Shown here: positions 1 to 64,000 of the stretch, piece by piece
Layout of the letters: every line of letters starts with the position of its first letter
Position numbering within the stretch: position 1 is the stretch's first letter
From: Dawidia soli
GTDB lineage: Bacteria; Bacteroidota; Bacteroidia; Cytophagales; Cyclobacteriaceae
DNA: 64,000 nucleotides
Assembly: GCF_018598185.1 (NCBI RefSeq)
Contig: NZ_JAHESC010000033.1
Coordinates: forward strand, 1 to 64,000
Direction: 5' to 3'
The notes under the pieces: generated by a model
Told to the model about the DNA's origin: nothing
Databases searched by the model: none
Seen by the model: only the letters and a program-made list of their open reading frames with translations
Position numbers and translations under genes: made by a program

Positions 1-473
1 ACAACTGGTTGAGCTTTAGCGACGAGATGCACAACCAGGGCGTGGAATCGATCAATCACAGCATCAAGGTGTCCTGGGTCAATGCCGACGAAGACGTGGC
101 CCTGAGCCTGGGCATCGAGCAGGAAAAGCGTGTGCTGCGGCTGGAGCGCCTGCGGGGCACCGGCACCGGCCCGTTTGTATACTTCATCTCGTATTTCCAT
201 CCGCGCGTGGGCTTCACCGGCAAAGAAGACTTTTCCCGGCACCTGTACGAGATCATGGAGCAGGACTATCATACCATACCCTCCATCTCCCGGGAAAAGA
301 TCAGCGCCGTGTCGGCCAAAGCAGAGATCGCCAAAAAGCTCGGGCTGAAGAAGGGCGACGCCGTATTGTTCCGCAAGCGCATCGTATGTGATCCCGGCAA
401 CCGGCCGGTAGAATACAACCTGGGCTATTATCGCGGCGACAGCTTTACCTACGAAATCGACATCAGACGCTGA
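1..473 (+). CDS. GntR-family regulator, C-terminal UTRA effector domain (5' truncated)
   Basis: The reading frame is open to the window edge, so the start codon and the N-terminal winged-helix DNA-binding domain lie outside. What is visible is about 155 residues of a UTRA-type ligand-binding domain: LERLRGTGTGPFVYFISYFHP near the start, then a segment ending in RKRIVCDPGNRPVEYNLGYYRGD, the usual closing part of HutC/FarR-type GntR regulators. Proteins of this family bind a small metabolite and release or change DNA binding. The ligand cannot be told from the sequence. No downstream partner is obvious, because the next gene is about 345 bases away and unrelated. Confidence 0.8.
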   Translation, partial: NWLSFSDEMHNQGVESINHSIKVSWVNADEDVALSLGIEQEKRVLRLERLRGTGTGPFVYFISYFHPRVGFTGKEDFSRHLYEIMEQDYHTIPSISREKISAVSAKAEIAKKLGLKKGDAVLFRKRIVCDPGNRPVEYNLGYYRGDSFTYEIDIRR

Positions 474-593
474 TCCACTGCCAGGACCGGCACCCCGGGG
501 CTGCAAATTCCGCTCTGGTCATTTATTTGCAACAGCGTCGCAAATTTCATTTTACTATACTCACTATAAGCTTACATTAAGGTATCTATATGT

Positions 594-641
594 TTGCTAT
601 AAGGATGCTATAAGCATGGGTATAGCCTTGCTATAAGGATG
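594..641. repeat. Direct repeat TTGCTATAAGGATG in the 474-818 gap
   Basis: A 14-bp word occurs exactly at 594-607 and 628-641 (34 bp start to start), with a partial copy, GCTATAAGCATGG, at 607-619. They lie about 180 bp before the PepSY gene, in a gap of about 345 bases (474-818) with no convincing gene. A TAGATTTG box resembling the Bacteroidota -7 element sits at 760-767, without a clear -33 TTG. The repeats could be a regulator site, for example for an iron-responsive factor, but this is inference. Confidence 0.4.
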
Positions 642-818
642 GCCTCCTTGTCCATAACCTGTACTTCACTTCCACACTCGCTCTCGTGCTGCTTATCTAC
701 CCTGTAAAGGGTATACGTTTTAACCCCCCGGGGCGATAGGACAATAGGCTTTCCGCGCCTAGATTTGCGGTTATTAGTATTTAGATCACATCCAGATAGA
801 TCTACAAACCGCGGAATT

Positions 819-2051
819 ATGGCAGAAAAGAAGCTTTCGACACTATTCAAAAAAGTCATCGGCAAGCTTCACCTATGGTTGGGACTCGTTTCGGGCATCA
901 TCGTTTTTATCATTGCCATCACGGGGTGTCTCTATGCCTTCCAGGCGGAGATCCGCAACCTGACCGAGCCGCATCGGTTTGTAACGATCCAGAACAAACC
1001 TTATCTGCCGCCGTCGCAGCTGAAAGACATCGCTCTGGCGGCCCTGCCCGGCAAACACCTGCACGCCGTGTTGTATGGAAAACCCGGAAAGGCCGCGGAA
1101 GTGATCTTTTATCATCCGGACCCGGTAGATTATCATATCGCATACCTCAATCCGTATACGGGCGAGGTGCTGAAGCTCTCCAACGAAGAGGAGGGTTTCT
1201 TCCCGTTCATTCTGGACGGCCACTTTTACCTGTGGCTGCCCCACGAGATCGGTCAGCCCATCGTGGCATCGGCTACGCTGGTGTTTTTCTTCATGCTCAT
1301 CTCGGGCATCATCCTGTGGTGGCCGCGTAACAAGGCTGCCGCGAAGCAGCGGTTTACGATCAAGTGGAATGCCCGCTGGCGCCGGAAGAACTACGACCTG
1401 CACAACGTGCTGGGCTTCTATGTATCGTGGCTCGGGATCATTTTTGCTACCACCGGACTGGTATGGGGCTTCACCTGGTTTGCCGAAGGTCTGTATGCGG
1501 TAACGGGGGGGCAAAAATCCCTGATGTATACCGAGCCGGTGTCGGACACCACGTACGTGGCCTCGTTTGACGAGCCCGCCATCGACAAGATCTGGCGCCG
1601 TATGTCGGCCGAGTGTCCCGGCGCGGCCGTACTGGAAGTACACGTCCCCGAAACAGCGTCGTCGCCGATTGCCGTAGGGGTTAACCCGGACGACGGCACC
1701 TACTGGCAAAACGACAACATTTACTTCGACCAGTATTCCCTGAAGGAGCTTTCAGTAGACCACATCTACGGCCGGTTTAAAGATGCTGCTGCCGCCGACA
1801 AACTGATGCGGATGAACTATGACATTCACGTAGGCGCGGTGCTGGGCCTGGCCGGCAAAGTGTTGGCTTTCTGCGCCAGCCTGTTGTGCGCCAGCCTGCC
1901 CGTTACCGGGTTTTATATCTGGTGGGGTCGCCGCAAGAAGAAGGGCAGCGAGCTGGAAGACGAAACGAACACAGAGCTTGCACGCAAGCCCGTCGCGGTT
2001 AAACGCGTGGCACCGGTGATGCGCAGGCCTGTTGTCGCCGCCAATAAATAG
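819..2051 (+). CDS. PepSY-associated TM-helix protein (PiuB-like)
   Basis: A 410-residue inner-membrane protein of the PepSY_TM family. Four hydrophobic helices lie near residues 17-41, 147-168, 199-222 and 340-369, with two long periplasmic PepSY-type stretches between them. The helices are followed by WWPRNK- and WWGRRKK-type basic ends. Several membrane-proximal histidines (KLHLWLG, NYDLHNVLGFY, NYDIHVGAVLGL) fit the heme- or iron-linked electron transfer proposed for this family; PiuB relatives often lie near siderophore uptake genes. I chose the ATG at 819 because it opens MAEKKLSTLF just before the first helix; an in-frame extension to 765 adds nothing conserved. The C-terminus is basic and low-complexity. 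The exact function is uncertain. Confidence 0.85.
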   Translation: MAEKKLSTLFKKVIGKLHLWLGLVSGIIVFIIAITGCLYAFQAEIRNLTEPHRFVTIQNKPYLPPSQLKDIALAALPGKHLHAVLYGKPGKAAEVIFYHPDPVDYHIAYLNPYTGEVLKLSNEEEGFFPFILDGHFYLWLPHEIGQPIVASATLVFFFMLISGIILWWPRNKAAAKQRFTIKWNARWRRKNYDLHNVLGFYVSWLGIIFATTGLVWGFTWFAEGLYAVTGGQKSLMYTEPVSDTTYVASFDEPAIDKIWRRMSAECPGAAVLEVHVPETASSPIAVGVNPDDGTYWQNDNIYFDQYSLKELSVDHIYGRFKDAAAADKLMRMNYDIHVGAVLGLAGKVLAFCASLLCASLPVTGFYIWWGRRKKKGSELEDETNTELARKPVAVKRVAPVMRRPVVAANK

Positions 2052-2127
2052 CATTACTTCTCCTGTATCCTTTTCATTAGCCGGCCGTTACGCCGCACAC
2101 CTTTGCCGTGTATGTAGGGGAGACGAC

Positions 2128-2160
2128 AAAAAAAACGGCTGCTCGTTCAAGCAGCCGTCT
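2128..2160 (-). terminator. Intrinsic terminator of the aconitase gene
   Basis: A perfect 9-bp stem (ACGGCTGCT / AGCAGCCGT, loop of 6) is followed on the minus strand by a run of eight T. It begins 24 bases beyond the aconitase stop codon. Confidence 0.85.
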
Positions 2161-2183
2161 GTGTATTCGATCATAGGAGCGGA

Positions 2184-4898
2184 TTACCGTCTCTTCTTCG
2201 CTACTTTCTTCGCCGCTTTTTTCGGGGCGCTTTTCACAGCCTTTTTAGCGACTACTTTTTTCGGGGCTACTTTCTTGACCACTTTTTTAGGAGCGGCTTT
2301 TTTCGGGGCTACTTTCTTCACCACTTTTTTAGGAGCGGCTTTTTTCACCACCTTCTTAGCGACTGCCTTTACTGCCTTCTTCGGCGCAGCTTTTTTCGCT
2401 ACGGTCTTTACTACTTTCTTAGGAGCAGCTTTCTTCGCCACCGTTTTCACAGCTTTCTTCGAAGCAACCTTTTTGGCCGCTTTCTTGGGCGCTGCTTTGG
2501 TTACGCTCTTCACCACCTTCGCTACCGTCTTCACTGCTTTTGCTACACCTTTGGCCACTTTGGCGACAGCTTTAACAGCCTTTTTAGGAGCAGCTGCTTT
2601 CTTCGGCGCAGCAGCGGCCGGCTTCTTCGCTTCTTTGGCAAATTTTGCCGCCATCAGGTTCAGCGCCGAACCGGCTTTGAACCACTCGATCTGGTTGGCG
2701 TTGTAGGTGTGGTTCACCTGGATCGACTCTTCGGTGCCATCGTTGTGACGGATCACCAGCGTGAGCGGTACTTCCGGGGCAAACGACGTCAGGCCTACGA
2801 TGTCGAACGTGTCGTCTTCCTTGATCTTGTTGTAGTCTTCCTTGTTGGCAAAGGTAAGCGCGAGCATACCCTGCTTCTTCAGGTTGGTTTCGTGGATCCG
2901 GGCAAACGACTTCACCAGGATGGCGCGTACGCCCAGGTGGCGCGGCTCCATGGCGGCGTGCTCACGGGATGAACCCTCGCCATAGTTTTCGTCACCGACC
3001 ACGATCGAGCCAAGGCCTTGTGCCTTGTAGGCACGCTGCACGTTGGGTACTTCGTCGTATGAATCGGAGAGCGCATTCTTCACGCTGTTGATCTTCTCGT
3101 TGTAGAAGTTGGTGGCGCCGATCAGCAGGTTGTTTGAAATGTTGTCGAGGTGACCGCGGTATTTCAGCCACTTGCCGGCCATGGAGATATGGTCGGTCGT
3201 GCACTTGCCTTTTGCTTTGATCAGCAGGCGCAGGCCTTTCAGGTCGGAGCCTTCCCAGGGTTTGAACGGAGCCAGCAGTTGCAGGCGGTCAGATGATTCG
3301 CTCACTTTTACCACTACTTTGCTGCCATCTTTCGCCGGAGCGATAAAGCCCGGATCTTCAGCGTCAAAACCTTTCTTCGGCAGCTCGTCGCCGGTAGGAG
3401 GGTCGAGTTTTACTTGCTCGCCGCGCTCGTTGGTGAGGTAATCGGTAGCGGGGTTGAACGTCAGGTCGCCGGCAATGGCCAGCGCTGTTGTCAGCTCGGG
3501 CGATGCTACGAAGGCAAACGTGTTGGGGTTGCCGTCGTTCCGCGACTGGAAGTTCCGGTTGAACGAGTGAACGATGGTGTTCTTCTCTTTCTTTTCCGCA
3601 CCCACGCGGCTCCACATACCGATACACGGACCGCAGGCGTTGGCAAATACCTTGGCGCCGATCTGGTCGAAGGTGTCGATAAAGCCGTCGCGGTCGATGG
3701 TATAGCGCACTACTTCCGAACCCGGTGTGATGGTGAACTCCGCCTTGGTCTTCAGGCCTTTGTCAGCCACCTGGCGGGCCAGGCTGGCGGCGCGGGAAAT
3801 ATCTTCATACGAAGAGTTGGTGCAAGAACCGATCAGACCTACTTCCACTTTGGTAGGCCAGCCGTTCTTCGCAGCTTCTTCTTTGATCTTCGAAATAGGG
3901 GTAGCCAGGTCGGGCGTAAACGGACCGTTCAGGTGCGGCTCGAGCTCCGACAGGTTGATCTCCACTACCTGGTCGAAGTATTGCTCAGGGTTGGCATATA
4001 CTTCTGCATCGGCAGTGAGGTGCTCTTTTACTTTGTTGGCCAGCTTGGCAACTTCCGCACGGTTGGTAGAGATAAGGTAACGCTCCATCGACTCGTCGTA
4101 TCCGAAGGTAGAGGTAGTCGCGCCGATCTCGGCACCCATGTTACAAATGGTACCTTTACCGGTACAGCTCAGTGACTTGGCACCTTCGCCGAAATACTCG
4201 ACGATGGCCCCGGTACCGCCCTTTACGGTCAGGATACCGGCCACTTTCAAAATGACATCCTTGGCCGATGCCCAGCCGCTCAGTTTACCGGTCAGTTTTA
4301 TACCGATCAGCTTGGGGAATTTCAATTCCCACGCCATGCCCGACATAACGTCTACGGCATCCGCACCACCGACACCGATCGCCACCATGCCGAGGCCGCC
4401 GGCGTTTACGGTGTGAGAATCGGTACCGATCATCATACCGCCCGGGAAGGCGTAGTTCTCGAGTACCACCTGGTGAATGATGCCCGCCCCCGGCCGCCAA
4501 AAGCCGATGCCATATTTATTGGAAACAGAAGAAAGGAAATTGAATACTTCCGAGCTTTCGTTGTTTGCATTGGTAAGGTCTTCTGCCGCGCCTGTTTTCG
4601 CGACGATTAGGTGATCACAGTGTACCGTTGAAGGAACCGCTACCTTCGGCCGGCCGGCAGACATAAACTGCAGCAACGCCATCTGGGCGGTGGCATCCTG
4701 CATGGCTACGCGGTCTGGCGCAAAGTCTACGTACGACTTGCCCCGTCCAAAATTTTCCAGCTTTTGTTCTTCGTGGAGGTGGGAGTAAAGTATTTTTTCG
4801 GAGAGGGTGAGCGGGCGGTTTACAACTTTTCGAGCCTTGGCGATGCGGGAAGGCATCTTGTCGTACAAGGCTTTGATCATGTCTAAATCGAATACCAT
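2184..4898 (-). CDS. acn: Aconitate hydratase with a histone-H1-like Lys/Ala/Pro tail
   Basis: The enzyme interconverts citrate and isocitrate in the TCA cycle. The mitochondrial-type aconitase body occupies about residues 1-755. It shows the three cysteines of the [4Fe-4S] cluster ([10 protein letters not shown], and the CxxC in [10 protein letters not shown]), the substrate-binding [11 protein letters not shown] and the swivel-domain [12 protein letters not shown]. Family members normally end near here. This protein continues for about 149 residues (756-904) made almost only of K, A, V and P in units such as [16 protein letters not shown], ending in KKVAKKRR. The tail is in frame, with no stop or frameshift, before a clean terminator. 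It resembles bacterial H1/Hc1-type nucleic-acid-binding tails, so DNA or RNA binding by the enzyme is possible (inference). A two-gene arrangement is excluded by the continuous frame and the absence of an internal start. Confidence 0.95.
2256..2339 (-). repeat. 42-bp tandem duplication in the aconitase tail
   Basis: Bases 2256-2297 and 2298-2339 are the same 42-bp unit with one mismatch (G/C at the centre). Each unit encodes 14 residues of the [14 protein letters not shown] type. The near identity points to recent unequal crossing-over or slippage, so tail length may vary between strains. Confidence 0.8.
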
Positions 4899-4923
4899 AT
4901 TGTTAAAAGGTTAAAAAGAGACG

Positions 4924-5442
4924 CTAAAGTAGTAATATTTTCTTATCAGAGGGGGTGTCAGAGTCCGACGCACGCGTTTGCGGATGTGTTTTACCGCTTC
5001 GCACCTTCTCTAACAACATATTCAGCTGACGGGTTTCGTCTTCGGTCAGGGCGTTCAGCAGGTTTTCGATCGCGATGACCTCGTCCTGCATCCGCGTCAG
5101 CGCATCGAGTCCTTCCTGCGTGATCGTCACTTCTACGCTGCGCTTGTCCGTTGCACAGTATACACGTGTCAGATATCCCTTTAGCCGGAGGCGTTCAACG
5201 ATACGGGAAGTGTCGGGCATCTTGTCGATCATCCGGTCTTTGATGAGATTGATCGACGCATGCCCCGGGTGCTGGCCACGCAGGATACGCAGCACGTTGT
5301 ACTGCTGCCGCGTGATGTCATGTTTCTTAAACACGCCATTCATGCCATCCAACAGGTAGTTGTGCGTGTACATCAAATTAAGAACAGCCTTGTGATATTC
5401 GCTTCGGAAGTCCTTTTGATGGATGTCTTGTTCAAGGGACAT
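4924..5442 (-). CDS. MarR-family transcriptional regulator
   Basis: A winged-helix regulator of about 172 residues. The MarR core is clear: a dimerisation helix, then KHDITRQQYNVLRILRGQHPG, INLIKDRMIDKMPDTSRIVERL as recognition helix, and the wing segment GYLTRVYCATDKRSVEVTITQEG. I placed the start at the ATG opening MSLEQDIHQKDF; an upstream in-frame ATG at 5484 would add 14 residues (MANLAPQTRSAIWL) that do not look conserved. It lies alone between the divergently arranged aconitase leader and the folE/queD pair. Its target is not evident; MarR proteins often control neighbouring efflux or stress genes, and none is adjacent. Confidence 0.88.
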   Translation of the reverse strand: MSLEQDIHQKDFRSEYHKAVLNLMYTHNYLLDGMNGVFKKHDITRQQYNVLRILRGQHPGHASINLIKDRMIDKMPDTSRIVERLRLKGYLTRVYCATDKRSVEVTITQEGLDALTRMQDEVIAIENLLNALTEDETRQLNMLLEKVRSGKTHPQTRASDSDTPSDKKILLL

Positions 5443-5528
5443 AAGCCAAATAGCCGATCTGGTTTGCGGTGCCAAATTAGCCATTTATTTATTATCACGT
5501 GCATGTTACCCAAATAATAGGGATGCTA

Positions 5529-6221
5529 TCACTTGCTGTTGATGTAATTTAGAAACTCTCTTTTTATGTTCTCGTCGTTGAACTTACCGGAAAAATAAGC
5601 CGTACCGGTCTTGCTATTGGTGTCGCCCACGCCCCGGGAGGCCACACACATGTGGTTGGCGTCGATCACCACGCCCACGTCCTGCGTGTGCAGTACGCGC
5701 TCGATCTCCTTGCCGATCTGCACCGTCAGACGCTCCTGCACCTGCGGCCGCTTGGAAAAGTATTGTACTATGCGGTTGATCTTCGAGAGGCCGATCACCT
5801 TGCCATGTGAAAAATACGCCACATGGGCCTTGCCGTAGATGGGCACAAAGTGATGCTCGCAGTGCGAGTAGAATGTAATATCCTTTTCGACCAGCATCTG
5901 GTCGTAGTTATACTTGTTATCGAAGAGCCGGGCATGTGGCCGGTTCTTGGGGTTGAGGCCCGCAAACACTTCCTTGACGTACATCTTGGCCACGCGGCGG
6001 GGTGTGCCCTGCAGACTGTCGTCGTTCAGGTCGAGGCCGAGGATGTTCATGATCTCGCGGAAGTGCCCCTCGATGCGCGTGATCTTCTCTTCGTCGTCCA
6101 GGTCGAAGGCGTCGGCCCGCATCGGCGTTTCGAAGGATGAAGAGGCCACGTGGTCGTCGCCAAATTCGTCGTCGTTGAGCTTATTCGGCTGGGAATTCGA
6201 CGAAGTTTCGTTCGGTCTCAT
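5529..6221 (-). CDS. folE: GTP cyclohydrolase I
   Basis: This enzyme converts GTP to 7,8-dihydroneopterin triphosphate, the first step towards folate and pterins and the source of the QueD substrate. The family core is intact: zinc and catalytic residues in FYSHCEHHFVPIYGKAHVAY, then GLSKINRIVQYFSKRPQVQERLT and a final DANHMCVASRGV with the zinc-binding cysteine. The 230-residue length is usual. About 45 N-terminal residues are acidic and variable. Its start overlaps the 3' end of the upstream queD-like gene by 41 bases on the same strand, so the two are almost certainly co-transcribed and perhaps translationally coupled. Confidence 0.96.
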   Translation of the reverse strand: MRPNETSSNSQPNKLNDDEFGDDHVASSSFETPMRADAFDLDDEEKITRIEGHFREIMNILGLDLNDDSLQGTPRRVAKMYVKEVFAGLNPKNRPHARLFDNKYNYDQMLVEKDITFYSHCEHHFVPIYGKAHVAYFSHGKVIGLSKINRIVQYFSKRPQVQERLTVQIGKEIERVLHTQDVGVVIDANHMCVASRGVGDTNSKTGTAYFSGKFNDENIKREFLNYINSK

Positions 6222-6591
6222 ACAGGGTAATTTTCAGGTCAAATTTAGGATCTATCAGGGCACGCAGGATCTTCCAGATAACGAGGGCAATGTTCTCAGC
6301 GGTGGGATTGATGCCCGTAAACTCGGCTACGTCCAGGTTCAGGTTGCGGTGGTCAAACTTGCGCAGGACATGTTGCTGGATCAGGTCGCTCAGCGCTTTG
6401 AGGTCGTATACATACCCGGTCTCGGGGTCGGGCTCGCCGACAAGGCTCACGATCAGCTCGTAATTATGACCATGATAGTTCGGGTTGTTGCATTTGCCGA
6501 AGACCCGTTGATTTTGCTCGTCGGACCAGGCCTCGTTGAAAAGACGGTGTGCTGCGTTAAAGTGCTCCTTGCGCGATACCTTTATCTTCAT
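6181..6591 (-). CDS. queD: 6-carboxytetrahydropterin / 6-pyruvoyl-tetrahydropterin synthase family (QueD/PTPS)
   Basis: A 136-residue T-fold enzyme acting on dihydroneopterin triphosphate. Zinc-binding histidines are seen in EHFNAAHRL and in NYHGHNYEL, followed by KFDHRNLNLDV, NPTAENIALVIW and a terminal YETERNFVEF containing the substrate-anchoring glutamate. The cysteine in FGKCNNPNYHGHNY is at the catalytic position. Together with the overlapping folE this makes a two-step route from GTP towards queuosine precursors (QueD) or a biopterin-like cofactor (PTPS); sequence alone does not separate these. A TACCTTTA box about 10 bases before the start resembles a -7 element. Confidence 0.9.
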   Translation of the reverse strand: MKIKVSRKEHFNAAHRLFNEAWSDEQNQRVFGKCNNPNYHGHNYELIVSLVGEPDPETGYVYDLKALSDLIQQHVLRKFDHRNLNLDVAEFTGINPTAENIALVIWKILRALIDPKFDLKITLYETERNFVEFPAE

Positions 6592-6750
6592 GCGTAAAGG
6601 TAAACAGGATTCCCGAAGAATGGTTCAATCGGGTGTGTAAAACCTGCCCCATCGCACGGGCTACGCGCTTCGTACGCTTTGGAGTATACGTCTTCGCCTG
6701 GTAACAAGTCAGGCACGTAAAGGATCAGCTCCCCACGGAGCGATCACTTG

Positions 6751-6963
6751 TTAGGGCTGTGATGAAAGGGGAGCGACAACAGATTGCTGGGTACGGGGAT
6801 GAACTATTTGGGTAGGATTGATGGTTTGCCCAAATACAGCCTGGCCACAAATTGCCAGTAAACTGAGCAATAGTGCCAAAAGAACACGATATTTCGAATT
6901 CAAGACGCGTGGGGTTAGGGTTCGTAACTGGCAGTGAATATAATAATTGAAGTATCTATTCAC
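6751..6963 (-). CDS. Possible small exported protein
   Basis: A 70-residue frame with no family I recognise. Residues 25-46 form a good signal peptide (KYRVLLALLLSLLAICGQAVFGQ), leaving a mature part of only about 24 residues rich in P, Q and T. If translation starts later, at a non-ATG codon near the signal peptide, the leader would be normal in length. A hairpin (GCTCC / GGAGC) sits just past its stop, at about 6726-6746. It lies in an otherwise empty 6592-7027 gap. It could be a remnant of a larger secreted protein or a chance frame. Confidence 0.3.
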   Translation of the reverse strand: MNRYFNYYIHCQLRTLTPRVLNSKYRVLLALLLSLLAICGQAVFGQTINPTQIVHPRTQQSVVAPLSSQP

Positions 6964-7027
6964 TACTATTCAGTTGATGAATTGATTGTTAAATAGTTAA
7001 ATGGATTATTTGAACGGGTAGATTGCC

Positions 7028-7684
7028 ATGAACTTTGAGGAGATAAAGACCAAGATCGGGGCGTATCAGGCAGACGGAAAGAAGTTGTTCACCACATCAT
7101 CGTTCCAGTCGCATAGCCTCGTGTTGCTGCACATCCTGAGCCGGATTGACAAAAGCATACCGGTTTATTTTATTAACACCGGCTTCCATTTTCCCGAAAC
7201 GGTGTCGTTTCGCGACTATATTGGCGAGCAGTTCGGGCTCAACATCGTCGACCTGAAGTCGGACGTGCCCAAGTTCATGCAGCGCGACCCCGAAGGGCGC
7301 CTGCTCTTTACCTCCGACCCCGACCATTGCTGCTACCTCAACAAGACTCAGCCCACGGATGCCATCCTCATGTCCCACGATGTCTGGATCAACGGTGTGC
7401 GCGCCGACCAAAGCGCGGTGCGCGCCGCGATGAAGGTAGAGCAGCCGGCCAAGCACGGCTGTATCCGGTTTCATCCCATGCTGGACTGGAACGCCAAGAT
7501 GATCTGGCAGTATCAGAAGGAATATCAGCTGCCCAAGCACCCCCTGGAAGAAAAAGGATACGTCAGCATCGGGTGTGAGCCTTGTACCCGTAAATTAGAT
7601 CCTGAAATGCAGGAACGCGAAGCGCGTTGGTTCGGCATGAACAAAGTAGAATGCGGCCTGCACACAGACCTGATCAGCAAATAA
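7028..7684 (+). CDS. cysH: Assimilatory APS/PAPS reductase with Fe-S cluster
   Basis: This protein reduces adenylyl sulfate (or PAPS) to sulfite using thioredoxin. The N-terminus has the PP-loop-like TTSSFQSHS and YFINTGFHFPET. Cysteines C101-C102 (HCCYLNK) and C183-x2-C186 (GCEPCTR) form the CC-x80-CxxC set that binds a [4Fe-4S] cluster in APS-reducing enzymes. The redox-active cysteine is C209 in the ECGLH motif near the end. The cluster favours APS as substrate. The 218-residue length is slightly short but complete. No ATP sulfurylase or sulfite reductase lies in the window. The epimerase gene follows after 28 bases. Confidence 0.93.
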   Translation: MNFEEIKTKIGAYQADGKKLFTTSSFQSHSLVLLHILSRIDKSIPVYFINTGFHFPETVSFRDYIGEQFGLNIVDLKSDVPKFMQRDPEGRLLFTSDPDHCCYLNKTQPTDAILMSHDVWINGVRADQSAVRAAMKVEQPAKHGCIRFHPMLDWNAKMIWQYQKEYQLPKHPLEEKGYVSIGCEPCTRKLDPEMQEREARWFGMNKVECGLHTDLISK

Positions 7685-7712
7685 CCAACCACCACACACA
7701 GTATCTAGCCTA

Positions 7713-8639
7713 ATGAAAGTATTAATTACCGGCGGCGCCGGGTATATCGGCACGGAGTTGATCAGTGCCCTGATAGCCAAGCCTGAAATAGAAAGCGTTA
7801 TTGTTTACGACAACCTGAGCAGACCCAACTATAATGTGTTCCTGGGCCTGCGGTTGCAGAATCACAGCAAGGTATCGTTTGTTAAAGGCGAGCTGCTCGA
7901 CTCGCGCGGCCTGCGCAAAGTGTTGAAAGGTGTGGATGTGGTCTACCACCTGGCCGCTAAGGTTACCACGCCGCTGGCCAATACCGATGCCCACGTGTAC
8001 GAGCAGGTGAACCATTGGGGCACTGCCGAGCTGGTATACGCCGTAGAAGAGAGCGCTACCGTCAAGCGTTTTATTTACACCAGCAGTACCGGCGTCTATG
8101 GCCCGTCCACCGGCCAACCGGTCGATGAGACCGCTGCCACGGCCCCGCAGTCATTATATGCGATCTCCAAGCTTCGCGGTGAAGAGCACGTGCGCCGGCT
8201 GGCATCGCGCATGGACACTTACATCATGCGCTGCGGCAATGTATATGGCTACAGCAAAAGCATGCGGTTCGACTCCGTTATCAATAAATTTGTATTTGAA
8301 GCCAATTTCGACGGACGTGTCACGGTGCAGGGCGACGGTAAGCAGTCGCGTACCTTTATACACATCGACAAGGTGGCGCACGCCCTTGCCAACCTGGCAT
8401 CGACAACGTTCGCCAGCGGCACGTATAACCTGGTAGACCGCACCTTGCGGGTGTTTGACATTGTCGACATGCTGAAGGAATTGGTGCCTCCGCTGGAGTT
8501 TATCTTCATCAACCAGCACCTGCGGTTGCATGAGCTGAACATCCGGACGAACGCCGAGGTCAATGCGGCCCTGGGCATCGGTGAAGAAAGACTTCTGAAA
8601 GCCGAGCTGGAAGAGTTTCTGGCGAAATTCAGCTTTTAA
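7713..8639 (+). CDS. NAD-dependent epimerase/dehydratase
   Basis: An extended short-chain dehydrogenase of 308 residues. It has the Rossmann GGAGYIG at residues 7-13, VYHLAAKV, and the catalytic Y149-x3-K153 pair (YAISK) after the TSSTGVYG segment. This is typical of enzymes acting on nucleotide-sugars. The downstream part, CGNVYG...FIHIDKVAHAL, matches the sugar-binding region. The exact sugar cannot be assigned. It follows cysH at 28 bases and may share its transcript, though no pathway links them. Confidence 0.88.
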   Translation: MKVLITGGAGYIGTELISALIAKPEIESVIVYDNLSRPNYNVFLGLRLQNHSKVSFVKGELLDSRGLRKVLKGVDVVYHLAAKVTTPLANTDAHVYEQVNHWGTAELVYAVEESATVKRFIYTSSTGVYGPSTGQPVDETAATAPQSLYAISKLRGEEHVRRLASRMDTYIMRCGNVYGYSKSMRFDSVINKFVFEANFDGRVTVQGDGKQSRTFIHIDKVAHALANLASTTFASGTYNLVDRTLRVFDIVDMLKELVPPLEFIFINQHLRLHELNIRTNAEVNAALGIGEERLLKAELEEFLAKFSF

Positions 8640-8677
8640 ATTCAACACAATTTTCATATCTAAGGTACCGGATTGGT

Positions 8678-8709
8678 CCCTCTATGGTTGTTTTTAGCCG
8701 TAGAGAGGG
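8678..8709 (+). other. Hairpin between the epimerase and antiporter genes
   Basis: CCCT-CTATGG pairs with CCGTAG-AGAGGG around a 9-10 base loop rich in T. It has no T-run after it on either strand, so it may be an mRNA stability or leader element of the antiporter gene (30 bases upstream of its ATG) rather than a terminator. Confidence 0.35.
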
Positions 8710-8739
8710 GCATCCGGTAAAGAAAACGTATTCCATAGC

Positions 8740-10326
8740 ATGCAAAACATCGCTACTGTTATCATTTTGCTTGCCGTTGTCACCGCCCTGGCCGAGGTGA
8801 CCGATAAGATCCGGGTACCGTATCCGATCCTGTTGGTACTGGCCGGTATCGGCATCGGGCTTGTACCGGGGCTGCCGGTGCTCTCGCTCGACCCTGATGT
8901 GGCGTTCCTGGTCTTCCTGCCGCCCGTGCTGTATGCCGCGGCGTGGAACACATCATGGCCCGACTTTAAAGCAGCCAAGCGTCCCATCACGATGCTGGCC
9001 ATCGGCTGCGTGATCTTTACCACCTGTGCCGTGGCCTGGGTAGCGCATACATTTATTCCCGGCTTTGGCTGGGCCGAAGGGTTTGTGCTGGGGGCGATCA
9101 TTTCCCCGCCCGATGCCGTTGCCGCTACGGCCGCCACGAAAGGCCTGGCCATACCCAAACGCGTCGTCACGATCCTGGAGGGTGAAAGCCTGGTGAACGA
9201 TGCCACTGGTCTGATCGCCTACCGCTATGCCGTGGTCGCCGTTGTCACCGGAGCCTTCAGCCTGTGGGAAGCCGGCTTTCAATTTTTGCTGGTAGCCGCA
9301 GGGGGTATCGGCTTGGGGCTGGCACTGGGCTGGCTCTTTAAGTGGATCCACAACATCACGCCCAGCAATCCTACGACCGATACGGTGCTGACCTTTCTGG
9401 CGCCCTTTGTAGCATACCTGTTGGCGGAAGCGGTGCACGTGTCGGGCGTATTGTCGGTGGTAACGGCCGGGCTGATGCTGGGGCGGAGCTCCAGCGAAAT
9501 GTTCTCGCAGCAAACACGCATGCAGGCCAACAGCTCCTGGAATACCGTGCTCTTCATCCTGAACGGTATCATTTTTATCCTCATCGGCTTACAGCTGCCG
9601 GAGATCATCCGGTCCATGGGCGACTACGCCTTCTGGGCCTGGAAGTATGCCGTGCTCATCAGCGTGGCGGTGATCATCGGCCGCATCATCTGGGTGTACC
9701 CGAGTACGTACCTGCCACGCATCTTGTTCAGGCATATCCGCGAACAGGAACCGGAACCCGATGTGCGCCTCACGACGATCATTGCCTGGTCGGGTATGCG
9801 CGGGGTTGTTTCCCTGGCGGCGGCGCTGGCACTGCCGTTGGTGATCGGCGACGGTGTCGCGTTCCCCCATCGCAACCTGATCATCTTCCTGACCTTCTGC
9901 GTGATCTTCTCGACATTGGTTTTGCAGGGCCTCACGCTCCGCCCCATGATCAAGCTCTTTGGCCTGAAGCCGGATGATAAGGATTACGAGGACGAGCAAC
10001 GCGCACGCCTGAAGATTGCCGCCTCGGTCATCGAGCACATCGAAGAAAACTATGCGCTCGAGCTAAGCGACGCCGTGCTTAGCCAGGTAAAGTCGAAGTA
10101 CGAGATCCGCATCGAGCGGCTGCGCAAAGACGAGCCGCAACGCCGCATGACAGAAGACCAGATCCGCGAGTTCCACCGCATTCAGCAGGAGCTGCTGGAG
10201 AAGGAGCGGCGGGACATGATCCGGCTGCGACACGACGGTAAGATCAGCGACGAGATCTTGCGCAAGATGGAGTACGAGCTGGACCTGGAAGAGACCCGTC
10301 TTATCCTCGAACGCGATCTCGCGTAA
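8740..10326 (+). CDS. CPA1-family Na+/H+ antiporter
   Basis: A 528-residue inner-membrane exchanger with about 12 helices over the first 410 residues. Family motifs are present: FLPPVLYAAAW, AIISPPDAVAATA, LEGESLVNDATGL (the ion-binding ND pair) and WSGMRGVVSLAAALALP. The last 110 residues form a hydrophilic, charged, mostly helical cytoplasmic tail (DDKDYEDEQRARLKIAASVIEHIEENY onward), as in YjcE-type proteins. It probably exports Na+ or K+ for H+ in pH and salt homeostasis. It stands alone, facing a convergent GyrI-like gene only 3 bases from its stop. Confidence 0.93.
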   Translation: MQNIATVIILLAVVTALAEVTDKIRVPYPILLVLAGIGIGLVPGLPVLSLDPDVAFLVFLPPVLYAAAWNTSWPDFKAAKRPITMLAIGCVIFTTCAVAWVAHTFIPGFGWAEGFVLGAIISPPDAVAATAATKGLAIPKRVVTILEGESLVNDATGLIAYRYAVVAVVTGAFSLWEAGFQFLLVAAGGIGLGLALGWLFKWIHNITPSNPTTDTVLTFLAPFVAYLLAEAVHVSGVLSVVTAGLMLGRSSSEMFSQQTRMQANSSWNTVLFILNGIIFILIGLQLPEIIRSMGDYAFWAWKYAVLISVAVIIGRIIWVYPSTYLPRILFRHIREQEPEPDVRLTTIIAWSGMRGVVSLAAALALPLVIGDGVAFPHRNLIIFLTFCVIFSTLVLQGLTLRPMIKLFGLKPDDKDYEDEQRARLKIAASVIEHIEENYALELSDAVLSQVKSKYEIRIERLRKDEPQRRMTEDQIREFHRIQQELLEKERRDMIRLRHDGKISDEILRKMEYELDLEETRLILERDLA

Positions 10327-10329
10327 GTG

Positions 10330-10974
10330 TCATTGCACAGGCTCCCGCAAGATCGTCCTGAATTTCGCGGGCGCTACTTTCGTAAAATCAGACAGGTATA
10401 TTTCGTGGTGATCGCCCGCATGCTTCAGGTTATGCGCCTGCATGAATTCCTGCATGATCTGCAGCGATTCGGGTTCGCGATCAAAGGGCCCGTTGTGTAG
10501 CATTTGCACGACCTTGCCTTCGTTCAGCGTATAATAGCAGACCTCGGCGATCAAGGGTTGCTTCTTTTTTTCCAGTACGGCTTTGCGCACCGATGCCACG
10601 ACCTCGGCGGTAACAAAGTCCGGCATGCGGATCAGCAGCCGCCACTGCCATGCTGCGCGTGGGATCTGGCGTGGCGCCTCGGCCATGGAGACCCCAGCAT
10701 AGCGTTTGTCGAACCACCACTGGGCTTCCAGCTTGGGTACGGTAAAGTCCTTCCCGCGTGATTTGCACAGGAACTTGATGCCGTAGGCTACGGGAAACAC
10801 GGCCTGTATACCGGCTTTGAAATCGTCGCCGTTAGGGTCCCCCTGGCCTGTGAGTGACAAGTAGTGTGCCTCCTCCAGTGTCAGCACTTCCGGGGTGTTG
10901 GAGGCGGAGTAATACGATTTATAGCGCTTAGTCAGGTCGAGCTTGGAAGAAGTCTTCGTGGAGGTGATTGTCAT
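10330..10974 (-). CDS. GyrI-like small-molecule-binding protein
   Basis: A 214-residue protein of the GyrI-like (SOUL/BmrR effector) fold without a DNA-binding domain. The N-terminal LDLTKRYKSYYSASNTPEVL and the middle FKAGIQAVFPVAYGIKF followed by EAQWWFD are typical of the stand-alone cytosolic group. The C-terminal half repeats the fold with HNGPFDREPESLQIMQEF and HHEIYLSDF. Such proteins bind amphipathic molecules; some hydrolyse or sequester them. The substrate is unknown. Its stop is 3 bases from the antiporter stop on the other strand. Confidence 0.85.
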   Translation of the reverse strand: MTITSTKTSSKLDLTKRYKSYYSASNTPEVLTLEEAHYLSLTGQGDPNGDDFKAGIQAVFPVAYGIKFLCKSRGKDFTVPKLEAQWWFDKRYAGVSMAEAPRQIPRAAWQWRLLIRMPDFVTAEVVASVRKAVLEKKKQPLIAEVCYYTLNEGKVVQMLHNGPFDREPESLQIMQEFMQAHNLKHAGDHHEIYLSDFTKVAPAKFRTILREPVQ

Positions 10975-11239
10975 CGGGTTTGCGTTTTAAGGTGTACCCA
11001 AAAGTGCGACACCCTGCCGTCAACCCTATGTCAGCAGAACCTGTGAAAATCAGATCAGAATTCCATTTTTTTCAGTGCCAGGAAGCGTTTGGCCTTCGGA
11101 TGCCGGAATATACAGTTGTTGAATCCCCCATAAAGGGGGAGTTGGATGGAGCGTTACCGGTAGCGAGTACGCAAAAAAAAGGTCTTAGGGAAAGTGAAAA
11201 AACGCGATAACGTCTATCTTAGTGTCGAAACCTAAACGT

Positions 11240-12334
11240 ATGAATGGACCTCTGCCGGTATCGGTGGTCTTGACCGCTATGCTATTAACGGCCTGCGAAT
11301 GGCAAGCCCGTTGTCTCGAAGAGACGCGCTACCCGGCGCTCGTGTGGCCCACCCATGGCGAAGAGATCGAATTTGCCGACGACGCAAACGCCAATACCGA
11401 ACACCAATGCCTGGAGCACCACGTGTTTGACAACGTTCCTTTCAAACTTCCGATTGCCATCGACCCGGCCTATGCCCCCATGATGCGGCTTCAGCAGGAC
11501 ACCGTCGTGCGCTATGCCTCCTCCAAACATGCGAATACCTTTGTGATGCGGATCGACAGTACCGCACGTTACTCACTTTACCTGTTGCGCGAAGAGCTCC
11601 GTGGTGGCGGCGACCATCCCGATCAATACGATGTTTTATTCACCACCGATGCCCGGGGTAAACTGATCGACAACCTCATGGTAGGTGTCGACGATGCCCA
11701 TCACCATCGTGCGTATTGGATCGAGAGCCCGACTGAATTTGGCATAAAGGAAGTCGCCGGCCTGAGTATGGAGGAGGAAACGGAGTATAAGGTGACCTGC
11801 CGTGTAACCGAAGCCGGCACCTTTGCGGCGATCCAGAGCAATCTGATGCAGATGAACGGGCAGGAAGAAAATTATACCGAAGAGGTACCCCTGGAATATG
11901 CCGAGTCGATGGTGACGGTCGAAACGGGCAAACCGGTACTCGCCGCCATCGAAAAAGCCATCTTTGTCGACCCCCTGGATAAAGATTACCTCGACGAAAA
12001 AACGGTAGGAGACCAAAAGGTATACCTGGCCCTGGGCATGTCGGGCATTGCCGACTACACATTATTTATGTTGCATAGCCCCATGGGCGAAGGCGGCAAT
12101 ACGTTGGTGGCCGAAAGCTGGTCCATTCCCATGCCGCTCTCGTCGCGGCCGATCACATCCAGCCACATTGTACACATGGATTGGTTGCACCAGCAGGGAG
12201 ATGAATACAACGTCGAGCTGGTCGTTCAGTACGAAATGCAAGCGCCCCAAGAAGGTGCGGCCCCGCTGTTGGCACTGCGGAGCTATTCCTTTACCTATTC
12301 ACCCGAAGGCGGCCTGGAAGCCGCCCGCGACTAG
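11240..12334 (+). CDS. Hypothetical lipoprotein
   Basis: About 364 residues with a short signal peptide and lipobox (VVLTAMLLTAC) right at the start, so an outer-membrane or periplasmic lipoprotein. I prefer the ATG at 11240, because it begins MNGPLPVSVV directly before the hydrophobic core; a GTG 18 bases upstream is also possible. The mature part is acidic, with beta-rich repeats and a His cluster (DDAHHHRAYW), and no family I recognise. It is convergent with msrB (8 bases apart). The 10975-11239 gap upstream holds only a TCCCCC/GGGGGA hairpin at 11124-11140. Confidence 0.75.
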   Translation: MNGPLPVSVVLTAMLLTACEWQARCLEETRYPALVWPTHGEEIEFADDANANTEHQCLEHHVFDNVPFKLPIAIDPAYAPMMRLQQDTVVRYASSKHANTFVMRIDSTARYSLYLLREELRGGGDHPDQYDVLFTTDARGKLIDNLMVGVDDAHHHRAYWIESPTEFGIKEVAGLSMEEETEYKVTCRVTEAGTFAAIQSNLMQMNGQEENYTEEVPLEYAESMVTVETGKPVLAAIEKAIFVDPLDKDYLDEKTVGDQKVYLALGMSGIADYTLFMLHSPMGEGGNTLVAESWSIPMPLSSRPITSSHIVHMDWLHQQGDEYNVELVVQYEMQAPQEGAAPLLALRSYSFTYSPEGGLEAARD

Positions 12335-12342
12335 CCCGTGTA

Positions 12343-12897
12343 TCACGGTTTTTTCGGCTGCGCGGCCTTCTCGGCTTTGGCGTCGTCGGCTTTCTTAAAT
12401 TCCAGGGACGTAGAGTTTACGCAATAGCGCTGGCCGGTAAGGGTCGGCCCGTCGTCAAATAAGTGGCCCAGGTGTGAGCCACAGCGCGCGCACAAGATCT
12501 CGGTGCGGACCATACCGTGGCTGCGATCTACCACCGTAGTGATACGGTCGCCGGCCAGCTCACGGTCAAAGCTGGGCCAGCCGCACTCCGACGCAAACTT
12601 CATGTCCGATGTAAAAAGCGCCTGCCCGCAGCCGGAACAGTAATACGTACCTTTCTCGCGGGTGTTGGTATACTTGCCTGTAAAGGGCATATCCGTTCCT
12701 TTCTTGCGCAGAACGTTGTATTGCTGGGGGGTAAGCATGGCTTTCCACTCGGCGTCGGTGCGGATGATCTTGCCGGTGGTGTCTTGTACGGCGGGGGCCG
12801 ATGTTAATACGGCCGCAGTGGTTTCCGGGCGGTCGGTCGCCGGGTGGCAGGCTACCAGAGTGGCAGCGGTAAGCAGAACAAAAGCAAATGCGTGCAT
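12343..12897 (-). CDS. msrB: Peptide-methionine (R)-S-oxide reductase, exported lipoprotein form
   Basis: This enzyme repairs methionine-R-sulfoxide in proteins. Two zinc-binding CxxC pairs (YYCSGCGQALF and LCARCGSHLGH) and the catalytic cysteine in GQRYCVNSTSLEF are all present, with the substrate-pocket segment SECGWPSFDREL. An N-terminal signal peptide with lipobox LTAATLVAC indicates a periplasmic or outer-membrane lipoprotein, so it probably repairs oxidised envelope proteins. The reductant supply is unknown. A 74-residue gene lies 25 bases upstream on the same strand and may be co-transcribed. Confidence 0.95.
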   Translation of the reverse strand: MHAFAFVLLTAATLVACHPATDRPETTAAVLTSAPAVQDTTGKIIRTDAEWKAMLTPQQYNVLRKKGTDMPFTGKYTNTREKGTYYCSGCGQALFTSDMKFASECGWPSFDRELAGDRITTVVDRSHGMVRTEILCARCGSHLGHLFDDGPTLTGQRYCVNSTSLEFKKADDAKAEKAAQPKKP

Positions 12898-12922
12898 GGC
12901 GTGCTGGTTTAGACGTAATGAT

Positions 12923-13147
12923 CTACGTTAAAACACGCTCGTTTGGTTTTTGATTCCCGGTAGACTCTTCCACTTCGGCGTAGACCTTGTCGATGTCGAT
13001 AAGGATGGATTTTTCCTGCTTGTATTGAACGGCGATGTACTCCAGCCAGGCGATCACCGATTTTTGCGGGACGTGCGACAAGAGCCATAACAACACTTTA
13101 CGGTCGATCTCGTCCAGCTTAAAGAACTCTAGTTTTTCTTGCTCCAT
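12923..13147 (-). CDS. Small conserved-looking hypothetical protein
   Basis: A 74-residue acidic, mostly helical, soluble protein (MEQEKLEFFKLDEIDRKVLLWLL...). I do not recognise a family. It has normal codon use for the window, an ATG start, and a position 25 bases upstream of msrB on the same strand, which supports a real gene. There is no signal peptide or metal motif. Confidence 0.55.
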   Translation of the reverse strand: MEQEKLEFFKLDEIDRKVLLWLLSHVPQKSVIAWLEYIAVQYKQEKSILIDIDKVYAEVEESTGNQKPNERVLT

Positions 13148-13308
13148 AAAACATTCCGGATAACGGCATTATACAGCAAGGTACTATTTTTCAAGAATAT
13201 TGCACTACGGGGAAAAATCCCTTTTACATAATCGGAAATACAGGTGTTCGTAAGGAATTGTTACAGCACCGGCGCTGACCGGCTGTATACTTTTTGTTTT
13301 CTTGCGGC

Positions 13309-14691
13309 ATGATCGAGGTGAAGCAAGTGAGCGTGCGGCGGGCGGGACTACCGTTGCTGAAAGACATAACCTGGCGCATAACGGCTGGCGAGCATTGGGT
13401 AATTACCGGCGCGAACGGCAGCGGTAAGACCTGGCTGCTCGAGCTGCTGGCAGGACACGTACACGCCACGGCCGGCGAAGTGGTCTACGACTTTGTACAG
13501 GGTACCACCTGGGACGAACGGTTTGCGCTGCGTAAACAACATATACACTATATTCCCGCGCATGCCCTGCAGGTCTTTTTGCAGCAACACGACATGTTCT
13601 ACCAGCAGCGCTATTACTCCATGGGCGACGAGCGCGTGCCCCGCGTCAAAGACATTCTCGGGGTGGAAGCCGATGCGTTTGAGGCGCTCGGTATGCCTGC
13701 TACATTTAACATAGCATCGTTGCTGGAAATAGACGTGACGCGGCTGTCAAACGGGCAGCTGAAAAAGGTTGTTATTTTACAGCAACTGCTGCGCGGGTTG
13801 CCCCGTGTGCTGCTGGTTGATTATCCCTTCGAAGGCCTTGACCCCGCAAGCCGTGCCGATCTGGCCGCCTTCCTGGACCACCTGGCCCGGCAGCAGGGCA
13901 TCACGCTGGTCATGACCGACCATGGCCACCACCTGCCCGCGGCGATTAACCGCCGCCTGGTACTGGCCGCCGGCACCGTAAAGGCGATCGAACCGGTGCA
14001 GCCGTCGCCCTGGCCGGCACCAGTCACACCGGCACCGGCCAAGCCCCTTCAGGACGGCACGCCCATCGTCGAGATGAAGGGTGTCGCCATCCGCTATGGC
14101 AGCCGCACGATCCTCGAAGATTTTCATTGGACCATCCGGCAGGGCGAGCGCTGGGCGTTGACGGGCCGCAACGGCTCGGGCAAGACAACGTTGTTCAGCC
14201 TCATCTTTGCCGACCACCCCATGGCCTATAGTCAGCCGGTCTTTTTGTTTGGCAAGCGCCGTGGCAGTGGCGAGTCCATCTGGGATATTAAAAACCGCAT
14301 TAATTACTTCGGGCCGGAGTTGATCAGCTACCTGGCGCCGCAGTACCGGCCCGAAACAGCCCGCACCTGGATAGCAAACCAACACCGGCAGTTGAACCGG
14401 CAAGCGTTAACCCATGCCATCGAACATTTTCAAGCACAGGACTTTATCGGCCATCCGGTAAAGACCCTGTCGTCGGGACAGTTGCAGGTCATGCTCATAA
14501 TCAGCAGCCTGGTGTCGGGCCGGGAGCTGCTGCTGCTGGATGAGCCCTACCAGTTCCTGGATGCGGCCAATAAAGAGCGCCTGAACGACTACCTGCACGA
14601 GCATCTGCATCCCGATACGACGCTGGTGCTCATTACCCACTACGAAGACGACATCGCTCGCTGGACGCAGCAGCGGTTGGTACTGGCGTGA
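13309..14691 (+). CDS. Tandem ABC ATPase (ModF/PhrA-like)
   Basis: A 460-residue cytoplasmic protein with two fused ABC nucleotide-binding domains and no membrane segments. The first has Walker A GANGSGKT and signature RLSNGQ; the second has Walker A GRNGSGKT, signature TLSSGQ and Walker B LLLLDEPYQFLD. Domain 1 spans about 1-220 and domain 2 about 245-460, joined by a Pro/Ala-rich linker. This layout matches ModF (molybdenum-linked) and related non-transport ATPases; a role in transport is unlikely without a permease. The ATG at 13309 begins MIEVKQVSV, the normal domain edge. Confidence 0.88.
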   Translation: MIEVKQVSVRRAGLPLLKDITWRITAGEHWVITGANGSGKTWLLELLAGHVHATAGEVVYDFVQGTTWDERFALRKQHIHYIPAHALQVFLQQHDMFYQQRYYSMGDERVPRVKDILGVEADAFEALGMPATFNIASLLEIDVTRLSNGQLKKVVILQQLLRGLPRVLLVDYPFEGLDPASRADLAAFLDHLARQQGITLVMTDHGHHLPAAINRRLVLAAGTVKAIEPVQPSPWPAPVTPAPAKPLQDGTPIVEMKGVAIRYGSRTILEDFHWTIRQGERWALTGRNGSGKTTLFSLIFADHPMAYSQPVFLFGKRRGSGESIWDIKNRINYFGPELISYLAPQYRPETARTWIANQHRQLNRQALTHAIEHFQAQDFIGHPVKTLSSGQLQVMLIISSLVSGRELLLLDEPYQFLDAANKERLNDYLHEHLHPDTTLVLITHYEDDIARWTQQRLVLA

Positions 14692-14726
14692 AATGCCCCC
14701 CTTGAACTTTTGCCGACCGCTTTATG

Positions 14727-14751
14727 TATTTAAAATGAATCAATACATTTG
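14727..14751 (+). promoter_or_regulatory. arsR-like promoter with candidate operator
   Basis: TACATTTG at 14744-14751 matches the Bacteroidota -7 consensus. It overlaps an inverted repeat, AAATG (14733-14737) / CATTT (14746-14750). The word TATTTAAAATGAAT (14727-14740) recurs as TATTTAAATGTAT (15205-15217) before the reductase gene, suggesting the regulator binds both sites. No clear -33 TTG at the right distance. Confidence 0.5.
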
Positions 14752-14787
14752 CATTCGTCAATAAGACGGAGCACTGTCAAAACAAGT

Positions 14788-15072
14788 ATGTCGCTGAATA
14801 CGAAGCAAATTGAAAAGATTTCCAAGGCGTTGGGAGATGCCAACCGCCTCAGGATCCTGCAGCACATCGCAAAAAAAGGCGGTTGCGGTTTTTGTTCGGA
14901 GATCCAGGAAGAAAGCACCCTGGCACAGCCTTCTGTAAGCCACCACCTCAAAGTTCTCATCGAAGCGGGTCTGATCGATGCCGAAAAGGAGGGAAGAAAC
15001 CAGAAATACACACTGAATGACGCTGTCTTAAAAGAATACACCAGCGCCGTAACCCTGCTGAAGTTCGTGTAA
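14788..15072 (+). CDS. ArsR-family winged-helix repressor
   Basis: A 94-residue regulator. The ArsR core is clear: KISKALGDANRLRILQHIAKKGGCGFCSEIQ, recognition helix AQPSVSHHLKVLIEAGLI and wing EKEGRNQKYTLN. A Cys pair (GCGFC) stands near the alpha3 region, where metal or thiol sensing occurs in some family members, so redox or electrophile sensing is possible. The start is the ATG at 14788, 37 bases after a TACATTTG box. It lies directly upstream of an old-yellow-enzyme gene that shares its AT-rich palindromes, so it probably represses itself and that gene (inference). Confidence 0.88.
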   Translation: MSLNTKQIEKISKALGDANRLRILQHIAKKGGCGFCSEIQEESTLAQPSVSHHLKVLIEAGLIDAEKEGRNQKYTLNDAVLKEYTSAVTLLKFV

Positions 15073-15106
15073 AGTCCCCGTGGGATTTTTTTTGGTGAGA
15101 TATATT

Positions 15107-15217
15107 GAAATATTTCGATGTGTCTATGAACTAAAACGACGTGGCGTGCGTCTACAGCACTATAAGCCCCTCGCGGGGATTTTTTTGAACCTAATGCATC
15201 GAAATATTTAAATGTAT
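15107..15217. promoter_or_regulatory. 13-bp inverted repeat between arsR and the reductase
   Basis: AAATATTTCGATG (15108-15120) and its exact reverse complement CATCGAAATATTT (15197-15209) flank about 76 bases. Inside are two hairpin/T-run elements: TCCC-CGT-GGGA then T8 near 15075-15093, probably the arsR terminator, and CCCC-TCGC-GGGG then AT7 at 15167-15186. The first arm contains the palindrome GAAATATTTC. The arms look like operators that could be bridged by the ArsR protein. Confidence 0.55.
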
Positions 15218-15237
15218 CATATAAACGTTTGCCGAGC

Positions 15238-16335
15238 ATGACCAGAACAGCCTTTACCCCCCACAAACTTGGAAACATCTCCCTGGAAAACCGTTTTACC
15301 ATGGCCCCCATGGCCCGCCACCGGGCCATTAACAATATACCGAACGACCTGATGGCTGCATACTATAAACAGCGCGCATCGGCCGGACTGATCATTACCG
15401 AAGGTGTGTCGCCGTCGCCCAATGGCCTGGGGTATCCGCGCATGCCCGGCATTTATACCAACGACCAGGTAAACGCCTGGAGAAAAGTGACATACGGTGT
15501 GCGCGAGGCCGGCGGCAGGATCTTTATGCAGCTGATGCACACGGGCCGTATTGCGCATGCACTGAACCTGCCCCGCGGAGCAAAGGTGGTGGCGCCGTCG
15601 ACCGTGGGTGCGGCCGGTCGGATCATGACCGACCAGAAAGGGCCACAGGCCCTCCCGGTGCCGCAAGCCATGACGGCCATCGAAGTGCAGCAAATTAAAT
15701 ACGAATATGTGCGGGCCGCACAGAACGCGATCGACGCAGGTTTTGACGGAGTGGAGATCCACGCCGCCGGCGGCTATCTGCCCGAACAATTTCTGTCGCC
15801 GCATACCAACCAGCGCACCGACATCTATGGAGGCAACATCGAAAACCGCAGCCGCTTTTTGTTAGAGTTGACCCAAGACATCAGTGACGCCATCGGCGCC
15901 GACAAAGTTGGTGTGCGGTTGTCGCCGCACGGCACGGAAAACGACATGCGTTCATATGCGGAAGTAGACGAGACGTACACCTACCTGGCCGCGCACCTGA
16001 ACGACCTGCGCATAGCCTACCTGCACCTGGCCAATGTGGACGTGGCGCCGGCGGGCGAGCCGCTGCCCGTGTGGCGCATGATCCGCGAGCAGTTTAAAGG
16101 CACGCTGATCCTGGCGGGCGGGTATACCGTCTTCCAGGCAGAAGAAGACCTGGCGTCGGGTTTTGCCGACCTGGTGGCCTTTGGTAAACCCTTCATCAGC
16201 AACCCCGACCTGGTGCCGCGCGTGCGCAAGCGGCTGCCGCTGAACATCATGGTCGACGCCCGTACATTATACACACCGGGGCCGAAAGGCCTCATAGACT
16301 ACCCCGTATTTGATCAGGAACTTGTCAATGCCTGA
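15238..16335 (+). CDS. Old yellow enzyme / alkene reductase (NemA-like)
   Basis: An FMN-dependent NAD(P)H:ene reductase of 365 residues that reduces activated C=C bonds, quinones or nitro-esters. The TIM-barrel core has ENRFTMAPMARHRA at the N-terminus, the catalytic GYLPEQFLSPHTNQRTDIYGG segment with ENRSRFLLE after it, and the FMN-phosphate region LAGGYT...DLVAFGKPFISNPDLV. In the usual family the active-site His/Asn pair is followed by a Tyr; here HAAGGYLPEQF keeps His. It follows the ArsR gene and its operators, so induction by electrophiles is likely. I chose the ATG at 15238; a TTG 9 bases upstream is possible. Confidence 0.92.
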   Translation: MTRTAFTPHKLGNISLENRFTMAPMARHRAINNIPNDLMAAYYKQRASAGLIITEGVSPSPNGLGYPRMPGIYTNDQVNAWRKVTYGVREAGGRIFMQLMHTGRIAHALNLPRGAKVVAPSTVGAAGRIMTDQKGPQALPVPQAMTAIEVQQIKYEYVRAAQNAIDAGFDGVEIHAAGGYLPEQFLSPHTNQRTDIYGGNIENRSRFLLELTQDISDAIGADKVGVRLSPHGTENDMRSYAEVDETYTYLAAHLNDLRIAYLHLANVDVAPAGEPLPVWRMIREQFKGTLILAGGYTVFQAEEDLASGFADLVAFGKPFISNPDLVPRVRKRLPLNIMVDARTLYTPGPKGLIDYPVFDQELVNA

Positions 16336-16396
16336 AATCCTGCTGTCATAGGGCTGTCACTGGCGGTCTGTTTCTTCGTACCAAATCTTACGGTGT

Positions 16397-16822
16397 ATGA
16401 AGAAGCAGACCGTCGAACAACAGATAGAAATTGACTGGCCGATCCGGGCCTTGTTCAATTATGTATGCGATATCCACAACAACGCCGCCTGGCAGGACCG
16501 GATAGACCACGCCGAGTGGACGGCCATCGATCACTACTGCGCCGGAGCCCGTTACACGTGTCAGCAGCCCGGCCGCACGCGCCGCGCTACATACGAAGTC
16601 ACCGAGCACACGCCGTACCGCAAGCGTGCCGTTACACGCCGCGACGCCTGGCTGCAACCCACCTATAATATGGAATTCGAACCGCGTGGCGAACGAACGC
16701 TGCTGCGCGTATCGGTATCGTTCAACGGCCCGTGGAGCCTGATGGCACCGTGGTATGCCGGCAAACTGCTGGCCGCCTATGATCTGCCGCGGCTCAAACA
16801 GATCCTCGAAACCGAAAATTAA
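16397..16822 (+). CDS. SRPBCC-superfamily protein
   Basis: A 141-residue START/Bet v1-like fold protein. The N-terminal EQQIEIDWPIRALFNYVCDIHNNAAWQDRI is the standard opening of polyketide-cyclase/dehydrase-like proteins, and the C-terminus ends in a long amphipathic helix. These proteins bind hydrophobic ligands in a deep cavity; the ligand is unknown. It lies in a same-strand run of small single-domain genes (16.4-20.2 kb). Confidence 0.8.
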   Translation: MKKQTVEQQIEIDWPIRALFNYVCDIHNNAAWQDRIDHAEWTAIDHYCAGARYTCQQPGRTRRATYEVTEHTPYRKRAVTRRDAWLQPTYNMEFEPRGERTLLRVSVSFNGPWSLMAPWYAGKLLAAYDLPRLKQILETEN

Positions 16823-16899
16823 TTTTCATCATGCCGGCGCTCTTGACACAGGGGTGTCAGTAGCGCAGTGTTGCTTTGTAACAACAAAACAAAAGACCT

Positions 16900-17349
16900 A
16901 TGTATATCAAAGAAGTACATCCCATCAATTTCTTGTTCCATCGCGTGGAAACCACGGTGGGCGAGCTGCATCAGTTCCTGCCCGTGGGGCAACAGCTTTT
17001 TGCAGAGGCTGTAGCGCGTGGCCACTTCGTTGCGGGGCCGGTACACTGGCATTACATCGGTTTTACCGACGTCGCAAAGCCGTTTATGCTGGAGATAGCC
17101 TTGCCGGTGCGGGAAATACCGCAGGAGTATGACGGCCAGTTTCAATACAAGCGCACCGGTTCCTTCCGCTGCGTATCCTGCGTGCACGAAGGCCCGTGGG
17201 AGCGGATGCCCGAAAGCTATGGCAAGATGATGCACTACATTGCAGAGCACAGACTGTCGCCGCTGGCGGTCAATCGCGAGATCTACATTAACGTCGACAT
17301 GGTCCATCCGGAAGCCAATACCTCGGAGATCCAGATCGGCATAGCCTGA
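16900..17349 (+). CDS. GyrI-like / effector-binding domain protein
   Basis: A 149-residue stand-alone effector-binding domain of the BmrR/GyrI type: the ETTVGELHQFLPVGQQLFAEA opening, HWHYIGF in the central strand, and YGKMMHYIAEHRLSPLAVNREIYINVD near the end. There is no DNA-binding part. It is probably a cytosolic small-molecule binding protein. A second GyrI-like protein lies at 10330-10974, but the two are not close copies. Confidence 0.75.
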   Translation: MYIKEVHPINFLFHRVETTVGELHQFLPVGQQLFAEAVARGHFVAGPVHWHYIGFTDVAKPFMLEIALPVREIPQEYDGQFQYKRTGSFRCVSCVHEGPWERMPESYGKMMHYIAEHRLSPLAVNREIYINVDMVHPEANTSEIQIGIA

Positions 17350-17370
17350 CCGTATGCATCTACTGTACCT

Positions 17371-17862
17371 ATGATTATGAAAAAGCTCATTATCCTCCTC
17401 GGTATCGTCATCGGCATCACCAGCATGCTGGTGGCGTTTACCGCCTCCGCCCAGACACAACCTGAAAACGTGCACCCCATGAAATTGAATGCCGGCATCA
17501 TCACCCCGAAACTAAAGGAGTCGCGCGAGTTTTATACCCGCGTGTTGAATTTTGGCGTTACGTTCGAGAACGAGTTTTACCTGCTGCTGCACACGCCCGG
17601 CCGCCAGGCAGAAGTGGCGTTTATGTTACCCGACCACGCCTCGCAACAACCCCTTTTTCAGCCGGCCTTTGGCGGGAAAGGTATCTTCCTTACGATCGAG
17701 GTGACAGATGTCGACGCCGAGTATAAACGCATAAAAGCGTTGGGTATTCCCATTGCCATTGCGCTGCGCGATGAGCCCTGGGGCGACCGGCACTTTGCGA
17801 TCGTCGATCCCAACGGCGTTGGTATAGACCTGGTGAAGTATACACAACCTGCCGGCCAATAG
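17371..17862 (+). CDS. VOC-superfamily (glyoxalase-like) protein with signal peptide
   Basis: A 163-residue protein with an N-terminal hydrophobic export signal (MKKLIILLGIVIGITSMLVAFTASAQ) ending in an AQ cleavage site, then one VOC domain (LNAGIITPKLKESREFYTRVLNFGVTFENEFYLLL... DPNGVGIDLVKY). VOC enzymes use paired beta-alpha-beta-beta-beta modules to bind a divalent metal; possible ligands here are the final DPNGVGIDL region and acidic residues. Most members are cytosolic, so export to the periplasm is unusual. The substrate is unknown. An alternative start at 17377 drops two residues. Confidence 0.8.
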   Translation: MIMKKLIILLGIVIGITSMLVAFTASAQTQPENVHPMKLNAGIITPKLKESREFYTRVLNFGVTFENEFYLLLHTPGRQAEVAFMLPDHASQQPLFQPAFGGKGIFLTIEVTDVDAEYKRIKALGIPIAIALRDEPWGDRHFAIVDPNGVGIDLVKYTQPAGQ

Positions 17863-17938
17863 GGCCGACCGGTAAGTGATACCCGCGTGCTTGGACATGT
17901 CGGTAATAGCCGTTAGCTTTCCGCTTTCACCGATCACC

Positions 17939-18403
17939 ATGCACGAAGCCATCATCCGCGACTTTTATGCCGCCTTCCACCGGAAGGACTATGCCGCCAT
18001 GCAGGCGCTGTACCACCCGCAGGCGACCTTCTACGATCCCGTTTTTCAACAGCTCGACGCCACGGAGGTAAAGGCCATGTGGCAGATGTTGTTGACATCC
18101 TCGCGCGACCTGGCGGTAGAAGCTCACACCCTGCAAGCTTCCGGTGACCGGGGCAGCTGCACCTGGGAGGCACGCTATACCTTTTCCAAAACCGGACGTC
18201 CCGTGCACAACATCGTGCACGCTACATTTGAATTCCGCGACGGCAGGATCTACCGGCATACAGACCGCTTTGGCTTTTGGCGATGGTCGCGCCAGGCCCT
18301 GGGCACTGCCGGGTGGTTACTGGGGTGGAGCCCGATGCTGCGTAACAAAGTCCGCCAGACGGCCCGGCGCGGACTGGACGCCTTCCTGGCCGGCAAACGC
18401 TGA
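17939..18403 (+). CDS. NTF2-like (SnoaL/limonene-epoxide-hydrolase fold) protein
   Basis: About 154 residues from the ATG that opens MHEAIIRDFYAAFHRKDYAAMQALYHPQATFYDPVF, a typical SnoaL-like start with the Asp/His pocket. A longer in-frame start at 17876 adds 21 residues without similarity and lies close to the previous gene. The conserved region ends by about residue 110 (FEFRDGRIYRHTDRFGFWRW); a basic tail follows. A small-molecule hydrolase/isomerase or binding function is likely; the substrate is unknown. Confidence 0.8.
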   Translation: MHEAIIRDFYAAFHRKDYAAMQALYHPQATFYDPVFQQLDATEVKAMWQMLLTSSRDLAVEAHTLQASGDRGSCTWEARYTFSKTGRPVHNIVHATFEFRDGRIYRHTDRFGFWRWSRQALGTAGWLLGWSPMLRNKVRQTARRGLDAFLAGKR

Positions 18404-18506
18404 AGCCCCCACGGAAAAGCACCATTCTTTCCCCACATCGTGTTAAAAACTTGTTACCCCGGCAGCATACATAAATTGGTTTGCCGATAAGCTGTACCTT
18501 TGTGCT

Positions 18507-19079
18507 GTGAGCTTAGAGGAAAAAATTGCTGCTGTAGAGGGTGTGTTTGAAAAGCTGGACCAGGAAATCGCTGCCTTTCAGGCCTGGTCGGGACTGCATT
18601 GTGCCTGGGGATGCGGCAAGTGCTGTTATAAGGCCGACATCGAGGCCACACCCCTGGAATTCCTGCCCTTTGCTCACTATCTCTACCAGCAAAACCTGGC
18701 ACATGATTGGTATGATAAACTACGCGACCGCGATACGTCGCTCTGCGTGGTCCTGAATCCCACACAGGCGGGGGCCGGGCTGTGCTCGGAATACAAACAT
18801 CGCGGACTTATCTGCAGGCTGTTTGGCTACTCGGCCCGGACCAACAAGTACGGACGAAAAGAGCTCGTCACCTGTCAGGTTATTAAAACAGAACAGGCCG
18901 TGCCATACGAGGCGGCACAGCAACGGGTAGGCGAGGAGGGAGGCCTGCCGGTCATGAACCAATACTACATGCAGTTACACGGTATTGATTTCGAGTTGAC
19001 ACGCGAATTTTTCCCGATAAACGAAGCCATAAAGAGGGCAATTGAGGTTATATTGCATTACTATGCGTACAGGGAATAA
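18507..19079 (+). CDS. YkgJ-family cysteine-cluster protein
   Basis: A 190-residue cytosolic protein of the YkgJ (zinc/iron-chelating, formerly UPF0153) type. Cysteines in HCAWGCGKCCYKADIE (a CxxxCxxCC arrangement), in AGLCSEYKHRGLICRLFG and in VTCQVIK form the cluster that binds zinc or iron-sulfur in this family. Start is GTG at 18507. Its 3' end overlaps the start of the next gene by 17 bases, so both are probably co-transcribed. The biochemical role of the family is not settled. Confidence 0.85.
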   Translation: MSLEEKIAAVEGVFEKLDQEIAAFQAWSGLHCAWGCGKCCYKADIEATPLEFLPFAHYLYQQNLAHDWYDKLRDRDTSLCVVLNPTQAGAGLCSEYKHRGLICRLFGYSARTNKYGRKELVTCQVIKTEQAVPYEAAQQRVGEEGGLPVMNQYYMQLHGIDFELTREFFPINEAIKRAIEVILHYYAYRE

Positions 19080-19638
19080 AGCATTGGCCGTAGGATTTTT
19101 AGGAGCCGTATTGCTTGTCATGACGGCGGCCGGCGCCCATGCGCAGGGAGACTCGGCCCGTACCAGGCCGTTCGACCGCTACTGGACGCGCTCACGCATT
19201 GTGCCTAAGATCGGCGTCGGTGCCCAGGACCGGGCTTTTTTCGAAGCCGGCCTGCAGTGGCAGAGCATCTACAAGCACCCCCTCACACTGTTTTCCAAAG
19301 GAGCGTATTGCACCGTCGATGTCTTCGTGGACGATAAGAACCTGCTGCTCGGCCCCAAGCTGGGCTATGAGTTTACCGCGGGCATCATCGGCACGGCGGT
19401 GGACCTGACGTATTTCATCGATCACAACTACGATGCCGAAGGCAGCAACCGCCGCTCCCTGGTGGCGACACCAAAGATCGGGTTGACCATCCTGGGCTTT
19501 GCCGACCTGTTCTACGGCTACCAGATCCCCCTGTCCAACGACGAGATCACCTCCCTCTACCGCAACCGTTTCTCGTTGGTATTCAACCTGAACCGCGATT
19601 ATTTTAACCTGAAGGGTGCCCCGCGCCGGGTACGCTGA
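19063..19638 (+). CDS. Putative secreted outer-membrane protein
   Basis: 191 residues with a clear signal peptide (ALAVGFLGAVLLVMTAAGAHAQ) and a mature part with alternating hydrophobic/polar strands (IGVGAQDRAFFEAGLQW, LLLGPKLGYEFTAGIIGTAVDLTYF) ending in a strand that closes with F-type residues, as in small Bacteroidota beta-barrels. I recognise no named family. The start chosen (MRTGNKALA) overlaps the YkgJ gene by 17 bases; a further upstream ATG at 19042 is possible. Confidence 0.7.
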   Translation: MRTGNKALAVGFLGAVLLVMTAAGAHAQGDSARTRPFDRYWTRSRIVPKIGVGAQDRAFFEAGLQWQSIYKHPLTLFSKGAYCTVDVFVDDKNLLLGPKLGYEFTAGIIGTAVDLTYFIDHNYDAEGSNRRSLVATPKIGLTILGFADLFYGYQIPLSNDEITSLYRNRFSLVFNLNRDYFNLKGAPRRVR

Positions 19639-19662
19639 TTTTCCATACCAGACTCAAACGTT

Positions 19663-20211
19663 ATGAAACGACTACTATTTTCAGCCATGGCCCTCGCCGG
19701 TGTACTGGCAGTGACGGCTATGACCCTGATCGATCGCCCCCAACCGGCCGAAAGCGGAGTGCAATGGCTGACGCTGGAAGAAGCGATGAAAAAAGCAGAG
19801 AAGGAAAAACGCCCCATCTTTATCGACGTCTATACCGATTGGTGCGGATGGTGTAAGGTGATGGACCGCGAGACCTTTAGCGACCCCACGGTAGCCCAGC
19901 TACTGAATGAAAAATTCTACCCTGTAAAATTTAACGGCGAACAGAAGGAGGATGTCGTCTTTAAAGGCAATACCTACAAGTATGTGACCAGTGGCCGCAG
20001 CGGCTATCACGAACTGGCGGCGGCCATGCTGAACAACCAGCTCAGCTACCCTACGGTGGTATTCCTCGACGAGGATTTTAACATGATCCAGCCCGTGGCA
20101 GGCTATCGCAAAGCCCCTGAATTTCACATGATTGCCCAATTCATAGGCGAAGGTCATTTTAAAACGATGAAATGGAATGACTGGCAGAAAAGCTACCAGT
20201 CGCCATATTAA
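19663..20211 (+). CDS. Thioredoxin-fold protein, exported
   Basis: A 182-residue thioredoxin-like protein with an N-terminal membrane/signal segment (LLFSAMALAGVLAVTAMTL) and an active site C61-G-W-C64 (YTDWCGWCKVMDRETF), typical of DUF255/thioredoxin_7 proteins. The following FYPVKFNGEQ and SYPTVVFLDEDFN complete the fold with the cis-proline at SYPTV. Acting in the periplasm it would reduce or isomerise disulfides; its partner is unknown. It lies 24 bases after the barrel gene and ends at a strong terminator. Confidence 0.88.
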   Translation: MKRLLFSAMALAGVLAVTAMTLIDRPQPAESGVQWLTLEEAMKKAEKEKRPIFIDVYTDWCGWCKVMDRETFSDPTVAQLLNEKFYPVKFNGEQKEDVVFKGNTYKYVTSGRSGYHELAAAMLNNQLSYPTVVFLDEDFNMIQPVAGYRKAPEFHMIAQFIGEGHFKTMKWNDWQKSYQSPY

Positions 20212-20234
20212 AAAGACAACGAACAAAGGCTAAA

Positions 20235-20272
20235 TAAAAAAGCCTTGGTGCGATGGCATCAAGGCTTTTTCT
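20235..20272. terminator. Bidirectional intrinsic terminator
   Basis: AAAAAGCCTTGgTGC pairs with GCAtCAAGGCTTTTT around a GATG loop, with A- and T-runs on both sides. It serves the thioredoxin gene on the plus strand and the small membrane-protein gene on the minus strand. Confidence 0.9.
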
Positions 20273-20292
20273 TTATAGCGATTGATGTGCGA

Positions 20293-20421
20293 TCAGTCTT
20301 TCTTCTCTTCCTTTTTGGTTTTCAGGAAATCGACGTAGCCCAGCGCCGTGGCAAAGCCTACCAGCACGGCTACAATAGCGATGAAAATGTTTGCTCCGTC
20401 TCCAATAAACTGTTGAAACAT
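20293..20421 (-). CDS. 42-residue single-helix membrane protein
   Basis: The minus strand from ATG at 20421 to TGA at 20293 encodes 42 residues. They begin MFQQFIGDG, continue with a 20-residue hydrophobic helix (ANIFIAIVAVLVGFATALGY) and end in a very charged tail (KTKKEEKKD). A TACCTTTG -7 box stands 25 bases upstream and a bidirectional terminator begins 21 bases past the stop, so this looks like a complete transcription unit. It may be a small regulatory or assembly subunit of a membrane complex. I do not recognise the family. Confidence 0.6.
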   Translation of the reverse strand: MFQQFIGDGANIFIAIVAVLVGFATALGYVDFLKTKKEEKKD

Positions 20422-20445
20422 GGTTGTAGTAGTTGTTTACGCAAG

Positions 20446-20476
20446 CAAAGGTATGGCATGCATGTAAACCGTAAAA
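20446..20476 (-). promoter_or_regulatory. Promoter of the small membrane-protein gene
   Basis: On the minus strand TACCTTTG (20453 to 20446) is preceded at 19 bases by TTTT, a near match to the Bacteroidota TTTG-N19-TAnnTTTG consensus. It places the RNA start about 20 bases before the 42-residue reading frame. Confidence 0.55.
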
Positions 20477-20573
20477 GGATTTATCATTAAAAAAACTGTA
20501 AAATTTCGCTGTTTTGGTACTTCCTTGTTACCTGCCGCATGCAATCGTTTCCTTCGCAACGGTTGCGCCGTAC

Positions 20574-21725
20574 TTATTTCAACATCTTCTTTCGTAAAAA
20601 TAGGTTCAACCCACCCAGTACCGTCAGAACACCTAAAATGATCAGCACGACGACTAATTGCGTGCTGCGCAGCTCCAGGCGGGTGATCTCATCCTGCGAC
20701 TTCAGCAGGTCGAGCTCTTTTTCTTTCTCCTGAAAGTCTATCAACATTTCCATCTGCGCGATCTTGCGGCTGCTCTCTTCACCGTAGATCTTCTCGCGGG
20801 CTTCATCATACTTCACATACGCATCGTATGCTTCCTTCCATTTGCCCTGGTTGCTGTAGTTTTCAGAGGTGTTCTTGTAAATCGACGGTAGGTACGAGAA
20901 AGCTTGCAGCTCTTCGCAAAGCCTCGCGGCCTCGTCCAGGTACACTTGCGCAGGCTTGGGTTGTTTGGCTTTGGTATAGGTGATCCCCAGGTTGATGAGA
21001 ATGTTCAGCGCGCCCAGCATATTGTTGTTCTTGCGTTCGATCTGAAGCGCCTTCTCATAATTCTCCACCGCCCGTTGGTAGTTGTTCTGGCGGAAATAGA
21101 GGTTGCCGATATTGGTGAGCGGGTCGGCGTATGCCTGACCTTTCTTTTCACTGAGCTGGTACGCCTGCGAGAAATAGTCCATCGCTTTTTCATAAAGCTG
21201 GATCTCGCTGTGCAGGTTGCCCAGGTTGTTCATGGAGCCGATGATCTTGTCTTCGTCTTTGAGCTCGATAAAAAGTTTGTAGGACTCCTGCAGGTACTTC
21301 ATGGCCTGGCCGTAATCCTTTTTCATCGAGTAGATCGTGGCGATGTTGTTGCGCGTGGTGGCAATGCCCTCTTTATTCTGCAGGGCCTCGTAGAGGTGCA
21401 GCGAGGTAAGGTAATACTCCAGGGCCTTGTCCAGGGCACCCTGGGTTTTGTAGGCCACGCCCAGGTTGTTATAGGCCGCTGCCAGGCCCTTGCGGTCGTT
21501 GATCTCCGTGGCCAGGTTCAGGGCCTCGCGGGCAAAACCCACAGCCTTCACGGGGTTGTTTTGCACGTGCGCGCGGAACAGCTCATTCAGCGTTTTTACT
21601 TTAACCTCGTTGCGGGGTACGGTATCTAAAATGGCCTGGAGGCTGTCGGGGCCTGCGGCGAACACAGGAGCAGACAAAAACATACAGGTAACGGCAACAA
21701 AGGCCAGCAATATCTTGTGGAGCAT
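20574..21725 (-). CDS. TPR-repeat protein with C-terminal membrane helix
   Basis: A 383-residue protein: signal peptide (residues 1-23, ending PVFAAG), about seven TPR units (residues 40-310; for example AAAYNNLGVAYKTQGALDKALEYY and SMNNLGNLHSEIQLYEKAMDYF), a coiled region, then one helix at about 357-378 (STQLVVVLIILGVLTVLGGLNLF) and a short KKMLK cytoplasmic end. This is the sensor half of Bacteroidota TPR-type histidine kinases or LuxR-type regulators, but the output domain is missing. It may pair with a separate kinase or act only in protein-protein contact. Confidence 0.82.
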   Translation of the reverse strand: MLHKILLAFVAVTCMFLSAPVFAAGPDSLQAILDTVPRNEVKVKTLNELFRAHVQNNPVKAVGFAREALNLATEINDRKGLAAAYNNLGVAYKTQGALDKALEYYLTSLHLYEALQNKEGIATTRNNIATIYSMKKDYGQAMKYLQESYKLFIELKDEDKIIGSMNNLGNLHSEIQLYEKAMDYFSQAYQLSEKKGQAYADPLTNIGNLYFRQNNYQRAVENYEKALQIERKNNNMLGALNILINLGITYTKAKQPKPAQVYLDEAARLCEELQAFSYLPSIYKNTSENYSNQGKWKEAYDAYVKYDEAREKIYGEESSRKIAQMEMLIDFQEKEKELDLLKSQDEITRLELRSTQLVVVLIILGVLTVLGGLNLFLRKKMLK

Positions 21726-21818
21726 AGGCAGTAAAATACGGCGTTAAAAGTAATAAATATTTGGGAGTGGTTATAAGCGTCATTTTCACGATCTTCGGCC
21801 GTATACATAAAACCCAAG

Positions 21819-22439
21819 ATGATGAATTGCCGCATAATCTTCCTGATCTGCCTGTTATTAGCCTCCGCGGGCGTGGCCCGGAGCCAATCCGCCGACGAGG
21901 CGGCCATCCGGCGTGTCGTTACACAGCTGTTCACCGGTATGGAAAAAGGCGACAGCGCCATGGTGCATGCCGCCTTTACACCCACGGTAACGATGGCGAC
22001 CGTCTACCGCGATAAGACCGATGCTCCCACACTCCGCCGCGAGTCGTCCCTCGATGAATTCCTGAAAGCGGTAGGCACCCCGCATCCGCAAATATGGTAC
22101 GAAGAGATCTGGAACGTGAAGGTCCAGATAGACGGCGATTTTGCCCAGGCCTGGTGTGATTACGCCTTTTATGTCGGTGATACCTTTAGCCACTGCGGCG
22201 TAGATGCATTCCAGCTGTTTCGCGACAAGCAAGGGGCCTGGAAGATCTTTCACCTGGCTGACACCCGGCGCAAGACCGGCTGTAACATTCCCAAAGAGAT
22301 CGAGCGCAAGCACATCCGGGGTCACATTGACTACGGTATAAAAAGATCCTACGACCTTGGTTCGACGCCGGCGGAAAGCCTGCCGTCGCCCGGATCGTTT
22401 GGTTACAGGCGTTGGAACGGCGGTCGCATAGGCTGGTAA
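21819..22439 (+). CDS. Exported NTF2-like protein
   Basis: A 206-residue protein with signal peptide (CRIIFLICLLLASAGVARSQ) and an NTF2/SnoaL-like domain (ADEAAIRRVVTQLFTGMEKGDSAMVHAAF; later GDFAQAWCDYAFYVGDTFSHCGVDAFQLFRD). Similar exported proteins of unknown function are common in Bacteroidota. It is transcribed divergently from the TPR gene with a 93-base gap. The C-terminal 50 residues are basic and show no domain. Confidence 0.78.
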   Translation: MMNCRIIFLICLLLASAGVARSQSADEAAIRRVVTQLFTGMEKGDSAMVHAAFTPTVTMATVYRDKTDAPTLRRESSLDEFLKAVGTPHPQIWYEEIWNVKVQIDGDFAQAWCDYAFYVGDTFSHCGVDAFQLFRDKQGAWKIFHLADTRRKTGCNIPKEIERKHIRGHIDYGIKRSYDLGSTPAESLPSPGSFGYRRWNGGRIGW

Positions 22440-22454
22440 AGCCGGCGTCAGTAT

Positions 22455-23330
22455 CTAAAAGATCAGCGGCACACCCAGGGATACCTGCAGCGTCTGATTA
22501 CGCGCGTTGGAGTAGCGATCGTACACGCTGATAAAACCACGGCTATACCGCACGTCGATGACAAGATGCTGAATAAGTGCCACGCCGCCGCCGATCTGTG
22601 CGCCGACGTCGTATCGGCTATTGACATACAGGTCGCGTCCATTGTTGGAAAACGTGGCATCTTCGAACTTCACCGAGCCGCGACGTGCAAAACTCGCTTC
22701 GCTGTAACTTTGACCGGAGCCATTGGATAGGTCGGTATTGTTGTTCCGGGTATAGCTAACATAACCTGCATCAGAACGCACCTGGCCGCCAATGCCCATG
22801 CTGACCACGGGCCCCGCCACGACAAAGAATGTCGCTATCGTACTCTTGGAAGGGAAGTTGTACCGTGCCAGAACCGGCAGCTCCAGGTACTCTAGCGTCA
22901 CTTTACCGTCGCCCCATGATCGGGAACCCCGCTCGACGCCCGATCCGACCACGGTTGTCATGGCACTGACGGAGTAGCGGGTTTGTGCTCCCTTTCGGAT
23001 ATAGCTAAGCTCCGGCTGTAAAGAGAAACGTTCCGAAAACGCAATGTTGACAGCCACGCCGATCGTAAAACCTGTTTTGACCTCTGTGCGCTGTCCGGGC
23101 ACTTCCCGGTGAGCTACGTCGTCAGGCAAACCGTCGGGTGGCAAAGTGCCCGGTGCTACCCAGGAAGGCCAGTGAATGGGTTCTAAAACCGGGTTATCAA
23201 AGACACCCGCATGATTTGTAATGGTCGACAATGTCACCCCCATTTTAGGTTGTACAAAAACATGTTGGGCAAGGGCAGAAACGCTTGTCCCGATAACGAA
23301 CAGGCCAACAAGAGTAGAAACGCGTAGCAT
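22455..23330 (-). CDS. PorT-like outer-membrane beta-barrel protein
   Basis: A 291-residue outer-membrane protein with signal peptide (STLVGLFVIGTSVSALAQ) and the features of PorT/outer-membrane beta-barrel domain 2 proteins: an N-terminal VQPKMGVTLSTI strand, EVKTGFTIGVAVNIAFSERFSLQPELSYIRKGA in the middle and a closing strand ending in F (QTLQVSLGVPLIF). Eight or more antiparallel strands are expected. The function is unknown. It is convergent with the NTF2-like gene (15 bases). Confidence 0.85.
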   Translation of the reverse strand: MLRVSTLVGLFVIGTSVSALAQHVFVQPKMGVTLSTITNHAGVFDNPVLEPIHWPSWVAPGTLPPDGLPDDVAHREVPGQRTEVKTGFTIGVAVNIAFSERFSLQPELSYIRKGAQTRYSVSAMTTVVGSGVERGSRSWGDGKVTLEYLELPVLARYNFPSKSTIATFFVVAGPVVSMGIGGQVRSDAGYVSYTRNNNTDLSNGSGQSYSEASFARRGSVKFEDATFSNNGRDLYVNSRYDVGAQIGGGVALIQHLVIDVRYSRGFISVYDRYSNARNQTLQVSLGVPLIF

Positions 23331-23495
23331 GGTAGGTTTAATAACAAGTGCAGTATACTATATTCAGGCTACATGTTTTAGCAATAATATGATTATTATT
23401 TGACGGTATTGTTTTATTCGCTCTCACGCTCACACCCACACTACCTTCTAAGCGGGTATGGCTTTTTAAGTAGATTTCCCCAAAAGAACATCTTC

Positions 23496-24566
23496 ATGCC
23501 GCTACTGGAATTCACGGACCGCGGGATCTACTGCCCACCCGCCGGCGTCTACCTCGACCCCTGGAAGCCGGTGGACCGGGCGCTGATCACCCACGGCCAT
23601 GCCGACCACGCCCGATGGGGGCATGCGCACTATCTGTGCACCGAGGCCGCTGCGCCGGTGATACGCTACCGCCTGCGCCTGGAAAACAACCTGCAGACGG
23701 TGCGTTATGGAGAATCCCTGCTGATCAACGGCGTACAGTTTACATTTCATCCGGCCGGCCACATTCCCGGCTCGGCACAGATCCGCGTCGAGCATCAGGG
23801 CGAGGTGTGGGTCTTTACCGGCGACTACAAGCTCGAAGACGATGGCGTGTCCGAGCCTTTCGAACTGGTGCGGTGTCATACGTTCATTACCGAGTCAACG
23901 TTTGGGCTGCCCGTGTATCGGTGGAAACCGCAGCAGGCCATTATGGAGGATATCAACGCGTGGTGGCGGCAAAACCGGGCCGAGGGTAAAGTATCCGTCA
24001 TTGCCGGCTATACGCTGGGCAAGAGTCAGCGCATTCTCCGGAACATCGATACGACGATCGGAAATGTATTCCTTCACGGCGCCGTCGACAACATACTCGA
24101 AATATTCCGCGCCCAGGGCATGGCACTGCCGGCTACGCACCGCGTCACCTCGCAACACAGAAAACAGGACTTCGAAGGCGCGCTGGTGATCTGTCCGCCG
24201 TCGGCAGTAGGCTCACCGTGGATCCGCCGGTTCCTGCCGTACTCGCTGGGCATTGCTTCCGGTTGGATGAGCCTGCGCGGTGCGCGTCGCCGGCGCGGGG
24301 CAGATCGTGGCTTTGCGTTGTCCGACCACGTGGACTGGGACAGCTTAAACACTGCGGTGCGCGAGACGGGTGCCGAGCGGGTATATGTCACCCACGGCTA
24401 TACCGAGATCTATACCCAATGGCTGCGCGAGCAGGGGCTGGAGGCACATGCCGTGCAGACCCGATACGAAGGCGAGCTGAGCGAGATAGTAGAAGGAGAG
24501 GAGAAGACCCATCCCGATCCGGTCGAAGAGCAGGAGAACACTACGCCGGGAGGGACCACCGCATGA
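23496..24566 (+). CDS. Ligase-associated DNA exonuclease (metallo-beta-lactamase fold)
   Basis: A 356-residue MBL-fold nuclease of the group genetically linked to ATP-dependent DNA ligases. The zinc-binding motif TH33-G-H35-A-D37-H38 is intact, followed by HPAGHIPGSAQIRVE, FTGDYK and the C-terminal LSDHVDW. It should process 3' or 5' ends during repair. The start is the ATG at 23496; the longer frame upstream carries no similarity. Its stop overlaps the ligase start by four bases (ATGA), indicating translational coupling. Confidence 0.92.
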   Translation: MPLLEFTDRGIYCPPAGVYLDPWKPVDRALITHGHADHARWGHAHYLCTEAAAPVIRYRLRLENNLQTVRYGESLLINGVQFTFHPAGHIPGSAQIRVEHQGEVWVFTGDYKLEDDGVSEPFELVRCHTFITESTFGLPVYRWKPQQAIMEDINAWWRQNRAEGKVSVIAGYTLGKSQRILRNIDTTIGNVFLHGAVDNILEIFRAQGMALPATHRVTSQHRKQDFEGALVICPPSAVGSPWIRRFLPYSLGIASGWMSLRGARRRRGADRGFALSDHVDWDSLNTAVRETGAERVYVTHGYTEIYTQWLREQGLEAHAVQTRYEGELSEIVEGEEKTHPDPVEEQENTTPGGTTA

Positions 24567-26140
24567 AAAACTTTGCCAACCTGTTCACCGCGCTGGACCA
24601 AACCACAAAAACACTGGGCAAGATCGACGCCCTCGTGGAATACTTCCGTCAGGCTCCCGACACGGACAAGCTCTGGGCCATTGCCTTGCTCTCACACCGC
24701 CGCCCGAAGCGCACCGTAAACACCACGTTGCTGGCGACGTGGGCCTCCGCGCAGGCAGGCTTACCTCTGTGGTTGTTTGAAGAGTCCTACCACGTAGTAG
24801 GCGACCTGGCCGAAACGATCACCCTGCTGCTGCCACCCCCGCAGACGGCCTCCGACGAATCGCTGACGTATTGGATCGAGTTCATTCGGGTGCTGGCGCC
24901 GCTCACGATCGAAGAAAAACAGATCCAGATCCAGGCTGCCTGGAGCCGCCTCGATCATACCGAACGCTTCGTCTTCAACAAGCTTATTACCGGCGGTTTT
25001 CGCATGGGCGTATCCCAGCAGCTCATGGTAAAAGCGCTGGCCAAACATACCGGCACGCGCGATACCATATTGGCGCACAAGCTCATGGGCAACTGGTCGC
25101 CCGATCAGACCAGCTTCAGCCAGTTGCTGGAAGAAGAACAGCACGACATCTCGCGTCCGTATCCCTTTTACTTAGCCTATGCGTTGGAAGAAGACGTAGC
25201 CACGCTCGGGACACCGGAGGAGTGGTATGCCGAGCACAAATGGGACGGCATTCGCGGACAGATCATCGTGCGCGACCGCCAACTTTTTGTTTGGTCGCGT
25301 GGCGAAGAGCTGGTAACGGACAAGTACCCCGAGTACGCCGTCATGCTCGACCTGCTGCCCGACGGTACGGTGCTCGACGGCGAGATCTTACCCTTTCTCG
25401 ATGACCGCCCGCTGTCGTTCAACCACCTGCAAACGCGCATCGGCCGGAAGACGCTGAGCACTAAACTGCTGCGCGAAGTGCCCGTGGCCTTTGTCGCGTA
25501 CGATGTGCTGGAGTGGGAGGAAACGGACCTGCGCGAGCGGCCGATGCACGATCGTCGCACCATCCTCGAAACGATCTGCGCGCAACCCAACCCCGTGCTA
25601 CGCCTTTCAGCGCTGGTAACGTTCGACACCTGGGAAGCCCTGGCCGCCGAGCGCCGGCGGGCACGCGAGCTGGTAAGCGAAGGCATCATGCTCAAACGCA
25701 AGACGTCGCCTTACCGCACGGGCCGCCGCCGCGGCGACTGGTGGAAGTGGAAGATCGACCCGTTGACCGTAGACGCCGTGATGATCTACGCCATGCACGG
25801 CGCCGGCCGCCGAGCCAACCTCTACACCGACTATACATTTGCCGTGTGGGACCAGGGCCAGCTGGTGCCCTTCACAAAAGCCTATAGTGGCCTGACCGAC
25901 GACGAGATCCGCGCGGTAGACCGTTGGATCAAACAAAACACCCTCGAACGTTTTGGCCCCGTGCGAAGTGTCAAGCCCGAGCTGGTATTCGAGATAGCCT
26001 TCGAAGGCATCGCCAGATCCACGCGGCATAAATCGGGCATCGCGCTACGGTTTCCACGCATCCGCCGGTGGCGGCAGGACAAGCCGGCCGCGGAGGCCGA
26101 CACCCTCGACAACCTCCGCTTGCTGCTGGACGAGCGTTAA
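24563..26140 (+). CDS. ATP-dependent DNA ligase (repair type)
   Basis: A 525-residue ligase with the DNA-binding domain at about 1-190, the nucleotidyl-transferase domain with catalytic lysine K226 (AEHKWDGIRGQ, motif I), motif III-like FVAYDVLEWE, motif IV EGIMLKRKTSPY, motif V WWKWKIDP, and an OB-fold C-terminus (VRSVKPELVFEIAFEGIARS with HKSGIALRFPRIRRW, motif VI). The gene begins at the ATG overlapping the exonuclease stop by 4 bases; the frame further upstream lies inside the exonuclease gene. In many bacteria this pair is followed by a DEAD-box helicase and a phosphoesterase; here neither is present. Confidence 0.95.
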   Translation: MKNFANLFTALDQTTKTLGKIDALVEYFRQAPDTDKLWAIALLSHRRPKRTVNTTLLATWASAQAGLPLWLFEESYHVVGDLAETITLLLPPPQTASDESLTYWIEFIRVLAPLTIEEKQIQIQAAWSRLDHTERFVFNKLITGGFRMGVSQQLMVKALAKHTGTRDTILAHKLMGNWSPDQTSFSQLLEEEQHDISRPYPFYLAYALEEDVATLGTPEEWYAEHKWDGIRGQIIVRDRQLFVWSRGEELVTDKYPEYAVMLDLLPDGTVLDGEILPFLDDRPLSFNHLQTRIGRKTLSTKLLREVPVAFVAYDVLEWEETDLRERPMHDRRTILETICAQPNPVLRLSALVTFDTWEALAAERRRARELVSEGIMLKRKTSPYRTGRRRGDWWKWKIDPLTVDAVMIYAMHGAGRRANLYTDYTFAVWDQGQLVPFTKAYSGLTDDEIRAVDRWIKQNTLERFGPVRSVKPELVFEIAFEGIARSTRHKSGIALRFPRIRRWRQDKPAAEADTLDNLRLLLDER

Positions 26141-26215
26141 TTGCCGTTCACACCGATCACACTGTATTTCGGTGGCCACAAGGATTAAATTAGGACTCAT
26201 CAACGTTATAAAACC

Positions 26216-26629
26216 ATGGCCCGCCTGCTCTTCACCCTACTGTTCCTGCTGCCGCTGCCGGCCCTTGCCCAGCAGGCACGCGAAGAGCTGCGGCGGAGTA
26301 TCTATTTCGGCGGCGGCAGCTACGAGATCGACGAGTTCCAGGCCGACGCCCTGTACCAATGGCTCGACTCCATTCCCGACCTGCTTGAAAAATATCAGCT
26401 GCAGCTGATCAGCCACACCGACCCCATCGGCGGCCGGGCGTTCAACGAATGGCTTTCGGAAATGCGGGGAGAGGCCGTGCTGCAGTTGCTGATCCAAAAG
26501 AACATCCCCTCGTACAGGATCAATATCAAGAACTGGGGCCTGGACAACCCGGTCTATAGCAACAAAACGTTTAACGGCATGCAGCTGAACCGGCGCGTGG
26601 ATGTGATCCTATATCCGATTGTTTATTAG
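26216..26629 (+). CDS. OmpA-family (peptidoglycan-binding) protein
   Basis: A short exported protein (137 residues) with a signal peptide (LLFTLLFLLPLPALAQ) and a single OmpA-like domain: IYFGGGSYEIDEFQADALYQWLDSI, ISHTDPIGG, LSEMRGEAVLQLLIQKNI and the NRRVDVILYP ending. It has no barrel, so it probably tethers the envelope to peptidoglycan. Confidence 0.88.
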   Translation: MARLLFTLLFLLPLPALAQQAREELRRSIYFGGGSYEIDEFQADALYQWLDSIPDLLEKYQLQLISHTDPIGGRAFNEWLSEMRGEAVLQLLIQKNIPSYRINIKNWGLDNPVYSNKTFNGMQLNRRVDVILYPIVY

Positions 26630-26784
26630 GATCGGCCTGCAAGGGGGCCAAAGGCAGGGTTAACAATAGAGTTAAGCCTGTATTCACACAGACGTAAGCC
26701 AGTGATGACATAGTCCTAAAGGACTGAGAAAACACCCGGCCACGGCTCGGACAAGCCGGCGCCACATCAGGCCAGGAGGGAGCG

Positions 26785-26861
26785 TACCCGTATCATACCC
26801 GTATCAAAGCCCTAGATTACCCGTATCATACCCGTATCATACCCCTATCAAAGCCGTACTA
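26785..26861. repeat. Seven phased 11-bp repeats (TACCCGTATCA)
   Basis: Exact or one-mismatch copies of TACCCGTATCA occur at 26785, 26796, 26818, 26829 and 26840. The remaining two 11-bp slots (26807 and 26851) hold degenerate AAGCC-type copies. All are in register at 11 bp, close to one helical turn. They lie in the 493-base gap between the OmpA gene and the ABC ATPase gene. The gap (26630-27122) holds no gene I can support; an AGTCC-taaa-GGACT hairpin stands at 26714-26727. Confidence 0.75.
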
Positions 26862-27122
26862 AAGGCATACATACTCCCTCCCAATCAGGCCCCACGGTCT
26901 CCTCACCATTCCCCCGGCCAGGTGTTCATATCGACCGTCCGATTTAGGACACCATTTTGCACAAGCGGACGCACTTTATGCTGAAAACATCCCTTTTTTG
27001 TGCATCTTCCGCTAAAAAGTCCATTGGCACCATTGTTGGCAAAGACCTGCTACCGGTCATAGCGCCCAGGGAGTCGTGGAATCATCCCGCTTCTAACATG
27101 TTCTGACCTATTATTCAACACT

Positions 27123-27809
27123 ATGATCAAACTACGCGACATCGACAAGTACGTGGACTCACGTTTCCAGCGCACCTTCATTCTGAAAAGTGTTAACCTG
27201 GATGTACAGCAAGGAGAATTCCTGACCCTCATGGGCCCCAGCGGCGCCGGTAAGTCGACGCTGATGAACATCATCGGCATGCTCGATGAGCCCTCGGCCG
27301 GCGAATACTTTTTCTTTGACGAGCCCGTGCACCGCATGAAGGAGAAACAAAAGTCCGACATGCACAAAAACTATATCGGCTTTATCTTTCAGGCCTACCA
27401 CCTCATCGACGAGCTGACCGTGTACGAAAACATCGAGACGCCGCTGTTGTACAAAGGCGTCAGCGGCAGCCAGCGCAAAAGCATGGTGGCCGAAATGCTG
27501 GACCGGTTCAACATGGTGGCCAAGAAAGACCTGTTCCCCGAGCAGCTCAGCGGCGGCCAACAACAGCTGGTGGGCATCGCGCGGGCCATTGTGGGCCAGC
27601 CCAAGTTGCTGCTCGCCGACGAGCCGACCGGCAACCTGCACTCCGACCAGGGCAAGCAGATCATGGAGATATTCCAGAAACTCAATGAAGAAGGCATCAC
27701 CATCATCCAGGTAACACACTCGGAAGAAAACGCACGTTACGGCAAACGCATCGTGAAAGTAGCCGACGGCACTATCGTGTCGGATGAGCAGGTGATGGTA
27801 GGAGCATAA
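27123..27809 (+). CDS. ABC transporter ATP-binding protein (MacB/LolD type)
   Basis: A 228-residue ATPase with Walker A GPSGAGKS, Q-loop FIFQAYHLIDELTVYENIETPL, signature LSGGQQQ, Walker B LLADEPTGNL and the H-loop THSEENARYG. Its motifs place it with MacB and LolD, which energise lipoprotein or antibiotic efflux. No permease gene is nearby; the next gene encodes a TolC-type channel (21 bases). It probably works with a permease encoded elsewhere. Confidence 0.9.
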   Translation: MIKLRDIDKYVDSRFQRTFILKSVNLDVQQGEFLTLMGPSGAGKSTLMNIIGMLDEPSAGEYFFFDEPVHRMKEKQKSDMHKNYIGFIFQAYHLIDELTVYENIETPLLYKGVSGSQRKSMVAEMLDRFNMVAKKDLFPEQLSGGQQQLVGIARAIVGQPKLLLADEPTGNLHSDQGKQIMEIFQKLNEEGITIIQVTHSEENARYGKRIVKVADGTIVSDEQVMVGA

Positions 27810-27830
27810 GGCTTAAGAACTAAACAAGAC

Positions 27831-29186
27831 ATGAAGAGGATCGTTGCAATATGTTGGTTAAGCTGCCTGGTTATAGCAGCCCGGGCTCAGGAAGCGTCCA
27901 CGCCAGTGCCTACCACGTTGTCATATAAGGAGGCGGTGCAGATTGCTATCAAGAATAACTATCTCCTGAACCAGGAAAAGAATAATCTTGAGTTGAGTCA
28001 ATCTGTCAGAGCCAACAATGTTGCCCGACTGGCACCCTCGGTGAGCAGTACTTTTACGGCCCTGCGCATAGACGGTAATTCGTTCAACCAAAACGAAGGT
28101 AAAGTTGAAAACGGCGTACGCGATAACGTTTATGGAAGTGTTGATGCCAACCTGATGCTCTTCAATGGGTTTAACCGGATCAACACGATCCGACAGTCTA
28201 ACGATCTGCTCCGTGCGCAGACGAGTGTTGTCAAACGCACCGAGCAACAGGTAATCAGCGATGTATCGTCACAATATCTGCAAGTATTGCTCGATCAGGA
28301 GTTGCTGAAGATTGCCGAGCGTAACATCGAATTACTCAAGGCCCAGTTGGAACAGATCAAAGGACAGGTAGAGCTTGGTGCCAAGGCCGAGGTGGATGGC
28401 ATCACTCAAGACGCGTTGGTAAAGGGTGCGGAGCTTATGTTCCTACGTGCCCGCGTGACGCTGCGTAACGACAAGGCCTTGCTTTCGCAGACCATGCTGG
28501 TAGACGCTGCGGCGGATTATTCGCTCGAAGATCCTCAGTGGGACGCAAACTTTGCTGCGTCGCTGGACCAAAACCTGGACCAATTGGTGGCTACCGCCCT
28601 GGCAAATCGGGCAGACTATCAGGGCGCACTGTATACGGAAAACGCTGCCCTTCATTTTGTACATGCCACCCGCGCAACGTATTATCCCAATCTCGTGGCT
28701 TTCGGCTCCTATGGGTCGGCCTATAACAAATTGCAAGGATCGGCTGCACGCGGTTTTCGGGATCAGTTCTTTACCGATAACACCCAGCTACAATATGGTC
28801 TGCAGTTGAACATTCCCATCTTCAATAATTTAAGCAACAGGTTGAATGTGGTTCGGACGAAGGTGGCCTATAACAACGCCAAGCTGGTGCGAAGCAACGT
28901 CGAAAATACTGTCAAAAATGATGTTCTGAAAGCTTACCTGAATTTCCAGGATGCCATTGCCGCCTACCAGGCTGCCGAAGTGCAACTGCATGCAGCCGAG
29001 CTGTCGTATAATCTGGAGAAAGAGCGGTACGATCTGGGCATTACCGATCTGGTTCAGTACACGCAGGCTAACCAGAATTATGTTAAAGCACAGGGCGACT
29101 TTGCGCAATCCAAATTCACGATCACATTTCAAAAGATCCTGTTGGACTTTGCTGTTGGCACGCTCAAATTCGAGGATATCCCCTGA
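27831..29186 (+). CDS. TolC-family outer-membrane efflux protein
   Basis: A 451-residue protein with signal peptide (residues 1-19) and two outer-membrane-efflux-protein repeats: LSYKEAVQIAIKNNYLLNQEKNNLEL and LDQNLDQLVATALANRADYQGALYTENAAL, then long helices with FNNLSNRLNVVRTKVAYNNAKLV. It forms the trimeric channel of a tripartite pump. It follows the ABC ATPase at 21 bases, probably in one operon, but the adaptor protein is missing from the locus. Confidence 0.92.
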   Translation: MKRIVAICWLSCLVIAARAQEASTPVPTTLSYKEAVQIAIKNNYLLNQEKNNLELSQSVRANNVARLAPSVSSTFTALRIDGNSFNQNEGKVENGVRDNVYGSVDANLMLFNGFNRINTIRQSNDLLRAQTSVVKRTEQQVISDVSSQYLQVLLDQELLKIAERNIELLKAQLEQIKGQVELGAKAEVDGITQDALVKGAELMFLRARVTLRNDKALLSQTMLVDAAADYSLEDPQWDANFAASLDQNLDQLVATALANRADYQGALYTENAALHFVHATRATYYPNLVAFGSYGSAYNKLQGSAARGFRDQFFTDNTQLQYGLQLNIPIFNNLSNRLNVVRTKVAYNNAKLVRSNVENTVKNDVLKAYLNFQDAIAAYQAAEVQLHAAELSYNLEKERYDLGITDLVQYTQANQNYVKAQGDFAQSKFTITFQKILLDFAVGTLKFEDIP

Positions 29187-29238
29187 GAGTACCTTCTTTG
29201 TTGAAATACGTTGCCCTTCCGATGATCGGGAGGGCATT

Positions 29239-29268
29239 TTGCTGTTATTCAGCCTTTTCCTATCTTTG
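29239..29268 (+). promoter_or_regulatory. rpsA promoter (TTG-N19-TATCTTTG)
   Basis: A full match to the Bacteroidota primary-sigma promoter: TTTTG at 29237-29241, 19-base spacer and TATCTTTG at 29261-29268. It predicts an RNA start near 29275, 100 bases before the rpsA ATG. Confidence 0.85.
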
Positions 29269-29274
29269 CACCCC

Positions 29275-29374
29275 TGCTCGATCGAGCGGGCTCTTCGGGC
29301 GGTTGCCGGAAGGGAAATAAACAAACAAAGTTGCCTCCGCCCGCCCGCCGGAGGCATGTAAACAGGGCAAACGC
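29275..29374 (+). promoter_or_regulatory. Structured rpsA leader (candidate autoregulatory element)
   Basis: The 100-base untranslated leader begins with the perfect palindrome GCTCGATCGAGC and contains a G/C-rich second part with the hairpin GCCTCCG (29333-29339) / CGGAGGC (29349-29355), loop of 9. The hairpin ends 19 bases before the ATG. There is no Shine-Dalgarno. S1 represses its own translation through its leader in other bacteria, so this is a candidate site for that control. Confidence 0.5.
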
Positions 29375-31381
29375 ATGTCAAAAGTACAACGCCCGGGTGG
29401 TGATCGCCCCAGAAAACCTGCAGGAGCTTCCAGCGACGCTTCGAAAGGAACCTCTAAAGCAAAAGGATCGAAAGTCGACAACGACGATGAAGATCCGATG
29501 GCAGACCTCCGTTCTGCGCAACGCGAGGACATCGGCACCGACGCCATCCCGCTTTCTGAACTGAAGAAAGCAAAATACGAAAAGCAGATCCCCGGCCAGT
29601 TCGACTTCGAAGCATTCGCTTCAAAAGGCTTTGGCGAAGGATATTCGAAAGAGAAGCGCGATGAAATGGAGAAAATGTACTCCGGTACCGTAACGTCTGT
29701 TGACAGCGGTGAAGTAGTACAAGGTGTAGTCGTGGGTATCAACGACCGCGACGTGATCCTGAACATCGGCTTCAAGTCAGACGGTCTCGTGCCGCTGGCT
29801 GAATTCAAGGAAATGACCAACCTGAAAATCGGTGATGTGGTTGACCTCTTCATCGAAGAGCGTGAAAACGCCATGGGTCAGCTCGTCCTGAGCCGCAGAA
29901 AAGCGAAGCTCGTGAAGGGTTGGGAATATGTACAAACCGCCCTGGACAAAGACCAGGTGATCGAAGGTTTTGTAAAACGCAGAACCAAAGGTGGTCTGAT
30001 CGTCGACGTGTTCGGCATCGAGGCCTTCTTGCCCGGTTCACAGATCGACGTGAAGCCTATTCGCGATTTCGATATCTATGTAAACAAGAACATCGAGGTG
30101 AAAGTTGTGAAGATCAACTACACCAACGACAACGTAGTAGTATCGCACAAAGTCCTGATCGAGAAAGACCTCGAGCAGCAGAAGGCAGCGATCCTCACCA
30201 ACCTCGAAAAAGGTCAGGTGCTCGAAGGTGTCATCAAGAACATGACAAACTTCGGTGTGTTCATCGACCTGGGTGGTGTAGACGGTCTGCTCCATATTAC
30301 CGACATCAGCTGGGGTCGCATCAACCACCCGGAAGAGGTGCTGAAGCTCGACCAGACGGTGAAAGTAGTAGTGCTGGACTTCGACGAAGACAAGAAGCGT
30401 ATTTCCCTGGGCATGAAGCAGCTGACGCCGCACCCGTGGGATGCACTGCCGGCCGACATCCAGGTTGGCTCGAAAGTGAAGGGCAAGATCGTGAACGTAG
30501 CCGACTACGGCGCATTCCTCGAGCTGCAGCCCGGCGTGGAAGGTCTGATCCACGTAAGCGAAATGAGCTGGTCACAACACCTGCGCAACCCGCAAGACTT
30601 CATGAAAGTTGGCGACGAGGTTGAAGCAGTCGTATTGACCCTCGACCGCGAAGAGCGCAAGATGTCACTCGGCATCAAGCAACTCACCGAAGATCCCTGG
30701 ACACGCCAGGACGTGCTGACCAAGTACGCCGTAGGCACCAAGCACAAAGGCATCGTGCGCAACCTGACCAACTTCGGCTTGTTCATCGAGCTGGAAGAAG
30801 GTATCGACGGCCTCGTGCACGTATCCGACCTGAGCTGGACCAAGAAGATCAAACATCCTTCTGAGTTCGTGAAAGTAGGAGAGACCATGGAAGTACAAGT
30901 GCTCGAGCTCGACGCCGCAAACCGTCGCCTGGCCCTCAGCCACAAGCACCTGGAAGAGAACCCTTGGGATACATTCGAAACCGTATTCACAATCGGTTCG
31001 GTGCACAAAGGCACGATCATCAACAAGAACGACAAAGGCGCAGTGCTCGAGTTACCGTACGGTATCGAAGGCTTTGCAGCCATTAAAAACCTGGCCAAGG
31101 AAGATAACTCCAAGGCAGAGGTGGGCGAGTCACTGGATTTCAAAGTGCTCGAGTTCTCGAAAGATGACAGAAGAATCGTGTTGTCGCACAAAGCAACCTG
31201 GTCTGCAGAAGAAGAACGTCCTGCACCCGGCGGCAAAGGCGCTGGCAACAAGAAAGCCCCTTCAAAAGGCGCTTCGATCCAGTCGATCAACCAGCAGACT
31301 GAAAAGTCGACCCTGGGCGACCTCGATGCCCTGGCCGCATTGAAAGAAAAAATGCAAGGTGGTGAAGGTAAAGCTGAGTAA
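29375..31381 (+). CDS. rpsA: 30S ribosomal protein S1
   Basis: 668 residues with a 100-residue low-complexity basic/acidic N-terminus (Bacteroidota type) and then six S1 (OB-fold) repeats, visible as IGFKSDGLVPLAEF, VFGIEAFLPGSQI, FGVFIDLGGVDGLLHITDISWGR, YGAFLELQPGVEGLIHVSEMSW, FGLFIELEEGIDGLVHVSDLSWTK and KGAVLELPYGIEGFAAIKNL. S1 binds mRNA and helps the ribosome start on messages lacking Shine-Dalgarno signals, which fits the genes here. A K/G/S-rich tail ends the protein. The gene has its own strong promoter and terminator. Confidence 0.97.
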   Translation: MSKVQRPGGDRPRKPAGASSDASKGTSKAKGSKVDNDDEDPMADLRSAQREDIGTDAIPLSELKKAKYEKQIPGQFDFEAFASKGFGEGYSKEKRDEMEKMYSGTVTSVDSGEVVQGVVVGINDRDVILNIGFKSDGLVPLAEFKEMTNLKIGDVVDLFIEERENAMGQLVLSRRKAKLVKGWEYVQTALDKDQVIEGFVKRRTKGGLIVDVFGIEAFLPGSQIDVKPIRDFDIYVNKNIEVKVVKINYTNDNVVVSHKVLIEKDLEQQKAAILTNLEKGQVLEGVIKNMTNFGVFIDLGGVDGLLHITDISWGRINHPEEVLKLDQTVKVVVLDFDEDKKRISLGMKQLTPHPWDALPADIQVGSKVKGKIVNVADYGAFLELQPGVEGLIHVSEMSWSQHLRNPQDFMKVGDEVEAVVLTLDREERKMSLGIKQLTEDPWTRQDVLTKYAVGTKHKGIVRNLTNFGLFIELEEGIDGLVHVSDLSWTKKIKHPSEFVKVGETMEVQVLELDAANRRLALSHKHLEENPWDTFETVFTIGSVHKGTIINKNDKGAVLELPYGIEGFAAIKNLAKEDNSKAEVGESLDFKVLEFSKDDRRIVLSHKATWSAEEERPAPGGKGAGNKKAPSKGASIQSINQQTEKSTLGDLDALAALKEKMQGGEGKAE

Positions 31382-31392
31382 GCTATAAGTAA

Positions 31393-31436
31393 TAAAAAGG
31401 TGGTTCCGGCACCCGTCGGGATCACCTTTTATTTTA
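31393..31436 (+). terminator. Intrinsic terminator after rpsA
   Basis: AAAAGGTGgTTCCG pairs with CGGGAtCACCTTTT around a 7-base loop, followed by ATTTTAT; it begins 12 bases after the rpsA stop. Confidence 0.8.
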
Positions 31437-31443
31437 TAGATCG

Positions 31444-31473
31444 TTGTAAACACAGCCGTTTTTTTTAGTTTTG
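31444..31473 (+). promoter_or_regulatory. tRNA-Cys promoter (TTG-N19-TAGTTTTG)
   Basis: TTG at 31444-31446, a 19-base spacer and TAGTTTTG at 31466-31473 match the Bacteroidota -33/-7 consensus; the tRNA starts 46 bases downstream of the -7 box. Confidence 0.8.
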
Positions 31474-31519
31474 CACGATCGTTAAGAGCGATACCCACAC
31501 CTCACACGCAAAATGACAC

Positions 31520-31590
31520 GGTTCCGTGGCCGAGTGGCTAGGCTGAGCTCTGCAAAAGCTCCTACAGCGGTTCGAATCCGCTCGGAACCT
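31520..31590 (+). tRNA. trnC: tRNA-Cys (anticodon GCA)
   Basis: A complete cloverleaf: acceptor GGTTCCG / CGGAACC, D arm with GAGTGGCTAGGC, anticodon stem GAGCT / AGCTC with GCA at 31552-31554, T arm GCGG-TTCGAAT-CCGC and discriminator T73. CCA is not encoded, so it must be added after transcription. A strong hairpin terminator follows. Confidence 0.97.
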
Positions 31591-31595
31591 CAAAT

Positions 31596-31636
31596 AAAAA
31601 GCCATCCAATGCTGTATTGGATGGCTTTTTATTTTT
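31596..31636 (+). terminator. Intrinsic terminator after tRNA-Cys
   Basis: AAAAAGCCATCCAAT pairs with ATTGGATGGCTTTTT around GCTGT, then ATTTTT. It begins 6 bases after the tRNA. Confidence 0.92.
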
Positions 31637-31818
31637 CCACCCCTGGGAGATCTTGCTTGTTAAGTTGCGGTAGACCGTTCAGAAATTATTTATACTTTAT
31701 GCGAACAATAGCGCTGTACCATTTTCTTAACATGTTACACCGATGTTGGTGGCCGTCAGAGATACGAAACGAGGGGTTATCCTTAATTTTGGTTAACTTT
31801 GGATAACTACGCGCATTT

Positions 31819-32532
31819 ATGAAGAAGCTTCTTTGGATCGTATTCATTCTCTCATCTTGTGCACCGGTATACGTGCCGAACGTTCGCAACGCAGCGCTGT
31901 TCCGCGGCGCGGGAGAAGTGCAGGTGTCCGGCCACGTGGGTAATGGCGTCGACCTGCAGTCGGCGGTGTCTGTTACGGATCACATCGGCGTCATGGGGAA
32001 CTATGAGTTTGTAAACCGCAATAGCGAAAGCGACGACAGCTATATCAAACATAAATTCTGGGAAGCTGCCATCGGCTACTACGAAAACTCCGACAAGATA
32101 TGTTATGAGATCTTCGGAGGATATGGCAGGGGAGAGGGAACAGCCTACGACAACTATGGCGATCTGTTCACGGTTCCGACCGACGTACTGGCTACCGGAA
32201 AATATCAACGCTTCTTCGTTCAGCCTTCCATCGGGTCGAACCACCGCATTTTTAATTGGATTGTTTCGGGGCGGATCAGCTATGTCGACTTCGAAGAATT
32301 TATATACGATGGCCGCCGGGCGGCCTTCAACGACCCGGCAATATTTTTTGAGCCGGCATTCACAGGACGGGTCAATTTTGGTAAAAGCCCTATATATACG
32401 CAATTCCAGGCGGGGTTCAGCTTCACGACCCAAGGGAGTACCGTCTATGACTACGAACCGTTTCATCTCTCTTTTGGTTTCGGTCTCCGGCTGGGTGGTC
32501 TTCGCCGCAACACGGCTGACAGCGAAAACTAA
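31819..32532 (+). CDS. Hypothetical lipoprotein with beta-barrel-like strands
   Basis: 237 residues beginning with a very short lipoprotein signal (LLWIVFILSSC, Cys14). The mature chain has repeated alternating strands (VQVSGHVGNGVDLQSAVSVTDHIGVMGNYEF, YTQFQAGFSF, LSFGFGLRLGGL) like small outer-membrane barrels. No named family. A TAACTTTG box at 31794-31801, 18 bases before the start, resembles a -7 element without a matching -33. It is convergent with the efflux operon (12 bases). Confidence 0.72.
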   Translation: MKKLLWIVFILSSCAPVYVPNVRNAALFRGAGEVQVSGHVGNGVDLQSAVSVTDHIGVMGNYEFVNRNSESDDSYIKHKFWEAAIGYYENSDKICYEIFGGYGRGEGTAYDNYGDLFTVPTDVLATGKYQRFFVQPSIGSNHRIFNWIVSGRISYVDFEEFIYDGRRAAFNDPAIFFEPAFTGRVNFGKSPIYTQFQAGFSFTTQGSTVYDYEPFHLSFGFGLRLGGLRRNTADSEN

Positions 32533-32544
32533 TTCTGATGCCGG

Positions 32545-34134
32545 TCATTTCCCCGCCGGCGTAGGTTTATGCTTATCGCGCATTTTAGTAACAACAGCAA
32601 ACGTCAACAGCACAACAAAGGCAGCGGTCGTAAATACCGCAGCGAGAAGAAAAATTGCACGCAGGGTTAATAGCTGGCCCTGGACGGCCGACGTTTTGGC
32701 AATGAGCATGGTTGAAATTTGCGAGGCTTCCCCCGCGGCATAGCCTTTCAGGGTCAGCAGACTTTTGTATAACTCCTGTCGCTGCGAGAATATGTCACTG
32801 CCGGTTGACAGTTTGGGCAGAAAGCCTTCTTTGAAATGTTGGCTATAATTCAATTGGAGCGTATAAAATCCTGCCAGGGAATTGAGCGTGGCGATGAATC
32901 GCGCGTAGGCGCAGATCACGATTCCGGTGATCGCGGCTTTCGGGGGAATGGAGGCCATACAAAAGATCGTAATGGGCACGAACAATAATCCGCAGGCAAA
33001 ACCATGCAGGAATATCGGGAAGCACAACGCATGGAATGATAAGTCGGGCGTGAGGTATGCGTATACCCATGCGTGATAGAATGTCATCACGGCAAACCCG
33101 GCTAGCAACAGCTTGGGCAGGTTTGTCTTTTGTGCCAGGATCACCATCACAGCGATAATGGTTGCCAGGATCACCCCCGCGACGTTGAACATGCCTGCGT
33201 TCACGACGTCTGCCGGACTCCAGCCAAGCACCGAGCCTGCGTAGCCATACATCAGGTTTATACTGTCTTTGATCCCCCAGAACAAAAGCATGAGTAGTAT
33301 GGCAAAGGCGAATTTTCCCGACCGGAATACGCGCAGATCGATCAGCGGTCTTTTGAGCGCCGATTGCCGGAGGAGGAAAAGTAACAAGGTTGCCGCGGCA
33401 ACAATGGATATATACAGGATCGAAGCGTCGGCAAACCAGTAACGCTTCGGGCCGTAGATCATGACAAAAGCCGTTGCTGACGCACCGGTTATAAACAACA
33501 CGCTTCCAAGCCAGTCGACCTGGTATAATGGGTACGGTCTGGTGGTGGACCGCGGATCGAAAATGAGCGTAACAAGCACAACGGCGATCACCTGTAAACC
33601 GATCAACCCGTTATACACCCATACCCAGTTGGCCCTTAGTACGACCCACGTCCCTCCGATACCAACAAGAAGGCCGCACGTAAGGACCAGTGAGAAAAAT
33701 AGCGACATGCCCACGACCATTCTTTTGTGGTCTGGCAGTGTAGAAAAAATGGCCATCAGCATACAACCGGCGACCGAGCAGGTAATAACGCCTGTAAAAA
33801 AACGCAGCACAGCAAACAATACCAGGTCGTGCACACACAGGCAGCCGACATTGACCAGAATGCCGAGTATGAATGCGTGGAGCAAATAGCTGCGGGTAGT
33901 GAAGTACCGCACCAGGCGGAACTGTATAGGCAAAGTAGCAATGATGCCGGCATAGGCGATCTGCAATGCGAACGAGATGTCTTCGGGCTGCGCGCCATAG
34001 AAGGAAATTACATGCTGCTGGGTCAGCGCAAACGAAGCGAATGGCGCCATGGCAGCAAATAAGATGAAGATCAACGCCAGCCTCACAGCACCGAGGTGTC
34101 CGTAGAGCGTTTCTTTGAAGTGAATGGTTTGCAC
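32545..34134 (-). CDS. DHA2-family MFS drug exporter (EmrB-like)
   Basis: A 529-residue transporter with about 14 helices, the 14-TM (DHA2) drug/H+ antiporter layout. Recognisable segments include the early transporter motif around LPIQFRLVRYFTTRSYLLHAF, WVVLRANWVWVYNGLIG and the closing long helix ending near VVLLTFAVVTKMRDK. It would pump a hydrophobic compound from the cytoplasm through the HlyD adaptor and TolC channel encoded just upstream on the same strand. It is the last gene of the operon. Confidence 0.9.
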   Translation of the reverse strand: MQTIHFKETLYGHLGAVRLALIFILFAAMAPFASFALTQQHVISFYGAQPEDISFALQIAYAGIIATLPIQFRLVRYFTTRSYLLHAFILGILVNVGCLCVHDLVLFAVLRFFTGVITCSVAGCMLMAIFSTLPDHKRMVVGMSLFFSLVLTCGLLVGIGGTWVVLRANWVWVYNGLIGLQVIAVVLVTLIFDPRSTTRPYPLYQVDWLGSVLFITGASATAFVMIYGPKRYWFADASILYISIVAAATLLLFLLRQSALKRPLIDLRVFRSGKFAFAILLMLLFWGIKDSINLMYGYAGSVLGWSPADVVNAGMFNVAGVILATIIAVMVILAQKTNLPKLLLAGFAVMTFYHAWVYAYLTPDLSFHALCFPIFLHGFACGLLFVPITIFCMASIPPKAAITGIVICAYARFIATLNSLAGFYTLQLNYSQHFKEGFLPKLSTGSDIFSQRQELYKSLLTLKGYAAGEASQISTMLIAKTSAVQGQLLTLRAIFLLAAVFTTAAFVVLLTFAVVTKMRDKHKPTPAGK

Positions 34135-34140
34135 CTGTTC

Positions 34141-35190
34141 TTAGTTAGTTGCCTTCTTTACGACGATCGTCACGTTCATACCCGCCTTCAGCTCGTCTAC
34201 GTTGCCTTCGTTGAATACGATCTTCACCGGCACGCGCTGAATGATCTTCACAAAGTTGCCCGTCGAGTTGTCCGCCGGCAGCAGGGAGAATTTTGAACCG
34301 GTCGACGCAGCGATGGCGTCGATCTTTCCGGGAAACATCCTGCCCGGGATAGCATCTGCCTCGATCTGTACCGGCTGGCCCACGTACATGCCGCTTACCT
34401 GGGTCTCTTTAAAATTTGCGATAACCCATTTATCGCGACTGTTCACCACCGATACCAGCGGCTGCCCGGCTTGCACCTGTTGCCCCTCGAGGATGGTCTT
34501 GCGTCCCGTATATCCACTGTAAGGCGATGTGATCACCGTATAGCTGAGGTTTAACCGGGCCAGGTCGAGCAATGCCTCGGCACGCTTGCGCGCTGCCGAC
34601 AGCGCGTTGTACCGGGCTTGCAATTCCCGCACTTTGCTGTTGCCGGTTTTCAGGCTGTTGAGGGCCGCGCTGTAGTCGCTCTTCGATACGTCGTATCGTG
34701 TCTGCACCTGCTCGAAGTCGGCCACGGTCACGGCGCCTTTGTCCAACAGGTTCCTGAATCGGGTTACATCCTGCTCTTGTTGCCAGAGCCGTGCCTTGGC
34801 GGCGTTCACCTGGTCACCATTGACGAGCGTAGCGGTTTGCGCCGCTGTGATGCTGGCGTCCAGTATTTCCTGTTGCGCACGCGTGTCGTCCAGGATGGCC
34901 TCTGCCTCCCGTACCTTTTGGATATATTCCCGGTTGTCGAGAACAACCAGTGTATCGCCCTGCGCGACAGGCTGATGCTCGTCAAACAGTACTGTTTTAA
35001 TAAAGCCTCCCGCACGGGCAGAGACAGGTGTGATAAACGCTTCCACTTGCGCATCATTAGTATCTTCGTAGTGGCTTAAATACAGGATGTATCGAACAAA
35101 GTAGACCAGTGCGATCACGACAATCGATAGGGCAATGCCTTTGATAAGCTTATGCATGAGGCTGGATGTTACGTGTTGTTTTGTTTTCAT
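34141..35190 (-). CDS. HlyD/EmrA-family membrane-fusion protein
   Basis: 349 residues: short cytosolic N-terminus, one membrane anchor (about 15-32, IKGIALSIVVIALVYFVRYIL), a biotinyl-lipoyl-like domain split around long coiled coils (residues 90-190) and a beta-barrel part (TVITSPYSGYTGRKTILEGQQVQAGQPLVSV). It bridges the MFS exporter and TolC. The EmrB-like gene follows after 6 bases and the TolC gene precedes at 8 bases, so a tripartite pump is certain by context. Confidence 0.93.
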   Translation of the reverse strand: MKTKQHVTSSLMHKLIKGIALSIVVIALVYFVRYILYLSHYEDTNDAQVEAFITPVSARAGGFIKTVLFDEHQPVAQGDTLVVLDNREYIQKVREAEAILDDTRAQQEILDASITAAQTATLVNGDQVNAAKARLWQQEQDVTRFRNLLDKGAVTVADFEQVQTRYDVSKSDYSAALNSLKTGNSKVRELQARYNALSAARKRAEALLDLARLNLSYTVITSPYSGYTGRKTILEGQQVQAGQPLVSVVNSRDKWVIANFKETQVSGMYVGQPVQIEADAIPGRMFPGKIDAIAASTGSKFSLLPADNSTGNFVKIIQRVPVKIVFNEGNVDELKAGMNVTIVVKKATN

Positions 35191-35198
35191 GGCTGCGT

Positions 35199-36545
35199 TC
35201 AGATTTTACCGGTGATAAACAGTAGGCGATAGTATATCGACAACGCGGCGATATTTGCCTGCAAATAGTTGAATCGGGTTTCCTGGTAGAGATTATCGGC
35301 TTCCAGAAGATCGGTGAGCAGACCGAGCTGGTTGAAATACTTTGTGTTTTGGATGTCGTAGTTTGTTTGGGTCTGCTGGATGGATTTTTGAATGACATGC
35401 ATCCGATGCATGGTCTCATTATATTTTATGGCCAGCGCCCGGGCCTCTTGCTTAACGTTGTCTTCGATCCAGGCTTTTTGTTGGCTGATGGTAGTTTCCT
35501 GCAGGCGGACGGACTTGATCCGATGTTTGTTCTGGTATAGCGATGATATTTCATACGACACTTTCACGCCCGCAACCCCCACAGCGACTGTCTGCGCTAC
35601 CGGTGGAAACATCAATGTATTGGGGTAGTTGAGGCCATAGCCGCTAAACAAAGTAACCGTGGGGTGATTATAGGACTTCACCAGCCGGGCCCGGTTTTCC
35701 TGCAGGGCGATATTCTTTTGAATCTTCAGCAGCGCGTAAGTGCCCGAATAATCCTCCAGAAAGCCTGCGAATGCCACGCTGTCCAACAGTCCCAGCGACA
35801 TGGTATCGGAAGGGATGATTCTGGTGTGCTCGTGTAGGTTCAGCAGTGTATTTAGTTTCTGATTGCTGATGAGGTAGTCGTTTTCGGCGGTGGTTTTACT
35901 AAGTAGTGTGATCGATAACAGCACGTCGGCCCGTAGTACGTCGCTTTTTGTAACCTTACCATTGGCATACAGGGCGTCGATGTTTTTCGAGCGCTCGCGG
36001 GACCGGGCTACCTGGTCGTCTATGAGCAGCTGCTGGAAATGAAGCTTGATCATTTCCAGGTATTGAAGCGCTACCTGTAATCCGATCGTTGCTTCCTGCT
36101 CGCGCGTGTTGATAGACGCCAGCTCGCTTCTGTAGTGAAGGTCCGTAACAACCGACCGCTGCCGGCCACCCGCGTACAGGTTAACGGATGTTTCCACACC
36201 CAGTGCACCGGCATTGGCCGTTGGCGGTTTGGGTATTTCGTGCGAATTCCCCAGTACGCCGTCGTACAACCGTACGTTGCTATACCGCTGATAGGAAGCG
36301 TTGGCGTGGACCCGCGGCAGCGCTCCGGCTTTGGCCTCGGCCAGGTTAGCCTGCATGACGTCCTCCTCGGTCTTCAAGGCACTGACGGATTTGTTAGACG
36401 TCCTGGCATATTGTATTGCCTGCTGCAACGATAAAGACAGCGTAGCACTGTCTGGGATTTGTGCGTTGATCTCGACTACTGACACGAACACCAGTGCACA
36501 AAAGAGCCCCAGCCTTATCGTGGTTTTAATACTTCCAGATTTCAT
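35199..36545 (-). CDS. TolC-family outer-membrane channel
   Basis: 448 residues with signal peptide (IRLGLFCALVFVSVVEINAQ) and the two-repeat efflux-protein structure (LSLQQAIQYARTSNKSVSALKTEEDVMQANLAEAKAGALPRVHANASYQ; later TLFSGYGLNYPNTLMFPP). Its partner genes for the adaptor and exporter are immediately downstream. It differs clearly from the TolC protein at 27831-29186, so each pump has its own channel. Confidence 0.93.
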   Translation of the reverse strand: MKSGSIKTTIRLGLFCALVFVSVVEINAQIPDSATLSLSLQQAIQYARTSNKSVSALKTEEDVMQANLAEAKAGALPRVHANASYQRYSNVRLYDGVLGNSHEIPKPPTANAGALGVETSVNLYAGGRQRSVVTDLHYRSELASINTREQEATIGLQVALQYLEMIKLHFQQLLIDDQVARSRERSKNIDALYANGKVTKSDVLRADVLLSITLLSKTTAENDYLISNQKLNTLLNLHEHTRIIPSDTMSLGLLDSVAFAGFLEDYSGTYALLKIQKNIALQENRARLVKSYNHPTVTLFSGYGLNYPNTLMFPPVAQTVAVGVAGVKVSYEISSLYQNKHRIKSVRLQETTISQQKAWIEDNVKQEARALAIKYNETMHRMHVIQKSIQQTQTNYDIQNTKYFNQLGLLTDLLEADNLYQETRFNYLQANIAALSIYYRLLFITGKI

Positions 36546-36563
36546 GATGTATGTTATTTTCCA

Positions 36564-37211
36564 TTACAGAATCGATTTCCCTGATCCGGGCGACAGCTTC
36601 GCATTCAATATCTCCGTGTCATACAGGAAGTAGGTGAACGGCAAACGTCCGTCACTGTTTGCCATGTGCTCGGATGTGTCTCGTTCTACCCATTCGGGTA
36701 GCACCAGGTCGTCGGCTCCGGTACTTTCGATCTTTTCGATAAAGTCTTTTGTCACCAGGATGTAGTTGTGGCTCGGTATATCGTTCTTCAACAGATTGTG
36801 CGCCGTTACGAGCGCTTCTCCATACAGCTTTTTAAATCCATAGAGCTTGTATTCTGCAATAGAGCCAAAATGAACGATCAACTTCAGGGAGAGCTCCAAC
36901 GCAGCCAATTGTCGTGTGTTGTTCAGGTCGCGAAGCTTTCTCTTGAAAGCGATCAGCATCACCTCATACTGGCGTACAAGCTCTTTTAGCGTTGGCGGTG
37001 GTCCGTATCGGTAGAACAGTACAGCATCGCCTTCTATTTCCGACACTTTCAAATTCAGGATGTTGGAGTGTAAGATGACGGATAGTAATTCCGCGACGAT
37101 TTTGCGACCCGAATGTATATCGGTATCGTGCACGAATTTGGTGAAGCCGCTGATGTCGGGGATAAAGATCATTCCCTGCCGTACGGTTGTCTTTGGTTCT
37201 GTCTGAATCAT
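36564..37211 (-). CDS. DUF2652 / class-III-cyclase-like protein
   Basis: A 215-residue protein of the DUF2652 group, related to class III nucleotide cyclases. It has the two metal-binding aspartates expected at the cyclase active site: D19 in FIPDISGFTKF and D62 in EIEGDAVLFY. It lacks the usual purine-specifying residues I can recognise, so catalysis is uncertain; it may bind a nucleotide or lipid instead. It is the first gene of the efflux operon, 18 bases before the TolC gene, and follows the AraC regulator by 125 bases. This unusual link suggests a regulatory or accessory role for the pump. Confidence 0.8.
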   Translation of the reverse strand: MIQTEPKTTVRQGMIFIPDISGFTKFVHDTDIHSGRKIVAELLSVILHSNILNLKVSEIEGDAVLFYRYGPPPTLKELVRQYEVMLIAFKRKLRDLNNTRQLAALELSLKLIVHFGSIAEYKLYGFKKLYGEALVTAHNLLKNDIPSHNYILVTKDFIEKIESTGADDLVLPEWVERDTSEHMANSDGRLPFTYFLYDTEILNAKLSPGSGKSIL

Positions 37212-37238
37212 ATGTATTTTCGATTACATCCTACCCTG

Positions 37239-37270
37239 CAAATCATAGATGCTTTGGAAATTGACAACAA
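37239..37270 (-). promoter_or_regulatory. Candidate promoter of the efflux operon
   Basis: On the minus strand TTGTTG (37270 to 37265) is followed after 17 bases by TATGATTTG (37247 to 37239), close to the TTG-N17-23-TAnnTTTG consensus but with one extra base inside the -7 box. It stands 28 bases before the first gene. Confidence 0.35.
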
Positions 37271-37336
37271 TATTCCCCTGTCCTTCGGTGGAAGGTGTTT
37301 TTTGTACGCGAACTCTTGTTTGAATGGAGTCGCTGA

Positions 37337-38209
37337 CTACGTGCTGTATGATTTGAAATTTTTTCTGAACCGTCCCGGCGAGAGGTTGGCTAGTTTGGTA
37401 AAAAGCCGGTTGAAGTACTTGTGGTCGTCGTACCCCAGCAGTGCCGCGATTTCTTTCACACTCAAGTCGGTGTAGCAAAGCAATCGCTGCCCTTCCCGAA
37501 ACATTTCCTGTTGAATAAAGTAAGTCGTTGTAAAACCCGTTACCGATTTTATGGTGTCGTTCAGATAGCTGGTCGAAAAGCTCATGAGGCCGGCATAGTC
37601 GCCGGGCTTCTTCAACTCGCGATAGTGCTTCTGCACCAGTCGCTTAAACTTCCTGGCAAGCTCAATGCTGCGTTGTGGATGCACGCCCGCCAGGGCATTG
37701 CTATTCGCTTGAAATGCCGATGCGATCTTGTATATGCTGGGTGCCACGAGCGCAGTAACGGCCGATTTATGAAGACCTCCGAAGGCGCCATCGTGGTAGG
37801 TTTGAAAGAGCAGCTCGAAATACCGGGTAAACCAAAGCAGGTCGGCTGCGGATAAAGGTAACAGGGGGTCTTTCAGTAAGGTATCTTCGATCATCAGCCG
37901 GGCGTCGTCGTTCACCAGCTTATTGTCCAGGAACAGTATCCATCCGTCGCTGTTCTTGTTGAACTTGATCACGCGCTGGATTTGTCCCGGCAACAGGAAT
38001 GCAAGGGTCTTGCGGGCAACTGACACCTTCTTAAAATCTACCAGTAGTTCGGCGCCGCCCGTCGTCAGCATCAGGCAAATGAAATGGTCGTTGCGATGAA
38101 GCTGGCTGATGTCGGCAAACAGCGAGGAGATAAAAGAGTTGCTAACTCGTTCTATCCGGAGACCCGATATATTCTCTTGGAGTTGCCATATAGGTATCTT
38201 GGTATTCAC
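37337..38209 (-). CDS. AraC-family transcriptional regulator
   Basis: A 290-residue regulator: cupin-like N-terminal sensor (residues 15-110, with FKKVSVARKTLAFLLPGQIQRVI), then a C-terminal double helix-turn-helix (about 190-290: KKPGDYAGLMSFSTSYLNDTIKSVTGFTTTYFIQQEMFREGQRLL and VKEIAALLGYDDHKYFNRLFTKLANLSPGRFRK). It is encoded upstream of and co-directional with the efflux operon, so it probably activates the pump when it binds a substrate (inference from position). Confidence 0.92.
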   Translation of the reverse strand: MNTKIPIWQLQENISGLRIERVSNSFISSLFADISQLHRNDHFICLMLTTGGAELLVDFKKVSVARKTLAFLLPGQIQRVIKFNKNSDGWILFLDNKLVNDDARLMIEDTLLKDPLLPLSAADLLWFTRYFELLFQTYHDGAFGGLHKSAVTALVAPSIYKIASAFQANSNALAGVHPQRSIELARKFKRLVQKHYRELKKPGDYAGLMSFSTSYLNDTIKSVTGFTTTYFIQQEMFREGQRLLCYTDLSVKEIAALLGYDDHKYFNRLFTKLANLSPGRFRKNFKSYST

Positions 38210-38344
38210 TGTAGTTAGAACGTAAACTGCAATGCAAAGGTACAGGGTGAGGCCGTATTAAGGTCGCACGTTTCACGGCTTGGGGTGGACAAATCACGTA
38301 TTTACTCCAAGGGTGGTCTTCCGCGGAAAGACCACCCCGAAGCC

Positions 38345-39187
38345 CTACGATAATTTCATTATTCCTTTTACATATCCGATGGATTCGGCTAAGCCCGCCA
38401 CCGGGTCGTCGCCATCCTTTTCATATTCAAAGGCCACGGTGCCCTGGTAATTGATCTTCTTCAACGCTTGAATGACAGCCGGAATGGGAATGACACCGCG
38501 GCCTATTTCGATGGCCCCGCCGTCGGCGGCGCGTTTGTCGACGTCTTTCATGTGGAGGTCGTAGAGACGGTCTTTATATTTTTCAATGAAGGCGACGGGA
38601 TCCTGGCCGATGCGGACCACGTGGCCGATGTCGATGCAGAAGCCGATGCGTTTGTCGAGGTCTTTGATCCTGGCGTATACGTCCGCGGGGCTGGAATACA
38701 TTTCATCCCCCGGGCCGTGATTGTGGATGGCCACCTTGATGTTGTGCGTCTTTACCTTTTCGTTGACCATCGGCAACAGGGAATGTTTGGGTACGCCGAT
38801 GATCATTTCGAGCTGCGCGGCGGCAGCGTAGCGGAAGGTAGTGTCAACTTCCTGCTCGGTGTTCATGTAGATGACACCGGCGCCGTAGAGGCGAAGGCCC
38901 GAGGCGTTGACTTTTTCGGCCATCTGCCGAACGTCCTCGATAGGGCTTTTCAGCGGCATGTGCATGTCTTTCAATGCTACGCCGGTAAGCCCCAGGCGCT
39001 TGGAGATCCTGATCACGTCGTCCAGGTTGAATTTGCGCAAGGTATACGAGGCCAGGCCAAGCTTCAGCGTGACGTCGGCCGGTGGGAGGGACGTTGCTGT
39101 GGCGGCCTGGGCCATAGCGGGTGTCAGGCCGAGAGCGGCGGCCGATAGGCCAAGTGTCTTTAGAAAGGAGCTTCTGGATTGGATCAT
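38345..39187 (-). CDS. Xylose-isomerase-like TIM-barrel sugar isomerase/epimerase, exported
   Basis: 280 residues with an N-terminal export signal of Tat-like form (SRSSFLKTLGLSAAALGLTPAMAQA) and a xylose-isomerase-like TIM barrel. Metal-ligand and substrate regions are recognisable: KVAIHNHGPGDE, GFCIDIGHVVRIG, LHMKDVDKR and TVAFEYEKDGDD. Related enzymes isomerise or epimerise keto-sugars such as hexuloses or inositols; the substrate is unknown. It stands alone between the AraC gene and the membrane regulator. Confidence 0.85.
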   Translation of the reverse strand: MIQSRSSFLKTLGLSAAALGLTPAMAQAATATSLPPADVTLKLGLASYTLRKFNLDDVIRISKRLGLTGVALKDMHMPLKSPIEDVRQMAEKVNASGLRLYGAGVIYMNTEQEVDTTFRYAAAAQLEMIIGVPKHSLLPMVNEKVKTHNIKVAIHNHGPGDEMYSSPADVYARIKDLDKRIGFCIDIGHVVRIGQDPVAFIEKYKDRLYDLHMKDVDKRAADGGAIEIGRGVIPIPAVIQALKKINYQGTVAFEYEKDGDDPVAGLAESIGYVKGIMKLS

Positions 39188-39350
39188 AAGGGATACTGTT
39201 TCGTTGCTATAAAAGATAACAATTCTACAGGGGATGGCTTACGCCTGAATTAACAAACCAATTAATACAGCCCGGGAACGATCTACAGGCTATATTTTCG
39301 GGCTATTTTTTACATAAGCGGTGGACCCGCACCGGCGTGAACACCGCGTG

Positions 39351-41978
39351 TCAGGAAATGACCTGTTCGAATGTCTTTGGATAATTTTCAGCGTAGAGCG
39401 CTTTGTATTCCTTTACAAAGTGATCGTACCACGTTTTGGCCAGCGAGTATTTTCCCTTGTTGTTGAGGATCGAGCACTTGAGCACCAGTGCCTCCTGGTT
39501 GATGCTGTCGTACTTGAAGATGATGTCGGCGATTTCCAACAGGGCATGATCGTGACGGTTGACGTCCAGCTTTTGCGAGTAGGCCAGCAGGCTGTCGATA
39601 ACCATGTTCGAGACATCTGACTTGTAATTGTCCAGCCACCCCGCCGTCAGGTTGGGCACCAGGTTTCCGCGTTTTACACAGCGCATGAGAATGTCCACGG
39701 TTTGGTGGGTGATGTCGCCGGCACTATGGAGGATTTTGGAAGCGATCTGATAATCGCAAAAGACGCCTTCGCCGATGACCAGGCGTACATAGTTGTGCGT
39801 GTTCTCGATCTTGATGTCGCCGATCTCTTCAAAAATAGCTCTCAGTTTGGTAATGGTAACATTGCGGTTGTTTCGGGCGCTGATCTCGTCTTTTTCGGAC
39901 CACAGATGTTCGCGGAGCGAGGCCGTCGAGATACCCTTTTCCTGCTTGACGGACGAAAGGACGAGCAACACAAAGAGCTCTTTGAGTGTAGTGCTGAACT
40001 TCGAAGTGATGTCGTTGCCGTTTTTATCGAATACCTGGAAGTCGCCAAAGAGAAATACCGTCGAGACGATCTTTCTGTCTTCGGGAAGCGCATTGATTAT
40101 TTCGGTCCCTTTTACCAGGTGGCCGATCGGATCGGGATCCGACAGGGGCTGCAGCGTGATCTTGTCGCCGGTGAAGACCGCGTGTGGTTGTCCAACCCTG
40201 CGTTTGGATAAGAGCTGATAGGCCAGGGCTATTCCCAAGATGCCGGCGATCCCGATGATCCAATAGTTGCCGGCGTGTTGCCGGCTGCCGGCCGCTTGTA
40301 CAACATCTTCTTTTCGAAGGGGAGGATAACTAATAGAGTAAACATGCACGGTATAGGCGGTGTCGGGCTTCGCGTTCTTGTGGGCGGTTACGGCGATGAG
40401 CTCTTGTGTGGCTTTCGAGAGGAACAGGTCGCAGAACGAGTATTCGTCGTGGAACTGAAAGGGGATGGAGTCGGCAAAGCCGGTATATCGCGCATCGCTC
40501 AGCAGGTATTTACGCAGCCTCAGAGAGCCGTGGTATTTGTTTTTGGGAAAGCTCAAAACATAAAAGCAGCTGTCCGCTTCGTTGACGATGAGTGAATTCG
40601 AGAACGCGATCTCTTCGTCGCCATGCTCCTTGAATTCCCACACTTTTTTTACAGTATGCGTTTTCAGATCGTAGGAGTAGAGATCATAGTAGCTCTGCGG
40701 GAATAATTCCTGCTTGCCGCTTTCGGATCCGTAGCCGCCAAATATGTATGCCGTGGTTTGGGATGCCGTGAGTCCGAGCGCGCTCAGGTAGCGTGGTGGT
40801 ATGGAATCGCCCGCGGTCTGAACAGATTCCCAGGCGTGTTTCTTCGCGTTATAGCGGCGGAATTTGTTTTTGTAAACATAGTACCCGTAGCCGCCAAAGG
40901 TATACAATGTCGAGTCGAAGGGATTATAGAACTTATTGTTGTGCCAGTAGTGCGGCTGCTTATACATCTTGAGCCCGTTTTCCCACGTGCTGTTCGCGAA
41001 ATCAAAATGCGAATAGACGTTTGATCGGAAATCGTAGTTGATGAGCTCCCCGGTTTCAGGAACATAGACCAGCTGGTTGGCGTCGATATAAGCCACGTTG
41101 CCTTCCGCGGCGTTCACTTTTTCCAGGATACCCGTTAGCGTATTGAATGTCGTGAGATTTTTGATGTCGGAGATGTATAGGTTTCCGGTGGTCGGGTCGA
41201 ATGCCGCCGAAGGATATTTGCCGGTCTTAAATTCTGTTTTATGGCTCCAGGTGATATGGCGGTCGATGAGCCAGATCGGGTTTCTGACCTGCGCCAGGTG
41301 CTCCAGCGTGTTGTCATACACTTCGTTTGTCCCGTGATTTCGTAAGTCCCATGCCAGGCGATTCCTTCCGCCGTCCAGGGATATACGAATGTCTTTGATG
41401 ATCATCGGCGGCACATCGGCGGTTTTGAACTTTCCGAAATCGTGGCTGCCGAAGAACAACCGGAACTGTTTGATCTGTGCCGCGGGAAACGCGTGTGTTT
41501 TGACCTTGTTGTTCCAGGTTATGGAGACAAGGTTCTTGCGCGTGTCGAACCTGATCGTAATGGTTGCCCAGGGAAAAGGGCGGTTTCCCCATTCAAAGCG
41601 CTTGATGCCGAGCTCTTCGTAATCAAAATAGACGTCTGTCTTCTGGTTATTGATGATAAAGTTAAAGTCATGGAAGCCTTCGGTTTCAGGGCTGGAAACC
41701 AGGTCGAAGTTCAGGGAGTCGTTCGCAACGATGCGCATCACATAACCATAGGTATTAAAGAGACGCTTCAGGCGAAATGTAAAAGAGACCTCTATATCAT
41801 CGGAGGTCTGAAATGCAGATGCCGGTGTGAGGTTGAGGGATGTCCGGAAGTCTTTGGCGACCTCGTGCGATGCAAACTCAAGGCCATAGGTGGTCTCCGG
41901 GTACTTGTTCTGCGCGAACGTACCGATAGAATAGATCAGGACAAGGACTGTATAGACAGGTAATCTGAGACTCGACAT
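39351..41978 (-). CDS. Membrane-spanning regulator: LamG/kelch sensor, one TM helix, winged-helix DNA-binding and TPR-like domain
   Basis: An 875-residue protein. Residues 1-22 are a signal peptide (LPVYTVLVLIYSIGTFAQ). About 30-230 is a concanavalin/LamG-like beta-sandwich, and 240-560 a kelch/galactose-oxidase-type propeller (YTFGGYGYYVYKNKFRRYNAKKHAWESV, AYIFGGYG). A single helix follows (about 568-590, WIIGIAGILGIALAYQLL), and the cytoplasmic part starts at residue 591. Residues 640-735 form a winged helix (FGDFQVFDKNGNDITSKFSTTLKELFVLLVL and ARNNRNVTITKLRAIFEEIG), and the end resembles the TPR/BTAD part of SARP-type regulators. It should detect a ligand outside and bind DNA inside. It lies back to back with SusC/SusD genes, so it probably controls them (inference). 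Confidence 0.8.
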   Translation of the reverse strand: MSSLRLPVYTVLVLIYSIGTFAQNKYPETTYGLEFASHEVAKDFRTSLNLTPASAFQTSDDIEVSFTFRLKRLFNTYGYVMRIVANDSLNFDLVSSPETEGFHDFNFIINNQKTDVYFDYEELGIKRFEWGNRPFPWATITIRFDTRKNLVSITWNNKVKTHAFPAAQIKQFRLFFGSHDFGKFKTADVPPMIIKDIRISLDGGRNRLAWDLRNHGTNEVYDNTLEHLAQVRNPIWLIDRHITWSHKTEFKTGKYPSAAFDPTTGNLYISDIKNLTTFNTLTGILEKVNAAEGNVAYIDANQLVYVPETGELINYDFRSNVYSHFDFANSTWENGLKMYKQPHYWHNNKFYNPFDSTLYTFGGYGYYVYKNKFRRYNAKKHAWESVQTAGDSIPPRYLSALGLTASQTTAYIFGGYGSESGKQELFPQSYYDLYSYDLKTHTVKKVWEFKEHGDEEIAFSNSLIVNEADSCFYVLSFPKNKYHGSLRLRKYLLSDARYTGFADSIPFQFHDEYSFCDLFLSKATQELIAVTAHKNAKPDTAYTVHVYSISYPPLRKEDVVQAAGSRQHAGNYWIIGIAGILGIALAYQLLSKRRVGQPHAVFTGDKITLQPLSDPDPIGHLVKGTEIINALPEDRKIVSTVFLFGDFQVFDKNGNDITSKFSTTLKELFVLLVLSSVKQEKGISTASLREHLWSEKDEISARNNRNVTITKLRAIFEEIGDIKIENTHNYVRLVIGEGVFCDYQIASKILHSAGDITHQTVDILMRCVKRGNLVPNLTAGWLDNYKSDVSNMVIDSLLAYSQKLDVNRHDHALLEIADIIFKYDSINQEALVLKCSILNNKGKYSLAKTWYDHFVKEYKALYAENYPKTFEQVIS

Positions 41979-42076
41979 AACACGTAAATGTTCTCCCCGC
42001 AGTGACCGGAAAATTGTATTTCAAGATATAAAAAAGGGATTTTTTGAGCAAAAGAACGTTTGCAGGCAGATCGTGG

Positions 42077-42102
42077 AACGGCCCCTTTCAGGGCCGTTAT
42101 TT
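42077..42102 (+). terminator. Attenuator-like hairpin upstream of the first SusC gene
   Basis: AACGGCCC / GGGCCGTT is a perfect 8-bp stem with a CTTTCA loop followed by ATTTT on the plus strand, 206 bases before the SusC start. No plus-strand gene ends just upstream, so it may be a leader attenuator or it may block antisense readthrough. Confidence 0.4.
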
Positions 42103-42188
42103 TCCCGCCGGATTCGATCCATGGTTTATTCACGGCTATCGGGACCGATCCCAATGGCACCTTTTCGTAAAAATTCAGATAGAAAAAT

Positions 42189-42223
42189 GCCATTAATAGC
42201 AGTGTTAATAACGGCATTAATAG
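42189..42223. promoter_or_regulatory. Three TTAATA boxes at 12-bp spacing
   Basis: TTAATA occurs at 42193, 42205 and 42217, exactly 12 bp apart, within GCCATTAATAG...GTTAATAAC...GGCATTAATAG. The site is between the divergent membrane regulator and SusC genes, 85-119 bases upstream of SusC. Direct repeats of about 11-12 bp are typical of winged-helix (OmpR-like) regulators, so this is a candidate operator. Confidence 0.6.
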
Positions 42224-42307
42224 GGGGCATCTACCTTGTTTCACCGAAAGCGATGGAAGTCGTTTTTCAAACGAACGTCCTAATTCCTTAAACAACCCCT
42301 AACCCTA

Positions 42308-45300
42308 ATGCTTATGAGTAAAAAATACTTGTTTGTGCTCTTCTTCCTTGGATCTGCCGATTGGGTTGGCGCCCAAACCGTCAGTGCCCGGCGGGTGTTT
42401 TCAGAAGACAGTGCGCCGCCGCCACAAACATCTTTAGCGGTGCAAATGCGCGCCGGAGCACCCGGTACCGTGCCGACGATCGTAACCGTGTCAGGCACGG
42501 TCAGCGATGAGTCTGGCGTGACGATGCCTGGCGTGAACGTCATTGAGAAAGGCACGACCAATGGCACCACGACCGATACCGCGGGGAAGTATACGCTAAC
42601 GGTAGAAGGTCCCTCGTCAGTGCTGGTGTTTTCCTTCATCGGCTATCAAACGCAGGAGATAGCCGTCCAGGCCCAGACGTCGATCGCTGTGACATTGGCC
42701 AGTGATGTGGCCACGTTGAACGAAGTCGTGGTAGTGGGGTACGGTGAGCAGAAGAAGGTAAGCCTGACGGGCGCGGTAGCCTCCGTGCGAAGTGAAGAGC
42801 TCATGACCACCCGGCACCAGAACGTTCAGAATATGATGACGGGAAAGGTGCCAGGGGTACGCGTGGTGCAGCGCACATCCGAGCCCGGCAACTTCGACAC
42901 GCAGTTCGACATTCGTGGCTTCGGTGCGCCTCTTATTATTATAGACGGCGTACCCCGTGACAACATCGCCCGTATCGATCCCAGTGAGATTGAAAGTATC
43001 TCCGTTCTGAAAGATGCTTCGGCGGCGATATATGGTGTACGAGCGGCCAACGGCGTGGTGCTGATCACCACCAAGACCGGTCAGCCCGGACGCGCCAGGA
43101 TTGAATACTCGGGCTACTACGGCATGCAAAACGTTATCGGTTTGCCCAGGCCGGTAGACGTCATAGACCGGTATACCCTGGCAAATGAAAAGAGCATGCA
43201 CACTGTAAATGGACCGGTGCTTCGCTATACCGACGACGACTTTGCGCCGTTCCGGGACGGCTCGCGCCAGGGCACGGATTGGTATGACGATGTTATGCGA
43301 AACACGGCGCCGCAATATCAGCACAACCTGACGGTCAGTGGCGCATCGGAAGACAAACGGGTCGACTACTTCATAAACCTGGGGTATATGAATCAACAAG
43401 GTTACTACCGCAGCGACGACCTCAACTACGACCGGTATAACGTGCGGGCTAACATCGGCGCGCAGATCACGCAGCGCATCAAGGCGTCTATGAAGATCAG
43501 TGGGATCGTAGAGCAAAAGAACAGCCCGTACGCCAATCAACCCCAGGATATCTATGGTGCCTTGTGGCGCGCGCAACCCAATGAGCAGTATTACGCCAAC
43601 GACAATTCTGCCTATTTATTCAAGACCCTGTTCCTTCACCCCGGCGCCATCACCGACGCCGGCATCTCGGGGTATCGCCGCGACGATAACCGTTGGGTGC
43701 AGAGTCAGTTCCAGCTGGAGTACAAGGTGCCCTATATCGAGGGCCTGCTGGCGAAAGGTATGTTCAGCTACGATATGCGTTTCAACGAGAACCGGCAATA
43801 CCGTAAAACCTATACGAGCTATGCGTACGACCCGGTAACGGAAGTTTACATTCCGAACCTTCAAAACGCTCCTGGAAATTTCACCCGTAACTATTACAGC
43901 CTGCCTTCGTCGCTGATGCAGCTGTCGCTGAATTATGGAAGAACGCTTTTCTCGCATCACAACATCAACCTGCTGGTGCTCTATGAGGAAAGCACGCGCA
44001 AAGCGGACAACTTCTTTGCATCACGTGAGCTGGGGCTGCCGATGGATTACCTTTTTGCCGGCAAAGCGCAGAATCAGATCGGTAACAGCAACATCAACGA
44101 TATCTGGGAGACCGCCAACAAAGGTCTTGTAGGAAGATTAAATTATGACTTCAAGGGAAAGTACATGGTGGATTTTGCCTTCCGCTATGACGGCTCTTCC
44201 AAATTCCCTCCCGGAAAACAGTGGGGTTTCTTCCCGGCCGTATTTGCCGGCTGGCGCATTTCGGAAGAAGACTTTTTTCATTTCGATTTCGTAGACAACC
44301 TCAAGGTTCGGGGTTCGTGGGGTGAAATGGGCGACGATGGCGCATCCAGCTATCAGTTTATCTCGGGGTACGACTATCCGTACAACGGCAGTAACCAGGG
44401 CCTGCCCGGAGGGCATGTATTAGGCGGCACGTTTGTCAACTCGTTGGGTTTTCGTAACTCACCGAATCCGAACATTACCTGGTATACGGTGCAAACCGCG
44501 AACATCGGGTTGGATGCCGACTTCCTGGGCGGAAAGATCGGATTTCAATTCGACGTCTTCCGTCGGAACCGCGCGGGGCTGCTCGCCAACCGCCTGGTCA
44601 GCGTGCCCGGCTCGTTCGGCGCGACCATGCCGCAGGAGAACCTGAACAGCGATCAGACAAAAGGCCTGGAGCTTGGGCTGACACACCGCGGCCGCGCGGG
44701 GCAGGTATCGTACACCGTGACGGGCAACGTCTCGTATACCCGTACGAAGAACCGCTATATAGAGCGGGCACGCGCCGGTAATTCTTACGACAACTGGCGA
44801 AACAATACCAACGGCCGCTACAACGACGTGTGGTTCGGCTGGGGTGATGCCGGCCAGTTCACATCGTACGAAGAGATCGCCCACTATGGCGTCTATACCA
44901 GCCGGAACACGCTGCCCGGCGACTACCGCTACGAAGACTGGAACGGCGACGGTGTGATAGACGACGGAGACCGGCATCCTATTGCCACAACGCTCAACCC
45001 CGCCAGCAACGACGTGACCGGCGGCAACGCAAAAAAGAACAACCCGTTGCTCAACTTCGGGTTGACGCTTTCGGCAGCGTATAAAGGCATAGACCTTACG
45101 GTGCTGTTCCAGGGATCGGCCCTGTCTTATGTCGCCAATAAAGAAATGATGATCGAGCCGCTGGCCTTCGACGGAAACGCGCTGGAACAGTTTATGGATC
45201 GCTGGCGTCCGGAAGATCCGAAAGCCGATCCCTATAATCCCGCCACCAAATGGATTCCAGGGTACTACGCCTACACCGGTACAAACATTGATGAGAACTC

Positions 45301-45541
45301 CGAACGCAACATCCAGAACACGGCCTATCTGCGCGTAAAGACGCTGGAGATCGGGTATACCGTTCCCCGGAAGATCACCGCGCGGGCCGGCGTTCACAAC
45401 CTGCGCCTGTTCTTTAACGGCTATAACCTCCATACCTGGACAAAAGCGAGAATAATCGATCCGGAACATCCTTCGGAGCTGTTCGGCTATATCTATCCGC
45501 TGAGCAGCACCACCAACGTTGGATTAACCGCAACCTTTTAA
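42308..45541 (+). CDS. SusC/RagA-family TonB-dependent receptor (no STN domain)
   Basis: A 1077-residue outer-membrane importer: signal peptide (KKYLFVLFFLGSADWVGAQ), a carboxypeptidase-D-like regulatory domain (TVSGTVSDESGVTMPGVNVIEKGT...), the TonB-box-like LNEVVVVGYGEQKKVSLTGAV, plug domain (VPGVRVVQRTSEPGNFDTQFDIRGFG) and a 22-strand barrel ending in NVGLTATF. It lacks the N-terminal STN domain, so it cannot use sigma/anti-sigma signalling. It imports a glycan or peptide in complex with the following SusD. The second start at 42314 (MSKKYLF) may be the real one. Confidence 0.95.
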   Translation: MLMSKKYLFVLFFLGSADWVGAQTVSARRVFSEDSAPPPQTSLAVQMRAGAPGTVPTIVTVSGTVSDESGVTMPGVNVIEKGTTNGTTTDTAGKYTLTVEGPSSVLVFSFIGYQTQEIAVQAQTSIAVTLASDVATLNEVVVVGYGEQKKVSLTGAVASVRSEELMTTRHQNVQNMMTGKVPGVRVVQRTSEPGNFDTQFDIRGFGAPLIIIDGVPRDNIARIDPSEIESISVLKDASAAIYGVRAANGVVLITTKTGQPGRARIEYSGYYGMQNVIGLPRPVDVIDRYTLANEKSMHTVNGPVLRYTDDDFAPFRDGSRQGTDWYDDVMRNTAPQYQHNLTVSGASEDKRVDYFINLGYMNQQGYYRSDDLNYDRYNVRANIGAQITQRIKASMKISGIVEQKNSPYANQPQDIYGALWRAQPNEQYYANDNSAYLFKTLFLHPGAITDAGISGYRRDDNRWVQSQFQLEYKVPYIEGLLAKGMFSYDMRFNENRQYRKTYTSYAYDPVTEVYIPNLQNAPGNFTRNYYSLPSSLMQLSLNYGRTLFSHHNINLLVLYEESTRKADNFFASRELGLPMDYLFAGKAQNQIGNSNINDIWETANKGLVGRLNYDFKGKYMVDFAFRYDGSSKFPPGKQWGFFPAVFAGWRISEEDFFHFDFVDNLKVRGSWGEMGDDGASSYQFISGYDYPYNGSNQGLPGGHVLGGTFVNSLGFRNSPNPNITWYTVQTANIGLDADFLGGKIGFQFDVFRRNRAGLLANRLVSVPGSFGATMPQENLNSDQTKGLELGLTHRGRAGQVSYTVTGNVSYTRTKNRYIERARAGNSYDNWRNNTNGRYNDVWFGWGDAGQFTSYEEIAHYGVYTSRNTLPGDYRYEDWNGDGVIDDGDRHPIATTLNPASNDVTGGNAKKNNPLLNFGLTLSAAYKGIDLTVLFQGSALSYVANKEMMIEPLAFDGNALEQFMDRWRPEDPKADPYNPATKWIPGYYAYTGTNIDENSERNIQNTAYLRVKTLEIGYTVPRKITARAGVHNLRLFFNGYNLHTWTKARIIDPEHPSELFGYIYPLSSTTNVGLTATF

Positions 45542-45546
45542 CGAAA

Positions 45547-47583
45547 ATGCCGATGAAAACAATACGCTTTAACCGAATATCGACCTTGATCCTCGTGGTG
45601 CTGATGTCGGCTTGTAATACGCTCGACATAGCGCCCATGAACGTAGTACAAGACGATGCCGCCTTTACCGACTCCGGCATGCAAGCATATATGGCAGCCC
45701 TGTATTCGCGTCTGCCGATCGAGGATTTTAAATATAGTGCAACGGAGAACGACGGATTTAACACCTGGAACGCTATCTGGGTGCCGATGCTCAACACGGG
45801 CGAGAATGCAAACCGGAACACCGGTGGGTTTCAGAACCCGGCGCGGGAGTACTGGAAGAACGGCTACCTCGTGATTCGAAACGCCAACTACCTGATCGAA
45901 ACGTTGCCTGCCTACGGCGGTTCGCTTACCGAAGATAAGATCAAGCGCTGGAGCGCAGAGGCAAAGTTTGTGCGTGCCTATACCTATTTTGCCCTGGCGA
46001 AACGCTACGGCGGGGTGCCCATCACCACCGCGGCGCAAAGCCTGAGCGGCGCCGATGTGACCGGGCTTCAGATTCCCCGCAGCAGCGAAAAAGAAATAGT
46101 TGACCTGATCCTGAGCGACCTGGATGCCGTCATTGCCGGCATGCCGGAGACCAGCGAGCAGTCCGGCCGCGTGAACCGCAATATTGCCTATGCGTTCAAG
46201 GCGCGCGTAGCCTTGCATGCCGCCTCCATTGCGCGGTACGGTAGCCAAAACGTTGTAGAAGGGGTAATGCTCAACGGTATACCGGCCGACCAGGCCAACG
46301 TGTATTTCACCCAGGCTTACCAGGCGGCCCGCGCCATCGAAGGCAAGTACTCCCTGTATATGAAGACGTGGTCGGCCACCGACAAGATCGCTGCCGCCGA
46401 CAACTATGCCGCGTTGTTTCTCGATCCCACCAGCCCCGAGACGATCTTTGCGAAAGGCTATTCGTACGATCAGTCCGTTCATAGCTTCGATGCGATCTAT
46501 GCACCGCCGCACATGACCACGACCTATGGCGACCGGTTTAACCCGACGCTGGACTATGTGGAGCTTTTCGACGGTCTTCCCAAAAACGAGAAGGGTCAGC
46601 TTAAAACCACAAACGATGATGGAACATACATCGTGTATGATTCACCGGACGAGGTATTTGAGAACTGCGAGCCACGGTTGCGGGGAACGGTGCTACTACC
46701 CGGTATGAGCATTAAGGGCATGAATGTGGACCTGCGCCGGGGTACGCTGATCGATGCCGTTGACCCCGCCACGCCCATCCAGAAGTTCGTGCCCGAAGGG
46801 CAGACGGCAGGCTATAACGCCAATGCCTTTTATAATGCCAATGTAAAACAGTCCGGCGGCATCTTCAACCAGGTGCCCTATGTAACGACCGGTGGCGTCA
46901 GCATCAACCCTACGGGAATGGACGGGCCTACTTCAGCCAATACCGCTACAGTTACCGGCTTCCACGGGCGCAAGTGGCTCATGCCTGCATTGCCGGCAGC
47001 GGAAACGCGCCTGCACGCATCATCACAAACGTGGATCGATATGCGCTACGCAGAGGTGCTGCTTATTCGCGCGGAAGCCGGCCTGGAGCTCTTTCAGAAC
47101 GGCGTGACGGAGCTGGGCGGCGTAAATCTGCAGGCAGACGCGTTCGAGTGTATCAATAAGATCCGCGCGCGGGCCGGTGCCGACCTGCTCGCCACGCCCG
47201 ACGATCTTTCGGCAGCGGCACCCATTGGTGTCGATCAGGGCGTGGGAGGATATGTACTGGCACCTACGCGTGGCCTGCAGATCATTCGGATCGAGCGTCG
47301 TAAAGAGCTGGCCTTTGAGCATAAGCTCTGGTGGGACATGCTGCGATGGCGTACGGCAGACCGCGAGGTGAATGCCCGGCGGTGGCGTAAGTTCAACCCC
47401 TTCCTGTTTTCAAAGGGTGCGGTCGTCGTGGCGCCCGACAAGGTGGAAGGCAAGTGGATCGTCGATTGCCGCTTCGACGAGCGCGGTTCGACCTTTACCG
47501 TCACCACGCAACGCTATTACGAGCCGATTCCCAACGGCGAGATCAACGCAAACCCCAGGTTGAAACAGAATCCGCAATACTAA
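45547..47583 (+). CDS. RagB/SusD-family nutrient-binding lipoprotein
   Basis: A 678-residue surface lipoprotein. It has lipobox LMSACNTLDIAP, the N-terminal SusD-like region (AFTDSGMQAYMAALYSRLP), the central AKFVRAYTYFALAKRYGGVPITT motif of the SusD TPR helices and the C-terminal RRKELAFEHKLWWDMLRW. It covers the SusC channel and binds the substrate. It starts 5 bases after the SusC stop, showing tight coupling. Confidence 0.95.
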   Translation: MPMKTIRFNRISTLILVVLMSACNTLDIAPMNVVQDDAAFTDSGMQAYMAALYSRLPIEDFKYSATENDGFNTWNAIWVPMLNTGENANRNTGGFQNPAREYWKNGYLVIRNANYLIETLPAYGGSLTEDKIKRWSAEAKFVRAYTYFALAKRYGGVPITTAAQSLSGADVTGLQIPRSSEKEIVDLILSDLDAVIAGMPETSEQSGRVNRNIAYAFKARVALHAASIARYGSQNVVEGVMLNGIPADQANVYFTQAYQAARAIEGKYSLYMKTWSATDKIAAADNYAALFLDPTSPETIFAKGYSYDQSVHSFDAIYAPPHMTTTYGDRFNPTLDYVELFDGLPKNEKGQLKTTNDDGTYIVYDSPDEVFENCEPRLRGTVLLPGMSIKGMNVDLRRGTLIDAVDPATPIQKFVPEGQTAGYNANAFYNANVKQSGGIFNQVPYVTTGGVSINPTGMDGPTSANTATVTGFHGRKWLMPALPAAETRLHASSQTWIDMRYAEVLLIRAEAGLELFQNGVTELGGVNLQADAFECINKIRARAGADLLATPDDLSAAAPIGVDQGVGGYVLAPTRGLQIIRIERRKELAFEHKLWWDMLRWRTADREVNARRWRKFNPFLFSKGAVVVAPDKVEGKWIVDCRFDERGSTFTVTTQRYYEPIPNGEINANPRLKQNPQY

Positions 47584-47596
47584 TTATCGGAGACCT

Positions 47597-48310
47597 ATGA
47601 AATACATATTCTATTATATGATCGCCATCGTGACGCTGGCGAGCTGCCATGATACAGATAACTACGTGGAGCCGAACGCGACCATTCAAGGCCGTATCCT
47701 GGATCAGGACGGAAACCCGCTGCAGCTCGAGCAAGGCGCGTCGAGCATGCGGATTCGCATGCAGGAACTGAGCTGGAGTGAAACAGCCGTGCCTACGTTC
47801 CTGAACGTAAAGGTCGACGGAACCTATTCGAACAACAAGATCTTCGCGGGCCACTATCGCATGCAACCTGTGGACGGTCCCTTTTATCCGCTTGCCGACG
47901 ATGCCGCGAAAATGGCAGACATCGTCGGGGTAACGGATCTCGATTTTTCGGTTGTTCCCTATCTCAATGTCGCCTGGGTAACGCCTCCTACGGTCACGGC
48001 AGACAAAAAAGTAACGGCAACATTCCGGTTCACCCGCAATGCAGCACCGGGCGGAGTAATACAACCGAATGTGCTGGACTACCAGCTGTTCATTTCCACG
48101 ACGAAGTATGTTGGCAACAACAACTTCGATGCGACGGTGGTGAGTGCCGTCGTACCGGTAACCAATGACAAGGAGAGCACGGACATTACCATTATGTCCG
48201 CGCAGCCAATGAAGTACGCCACCACATTCTTTGTACGGGTGGGAGTTCGCGTGAACGACAGCTTCAAGAAGTACAACTACACCGATGTTCGGACGGTAGC
48301 GGTGCCATAG
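47597..48310 (+). CDS. DUF3823-family lipoprotein
   Basis: A 237-residue lipoprotein (lipobox IVTLASC) with an N-terminal Ig/CNA-B-like domain (ATIQGRILDQDGNPLQLEQGASSMRIRMQELSW) followed by a DUF3823-type C-terminal domain. These accessory lipoproteins are often encoded third in SusC/SusD operons and may act as surface glycan-binding proteins. The gene is 13 bases after SusD and ends before a terminator. Confidence 0.88.
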   Translation: MKYIFYYMIAIVTLASCHDTDNYVEPNATIQGRILDQDGNPLQLEQGASSMRIRMQELSWSETAVPTFLNVKVDGTYSNNKIFAGHYRMQPVDGPFYPLADDAAKMADIVGVTDLDFSVVPYLNVAWVTPPTVTADKKVTATFRFTRNAAPGGVIQPNVLDYQLFISTTKYVGNNNFDATVVSAVVPVTNDKESTDITIMSAQPMKYATTFFVRVGVRVNDSFKKYNYTDVRTVAVP

Positions 48311-48325
48311 GTCACCGCCGGTAAG

Positions 48326-48397
48326 AAGAGGAGATCTGATTGGGGATCCTGATCCGGGGCCTGTGTAGCGTATGGCCCCGGACTCCTCTTATTTTTT
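48326..48397 (+). terminator. Terminator after the SusCD-DUF3823 operon
   Basis: AAGAGGAG pairs with CTCCTCTT, with an inner CCGGGGCC / GGCCCCGG stem, followed by ATTTTTT. It separates this operon from the hydrolase gene. Confidence 0.75.
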
Positions 48398-48573
48398 CAT
48401 CGACGATAACAGGAGTTGATGGACGTTTTCAGAAGACCCTGCTATTCTTCTGCGACCGTTAAGTCTTTATTAAGCCGATAATAAGCGCCCCGCCTTACCT
48501 TTTCATACGTAACGTTTCTGCCTTGGACTGCAGTCCGTTTTTAGGAATCATTTTTAACTAAAATCAAACAATC

Positions 48574-50145
48574 ATGAAAAAGCGAAAGTACACCTATGCT
48601 AAACTCTCTCTTGTTCTTTTGGCTAGCATTTTTGCAGCATGTTCCGATCACGGGGTGCTCGAGGGAGACCGTGATAAAGTGTTGGATCGGGAACCGAAAA
48701 GTGGGGAGGCGATCACGCCGCTGGCGTCGCCGGTGGGCGATGTTGTTGGAAAGCTGGTGGTCGGCTATCAGGGATGGTTTGCCTGCGCGGGTGATGGATC
48801 TGCATACAATACCTGGGTGCATTGGGGTGGTGGTGCGCAAGGCCCGCGCCCCGGTAATCAAACCTTCGATCTGTGGCCGGATGTGCGGGAGTATACTACT
48901 ACGTATCAAACCGGGTACGCCAACCTGGGCAACGGACAACCCGCGAAACTATTTTCTTCGTGGGATCCGCAGGTGGTGAACAAACACTTCGAGTGGATGC
49001 AGCAGCATGGCATCGACTGCGCGGCCATGCAACGATTTGGGAAGAGTGACGGACAGAAGGATGGTATCGCCGTCCGCGTGCGGAACGCCGCACAGACCTA
49101 CGGACGAAAGTTCTTTGTCATGTATGATCTCTCAGGGTGGACCAATTTTCAAAGCGAGATCAAAACAGATTGGACGAATGTCATTGTGGGTAATCTGAAT
49201 CTGACCGGGTCCAGTGCTTATGCGATCCAGAATGGCAAGCCCGTGGTTTGCATCTGGGGTATGGGGGTTTCCGGCCGGCCGGGCAATGTCACGTCTTATA
49301 CCGACGTCATCAACTGGTTCAAGGCGCAGGGGTGTTTTGTTATTATCGGCGTGCCGCGTGACTGGAGGAATCAGACGGTCAATCTTCCGGCGTTCGAGGC
49401 GGCGAATATGATCACACCCTGGGCCGTAGGAACGTTCAACAGCCTGGCCGGCGCCGATAGCTATGTGCCGGTCATGCAAGCGGACCTGGCGTACTGCAAC
49501 GCCCGCAACATCGATTACATGCCGGTGATATGGCCGGGCTTCTCGTGGGCTAACTGGAACGGCGGCGCACAGAATCAGATTCCGCGTCTGCACGGTGATT
49601 TTATGTGGCGCCAGTTTTATAATGTAAAGAACGCCGGGATGACAACCAGCTACGTAGCCATGTTTGACGAATATGACGAAGGCACGGCCATAGCCAAGGC
49701 CGCCGAAAACAGCAGTATGCGTCCGACGAACCAGTGGTTCCTGAGCCTCGACGCGGATGGCGTTGCCGTGTCGTCGGATTTTTACCTGCGGCTTACGCGG
49801 GATGGTGCGCAGATGTTAAAGGGACAGATCGGCCTTACGCCAAACCACCCGACGCCTCATACTACTACCGGTGGGGCAGGGGTTGTTTTCTATCAACATA
49901 TAGACTACGGTGGCGCAGCCAGTCAGGCGTTGCCGGTCGGTAACTATACCCTGGCACAGCTGGCGGCACTCGGCGTGGTAAACGACTGGGCGTCGTCTGT
50001 GCGTGTGCCTGCGGGCAGGACGCTTATTATGTATTCCGACGATAACTTCAGCGGAACGTCGTGGACCCGGACGGCGGATACTCCCAACTTTACAACGCTT
50101 TCGCCGAATGCGAATGATATGGTTTCTTCCGTGAGGGTGCAATAA
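48574..50145 (+). CDS. GH99/GH71-like glycoside hydrolase lipoprotein with C-terminal beta/gamma-crystallin domain
   Basis: A 523-residue surface or periplasmic lipoprotein (lipobox SIFAACSDHG). Residues 60-425 are a GH99/GH71-like TIM barrel: VVGYQGWFACAGDG, HFEWMQQHGIDCAAMQRF, VPRDWRNQTVNLPAF and VAMFDEYDEGTAI, which carries likely active-site acidic residues (MFDEYDEG). Residues about 437-523 form a beta/gamma-crystallin domain with two FYQHIDYGG / MYSDDNFSG strands and two canonical calcium motifs, NDWASS and NDMVSS. GH99 enzymes cut alpha-mannan-type glycans, so an alpha-mannosidic substrate is possible but unproven. It follows the SusCD operon terminator and probably belongs to the same uptake locus. 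Confidence 0.85.
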   Translation: MKKRKYTYAKLSLVLLASIFAACSDHGVLEGDRDKVLDREPKSGEAITPLASPVGDVVGKLVVGYQGWFACAGDGSAYNTWVHWGGGAQGPRPGNQTFDLWPDVREYTTTYQTGYANLGNGQPAKLFSSWDPQVVNKHFEWMQQHGIDCAAMQRFGKSDGQKDGIAVRVRNAAQTYGRKFFVMYDLSGWTNFQSEIKTDWTNVIVGNLNLTGSSAYAIQNGKPVVCIWGMGVSGRPGNVTSYTDVINWFKAQGCFVIIGVPRDWRNQTVNLPAFEAANMITPWAVGTFNSLAGADSYVPVMQADLAYCNARNIDYMPVIWPGFSWANWNGGAQNQIPRLHGDFMWRQFYNVKNAGMTTSYVAMFDEYDEGTAIAKAAENSSMRPTNQWFLSLDADGVAVSSDFYLRLTRDGAQMLKGQIGLTPNHPTPHTTTGGAGVVFYQHIDYGGAASQALPVGNYTLAQLAALGVVNDWASSVRVPAGRTLIMYSDDNFSGTSWTRTADTPNFTTLSPNANDMVSSVRVQ

Positions 50146-50151
50146 AAACGA

Positions 50152-50178
50152 AAGGGTGGATGTTTTCATCCACCCCTT
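50152..50178. terminator. Terminator between the hydrolase gene and the Y-RNA array
   Basis: GGGTGGATG / CATCCACCC (loop TTTT). On the minus strand it is followed by TTTCGTTTTT, so it terminates the Y-RNA array; on the plus strand it follows the hydrolase stop by 8 bases with a weaker T-run. Confidence 0.8.
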
Positions 50179-50185
50179 CTATAAT

Positions 50186-50337
50186 AAAATAAACAGGGCA
50201 AAAGGCGAAAGCGTACGTTTAGGCGCTCTATCCACTGAGCTATCTTGTGATGAATACTGTTAGGGTCACAAGAGCGGGACTCGAACCCGCGACCTCCCGG
50301 TTAACAGCCGAAGTAACGCTATTCTACGGCACCTGTT
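50186..50337 (-). ncRNA. Y-RNA-like element D with circularly permuted tRNA-like module (GUU loop)
   Basis: Lower stem AACAGG (50337-50332) / CCTGTT (50197-50192), then TGCCGTAG, upper stem AGCG / CGCT and the conserved TTACTTCG. The module reads, 5' to 3' on the minus strand: an anticodon-like arm (50312-50296, 7-base loop CTGTTAA with GTT at 50305-50303), T arm GCGGG-TTCGAGT-CCCGC (50290-50274), acceptor strand TCTTGTGA (50273-50266), a 15-base loop, acceptor strand TCACAAGA (50250-50243; 8 bp complementary) and D arm (50240-50225, GCTC / GAGC). The order is permuted: the acceptor strand that is 3' in a normal tRNA comes before the 5' one. It ends with TTTGC before the lower stem and an A/T-rich 3' end. 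Confidence 0.75.
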
Positions 50338-50352
50338 GTTTCTTTACTATCT

Positions 50353-50490
50353 AAAAAACCGAGCAACAACCCGGCAAGCGACTTTTATTTAATGCTCTAA
50401 CCTGGCTGAGCTACCGCAGTTTGCGCCGCAGGAGGGATTTGAACCCCCGTCCCTTAAGTCCCGAAGTAACGCTTGCCTACGGCATCGGTT
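50353..50490 (-). ncRNA. Y-RNA-like element C with permuted tRNA-like module
   Basis: Lower stem AACCGA (50490-50485) / TCGGTT (50362-50357), internal loop TGCCGTA / GGGTTGTTGC, and a perfect 8-bp upper stem GGCAAGCG (50477-50470) / CGCTTGCC (50380-50373). Then TTACTTCGG, a degenerate anticodon-like region, T arm GGGGG-TTCAAAT-CCCTC (50448-50432), acceptor strand CTGCGG (50431-50426), loop CGCAAA, acceptor strand CTGCGG (50419-50414; 6 bp with two G-T pairs) and D arm GCTC-AGCCAGGTTA-GAGC (50411-50394). Ends in a run of six T. The layout matches tRNA-like Y RNAs of the YrlA type. Confidence 0.75.
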
Positions 50491-50499
50491 TAAGTTTTT

Positions 50500-50576
50500 T
50501 AAAACAGAGGGCAACAGATCAACAGGGCTTATGTTCAATTAAAAGTCGAAGTAACCCTGCAGTACGGCACCTCTGT
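50500..50576 (-). ncRNA. Y-RNA-like element B (minimal, no tRNA module)
   Basis: A 77-base RNA with lower stem ACAGAGG (50576-50570) / CCTCTGT (50510-50504), 5' internal-loop motif TGCCGTA, upper stem CAGGG / CCCTG and then TTAC plus the hairpin TTCGA-CTTTTAA-TTGAA (50550-50534; five pairs, one of them G-T, loop of 7 with TTT in the anticodon position). The 3' internal loop ends in GTTGC. No T arm or acceptor strands. It has the architecture of a classic Y RNA. Confidence 0.72.
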
Positions 50577-50586
50577 ATAGTTTAGG

Positions 50587-50728
50587 AATAAGGAGTAAAA
50601 GACGAAACGAGTTGAGTTTGGGCGTCGCATGCCGGGAGTCGAACCCGGAACACTTCCTCTGATCTGGTCAGAGCGTGTGATTCCTCCCTGTTTTGAGCGA
50701 AGTAACTCACTTCTACGACATCCTTATT
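50587..50728 (-). ncRNA. Y-RNA-like element A with T-arm and anticodon-like arm
   Basis: Lower stem AATAAGGA (50728-50721) / TCCTTATT (50594-50587), 8 bp perfect. Then TGTCGTAG, upper stem TGAG / CTCA overlapping the conserved GTTACTTCG, a bulged hairpin TTC-g-CTC / GAG-GAA, a 17-base anticodon-like arm CTCTG-ACCAGAT-CAGAG (50673-50657) and a perfect T arm CCGGG-TTCGACT-CCCGG (50648-50632). No D arm or second acceptor strand is seen. The strand after the T arm (TGCGAC) can pair with GTCGTA of the internal loop, so a non-permuted fold is also possible. It is first in the array, 53 bases after the Ro60 stop. Confidence 0.6.
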
Positions 50729-50738
50729 TTCTTTTTAG

Positions 50739-50772
50739 AACCCTCTCCCTCCCTCACGGGAGGGAGAGGGTT
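50739..50772. other. 15-bp perfect hairpin between Ro60 and the Y-RNA array
   Basis: AACCCTCTCCCTCCC and GGGAGGGAGAGGGTT with a 4-base loop. On the minus strand it is not followed by a T-run, so Ro60 transcription could continue into the array. On the plus strand it is followed by GTTTTATA, so it may stop antisense transcription. Confidence 0.7.
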
Positions 50773-50780
50773 GTTTTATA

Positions 50781-52298
50781 CTACAATGTTATGTTCTCGA
50801 TCTCAGACAATGCCTGACGACCTTCGTCCAGTGCGTTCAACACGTCGAAGACCTTATCAGACCAGCCTGCGATCAGGTATACATCGTTACCACGTACATC
50901 TACCGGCGCCTGGCCGTGTCCGGCCAGGTCGAACAAGTACAGCTTTGCTTTTGGCGCCAGCTTCTTGTACAGTGCCCACTGCGCCGACAGTGTTGCCGTG
51001 GCCCGCGTGGAATCGCTGGTCCACAGCTGACAATCCGTAAACAACATGATCTTATCGACGATCTGACGGCGGGCGAGCAGATCCTGTACGACCTTGTAGC
51101 CGTTGGTAGAATATCCTACCTCACCTTCGCGGCGGTAGAACTCCTGCACGTTACCCAGGATGTTCTTACGCGACACGCTCACGATCTTCCAGGTATCGCC
51201 AAACATACCGGTCTGTACCTGCGCGCAACGCGACTGCAGCAGCATTCCCAGCATCAACCCGATATCGTACAGCAATACTTTGCTTTTTGCCGATACAGGC
51301 TTCTGCATCGACCCGGACACGTCGCAGGCGATGCACACCGAGGTATCGCGACCAAAGCCGCGGATGTTTGCCGCGCTATGCGCCACAGCATCTTCCAATG
51401 CGCCCAACACCATCGGTGCCAGGCCGGACTTCAGCTCTTTCACCTCGCGGTATGCCGCCAGGAAACGGAACGGCAACTGGCGTGACGTGGCTACGGCCTC
51501 ACGGTCGGACAGGTATGCACACGCGCGTTCCATCGCCTGCGATGATACACCGTACTCCAGCATATTCCGCAGGTTTCGGAGCGTGGCCATATAGCCCAGC
51601 TTGCCGCTCAGGATCAGTTCCTCCCACTGTGCGCGGAAGGCAAGGATCTTCTGTCCTTCGCTATGGAATTTTTTCTGACCCAGGCCCGACAGTGCAGTCT
51701 CCCAGGTATAAGGTATCTCCAGCGTGCCGTGCACGATCTTGTTAAACACGGCTTGTTGCTGCTCGCTCGCCGCTTTCGGGTGGACCAGGAACAAGGCGTC
51801 TTTCAGCTTGATCTCACCGGCGCGGTCGTATTTCGCGAACTGGTATTCATCAAAGGTGTTGAACGCTGCCGACAAGCCCCGCTGTATCTGCTTGGAAAGC
51901 TTGTTCAGCTTCTTGGCACCGGTACGCGCGTTGGCCAACTGGTAGTAAGCCAGCAGCTCGGTGATTTCGTCCGCGCGCTGTACTACCTGGTTCACCGTCT
52001 TCCCGATCAGGTTGTTTCCCGATTGGAGCTTTGCCAGCTCGACGGCCAGCATCAGGGGTACGCTACGCAAATGCATACGCTGTCGTGCATAGACCGCCAG
52101 CCGGGCCACAAAATCAGGCTCGTTCAGCTCGATCAGCATACGGATCCGCTCCATGCGCTCGCCTGCCTTTTCGTAGAACTTGTCGCTTAGCGATGTCGTT
52201 ACCACGGCGCTATACAGCTCCAGGCGCTCATCCAGCCGATGCGCGGTAGCGCCTGCGTGGTTTGTCAGCGTGTTGGTTGTCCGTACATTGAATTTCAT
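50781..52298 (-). CDS. rsr: Ro60-family RNA-binding protein (TROVE plus vWA), Rsr-like
   Basis: 505 residues from the ATG opening MKFNVRTTNTLTNHAG. The TROVE domain (about 15-310) is a ring of HEAT-like helices, with typical segments VARLAVYARQRMHLRSVPLMLAVELAK and LPFRFLAAYREVKELKSG. The C-terminal von Willebrand A domain (about 318-490) has the metal-binding MIDAS D326-x-S328-x-S330 in CDVSGSM. Ro60 binds misfolded non-coding RNA ends in its central hole and Y RNAs on its outer face; bacterial orthologs act with PNPase in RNA decay. The array of Y-like RNAs directly downstream on the same strand supports this function. No rtcB, rtcA or PNPase gene is in the window. Confidence 0.95.
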   Translation of the reverse strand: MKFNVRTTNTLTNHAGATAHRLDERLELYSAVVTTSLSDKFYEKAGERMERIRMLIELNEPDFVARLAVYARQRMHLRSVPLMLAVELAKLQSGNNLIGKTVNQVVQRADEITELLAYYQLANARTGAKKLNKLSKQIQRGLSAAFNTFDEYQFAKYDRAGEIKLKDALFLVHPKAASEQQQAVFNKIVHGTLEIPYTWETALSGLGQKKFHSEGQKILAFRAQWEELILSGKLGYMATLRNLRNMLEYGVSSQAMERACAYLSDREAVATSRQLPFRFLAAYREVKELKSGLAPMVLGALEDAVAHSAANIRGFGRDTSVCIACDVSGSMQKPVSAKSKVLLYDIGLMLGMLLQSRCAQVQTGMFGDTWKIVSVSRKNILGNVQEFYRREGEVGYSTNGYKVVQDLLARRQIVDKIMLFTDCQLWTSDSTRATATLSAQWALYKKLAPKAKLYLFDLAGHGQAPVDVRGNDVYLIAGWSDKVFDVLNALDEGRQALSEIENITL

Positions 52299-52425
52299 AA
52301 CCTTTATATTTAATTGACGATACAAAGGTTAGGCCTTACTACGCAGCCTTTTTGCGCAGCACGTATGTTCTGTTATTTTTTTTAAAAGAGTGAAAAAAAG
52401 ATCGGGTGGGGGAGAGTCCCCGACA

Positions 52426-53013
52426 TTACCAGGGCCTCAACATCTTAATAAGGAAGGCCAGCAACATTACCCGGTCGAGCGAGAGCCTTAAATGCTTCAG
52501 AGCCGCCGAGATATAATTCTCCACCGTACGCGGTGAGATCTTCATGTGCTCGGCAATACGTTGCGTGGGCTCGTGCTGCATGCGGCTGAGCCGGAAGGCG
52601 GTTTGATAGTGCTCGGGTAATCCGGAGAGGCTTTCTTCGATGGTCTTATAGAGGTCCTTCAGGTGCAGGAGCTCTTCACTGGAATTGTCCACACGCTCGG
52701 CGGTATAGAGTACAAAATCGGCGGCGTAGCGCTCGCGTACCGAGCGGGATTTGATGAATGTCAGGATCTTGTTTTTTGCGGCGCCGAAAAGCCAGGCTTC
52801 GACCGAGGTGTTGATCACGAGTGTATCGCGTTTGGCCCAGAGCGCCAGGAAGATCTCCTGTACGATCTCTTCGCAGACTTCCTTCTTCTTGACTTTGCTA
52901 TAGACATACCGATACAGGGCCGGCTCGAAGCGGTCGTAGAGTGCCTCAAAGGCTTTTGCCTGTTCAGCAGCAGGCAACGCGAAGAAGTCCGAATGGTTGA
53001 ATCCAGACGCCAT
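52426..53013 (-). CDS. ECF-type RNA polymerase sigma factor (SusD-associated group)
   Basis: A 195-residue sigma factor with region 2 (FEALYDRFEPALYRYVYSKVKKKEVCEEIVQEIFLALWAKRDTL) and region 4 (LPEHYQTAFRLSRMQHEPTQRIAEHMKISPRTVENYISAALKHL), the latter recognising the -35 element. The short linker and lack of region 3 are standard for ECF factors. It lies divergent to a FecR anti-sigma gene and upstream of a SusC with an STN domain, so it should switch on that SusC/SusD operon when the substrate is bound. Confidence 0.94.
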   Translation of the reverse strand: MASGFNHSDFFALPAAEQAKAFEALYDRFEPALYRYVYSKVKKKEVCEEIVQEIFLALWAKRDTLVINTSVEAWLFGAAKNKILTFIKSRSVRERYAADFVLYTAERVDNSSEELLHLKDLYKTIEESLSGLPEHYQTAFRLSRMQHEPTQRIAEHMKISPRTVENYISAALKHLRLSLDRVMLLAFLIKMLRPW

Positions 53014-53209
53014 AGAGTGGACCAGGGTATTGATTGAAGAAAGTTAGAATATTTTTATTTCAATCGAAAGCATGATCCGGATTTGATTGAAAACCAATGG
53101 TTTGGACATGATATAAAAGAATTTTACAGAAAACGTGTGCGTAAGGAGCGGCTCGGGCTACATCCTGTTATGGGGCCGCAGAAGTGGCCTGTTATCATCG
53201 ACTATCTAT

Positions 53210-54166
53210 ATGAAGAAATCAGAATTTGAGCAGCTTATCGAGAAGTATCAGCAGGGGCTGTTGTCCGGAAAAGAAAAGGAGCTCATGGACGCATGGTTTG
53301 ACGCCATCGGCCGTGACGAGGCACACCCCTTGCGGACGACGGCGGAGCGCGATGTTTTGAGGCGGCGGGTGATGGCGGGCGTGCACGGACATAAAACATG
53401 GGCCCCGGTGTATGCCTGGAGGATCGCAGCCTCTTTATTGTTGATAGCCGTGGCGTCGTTTGCGATCTGGCAGTATATCGCACACGATGCCTATCTGCCG
53501 GTGGCGCAGCAACTGACGGCTTCGTCCGCCGAGGGATTTGTCCATAAGGTCCTCCTGGATGACGGAAGCCTGGTATGGCTGAAGAACAACAGCTCGCTGA
53601 CCTATCCGGAGAAATTCACGGGGAAAGACCGGCGGGTTGTGCTTCGCGGCGAAGCGCTGTTTGAAGTAGCCAAAGACGCCAGCCATCCCTTTATTATCCA
53701 ATGCGGCGAGCTGACGACGACCGTGCTGGGTACCAGTTTTAATATCAAGTCCAGCGAAAAAGACATTGAAGTGGTCGTGCTGACGGGCAAGGTCTCGCTG
53801 ACGGCGCAAAACGACGCGTCGGGCATTGTCGTCCTGCCGTCTGAGAAAGCGATATACCGCAAGGAGATGAAGCAGCTGGCCAAGGTCGAGGCGCAGCCAG
53901 AGGAGTCGGTGTCCAGCATTTCGGGCACGGAATACAACATGAATTTCGAGCAAACGCGGATGCAGGAAGCTATCCGGCGGATCGAGCTCAAATTCAATGT
54001 GACCATATCCCTGACCGACCCGAGCATGGGGAACTGTATCATTACGGCCAACCTGACGGACCAATCGCTCAGGAAGACCCTAGACGTCATAACCCTGACG
54101 TTGCGCGCGCACTACGAAGTGAATGGAAAGACCGTCACCCTGACCGGCACGGGGTGCAGTGAATAA
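53210..54166 (+). CDS. FecR-family anti-sigma factor
   Basis: 318 residues from the ATG opening MKKSEFEQLIEKYQQG. A short cytoplasmic anti-sigma part, one membrane helix (about 65-85, WRIAASLLLIAVASFAIWQYI), a FecR periplasmic domain (LDDGSLVWLKNNSSLTYPEKFTGKDRRVVLRGEALFEVAKD, FNIKSSEKDIEVVVLTGKVSL) and a DUF4974 C-terminal domain ending YEVNGKTVTLTG. It holds the sigma factor until the STN domain of the next SusC signals. I rejected the upstream start at 53135, which adds 25 residues that look random. Confidence 0.94.
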   Translation: MKKSEFEQLIEKYQQGLLSGKEKELMDAWFDAIGRDEAHPLRTTAERDVLRRRVMAGVHGHKTWAPVYAWRIAASLLLIAVASFAIWQYIAHDAYLPVAQQLTASSAEGFVHKVLLDDGSLVWLKNNSSLTYPEKFTGKDRRVVLRGEALFEVAKDASHPFIIQCGELTTTVLGTSFNIKSSEKDIEVVVLTGKVSLTAQNDASGIVVLPSEKAIYRKEMKQLAKVEAQPEESVSSISGTEYNMNFEQTRMQEAIRRIELKFNVTISLTDPSMGNCIITANLTDQSLRKTLDVITLTLRAHYEVNGKTVTLTGTGCSE

Positions 54167-54193
54167 CGTATCCGCTACCTAAACAAATAACAT

Positions 54194-54288
54194 ATGAACA
54201 AACCCGCCAATAGTACCAATACAAGCTAGAAAAAAGCCAATACCGCTACAGCCTAAAAAAAGGCAGAAGTGTTCGCACCACCTCTGCC
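54194..54288 (+). other. FecR-SusC intergenic leader: possible 11-residue peptide and hairpin
   Basis: Between the FecR stop and SusC start (185 bases) are an ATG-initiated 11-residue frame (54194-54229) and a hairpin GGCAGA (54262-54267) / TCTGCC (54283-54288). They may form a leader control region of the operon. There is no independent proof. Confidence 0.25.
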
Positions 54289-54351
54289 CCCCGTCAAAAA
54301 CGGTAGGCTAATGTTTCACCTCGAGAGTTTCACACTAAACCTTTAACAAAA

Positions 54352-57300
54352 ATGCAAAAATTTACGATCAGTTGGATCGGTAAGCTTATGCGTATTACCC
54401 TAATACAGGCAACTCTTGCCATGACCCTTTTCGGTATCGCGATCGCCGGCGACAACTACGGCCAGCTTCTCGAACTGCAGGTGACGGTAAAATACCGTAA
54501 CGAATCCATCCGGAATGTACTTTCAGGCATTGAGCGCAAGAGCTCGGTCAAATTTGCGTACAGCGGCAGCATGCCCGCCCTGGAAGAAAAAGTGACCATT
54601 GCGGTAAATAGCACCCGGCTAAAAGATGTGCTGGAGACCCTGCTAAAGCCCCGCGGTATAGCATACATCGAAGAGAGCGACTTTATCATCCTTTCCGACC
54701 GGCCCCTGGACCAGAAGGCAAAAAATCCCGATAACTATCAATCCATGCTTACGCCGGTCGACCGGACCGTGTCTGGTATTGTGTCGGACGGAGAGAACGC
54801 CGGCCCGTTACCGGGCGTAAACGTCGTGATCAAAGGAACGAGCATCGGTACCACTACCGACGCCGACGGCCGGTACTCTCTGAACGTGCCCGACGAGGGG
54901 GGTGTGCTGGTATTTTCGTTTATCGGCTATGCGACGCAGGAAGTGATTATCAACGGCCGGACGACCATCGATGTGGCGATGGCGGCCGATATTACATCCC
55001 TGGACGAAGTCGTCGTCGTGGGGTATGGCACGCAGCAGCGAAAGAACGTGACGACAGCCATTACGCAGGTTTCGTCGGAAGACCTTTTGCAGGTAGCCGG
55101 CAACGGAGCGTTGATGGCCATACAGGGCAAAGTGGCGGGGTTGTCGATCGTCAACACCGCGGCGGCCGACCCCAATTCCACCCCGGACTTTCAGTTGCGG
55201 GGTGTATCCTCCCGCAACGCGGGCCTGGGGCCGCTGTTCGTGATCAACGGTATACCGGGCGGCAACATCGACAACCTCAACCAGAACGACATCGAGTCGG
55301 TGACCGTGTTGAAAGGGGGCGCTGCCGCGGCCATTTATGGTACCCGGGGCAGCAACGGTGTCATTCTTGTGACGACCAAGAAAGGAACCACCACTCCCCA
55401 GGCTTTTTATGATGGCTATGTCAGCTTCAATTATTTAGCCAATACGTTGGACGTCCTTTCGCGGGACGAATTTGTGGCGAATGGCCGGGGCGTCGATTAC
55501 CACGGCAATACCGACTGGTTAAAATCCATCACCCACGAACCGGCCGTATCGCAGAAACATACGCTGCAGCTCTCCGGTGGAAGCGATCTGACCAATTATA
55601 TGATCTCCTTCGACTACCGCGATGCCGATGGAATCGACCTGCGATCGAACAAAGAGGAGTACGGTGCGCGGCTAAACCTGAATCACCACTCGGCCAATAA
55701 TCTGTACGTTGCCACCATTACGATTGCGCCGCGCTATTTAAGATCCAATAATATCAGCAAGAACGGTTTTAGCCAGGCGTTGTTCCTAAACCCGACGATA
55801 CCCGTTCAGGATACCCTGAACAGTGCGCGGTATTTTAATATCCGCACCGGGTTTGATGGTGCCTTTAACCCCGTAGAGGAACTAAAGACAGTCGAGAGCG
55901 GCACGGAAGGGAAATACCTCGACTGGAGCGCTTCGTTCAGACTGAACCTGCTGAAGAACCTGTACACGCAGGTCAGCCTCAGCGAGCAGACGACCGACTT
56001 CTTTGACTTTGGATTCACGCCTTCGTATAACACTACCCGGATCAATAACGACGGCGGGAGGAATACAGCCAGCCGGGCGTATAAGAAGCGCGATCAAAAG
56101 ATCTTTGAGTGGATCGGCAATTACAATCTCTCCTTCGACAAACACAACGTAGAGGTCATGGGCGGCTATTCGTTCAACTATTTCGTCAATGAAGGGATGA
56201 ACGCCTCCAATGAGCAATTTCCCTCGGATGTGCTCACGTATAATAACCTGGGGACCGGAACCTGGATCCTGGAGAGCCCCCAAAACCGGTTGGGTTCGTA
56301 TAAATCGGATGCCAAGCTGATAGCCTTTTTCGGCCGCGTGAACTATGACTTTGCCGACCGGTATTATGTCTCCGCCAGCTTGCGTCGTGAAGGATCATCC
56401 AAGTTTGGTATCGGCAACAAGTGGGGCAATTTTCCCGGTGTTTCCGTGGGATGGCGGATCACTAACGAAGCCTTTTTCCCGGCGGTGGATGCCATCGACG
56501 ATCTTAAATTCCGGGCAGACTTCGGGGTGACCGGAAATCAGGATTTTAACCGTGGAGGCGAGGACCTGGGCAGTTACATGTCCATGGACACCTATTCGGG
56601 CTATGGGTTCTATGCCTATCAGGGTGTATACTACCAGGTGTGGGGCCCCAGCCAAAATACCAACTACAACCTGCGGTGGGAAAAGTCCGAGAATATAAAC
56701 ATCGGTGTCGATTTCGAGCTCTTCGACCGGAGACTGACCGGCAGCGTGAACTATTATACCCGGAAGAATAAAGATCTCCTGGGTAACTACAATGTTCCTG
56801 TCCCGCCCAATGTGCAAGGCGCTACCTATGTAAACGTCGGTACGATGAAGAACTCCGGTTTGGAGATCCAGCTGGAGGGCGAGCCCTATCGTTCGGATAA
56901 ATTTACCTATGGGGTGACATTTGCCGGCGCCACCAACAGCAATGAGTTTGTGTCGTTTTCAAACGAGCTGTACCATGGTCAGAACTTTTCAGACATCGCA
57001 GGCCTGGGTGGCATGGGCAGCTCCGGACTGAATGCGCAGCGCCTGGAAGAAGGCAAACGCATTGGCAGCTTCTACATGCTGAAATCCGCCGGGGTGGATG
57101 CCACCGGCCGGTTATTGGTTTACGACAAGGCCGGAGAGGTCATTCCGGGGAACCGGGCGAAAGCCGAAGACCGCCAGTATGTGGGGAACGGGCTTCCGAA
57201 GTTCACCGCCAGCCTGGGCAACAACTTCAGCTACGGCAACTTCAGCCTGAGTATCTTTTTACGTGGTGCCTTTGGATATGATCTGTACAATACCACCGCG

Positions 57301-57666
57301 TATTTCCTCGGTACACCCGCGACCCAGAAAGGTGTCAACGTGCTGGCATCGGCGTATGACGGTGGAAAGTATTCGGCCCTCACCAATCCCGAGACGTACT
57401 CATCGCTTTCCGATTACTTTCTCGAAAAGGGTGACTTTGTGAAGATCGATAACGTGACGCTGGGCTATACGTTCAAGAACCCCATCGAGTTCCTGTCGTC
57501 GGTAAGACTCTATTTTACTGCGCGGAATTTGTACACGTTCACTAAGTTCACCGGTGGTGATCCCGAATCGGTGAGTGTGAACGGCTTGACGCCGGGTATC
57601 AATACCTCGCTGCCGTACTATCCTTCTTCTACCCAGCTCATCGCTGGCTTACAACTCAAGTTTTAA
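54352..57666 (+). CDS. SusC/RagA-family TonB-dependent receptor with STN signalling domain
   Basis: A 1104-residue outer-membrane importer. After the signal peptide lies an STN domain (about 30-115: LLELQVTVKYRNESIRNVLSGIERKSSVKFAYSGSM ending with IILSDRPL), then the carboxypeptidase-D-like domain (RTVSGIVSDGENAGPLPGVNVVIKGTSIGTT), TonB-box-like LDEVVVVGYGTQQRKNVTTA, plug and barrel ending LIAGLQLKF. The STN domain fits the FecR/sigma pair upstream: substrate binding should relay to FecR and free the sigma factor. The CCTTTAACAAAA tract just before the ATG is a usual initiation region in this phylum. Confidence 0.96.
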   Translation: MQKFTISWIGKLMRITLIQATLAMTLFGIAIAGDNYGQLLELQVTVKYRNESIRNVLSGIERKSSVKFAYSGSMPALEEKVTIAVNSTRLKDVLETLLKPRGIAYIEESDFIILSDRPLDQKAKNPDNYQSMLTPVDRTVSGIVSDGENAGPLPGVNVVIKGTSIGTTTDADGRYSLNVPDEGGVLVFSFIGYATQEVIINGRTTIDVAMAADITSLDEVVVVGYGTQQRKNVTTAITQVSSEDLLQVAGNGALMAIQGKVAGLSIVNTAAADPNSTPDFQLRGVSSRNAGLGPLFVINGIPGGNIDNLNQNDIESVTVLKGGAAAAIYGTRGSNGVILVTTKKGTTTPQAFYDGYVSFNYLANTLDVLSRDEFVANGRGVDYHGNTDWLKSITHEPAVSQKHTLQLSGGSDLTNYMISFDYRDADGIDLRSNKEEYGARLNLNHHSANNLYVATITIAPRYLRSNNISKNGFSQALFLNPTIPVQDTLNSARYFNIRTGFDGAFNPVEELKTVESGTEGKYLDWSASFRLNLLKNLYTQVSLSEQTTDFFDFGFTPSYNTTRINNDGGRNTASRAYKKRDQKIFEWIGNYNLSFDKHNVEVMGGYSFNYFVNEGMNASNEQFPSDVLTYNNLGTGTWILESPQNRLGSYKSDAKLIAFFGRVNYDFADRYYVSASLRREGSSKFGIGNKWGNFPGVSVGWRITNEAFFPAVDAIDDLKFRADFGVTGNQDFNRGGEDLGSYMSMDTYSGYGFYAYQGVYYQVWGPSQNTNYNLRWEKSENINIGVDFELFDRRLTGSVNYYTRKNKDLLGNYNVPVPPNVQGATYVNVGTMKNSGLEIQLEGEPYRSDKFTYGVTFAGATNSNEFVSFSNELYHGQNFSDIAGLGGMGSSGLNAQRLEEGKRIGSFYMLKSAGVDATGRLLVYDKAGEVIPGNRAKAEDRQYVGNGLPKFTASLGNNFSYGNFSLSIFLRGAFGYDLYNTTAYFLGTPATQKGVNVLASAYDGGKYSALTNPETYSSLSDYFLEKGDFVKIDNVTLGYTFKNPIEFLSSVRLYFTARNLYTFTKFTGGDPESVSVNGLTPGINTSLPYYPSSTQLIAGLQLKF

Positions 57667-57683
57667 TGTCAATATACTAGCGT

Positions 57684-59396
57684 ATGAAAACTATAACTCA
57701 ACATATAGCCGGTATTGCATGCAGTGTGCTGCTGGTGTTTTTTGCGAATGGCTGTACAGACCTGGACGAAACGCTGTACGACCGGATTACCTCAGAAAAT
57801 TTTTTACAAACCAAGGACGACGTAATCCGCGACTTCTTACGATCCTTTGAACACGGCTACTGGTCGATCCAGGGCGGTGGCTTATACTATGCCCAGGAAT
57901 TGCCCTCGGACGAGCTGATGACGCCAAACCGCGACGGCGACTGGTTTGACGGCGGCGTGTACGCCCGTTTGCACTATCATACCTGGACCGAGCAGGATGG
58001 CTATACCAGCGACATGTGGAATGCCTTGTACCAGGGCATAAGCCTGGCGACAAACTCGTTGGAGGACATCGAGAAAATCGATCCCGTTCAGTTCGGGTTG
58101 ACCGAGGCCGACAAGGCAGACTTTGTGGCGGAATTGAGAACCCTGCGGGCGTGGTATCACCTGCGGGCATTTGACCTGTACCGGAACATTCCCCTGGTCA
58201 CGAAAGTGAAGGGCGAAAGCCAGATGCCCCCGCAGTCGACCCCGCAGGAAGTATTTGATTTTATTGAGCGGGAGTTGACCGAGTCTCTTCCGAATCTCCC
58301 AACCCGCGAGCAGCTCGGCGACGACGCGATCGGGCGTTGGACAAAGGGCGGTGCCGCCGCCCTGTTGGTCCGGCTGTACCTGAATGCAAAAGTGTACGTC
58401 GACCAGGACAAGTTTGCCGAGTGTGCGTCGATCTGTGAGAAGTTTATCAACGGTGAGTATGGCAGTTATCAGCTCGAAACCCGTTGGGATGCTCCGTTCG
58501 ATTATACCAATTCAACTTCCGCTGAAATGGTCTTTGGTTTCCCGTCCAGCTTTGCCCGTACACACTGGCAGTACGATGGCGGCATGTTCGGTTGGATGGC
58601 GCCGCACCAGGCCGGCAAATATTTTGGCCTGTCGGGATTTGGCTTTAACACCCGCTATGCCTTGCAACCCGGACGCGACGTCGACAGCGTGGAGTATCCC
58701 TTTGCGTTGGGCAAGCCCTTTGTCAAGTTTCAAAAGTATCCCGACGACTTCCGGTTAAAGAAATACCGCAACCTTGGCAATAGTACCCGCGAAGGAATGT
58801 TTTTATATGGGTATCTGCCGTATGTCGAAAACGGAGAAACCAAATACGTCCAGAGCAACCGCGGCTATACCATTTTCAGCCGCGACCAGGTAGGCTTTTT
58901 CAAAAATACACCCCCCGGGCAGGAGTTGGCGGATAAAGTTTCGAACATGGACCACGCGGATGACAACTCCGGCGTGTGGCTGGTCAAATATCCATTCTAT
59001 CCGACGGAGGATCCGAACAAACTGGCGTCGGCCTATGCCGAGATCCGGTATGCAGAGATCTATTACTCCCTGGCGGAATGCAAGTATCGGGCGGGCGATA
59101 AGGCGGCAGCCTCCGTGCTGCTGAACGAAGTGCGGAAACGCAATTATCCCGAGGGCTCTACCAGCCTCTATGAACCCGACGGCAGCGAGCTGACAGACAT
59201 CGAGCTGATCGACGAATGGGGCCGGGAATTCATCGGCGAAGCCAGACGGCGTACAGACCTGATCCGCTGGGATCTGTTCAACAAAGGCACCTGGTGGGAT
59301 AAACAACCCGATGCGGACGATCATACCAAACTATATCCTATTGGTAAGAACGTGACCAACCTCGTACCCGATCTTACACCCAACCCTGGTTATTGA
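57684..59396 (+). CDS. RagB/SusD-family nutrient-binding lipoprotein
   Basis: 570 residues with lipobox VFFANGCTDLDETLYD, the SusD-like N-terminal region, the TPR-like ELRTLRAWYHLRAFDLYRNIPLVT segment and the terminal EWGREFIGEARRRTDLIRW motif. It partners the preceding SusC, 17 bases apart. The substrate is not indicated; no hydrolase is adjacent. Confidence 0.95.
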   Translation: MKTITQHIAGIACSVLLVFFANGCTDLDETLYDRITSENFLQTKDDVIRDFLRSFEHGYWSIQGGGLYYAQELPSDELMTPNRDGDWFDGGVYARLHYHTWTEQDGYTSDMWNALYQGISLATNSLEDIEKIDPVQFGLTEADKADFVAELRTLRAWYHLRAFDLYRNIPLVTKVKGESQMPPQSTPQEVFDFIERELTESLPNLPTREQLGDDAIGRWTKGGAAALLVRLYLNAKVYVDQDKFAECASICEKFINGEYGSYQLETRWDAPFDYTNSTSAEMVFGFPSSFARTHWQYDGGMFGWMAPHQAGKYFGLSGFGFNTRYALQPGRDVDSVEYPFALGKPFVKFQKYPDDFRLKKYRNLGNSTREGMFLYGYLPYVENGETKYVQSNRGYTIFSRDQVGFFKNTPPGQELADKVSNMDHADDNSGVWLVKYPFYPTEDPNKLASAYAEIRYAEIYYSLAECKYRAGDKAAASVLLNEVRKRNYPEGSTSLYEPDGSELTDIELIDEWGREFIGEARRRTDLIRWDLFNKGTWWDKQPDADDHTKLYPIGKNVTNLVPDLTPNPGY

Positions 59397-59402
59397 TATA
59401 GT

Positions 59403-59861
59403 ATGGAAAAGCATCAGAAACGAAACATAGGCATTGCAGCAATACTGCTGCTGAGCATAGCCATAGGGTCTTGCAGTAAAGACCTGGACGCGCCGGAGCC
59501 AACACCGTTGACCACGGGCACGCTTTCGACATCGAAGTCCGAGGTGGTGATCGACATGACCCAACCGTCGGACGAGGCCGTTAAATTTACCTGGTCGGCA
59601 GAGAAAAATACATTGGTGGCGTACAAGATCATTTTCACCGCCGGATCAAAGACCGACTCGGTGGATGTCGCGGCCAATACCGTCGACAAAGGATTCTCGA
59701 ACACCGAGCTGAACGACATCCTGGTGGATAACCTCGATCTGGAAATTGACAAGCCGGCATCGGTCAGCGTACAGGTCCATGCAAAAGTGACCATCAACGA
59801 CCGGGAAGCGTCTTCCAACGTCGTGACTATTTCGGCAACCCCCGCCATGAAAGAAGGTTAG
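59403..59861 (+). CDS. SusE-like Ig-domain lipoprotein
   Basis: A 152-residue lipoprotein (lipobox LLSIAIGSCSKDLDAP) containing one SusE-type N-terminal Ig-like domain (STSKSEVVIDMTQPSDEAVKFTWSAEKNTLVAYKIIFTAG). It probably binds the same ligand as SusD or supports the complex on the cell surface. It starts 6 bases after the SusD stop and ends at a terminator. Confidence 0.85.
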   Translation: MEKHQKRNIGIAAILLLSIAIGSCSKDLDAPEPTPLTTGTLSTSKSEVVIDMTQPSDEAVKFTWSAEKNTLVAYKIIFTAGSKTDSVDVAANTVDKGFSNTELNDILVDNLDLEIDKPASVSVQVHAKVTINDREASSNVVTISATPAMKEG

Positions 59862-59876
59862 TCTTTTAGCGTTGCA

Positions 59877-59921
59877 TAAAAAAGCGCTTTGTCCTGAATA
59901 CCGGGCAAAGCGCTTTTTTTT
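59877..59921. terminator. Bidirectional terminator after the second Sus operon
   Basis: AAAGCGCTTTG / CAAAGCGCTTT with a 13-base loop, flanked by an A-run and a T8 run, serving the plus operon and the minus-strand LamG gene. Confidence 0.9.
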
Positions 59922-59999
59922 AGGATCACCACCACCCGAAATGGTGATACTTGTGCCGGTGGATCCAGTCAGCAGAAATCAAAAAGCACTTGCAGTTTA

Positions 60000-62234
60000 T
60001 CAGCGCAGGATGTGAATGGCACCCTTCGTTTCAGGAACGCACTCACCGGTGGCGCGGTAAAAATAGACTCCTTCCGATAGGCCGGACCCCGTCCAGGTGT
60101 TCTTGTAGTCGTCGGTAACATACACTCGTTGTCCCCAGCGGTTAAAGATGGCGAGCGAAACGGCGCCGGCGTGGGGATCGACCGGGAGGTTAAATGTTTC
60201 ATTCTTCTCGTCGCCGTTTGGTGTAATAACATTAGGAGGCGACAGTATGGGGTAGATTTTTTGGGTGATTGTTACTGAGTCGCGCGTGCTGCCACACGCG
60301 TTGCTCACCTGTACCCAATAGGTGCCGTACACTTTTGCTTCCAATTGTGGCGTGGTTGAACCATCCTGCCATTCAAATGTCAGGCCTGTAGGGTCGGCTA
60401 CTGGTGTGAGCATTGCTGCCACCTTGCAGGCGATTTGATCTTCTCCCAGGGATACCACAGGAGCCGCGTTTACAAGTGACAGGCGTACCGTGTCGGTTAC
60501 CGATCTGCAGACGCTACTGACGCGTACCCAGTACGTGCCAGAGGTAGTTGCCACGAAGCTTGGCGCCATCGATCCGTCCTGCCAGAGGAAGGTGAAGTCG
60601 ATCGGGTTAGCCAGAGGCGTCAACAAAGTGGAAACGTCACACAGCGTTCGGTCTACACCAAGGTCGGCCTCGGGCGCGGGTGGAAACACCAGGTCTACCG
60701 TATCGCGATCAGCGCCGCAGGCGTTGCTGACCGCTACCCAATACGAGCCGGTGACGCGCGCTTCAAGTTGCGGGCTGGTCGATCCATTTCTCCATAAGAA
60801 ATTCACGCCGGTGGCATCGGCCATGGGGCGTAGCAGGACAGATTCGTCACACGACGTCCGGTCGGGTCCCAGCGATGCTTGTGGTTTAGACGCGACTGAT
60901 ACCTGAATGGTGTCGCGTGAAGTGCCGCAGGCGTCCGTTACAGCCACCCAGTATTTACCTGCCGTTGACACGACAATGCTTGGGCTTGTTTGCCCGGTGC
61001 TCCAGCGGAAGGTAGCCGCCGGATCGGGTGCGGTGGGGCGCAGGGTGATCGCAGCCCCGCTGCACGTGAATTGATCGGGCCCCAGCGACGGGTCGCTTCC
61101 CGAGACGCCGGTGCGGATTAGTTCAAGGCGAGCCGTGGCTGTTAATGGCCCGCCGGAGGCTAGCGAGGTCCAATTGCCGACACTGTTATCCGGGCGTCGC
61201 GAGAGCGCACAAGGAGCCGCGCCTTCGTACGAGTAGGTGGCAGTATAGCGATAGCCGGCGTCCGCCGCGACGAACACGCCAAAATATCCCCGGGCAGCTG
61301 CGGTTAGATCGAGGCCGTTGGAGCGACTGGGATGTTCATTGACATAGTATATATGTACGCCCTGGGGATTGCCCTCGAGATTGCTTGTTTTTAACGCGTC
61401 GTCGCCCTGAATAAGCTGAAGTGAGCTACCGCTCCAGGTCCCTGCATACTGATACGTGCTGATATCTCCTATGGGTGCGCCGGAGTAGCTCCGGGTGGAG
61501 CCATGCATGATGCCGGCGGCGTGTTTAACGGGAGATTGATCATGGATGGCCGTGCCGGATGTCTCATTAAACGACCAATTGCCTACCAGGCCTGGCTCAT
61601 TGCCTTTTAGTTTCTGGCACATCGTGGTGCGAATCTCATCGGCTGTTCGCCCGCGGTTCCACACACGCACTTCGTCCATCTTGCCTTTGAAAAAGTATGC
61701 ATTCCCATTCGGCGTCCACTGCCCGACCTTGGCCACATCACCCGGCGAATTGGAACTCATCGGCAAGTTTGTAGATCCGTCGTAGTGGCCCCCTACATCG
61801 ACACCGTTGACAAACAACTGCATATCGAGCGGACCGTTCACCACAATGGCCACGTGCGTCCATTTGTCAGCAATGGATGCAATAGTCTGCGATTTGGCCC
61901 GACGGTACTGTCCACTGTTTTCTCCCCGGCCGTCGCCATAGCCGCCCGTAATACGCGTAGCCGTAACGCCAAAATCGACGCCGTTATAGAGAGGTAAGTT
62001 GTCCTGACTGCTAAAAACTGGTAGCACGTAGGCAGGTGTGCCATCGACATACACCCACGCTTCCACAGTAAGCGGCAGCGCCAGATTATCCAGGATGTTT
62101 CCTAAATCGATGTAGTCGTCGACGCCATCGAATTCTATGCATCGGCCGGAGCTTTTAAAATCTGACTGCGCATAACCAAAACAATAACAACCGGCCGTTA
62201 AAAACAGCAGAAAAACCAATCTCAGCATAGACAT
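60000..62234 (-). CDS. Type IX-secreted LamG/Ig-repeat protein with gliding-motility C-terminal domain
   Basis: 744 residues: signal peptide (LVFLLFLTAGCYCFGYAQ), a LamG/concanavalin-like domain (about 28-225, CIEFDGVDDYIDLGNILDNL...VEAWVYVDG), then four tandem Ig-like repeats of about 70 residues. Each repeat shows a SLGPD-type start, a FxWxxGS centre and YWVAVSNACGxxRDT. It ends with a CHU_C-type domain (NVITPNGDEKNETFNL...FNRWGQRVYVTDDY...GVYFYRA) that targets type IX secretion and surface anchoring in Bacteroidota. It is probably an adhesin or surface glycan-binding protein. Confidence 0.92.
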   Translation of the reverse strand: MSMLRLVFLLFLTAGCYCFGYAQSDFKSSGRCIEFDGVDDYIDLGNILDNLALPLTVEAWVYVDGTPAYVLPVFSSQDNLPLYNGVDFGVTATRITGGYGDGRGENSGQYRRAKSQTIASIADKWTHVAIVVNGPLDMQLFVNGVDVGGHYDGSTNLPMSSNSPGDVAKVGQWTPNGNAYFFKGKMDEVRVWNRGRTADEIRTTMCQKLKGNEPGLVGNWSFNETSGTAIHDQSPVKHAAGIMHGSTRSYSGAPIGDISTYQYAGTWSGSSLQLIQGDDALKTSNLEGNPQGVHIYYVNEHPSRSNGLDLTAAARGYFGVFVAADAGYRYTATYSYEGAAPCALSRRPDNSVGNWTSLASGGPLTATARLELIRTGVSGSDPSLGPDQFTCSGAAITLRPTAPDPAATFRWSTGQTSPSIVVSTAGKYWVAVTDACGTSRDTIQVSVASKPQASLGPDRTSCDESVLLRPMADATGVNFLWRNGSTSPQLEARVTGSYWVAVSNACGADRDTVDLVFPPAPEADLGVDRTLCDVSTLLTPLANPIDFTFLWQDGSMAPSFVATTSGTYWVRVSSVCRSVTDTVRLSLVNAAPVVSLGEDQIACKVAAMLTPVADPTGLTFEWQDGSTTPQLEAKVYGTYWVQVSNACGSTRDSVTITQKIYPILSPPNVITPNGDEKNETFNLPVDPHAGAVSLAIFNRWGQRVYVTDDYKNTWTGSGLSEGVYFYRATGECVPETKGAIHILR

Positions 62235-62365
62235 TTAGACGGGTTACGTCCAGGCAACAAAGATACGTCGGTTTTTGGACGCGGGGGTAGTCCATGTAAT
62301 AGAATCCGCTGGTTTACCCGGGCCGAAATCGGGCAGTCCACGCGCAATGCATCAACGCTGCTGCA

Positions 62366-64000
62366 TCAGCGTGCGGCTTTAAACTCCGATCCTTCTTTCC
62401 ACGCCGGCCAGGCATCTTCTGCCGCCAGGCGTTTTCCTACCTGGAAGAGCAGTTTGATGTCTTCCAGTGCGCCGGCGGTATTCAGGCGGGCGCTATCGTA
62501 CTCGTCGGTCGGTTGGTGATAGTATAGCCTGGTGTACTCGCTTTTTAAGCGTGCGCCATATTCCTTTCCCTTTTCGGCGTGATCGTTGCCCGTGCCGGTG
62601 TAAAGCGCGGGAATACCGATCTTGGCAAAGTTAAAATGGTCGGAACGAAAGTAATAACCTTTTTCGGGTTCGCTGTCAGGCACGACATAGCGGCCCTGCT
62701 GGCTGGCCGCGTCGGCCAGATAATCTTCCAGCTCCGACTGGCCCTTGCCGATGACGACCACGTCTTTCATTTTGCCGTACGGATTGATACCGTCCATGTT
62801 GAGGTTTGCGACGGTGCTGGCCGCCGGATATACCGGATGCTCCGCATAGTAGGCTGAGCCCCACAAGCCTTGCTCTTCGGCCGTAACGGCCAGGAATACT
62901 ACCGTCCGCCGGGGCTTTTGCTGCAGGCTCTTAAAGGCCTTTGCGATTTCCAGCAGAGCTGCCGTGCCGCTGGCGTTATCGTGCGCACCGTTGTAGATGC
63001 TGTCGCCGACGGCGTTGGGCTTGCCGATGCCCAGGTGGTCCCAATGGGCGGTATACAGTATATACTCATCGGGTTTTTCGCTGCCCGTGAGTTTGGCAAT
63101 GACATTGTACGACTTGTCGAAGCGTGTTTTTACATGCAAGGTTGTAGAGGCCTTTACGTTCATGTCCACGGCGGTAAAGCCGGGCTTACGTGCGCGTGTC
63201 TGCTGCTCATTGAGATTCAGGCCGGCGAGCTGAAAAAGTTTTTCCGCCGCGGGAAAGGAGACCCAACCCACACCTTCGCAGACGTACAGCTGGTGGCCCC
63301 GTTGGTCGAGGTAAAGATGCGGCGAGTTCCAGTTGTTTTGCACCACGCCGAACGGATAGGCTGCTGGTACCGTGTTGTGTACGATCAGGCAGCCCCGGGC
63401 GCCCTGGCGTGCGGCCTCTTCGTATTTATAGGTCCAGCGCCCGTAATACGTCATGGTGTTGCCTTTGAAGAAGGTCGTGTCGTTGCCGCCAAAGCCCGGG
63501 TCGTTCACCAGCACGACAACGATCTTGCCCTTTACATCCAGGCCCTGATAGTCGTTCCAATGATATTCCGGTGCCACGATGCCAAAGCCGGCGAACACCA
63601 GCCCGGCATCACGCCAGGAAATGAGCGAGTCGGTGCGCTGCGTCCAGAGTACATATTCCTTCAAACCCGACAATGTTGTTTTGCCGGTTGGCCCGGTAAG
63701 GTGCATGACGGAATCGGCCTTGGTGGTGATTTCCACCATCGGTACTTCCTGCAGGAAGCTGGTATCATTACCGGCCTCCAATCCCAATTGCTTAAACTCG
63801 TCGACCAGGTATGCCAGGGTTTTCTTTTCGCCCGCGGTGAAGGGACGGCGACCCTGAAAGTCGTCGGAGGCGAGGGTCTTCACATGTTGTGCGTAGCCTG
63901 CTTCGGTAAAGCTGGCAAGGCCGTCTTGCGGATCGGCGTGTTTCGGCTTACAGGAGGCCAGAAGGAGCAGTAGGGCCAGGGGCCAAACGGTACTTTTTGA
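62366..64000 (-). CDS. M28-family zinc aminopeptidase lipoprotein (5' truncated)
   Basis: A secreted lipoprotein peptidase; the frame runs out of the window on the right, so the start codon lies beyond 64000. A lipobox (WPLALLLLLASC) is visible near the edge. The M28 active-site residues are present: TAHWDHLG, YNGAHDNASGTAALLE, VTAEEQGLWGSAYY and NLNMDGINPYG, with the last zinc ligand in FRSDHFNFAKIGIPAL. A PA-type insert domain lies in the middle (about 90-230). It would release N-terminal amino acids from peptides in the periplasm or outside. The internal GTG at 63883 is not the start, because the frame continues upstream. Confidence 0.93.
   Translation of the reverse strand, partial: SKSTVWPLALLLLLASCKPKHADPQDGLASFTEAGYAQHVKTLASDDFQGRRPFTAGEKKTLAYLVDEFKQLGLEAGNDTSFLQEVPMVEITTKADSVMHLTGPTGKTTLSGLKEYVLWTQRTDSLISWRDAGLVFAGFGIVAPEYHWNDYQGLDVKGKIVVVLVNDPGFGGNDTTFFKGNTMTYYGRWTYKYEEAARQGARGCLIVHNTVPAAYPFGVVQNNWNSPHLYLDQRGHQLYVCEGVGWVSFPAAEKLFQLAGLNLNEQQTRARKPGFTAVDMNVKASTTLHVKTRFDKSYNVIAKLTGSEKPDEYILYTAHWDHLGIGKPNAVGDSIYNGAHDNASGTAALLEIAKAFKSLQQKPRRTVVFLAVTAEEQGLWGSAYYAEHPVYPAASTVANLNMDGINPYGKMKDVVVIGKGQSELEDYLADAASQQGRYVVPDSEPEKGYYFRSDHFNFAKIGIPALYTGTGNDHAEKGKEYGARLKSEYTRLYYHQPTDEYDSARLNTAGALEDIKLLFQVGKRLAAEDAWPAWKEGSEFKAAR

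What the first reader, a model, noticed from the sequence alone, without database searches (positions are those of the whole stretch)
50186..52298. Ro60 gene followed by four tandem Y-RNA-like elements
The 50,146-50,780 gap looks like broken tRNA debris at first sight, but on the strand of the Ro60 gene it resolves into four units. Each has a lower stem, TGYCGTA, an upper stem and an identical TTACTTCG. The lower stems are different sequences that pair perfectly (8, 7, 6 and 6 bp), so structure is conserved while sequence is not. Gaps between units are only about 10-15 bases. Bacterial Ro60 loci with one or two Y RNAs are known (Deinococcus Rsr, Salmonella and mycobacterial YrlA), but four dissimilar Y RNAs in one array suggests that one Ro60 uses several RNA tethers or gates.
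Basis: partly seen in the sequence, partly recalled or inferred. Interest (0 to 1): 0.95.

Follow-up and report, generated by a model that had tools for sequence, protein, structure and literature searches.

The report
Tandem Y-RNA array beside Ro60
Next to its gene for the ring protein Ro60, this bacterium carries four different small RNA genes that share one presumed docking stem for the ring but carry different heads, two of them shaped like a cut-and-rejoined tRNA, and related bacteria keep similar mixed sets.

Summary
Downstream of an intact Ro60 gene (50781-52298, -) lie four Y-RNA-like units (50190-50728, -), then a terminator-like hairpin. All share an anchor: lower stem, bulged U, G-C and Y-R pairs, upper stem, UUACUUCG. 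The heads differ. U1 resembles the Deinococcus Y RNA (T-arm plus another hairpin). U2 is a bare 75-nt anchor. U3 and U4 are circularly permuted tRNA mimics (YrlA-type). Covariation is strong: 149 model matches are 96% paired, against 43-48% with partners slid. Such arrays lie beside Ro60 across Bacteroidota: in an even phylum draw, 28 of 29 Ro60 loci have at least one unit and 23 of 29 at least two, within 1.5 kb. Some phages carry arrays too. In near relatives U1- and U4-type units group by type, not by genome, and no source holds two strong U1-type matches. No Y RNA reached Rfam's thresholds in the window or the 24 relative and phage loci scanned. Bacterial Y RNAs, tRNA mimicry and small sets (Salmonella yrlBA) are known, so this is a new variant: an expanded, typed repertoire. 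The main catalogue paper could not be read. Expression, Ro60 binding and the heads' functions are untested.

The parts
50781..52298 (-). Ro60 / Rsr gene (TROVE ring + vWA), 505 aa, only TROVE gene found in the genome
   Evidence: Pfam TROVE E 5e-30, vWA_Ro60 26.7 bits, just below that model's cut-off of 27.7; one TROVE gene in own genome; AlphaFold model mean pLDDT 82.5, fold hits 9kop, 1yvp, 2nvo
50587..50728 (-). U1: Y RNA of Deinococcus type, 142 nt (anchor + hairpin + T-arm)
   Evidence: Rfam Deinococcus_Y_RNA 27.5 bits over the full model, below its gathering score of 80; class alignment A2 and its controls; clade 100/99 with 7 relatives
50698..50720 (-). U1 anchor motif TGTCGTA-N8-TTACTTCG; 8-bp lower stem 50721-50728 with 50587-50594
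   Evidence: sequence
50657..50673 (-). U1 hairpin CTCTGA-CCAGA-TCAGAG; the corresponding stem changes on both sides in relatives
50632..50648 (-). U1 T-arm-like hairpin CCGGG-TTCGACT-CCCGG (stem invariant in the 8 class members, so covariation is silent on it)
50503..50577 (-). U2: anchor-only Y RNA, 75 nt, no tRNA-like part
   Evidence: fold z -3.92; A4 covariation
50547..50569 (-). U2 anchor motif; 7-bp lower stem 50570-50576 with 50504-50510
50355..50492 (-). U3: YrlA-type Y RNA, 138 nt, permuted tRNA core
   Evidence: Rfam YrlA 27.2 bits over the full model, below its gathering score of 69; R1 113.5 bits, a training row
50462..50484 (-). U3 anchor motif; 7-bp lower stem 50485-50491 with 50356-50362
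50394..50448 (-). U3 permuted tRNA core: T-arm 50432-50448, closed acceptor hairpin 50414-50431, TA, D-arm 50394-50411
50190..50339 (-). U4: YrlA-type Y RNA, 150 nt, permuted tRNA core
   Evidence: Rfam YrlA 33.8 bits over model positions 23-87, below its gathering score of 69; R1 128.7 bits, a training row; clade 98/98
50309..50331 (-). U4 anchor motif; 6-bp lower stem 50332-50337 with 50192-50197
50225..50290 (-). U4 permuted tRNA core: T-arm 50274-50290, closed 8-bp acceptor hairpin 50243-50273, TA, D-arm 50225-50240
50150..50179 (-). terminator-like hairpin (13 pairs) + T-run after the array
   Evidence: consensus scan only; 5 terminator-like sites found vs mean 2.6 in shuffles
50739..50772 (.). 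15-bp GC-rich palindrome between Ro60 and U1; T-run only on the + strand

Best explanation
This is a Ro60 (Rsr) locus whose single ring protein is served by a tandem array of Y RNAs of different types. SHOWN by sequence and comparison: every unit carries the same anchor (lower stem, bulged U, G-C, Y-R, upper stem, UUACUUCG); the heads differ (Deinococcus-type two-hairpin head, bare anchor, permuted tRNA mimics); both stems of the anchor and the tRNA core are under pairing selection; in the nearest relatives the U1 and U4 types are kept as separate lineages; units sit next to Ro60, in about a third of loci near RNA-repair genes. INFERRED: the units are co-transcribed and trimmed at the lower stems; each anchor docks on the Ro60 ring, so the heads compete for one ring and act as interchangeable adaptors. 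The Deinococcus-type head would tether PNPase, the tRNA mimics would recruit or decoy tRNA-acting proteins, and the bare anchor would be a gate that occupies the ring without a tether.
For: Locus specificity: the exact motif is found in 10 of 13 Ro60+ and 0 of 46 Ro60- relatives, 25 of 26 hits lying within 2.3 kb of Ro60; in the phylum draw in 15 of 31 Ro60+ and 11 of 364 Ro60- genomes, the latter one hit each, scattered as in the reversed-pattern control. Structure: A3 is 95% paired vs 42-52% slid, 0/500 shuffles; A5, 149 matches, 96% paired, 31 of 32 pairs changed on both sides, covariation score 0.726 vs 0.228; third anchor base with the base two before the 3' stem: C-G 161, T-A 113, T-G 14, C-A 3 when the next base is C, other combinations 22, of 313 units; G-C in the 10 of 12 phage anchors whose 3' stem was found. 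Typed repertoire: tree by type; R3 at >=60 bits gives 54 hits in 54 of 81 sources (8 of them training rows) and 12 in 12 of 29 loci of the phylum draw, never two in one. Prevalence: 28 of 29 with one or more units, 23 of 29 with two or more. Tight packing: median gap 10 nt over the 228 of 238 gaps under 400 nt. Context: in 80 loci, RtcB near 27, WYL-domain protein 29, RlaP 8. The Deinococcus Y RNA's two hairpins, one T-arm-like, bind PNPase KH/S1 (passages of PMC6181284).
Against: No expression, binding or processing data. Single-sequence folds of U1, U3 and U4 are not unusually stable. The U1 class rests on 8 sequences; one of five measures (further pair types) does not beat its shuffles (414 of 500 as high), and its T-arm stem never varies. 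The set is not fixed: the nearest relative (L020, 90% Ro60 identity) lacks U1, 18 of 81 sources lack an R3 hit of 45 bits, and 17 of 29 loci of the phylum draw lack one of 60 (1.5-kb flanks). The exact motif is missing in 16 of 31 Ro60+ genomes, so the anchor varies. The U3 group is unresolved in the tree. The window's RtcB genes lie on other contigs. The sigma-70-type scan found no promoter on the - strand, but it does not cover other promoter types. One bare unit lies away from Ro60 in a Ro60+ genome (G008). The published functions of the heads come from other phyla.
Confidence: 0.8

Rival explanations
1. Redundant dosage: the units are tandem duplicates that drifted; all are equivalent Y RNAs and the array only raises Y RNA supply.
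For: Copy number varies widely between genomes; L020 lacks U1 yet keeps the other three units.
Against: In near relatives U1- and U4-type units group by type, not by genome; no source holds two R3 matches of 60 bits or more; heads differ in architecture, not only in sequence.
Confidence: 0.12
2. Decoy and repair island: the tRNA mimics act mainly as decoys for, or reporters of, tRNA-cleaving toxins, with Ro60 holding them stable; the array belongs to tRNA-repair conflict systems.
For: RtcB, RlaP and WYL neighbours; presence on phages; some Ro60 loci lie beside tRNA gene clusters; Hughes et al. propose YrlA as a possible competitive inhibitor of an anticodon nuclease (passages of PMC7790460).
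Against: The mimics show no anticodon arm; U1 and U2 lack a full tRNA core; the same passages state that YrlA is not a substrate of the anticodon nuclease; RtcB is near only 27 of 80 loci and not in the window.
Confidence: 0.15
3. Decayed tRNA genes or tRNA-array debris that happens to lie beside Ro60.
For: ARAGORN calls a tRNA-Asn at 50264-50338; the permuted core of R1 also matches junctions of tandem ordinary tRNA genes.
Against: Covariation of stems, an anchor kept across a phylum, confinement to Ro60 loci, conserved types.
Confidence: 0.01

Closest known systems
Salmonella rsr-yrlBA-rtcBA RNA repair operon
   Same: Ro60 gene with more than one Y RNA and RtcB nearby (PMC7790460 passages); permuted tRNA-like YrlA
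   Different: Here four units (more in relatives) with three head types in one array; a WYL-domain protein near Ro60 in 29 of 80 loci (RtcR was not searched for); RtcB not adjacent in the window genome
YrlA family (Rfam RF02553; PDB 6CU1)
   Same: T-arm, closed acceptor hairpin, UA, D-arm inside a stem formed by the RNA's ends; circular permutation of tRNA (PMC11472068 passages)
   Different: U3 and U4 score 27.2 and 33.8 bits against a gathering score of 69
Deinococcus radiodurans Y RNA (Rfam RF01053), RYPER tether
   Same: Lower stem, one-base bulge, two pairs, upper stem followed by UUACUUC, two hairpins one of them a T-arm (U1; model line)
   Different: 27.5 bits vs gathering 80; PNPase binding untested; sits in an array with YrlA-type and bare units
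Vertebrate Y RNAs (hY1, hY3, hY4, hY5)
   Same: Several Y RNAs for one Ro60; bulged lower stem as Ro60 site (review passages)
   Different: No sequence homology shown; no tRNA mimic described in the passages; not compared here

Membership tests
Ro60 / Rsr (TROVE) | TROVE domain, HEAT ring plus vWA domain | tested here: met
   DxSxS at D326-S328-S330 invariant in 13 proteins; vWA_Ro60 26.7 bits is just under its 27.7 cut-off
Bacterial Y RNA (kind) | Encoded beside Ro60 | tested here: met
Bacterial Y RNA (kind) | 5' and 3' ends pair into a long stem with a conserved internal site | tested here: met
Bacterial Y RNA (kind) | RNA is expressed and bound by Ro60 | not testable with these tools
   needs RNA sequencing and pull-down
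YrlA (RF02553) | Permuted tRNA-like domain (T-arm, acceptor, D-arm) | tested here: met
   U3 and U4; not met by U1 and U2
YrlA (RF02553) | Score at or above Rfam's gathering threshold | tested here: not met
   33.8 and 27.2 vs 69 bits; no YrlA match at threshold in the window, 12 related loci or 12 phage loci
Deinococcus Y RNA (RF01053) | Two hairpins, one T-arm-like, above the same bulged stem | tested here: met
   U1:
Deinococcus Y RNA (RF01053) | Score at or above Rfam's gathering threshold | tested here: not met
   27.5 vs 80 bits
[quoted passage not shown]
   inferred from PMC6181284 passages
rsr-yrl-rtc RNA repair operon | RtcB adjacent to Ro60 and Y RNA | tested here: not met
   window: RtcB on contigs C47 and C69, window on C49; relatives: near in 27 of 80 loci

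The most novel reading that the evidence does not exclude
Bacteroidota, and several phages, run Ro60 as a multi-adaptor hub: one ring, one constant docking stem, and a typed, inherited cassette of heads (a single PNPase-type tether, one to several tRNA mimics aimed at different tRNA-acting partners, and bare stems that keep the ring closed). The mix of RNAs would set what the ring degrades, guards or repairs. The permuted tRNA head may have arisen from the junction of two tandem copies of one tRNA gene, which has the same order of parts.
Probability: 0.35. Interest if true: 0.8.

Novelty: new variant of a known kind. Interest (0 to 1): 0.62.

Why it matters
Why one Ro60 should need several Y RNAs is an open question from human to bacterium. 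Here the question is written out in DNA: the presumed docking stem is constant and the heads vary by type, side by side, in species of which several are named strains. Deleting units one at a time would test tether, gate and tRNA-mimic roles directly. It also gives covariance models for Y RNAs that current Rfam models miss, and a pairing rule (third base of the anchor with the base two before the 3' stem) that holds in bacteria and phages.

Tried and rejected
tRNA debris: rejected by covariation and locus specificity. The ARAGORN tRNA-Asn call is rejected: its span (50264-50338) begins inside U4's 5' stem and takes in U4's anchor and T-arm.

Thermodynamic stability as evidence: only U2 stands out, so I did not rely on it.

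Arrays in IMG/VR: two scans with a doubled exact motif at 110-140 nt found nothing. That pattern demands TGY, and the phage units found later read TGG, so the scans say nothing about phages of the TGG type.

Model R1 in 59 relatives gave matches in 47 genomes. Of the 24 listed matches of 50 bits or more, 23 lie on the Ro60 contig. The other (G008:C203) reads as a bare anchor with its 3' stem and a T-run, an orphan on a 35-kb contig. Many weaker matches cover only about model positions 28-117; the two places I checked are tandem copies of tRNA-Phe (6) and tRNA-Met (5). The remaining weak matches were not checked.

Limits of my own analysis. Classes are heuristic; 73 of 384 units had no 3' end found and were left out. 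The Y-R table uses 313 of 384 units. The acceptor control leans to high scores because the D-arm was chosen by acceptor pairing, so I do not use it. The tree holds 37 units from nine loci; units identical over the compared stretch were removed first (for example L027_1), and several inner branches are open or weak. Shuffle controls do not keep relatedness; the slid controls do. The 80 named loci are the best-scoring of 582, so their prevalence is biased. The phylum draw is the fairer figure: 31 Ro60+ genomes, of which 29 loci were searched (own left out, G396 not fetched), with 1.5-kb flanks around the Ro60 match. In L122, L123 and L124 the units lie upstream of Ro60, not downstream.

Literature: the catalogue paper (Chen 2014), the reviews by Sim and Wolin and the 6CU1 paper are not held, so I cannot say that such arrays are unpublished. 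What I recall of the 2014 abstract (Y RNAs near Ro60 in over 250 bacterial and phage species, at least one per species tRNA-like) means that several per species was already known. Held-paper searches. Of held papers I saw passages only: PMC7790460, PMC4726728, PMC8394870, PMC7824862, PMC11472068, PMC9569102, PMC6340977, PMC8058203, PMC6181284.
Full report
WHAT IS THERE. The window belongs to a genome close to Parachryseolinea silvisoli (Ro60 90% identical), a species of Bacteroidota, order Cytophagales. A Ro60 gene lies at 50781-52298 on the minus strand. It matches TROVE (E 5e-30) and the Ro60 vWA model just below its cut-off, is the only TROVE gene found in the genome, and its predicted structure (mean pLDDT 82.5) finds Ro60, Rsr and TROVE structures as the 13 matches with E <= 0.001. 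Downstream on the same strand are four units and then a terminator-like hairpin at 50150-50179.

THE FOUR UNITS. Reading 5' to 3' on the minus strand, each unit begins with one arm of a lower stem, then TGYCGTA, one arm of an upper stem, then TTACTTCG; the far end supplies the other arms. The lower stems are different sequences in each unit. U1 (142 nt) holds a T-arm-like hairpin and a second hairpin and aligns to the Deinococcus Y RNA model from first to last position at 27.5 bits. U3 (138 nt) and U4 (150 nt) align to YrlA at 27.2 (full model) and 33.8 bits (positions 23-87). All are far below Rfam's gathering scores of 80 and 69. U2 (75 nt) is a bare hairpin. In U3 and U4 the order is T-arm, a closed acceptor hairpin, UA, D-arm: a circular permutation of tRNA, as described for YrlA (PDB 6CU1; passages of PMC11472068).

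IS THE STRUCTURE REAL? RNAalifold on 14 U3/U4-class units from eight genomes found, without being told, the lower stem, a bulged U, G-C, Y-R, the upper stem, T-arm, acceptor and D-arm; 21 of 32 pairs show changes on both sides. Pairing is 95%, falls to 42-52% when partners are slid, and none of 500 shuffles reached the observed values. For nine U2-class units 94% of cells pair and the covariation score is 0.333 against 0.110; for one measure (pairs with changes on both sides) 8 of 500 shuffles reached the observed value. For eight U1-class units 96% pair, 49-54% when slid, covariation 0.273 against 0.169; one measure (further pair types) does not beat the shuffles, and the T-arm stem never varies. 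A covariance model (R1) then gave 458 matches in the window and 80 related loci (E <= 0.01); these include its 14 training rows and at least one place that is not a unit (L059 172-236, part of the model only). On 149 distinct best matches 96.0% of cells pair, 43-48% when slid, 31 of 32 pairs have double changes, and the covariation score is 0.726 against 0.228; that alignment was fitted to the model, so it leans towards it. Independently, in 384 units parsed by script the 5' arm finds a perfect 5-nt partner in its own unit in 314 cases, against 88 when 3' regions are swapped between units. The third base of TGYCGTA pairs with the base two before the 3' arm: with C as the next base, C with G 161, T with A 113, T with G 14, C with A 3; other combinations 22, of 313.

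WHERE IT OCCURS. The exact anchor occurs in 10 of 13 Ro60-bearing and 0 of 46 Ro60-lacking relatives, and in 15 of 31 against 11 of 364 genomes in an even draw from the phylum. Of the 28 hits in Ro60-bearing genomes of that draw, 27 lie within 2 kb of Ro60 by my reading of the coordinates; the 11 hits elsewhere are one per genome. With model R1 instead of the exact motif, 28 of 29 Ro60 loci of that draw hold at least one unit and 23 of 29 at least two within 1.5 kb, all on the Ro60 strand, including distant Ro60s; only L128 has none (counts by my tally of the 96 listed matches). In L122, L123 and L124 the units lie upstream. Among 80 named loci (the best-scoring 80 of 582), 79 hold at least one relaxed motif; the one without has 204 bases downstream. 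In the same 80 loci the relaxed motif occurs 462 times downstream on the Ro60 strand, against 11 upstream on that strand, 5 downstream antisense and 17 upstream antisense.

TYPES, NOT COPIES. A tree of 37 units from the window and eight near relatives groups units by position and type: the U1 class 100/99, the U4 class 98/98, and a U2 group (94/85, drawn open); the U3 class is not resolved. Model R3 (U1 type) at 60 bits or more finds 54 units in 54 of 81 sources (8 are its training rows) and 12 in 12 of 29 loci of the phylum draw, never two in one source; at 45 bits it finds 64 in 63 of 81 sources. By contrast R1 finds several high-scoring tRNA-mimic units in many arrays. By heuristic classes, 49 of 80 arrays hold both a unit with T-arm and D-arm and a unit without a T-arm. 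Against fixity: P. silvisoli lacks U1, 18 of 81 sources have no R3 match of 45 bits, and 17 of 29 loci of the phylum draw have none of 60.

NEIGHBOURHOOD. In 80 named loci (flanks up to 5 kb), proteins clustered by BLAST give RtcB near 27, a WYL-domain protein near 29, an RNase_T-like exonuclease near 11 and RlaP near 8 (one representative of each cluster was scanned with Pfam). The window's own RtcB genes are on other contigs. Of 60 loci scanned with ARAGORN, several have clusters of tRNA calls, of which some overlap Y RNA units and are false.

PHAGES. Ro60 is found in 93 of 50,697 phage records. Of 12 phage loci fetched, R1 finds matches in six: Caulobacter phage CcrPW (6 by R1; 7 anchors by motif), Xanthomonas phage Olaya (3, plus one by R2), Brevundimonas phage Marchewka (3), Rhizobium phage RHph_TM30 (5 full-length), Streptomyces phage Quantum (2) and Microcystis phage Mvi-JY20 (2, one of which lies over annotated tRNA genes and is probably a tRNA junction). 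Six gave no R1 match at E <= 0.01 (L145, L146, L150, L154, L155, L156); R2 was run on L145-L148 only. The motif scan found 12 anchors in 4 of the 12 loci; in the 10 with a 3' stem the anchor reads TGG and the 3' partner is C: a third pair type at the same position.

HOW IT MOST LIKELY WORKS. Known: in Deinococcus the Y RNA's stem binds Rsr, and a region with two hairpins, one T-arm-like, binds PNPase KH and S1 domains; RNA appears to thread from the ring into PNPase (passages of PMC6181284). Y RNAs also sterically block misfolded RNAs from Ro60 (passages of PMC6340977). Inferred: the constant anchor docks each unit on the ring; U1 is the PNPase tether, U3 and U4 present tRNA-like surfaces to tRNA-acting proteins, U2 is a gate without a head. 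Tight spacing (median 10 nt) suggests one transcript trimmed to the lower stems.

ORIGIN OF THE PERMUTED HEAD. R1's core (T-arm, acceptor, D-arm) also matches tandem copies of one tRNA gene: two such places checked are six tRNA-Phe and five tRNA-Met genes. The junction of two tandem copies has the same order of parts, so a permuted head could have arisen from one. This is a hypothesis.

NOVELTY. Bacterial Y RNAs, tRNA mimicry and more than one Y RNA per species are known. New to the tools used here are the size and generality of the arrays, the constant anchor with its pairing rule, and the co-inherited head types; no Y RNA family reached its Rfam threshold in the window, 12 related loci or 12 phage loci. 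The main catalogue paper could not be read, so priority is open. I file this as a new variant of a known kind.

Noticed in passing
L147 (Caulobacter phage CcrPW) 1852-2946; L148 (Xanthomonas phage Olaya) 2318-2933; L149 2279-2924; L153 1730-2857: Tandem Y-RNA-like arrays (up to 7 anchors), not annotated in the records, upstream of phage Ro60 genes, with TGG...CC in place of TGY...RC where a 3' stem was found; below Rfam thresholds.
   Followed up: partly
L028, L040, L044, L070, L078, L026, L079: Ro60 and Y RNA units lie within or beside clusters of 3-17 tRNA genes called by ARAGORN (60 loci scanned). Some calls overlap Y RNA units and are false (L070 7095, L075 6810, L078 6768).
   Followed up: partly
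L157 (G016:C1:561300-562300), L158 (G016:C1:1250900-1251700): The permuted tRNA part of model R1 matches tandem copies of tRNA-Phe and tRNA-Met, hinting how a permuted tRNA head could arise.
   Followed up: partly
window 50264-50338: ARAGORN reports a tRNA-Asn over U4; genome annotations may list such Y RNAs as tRNA genes.
   Followed up: partly
window 50739-50772: A 15-bp GC-rich palindrome between Ro60 and U1, without a T-run on the Ro60 strand; might separate the Ro60 message from the Y RNAs.
   Followed up: no
window 48574-50145: Convergent lipoprotein-like gene with a Glyco_hydro_99 match below its cut-off; its C-terminal end looks like a beta/gamma-crystallin domain (recalled motif, not searched).
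   Followed up: no
window 52426-57666: ECF-like sigma factor, then a FecR-like and a SusC-like gene by eye: a usual Bacteroidota uptake locus beside Ro60.
   Followed up: no
L083 1498-2191: Array lies about 3 kb upstream of Ro60 on the same strand instead of downstream, with one unit downstream at 6525.
   Followed up: no
L149 6758-7015: Permuted tmRNA (Rfam RF04321) in Brevundimonas phage Marchewka near its Ro60 gene.
   Followed up: no
L159 (G008:C203:1400-2500), unit at 1893-1964 of the contig: Orphan bare-anchor unit (51 bits, R1) with lower stem CCCCAA/TTGGGG and a T-run, on a contig other than that of Ro60 in a Ro60-bearing genome.
   Followed up: partly
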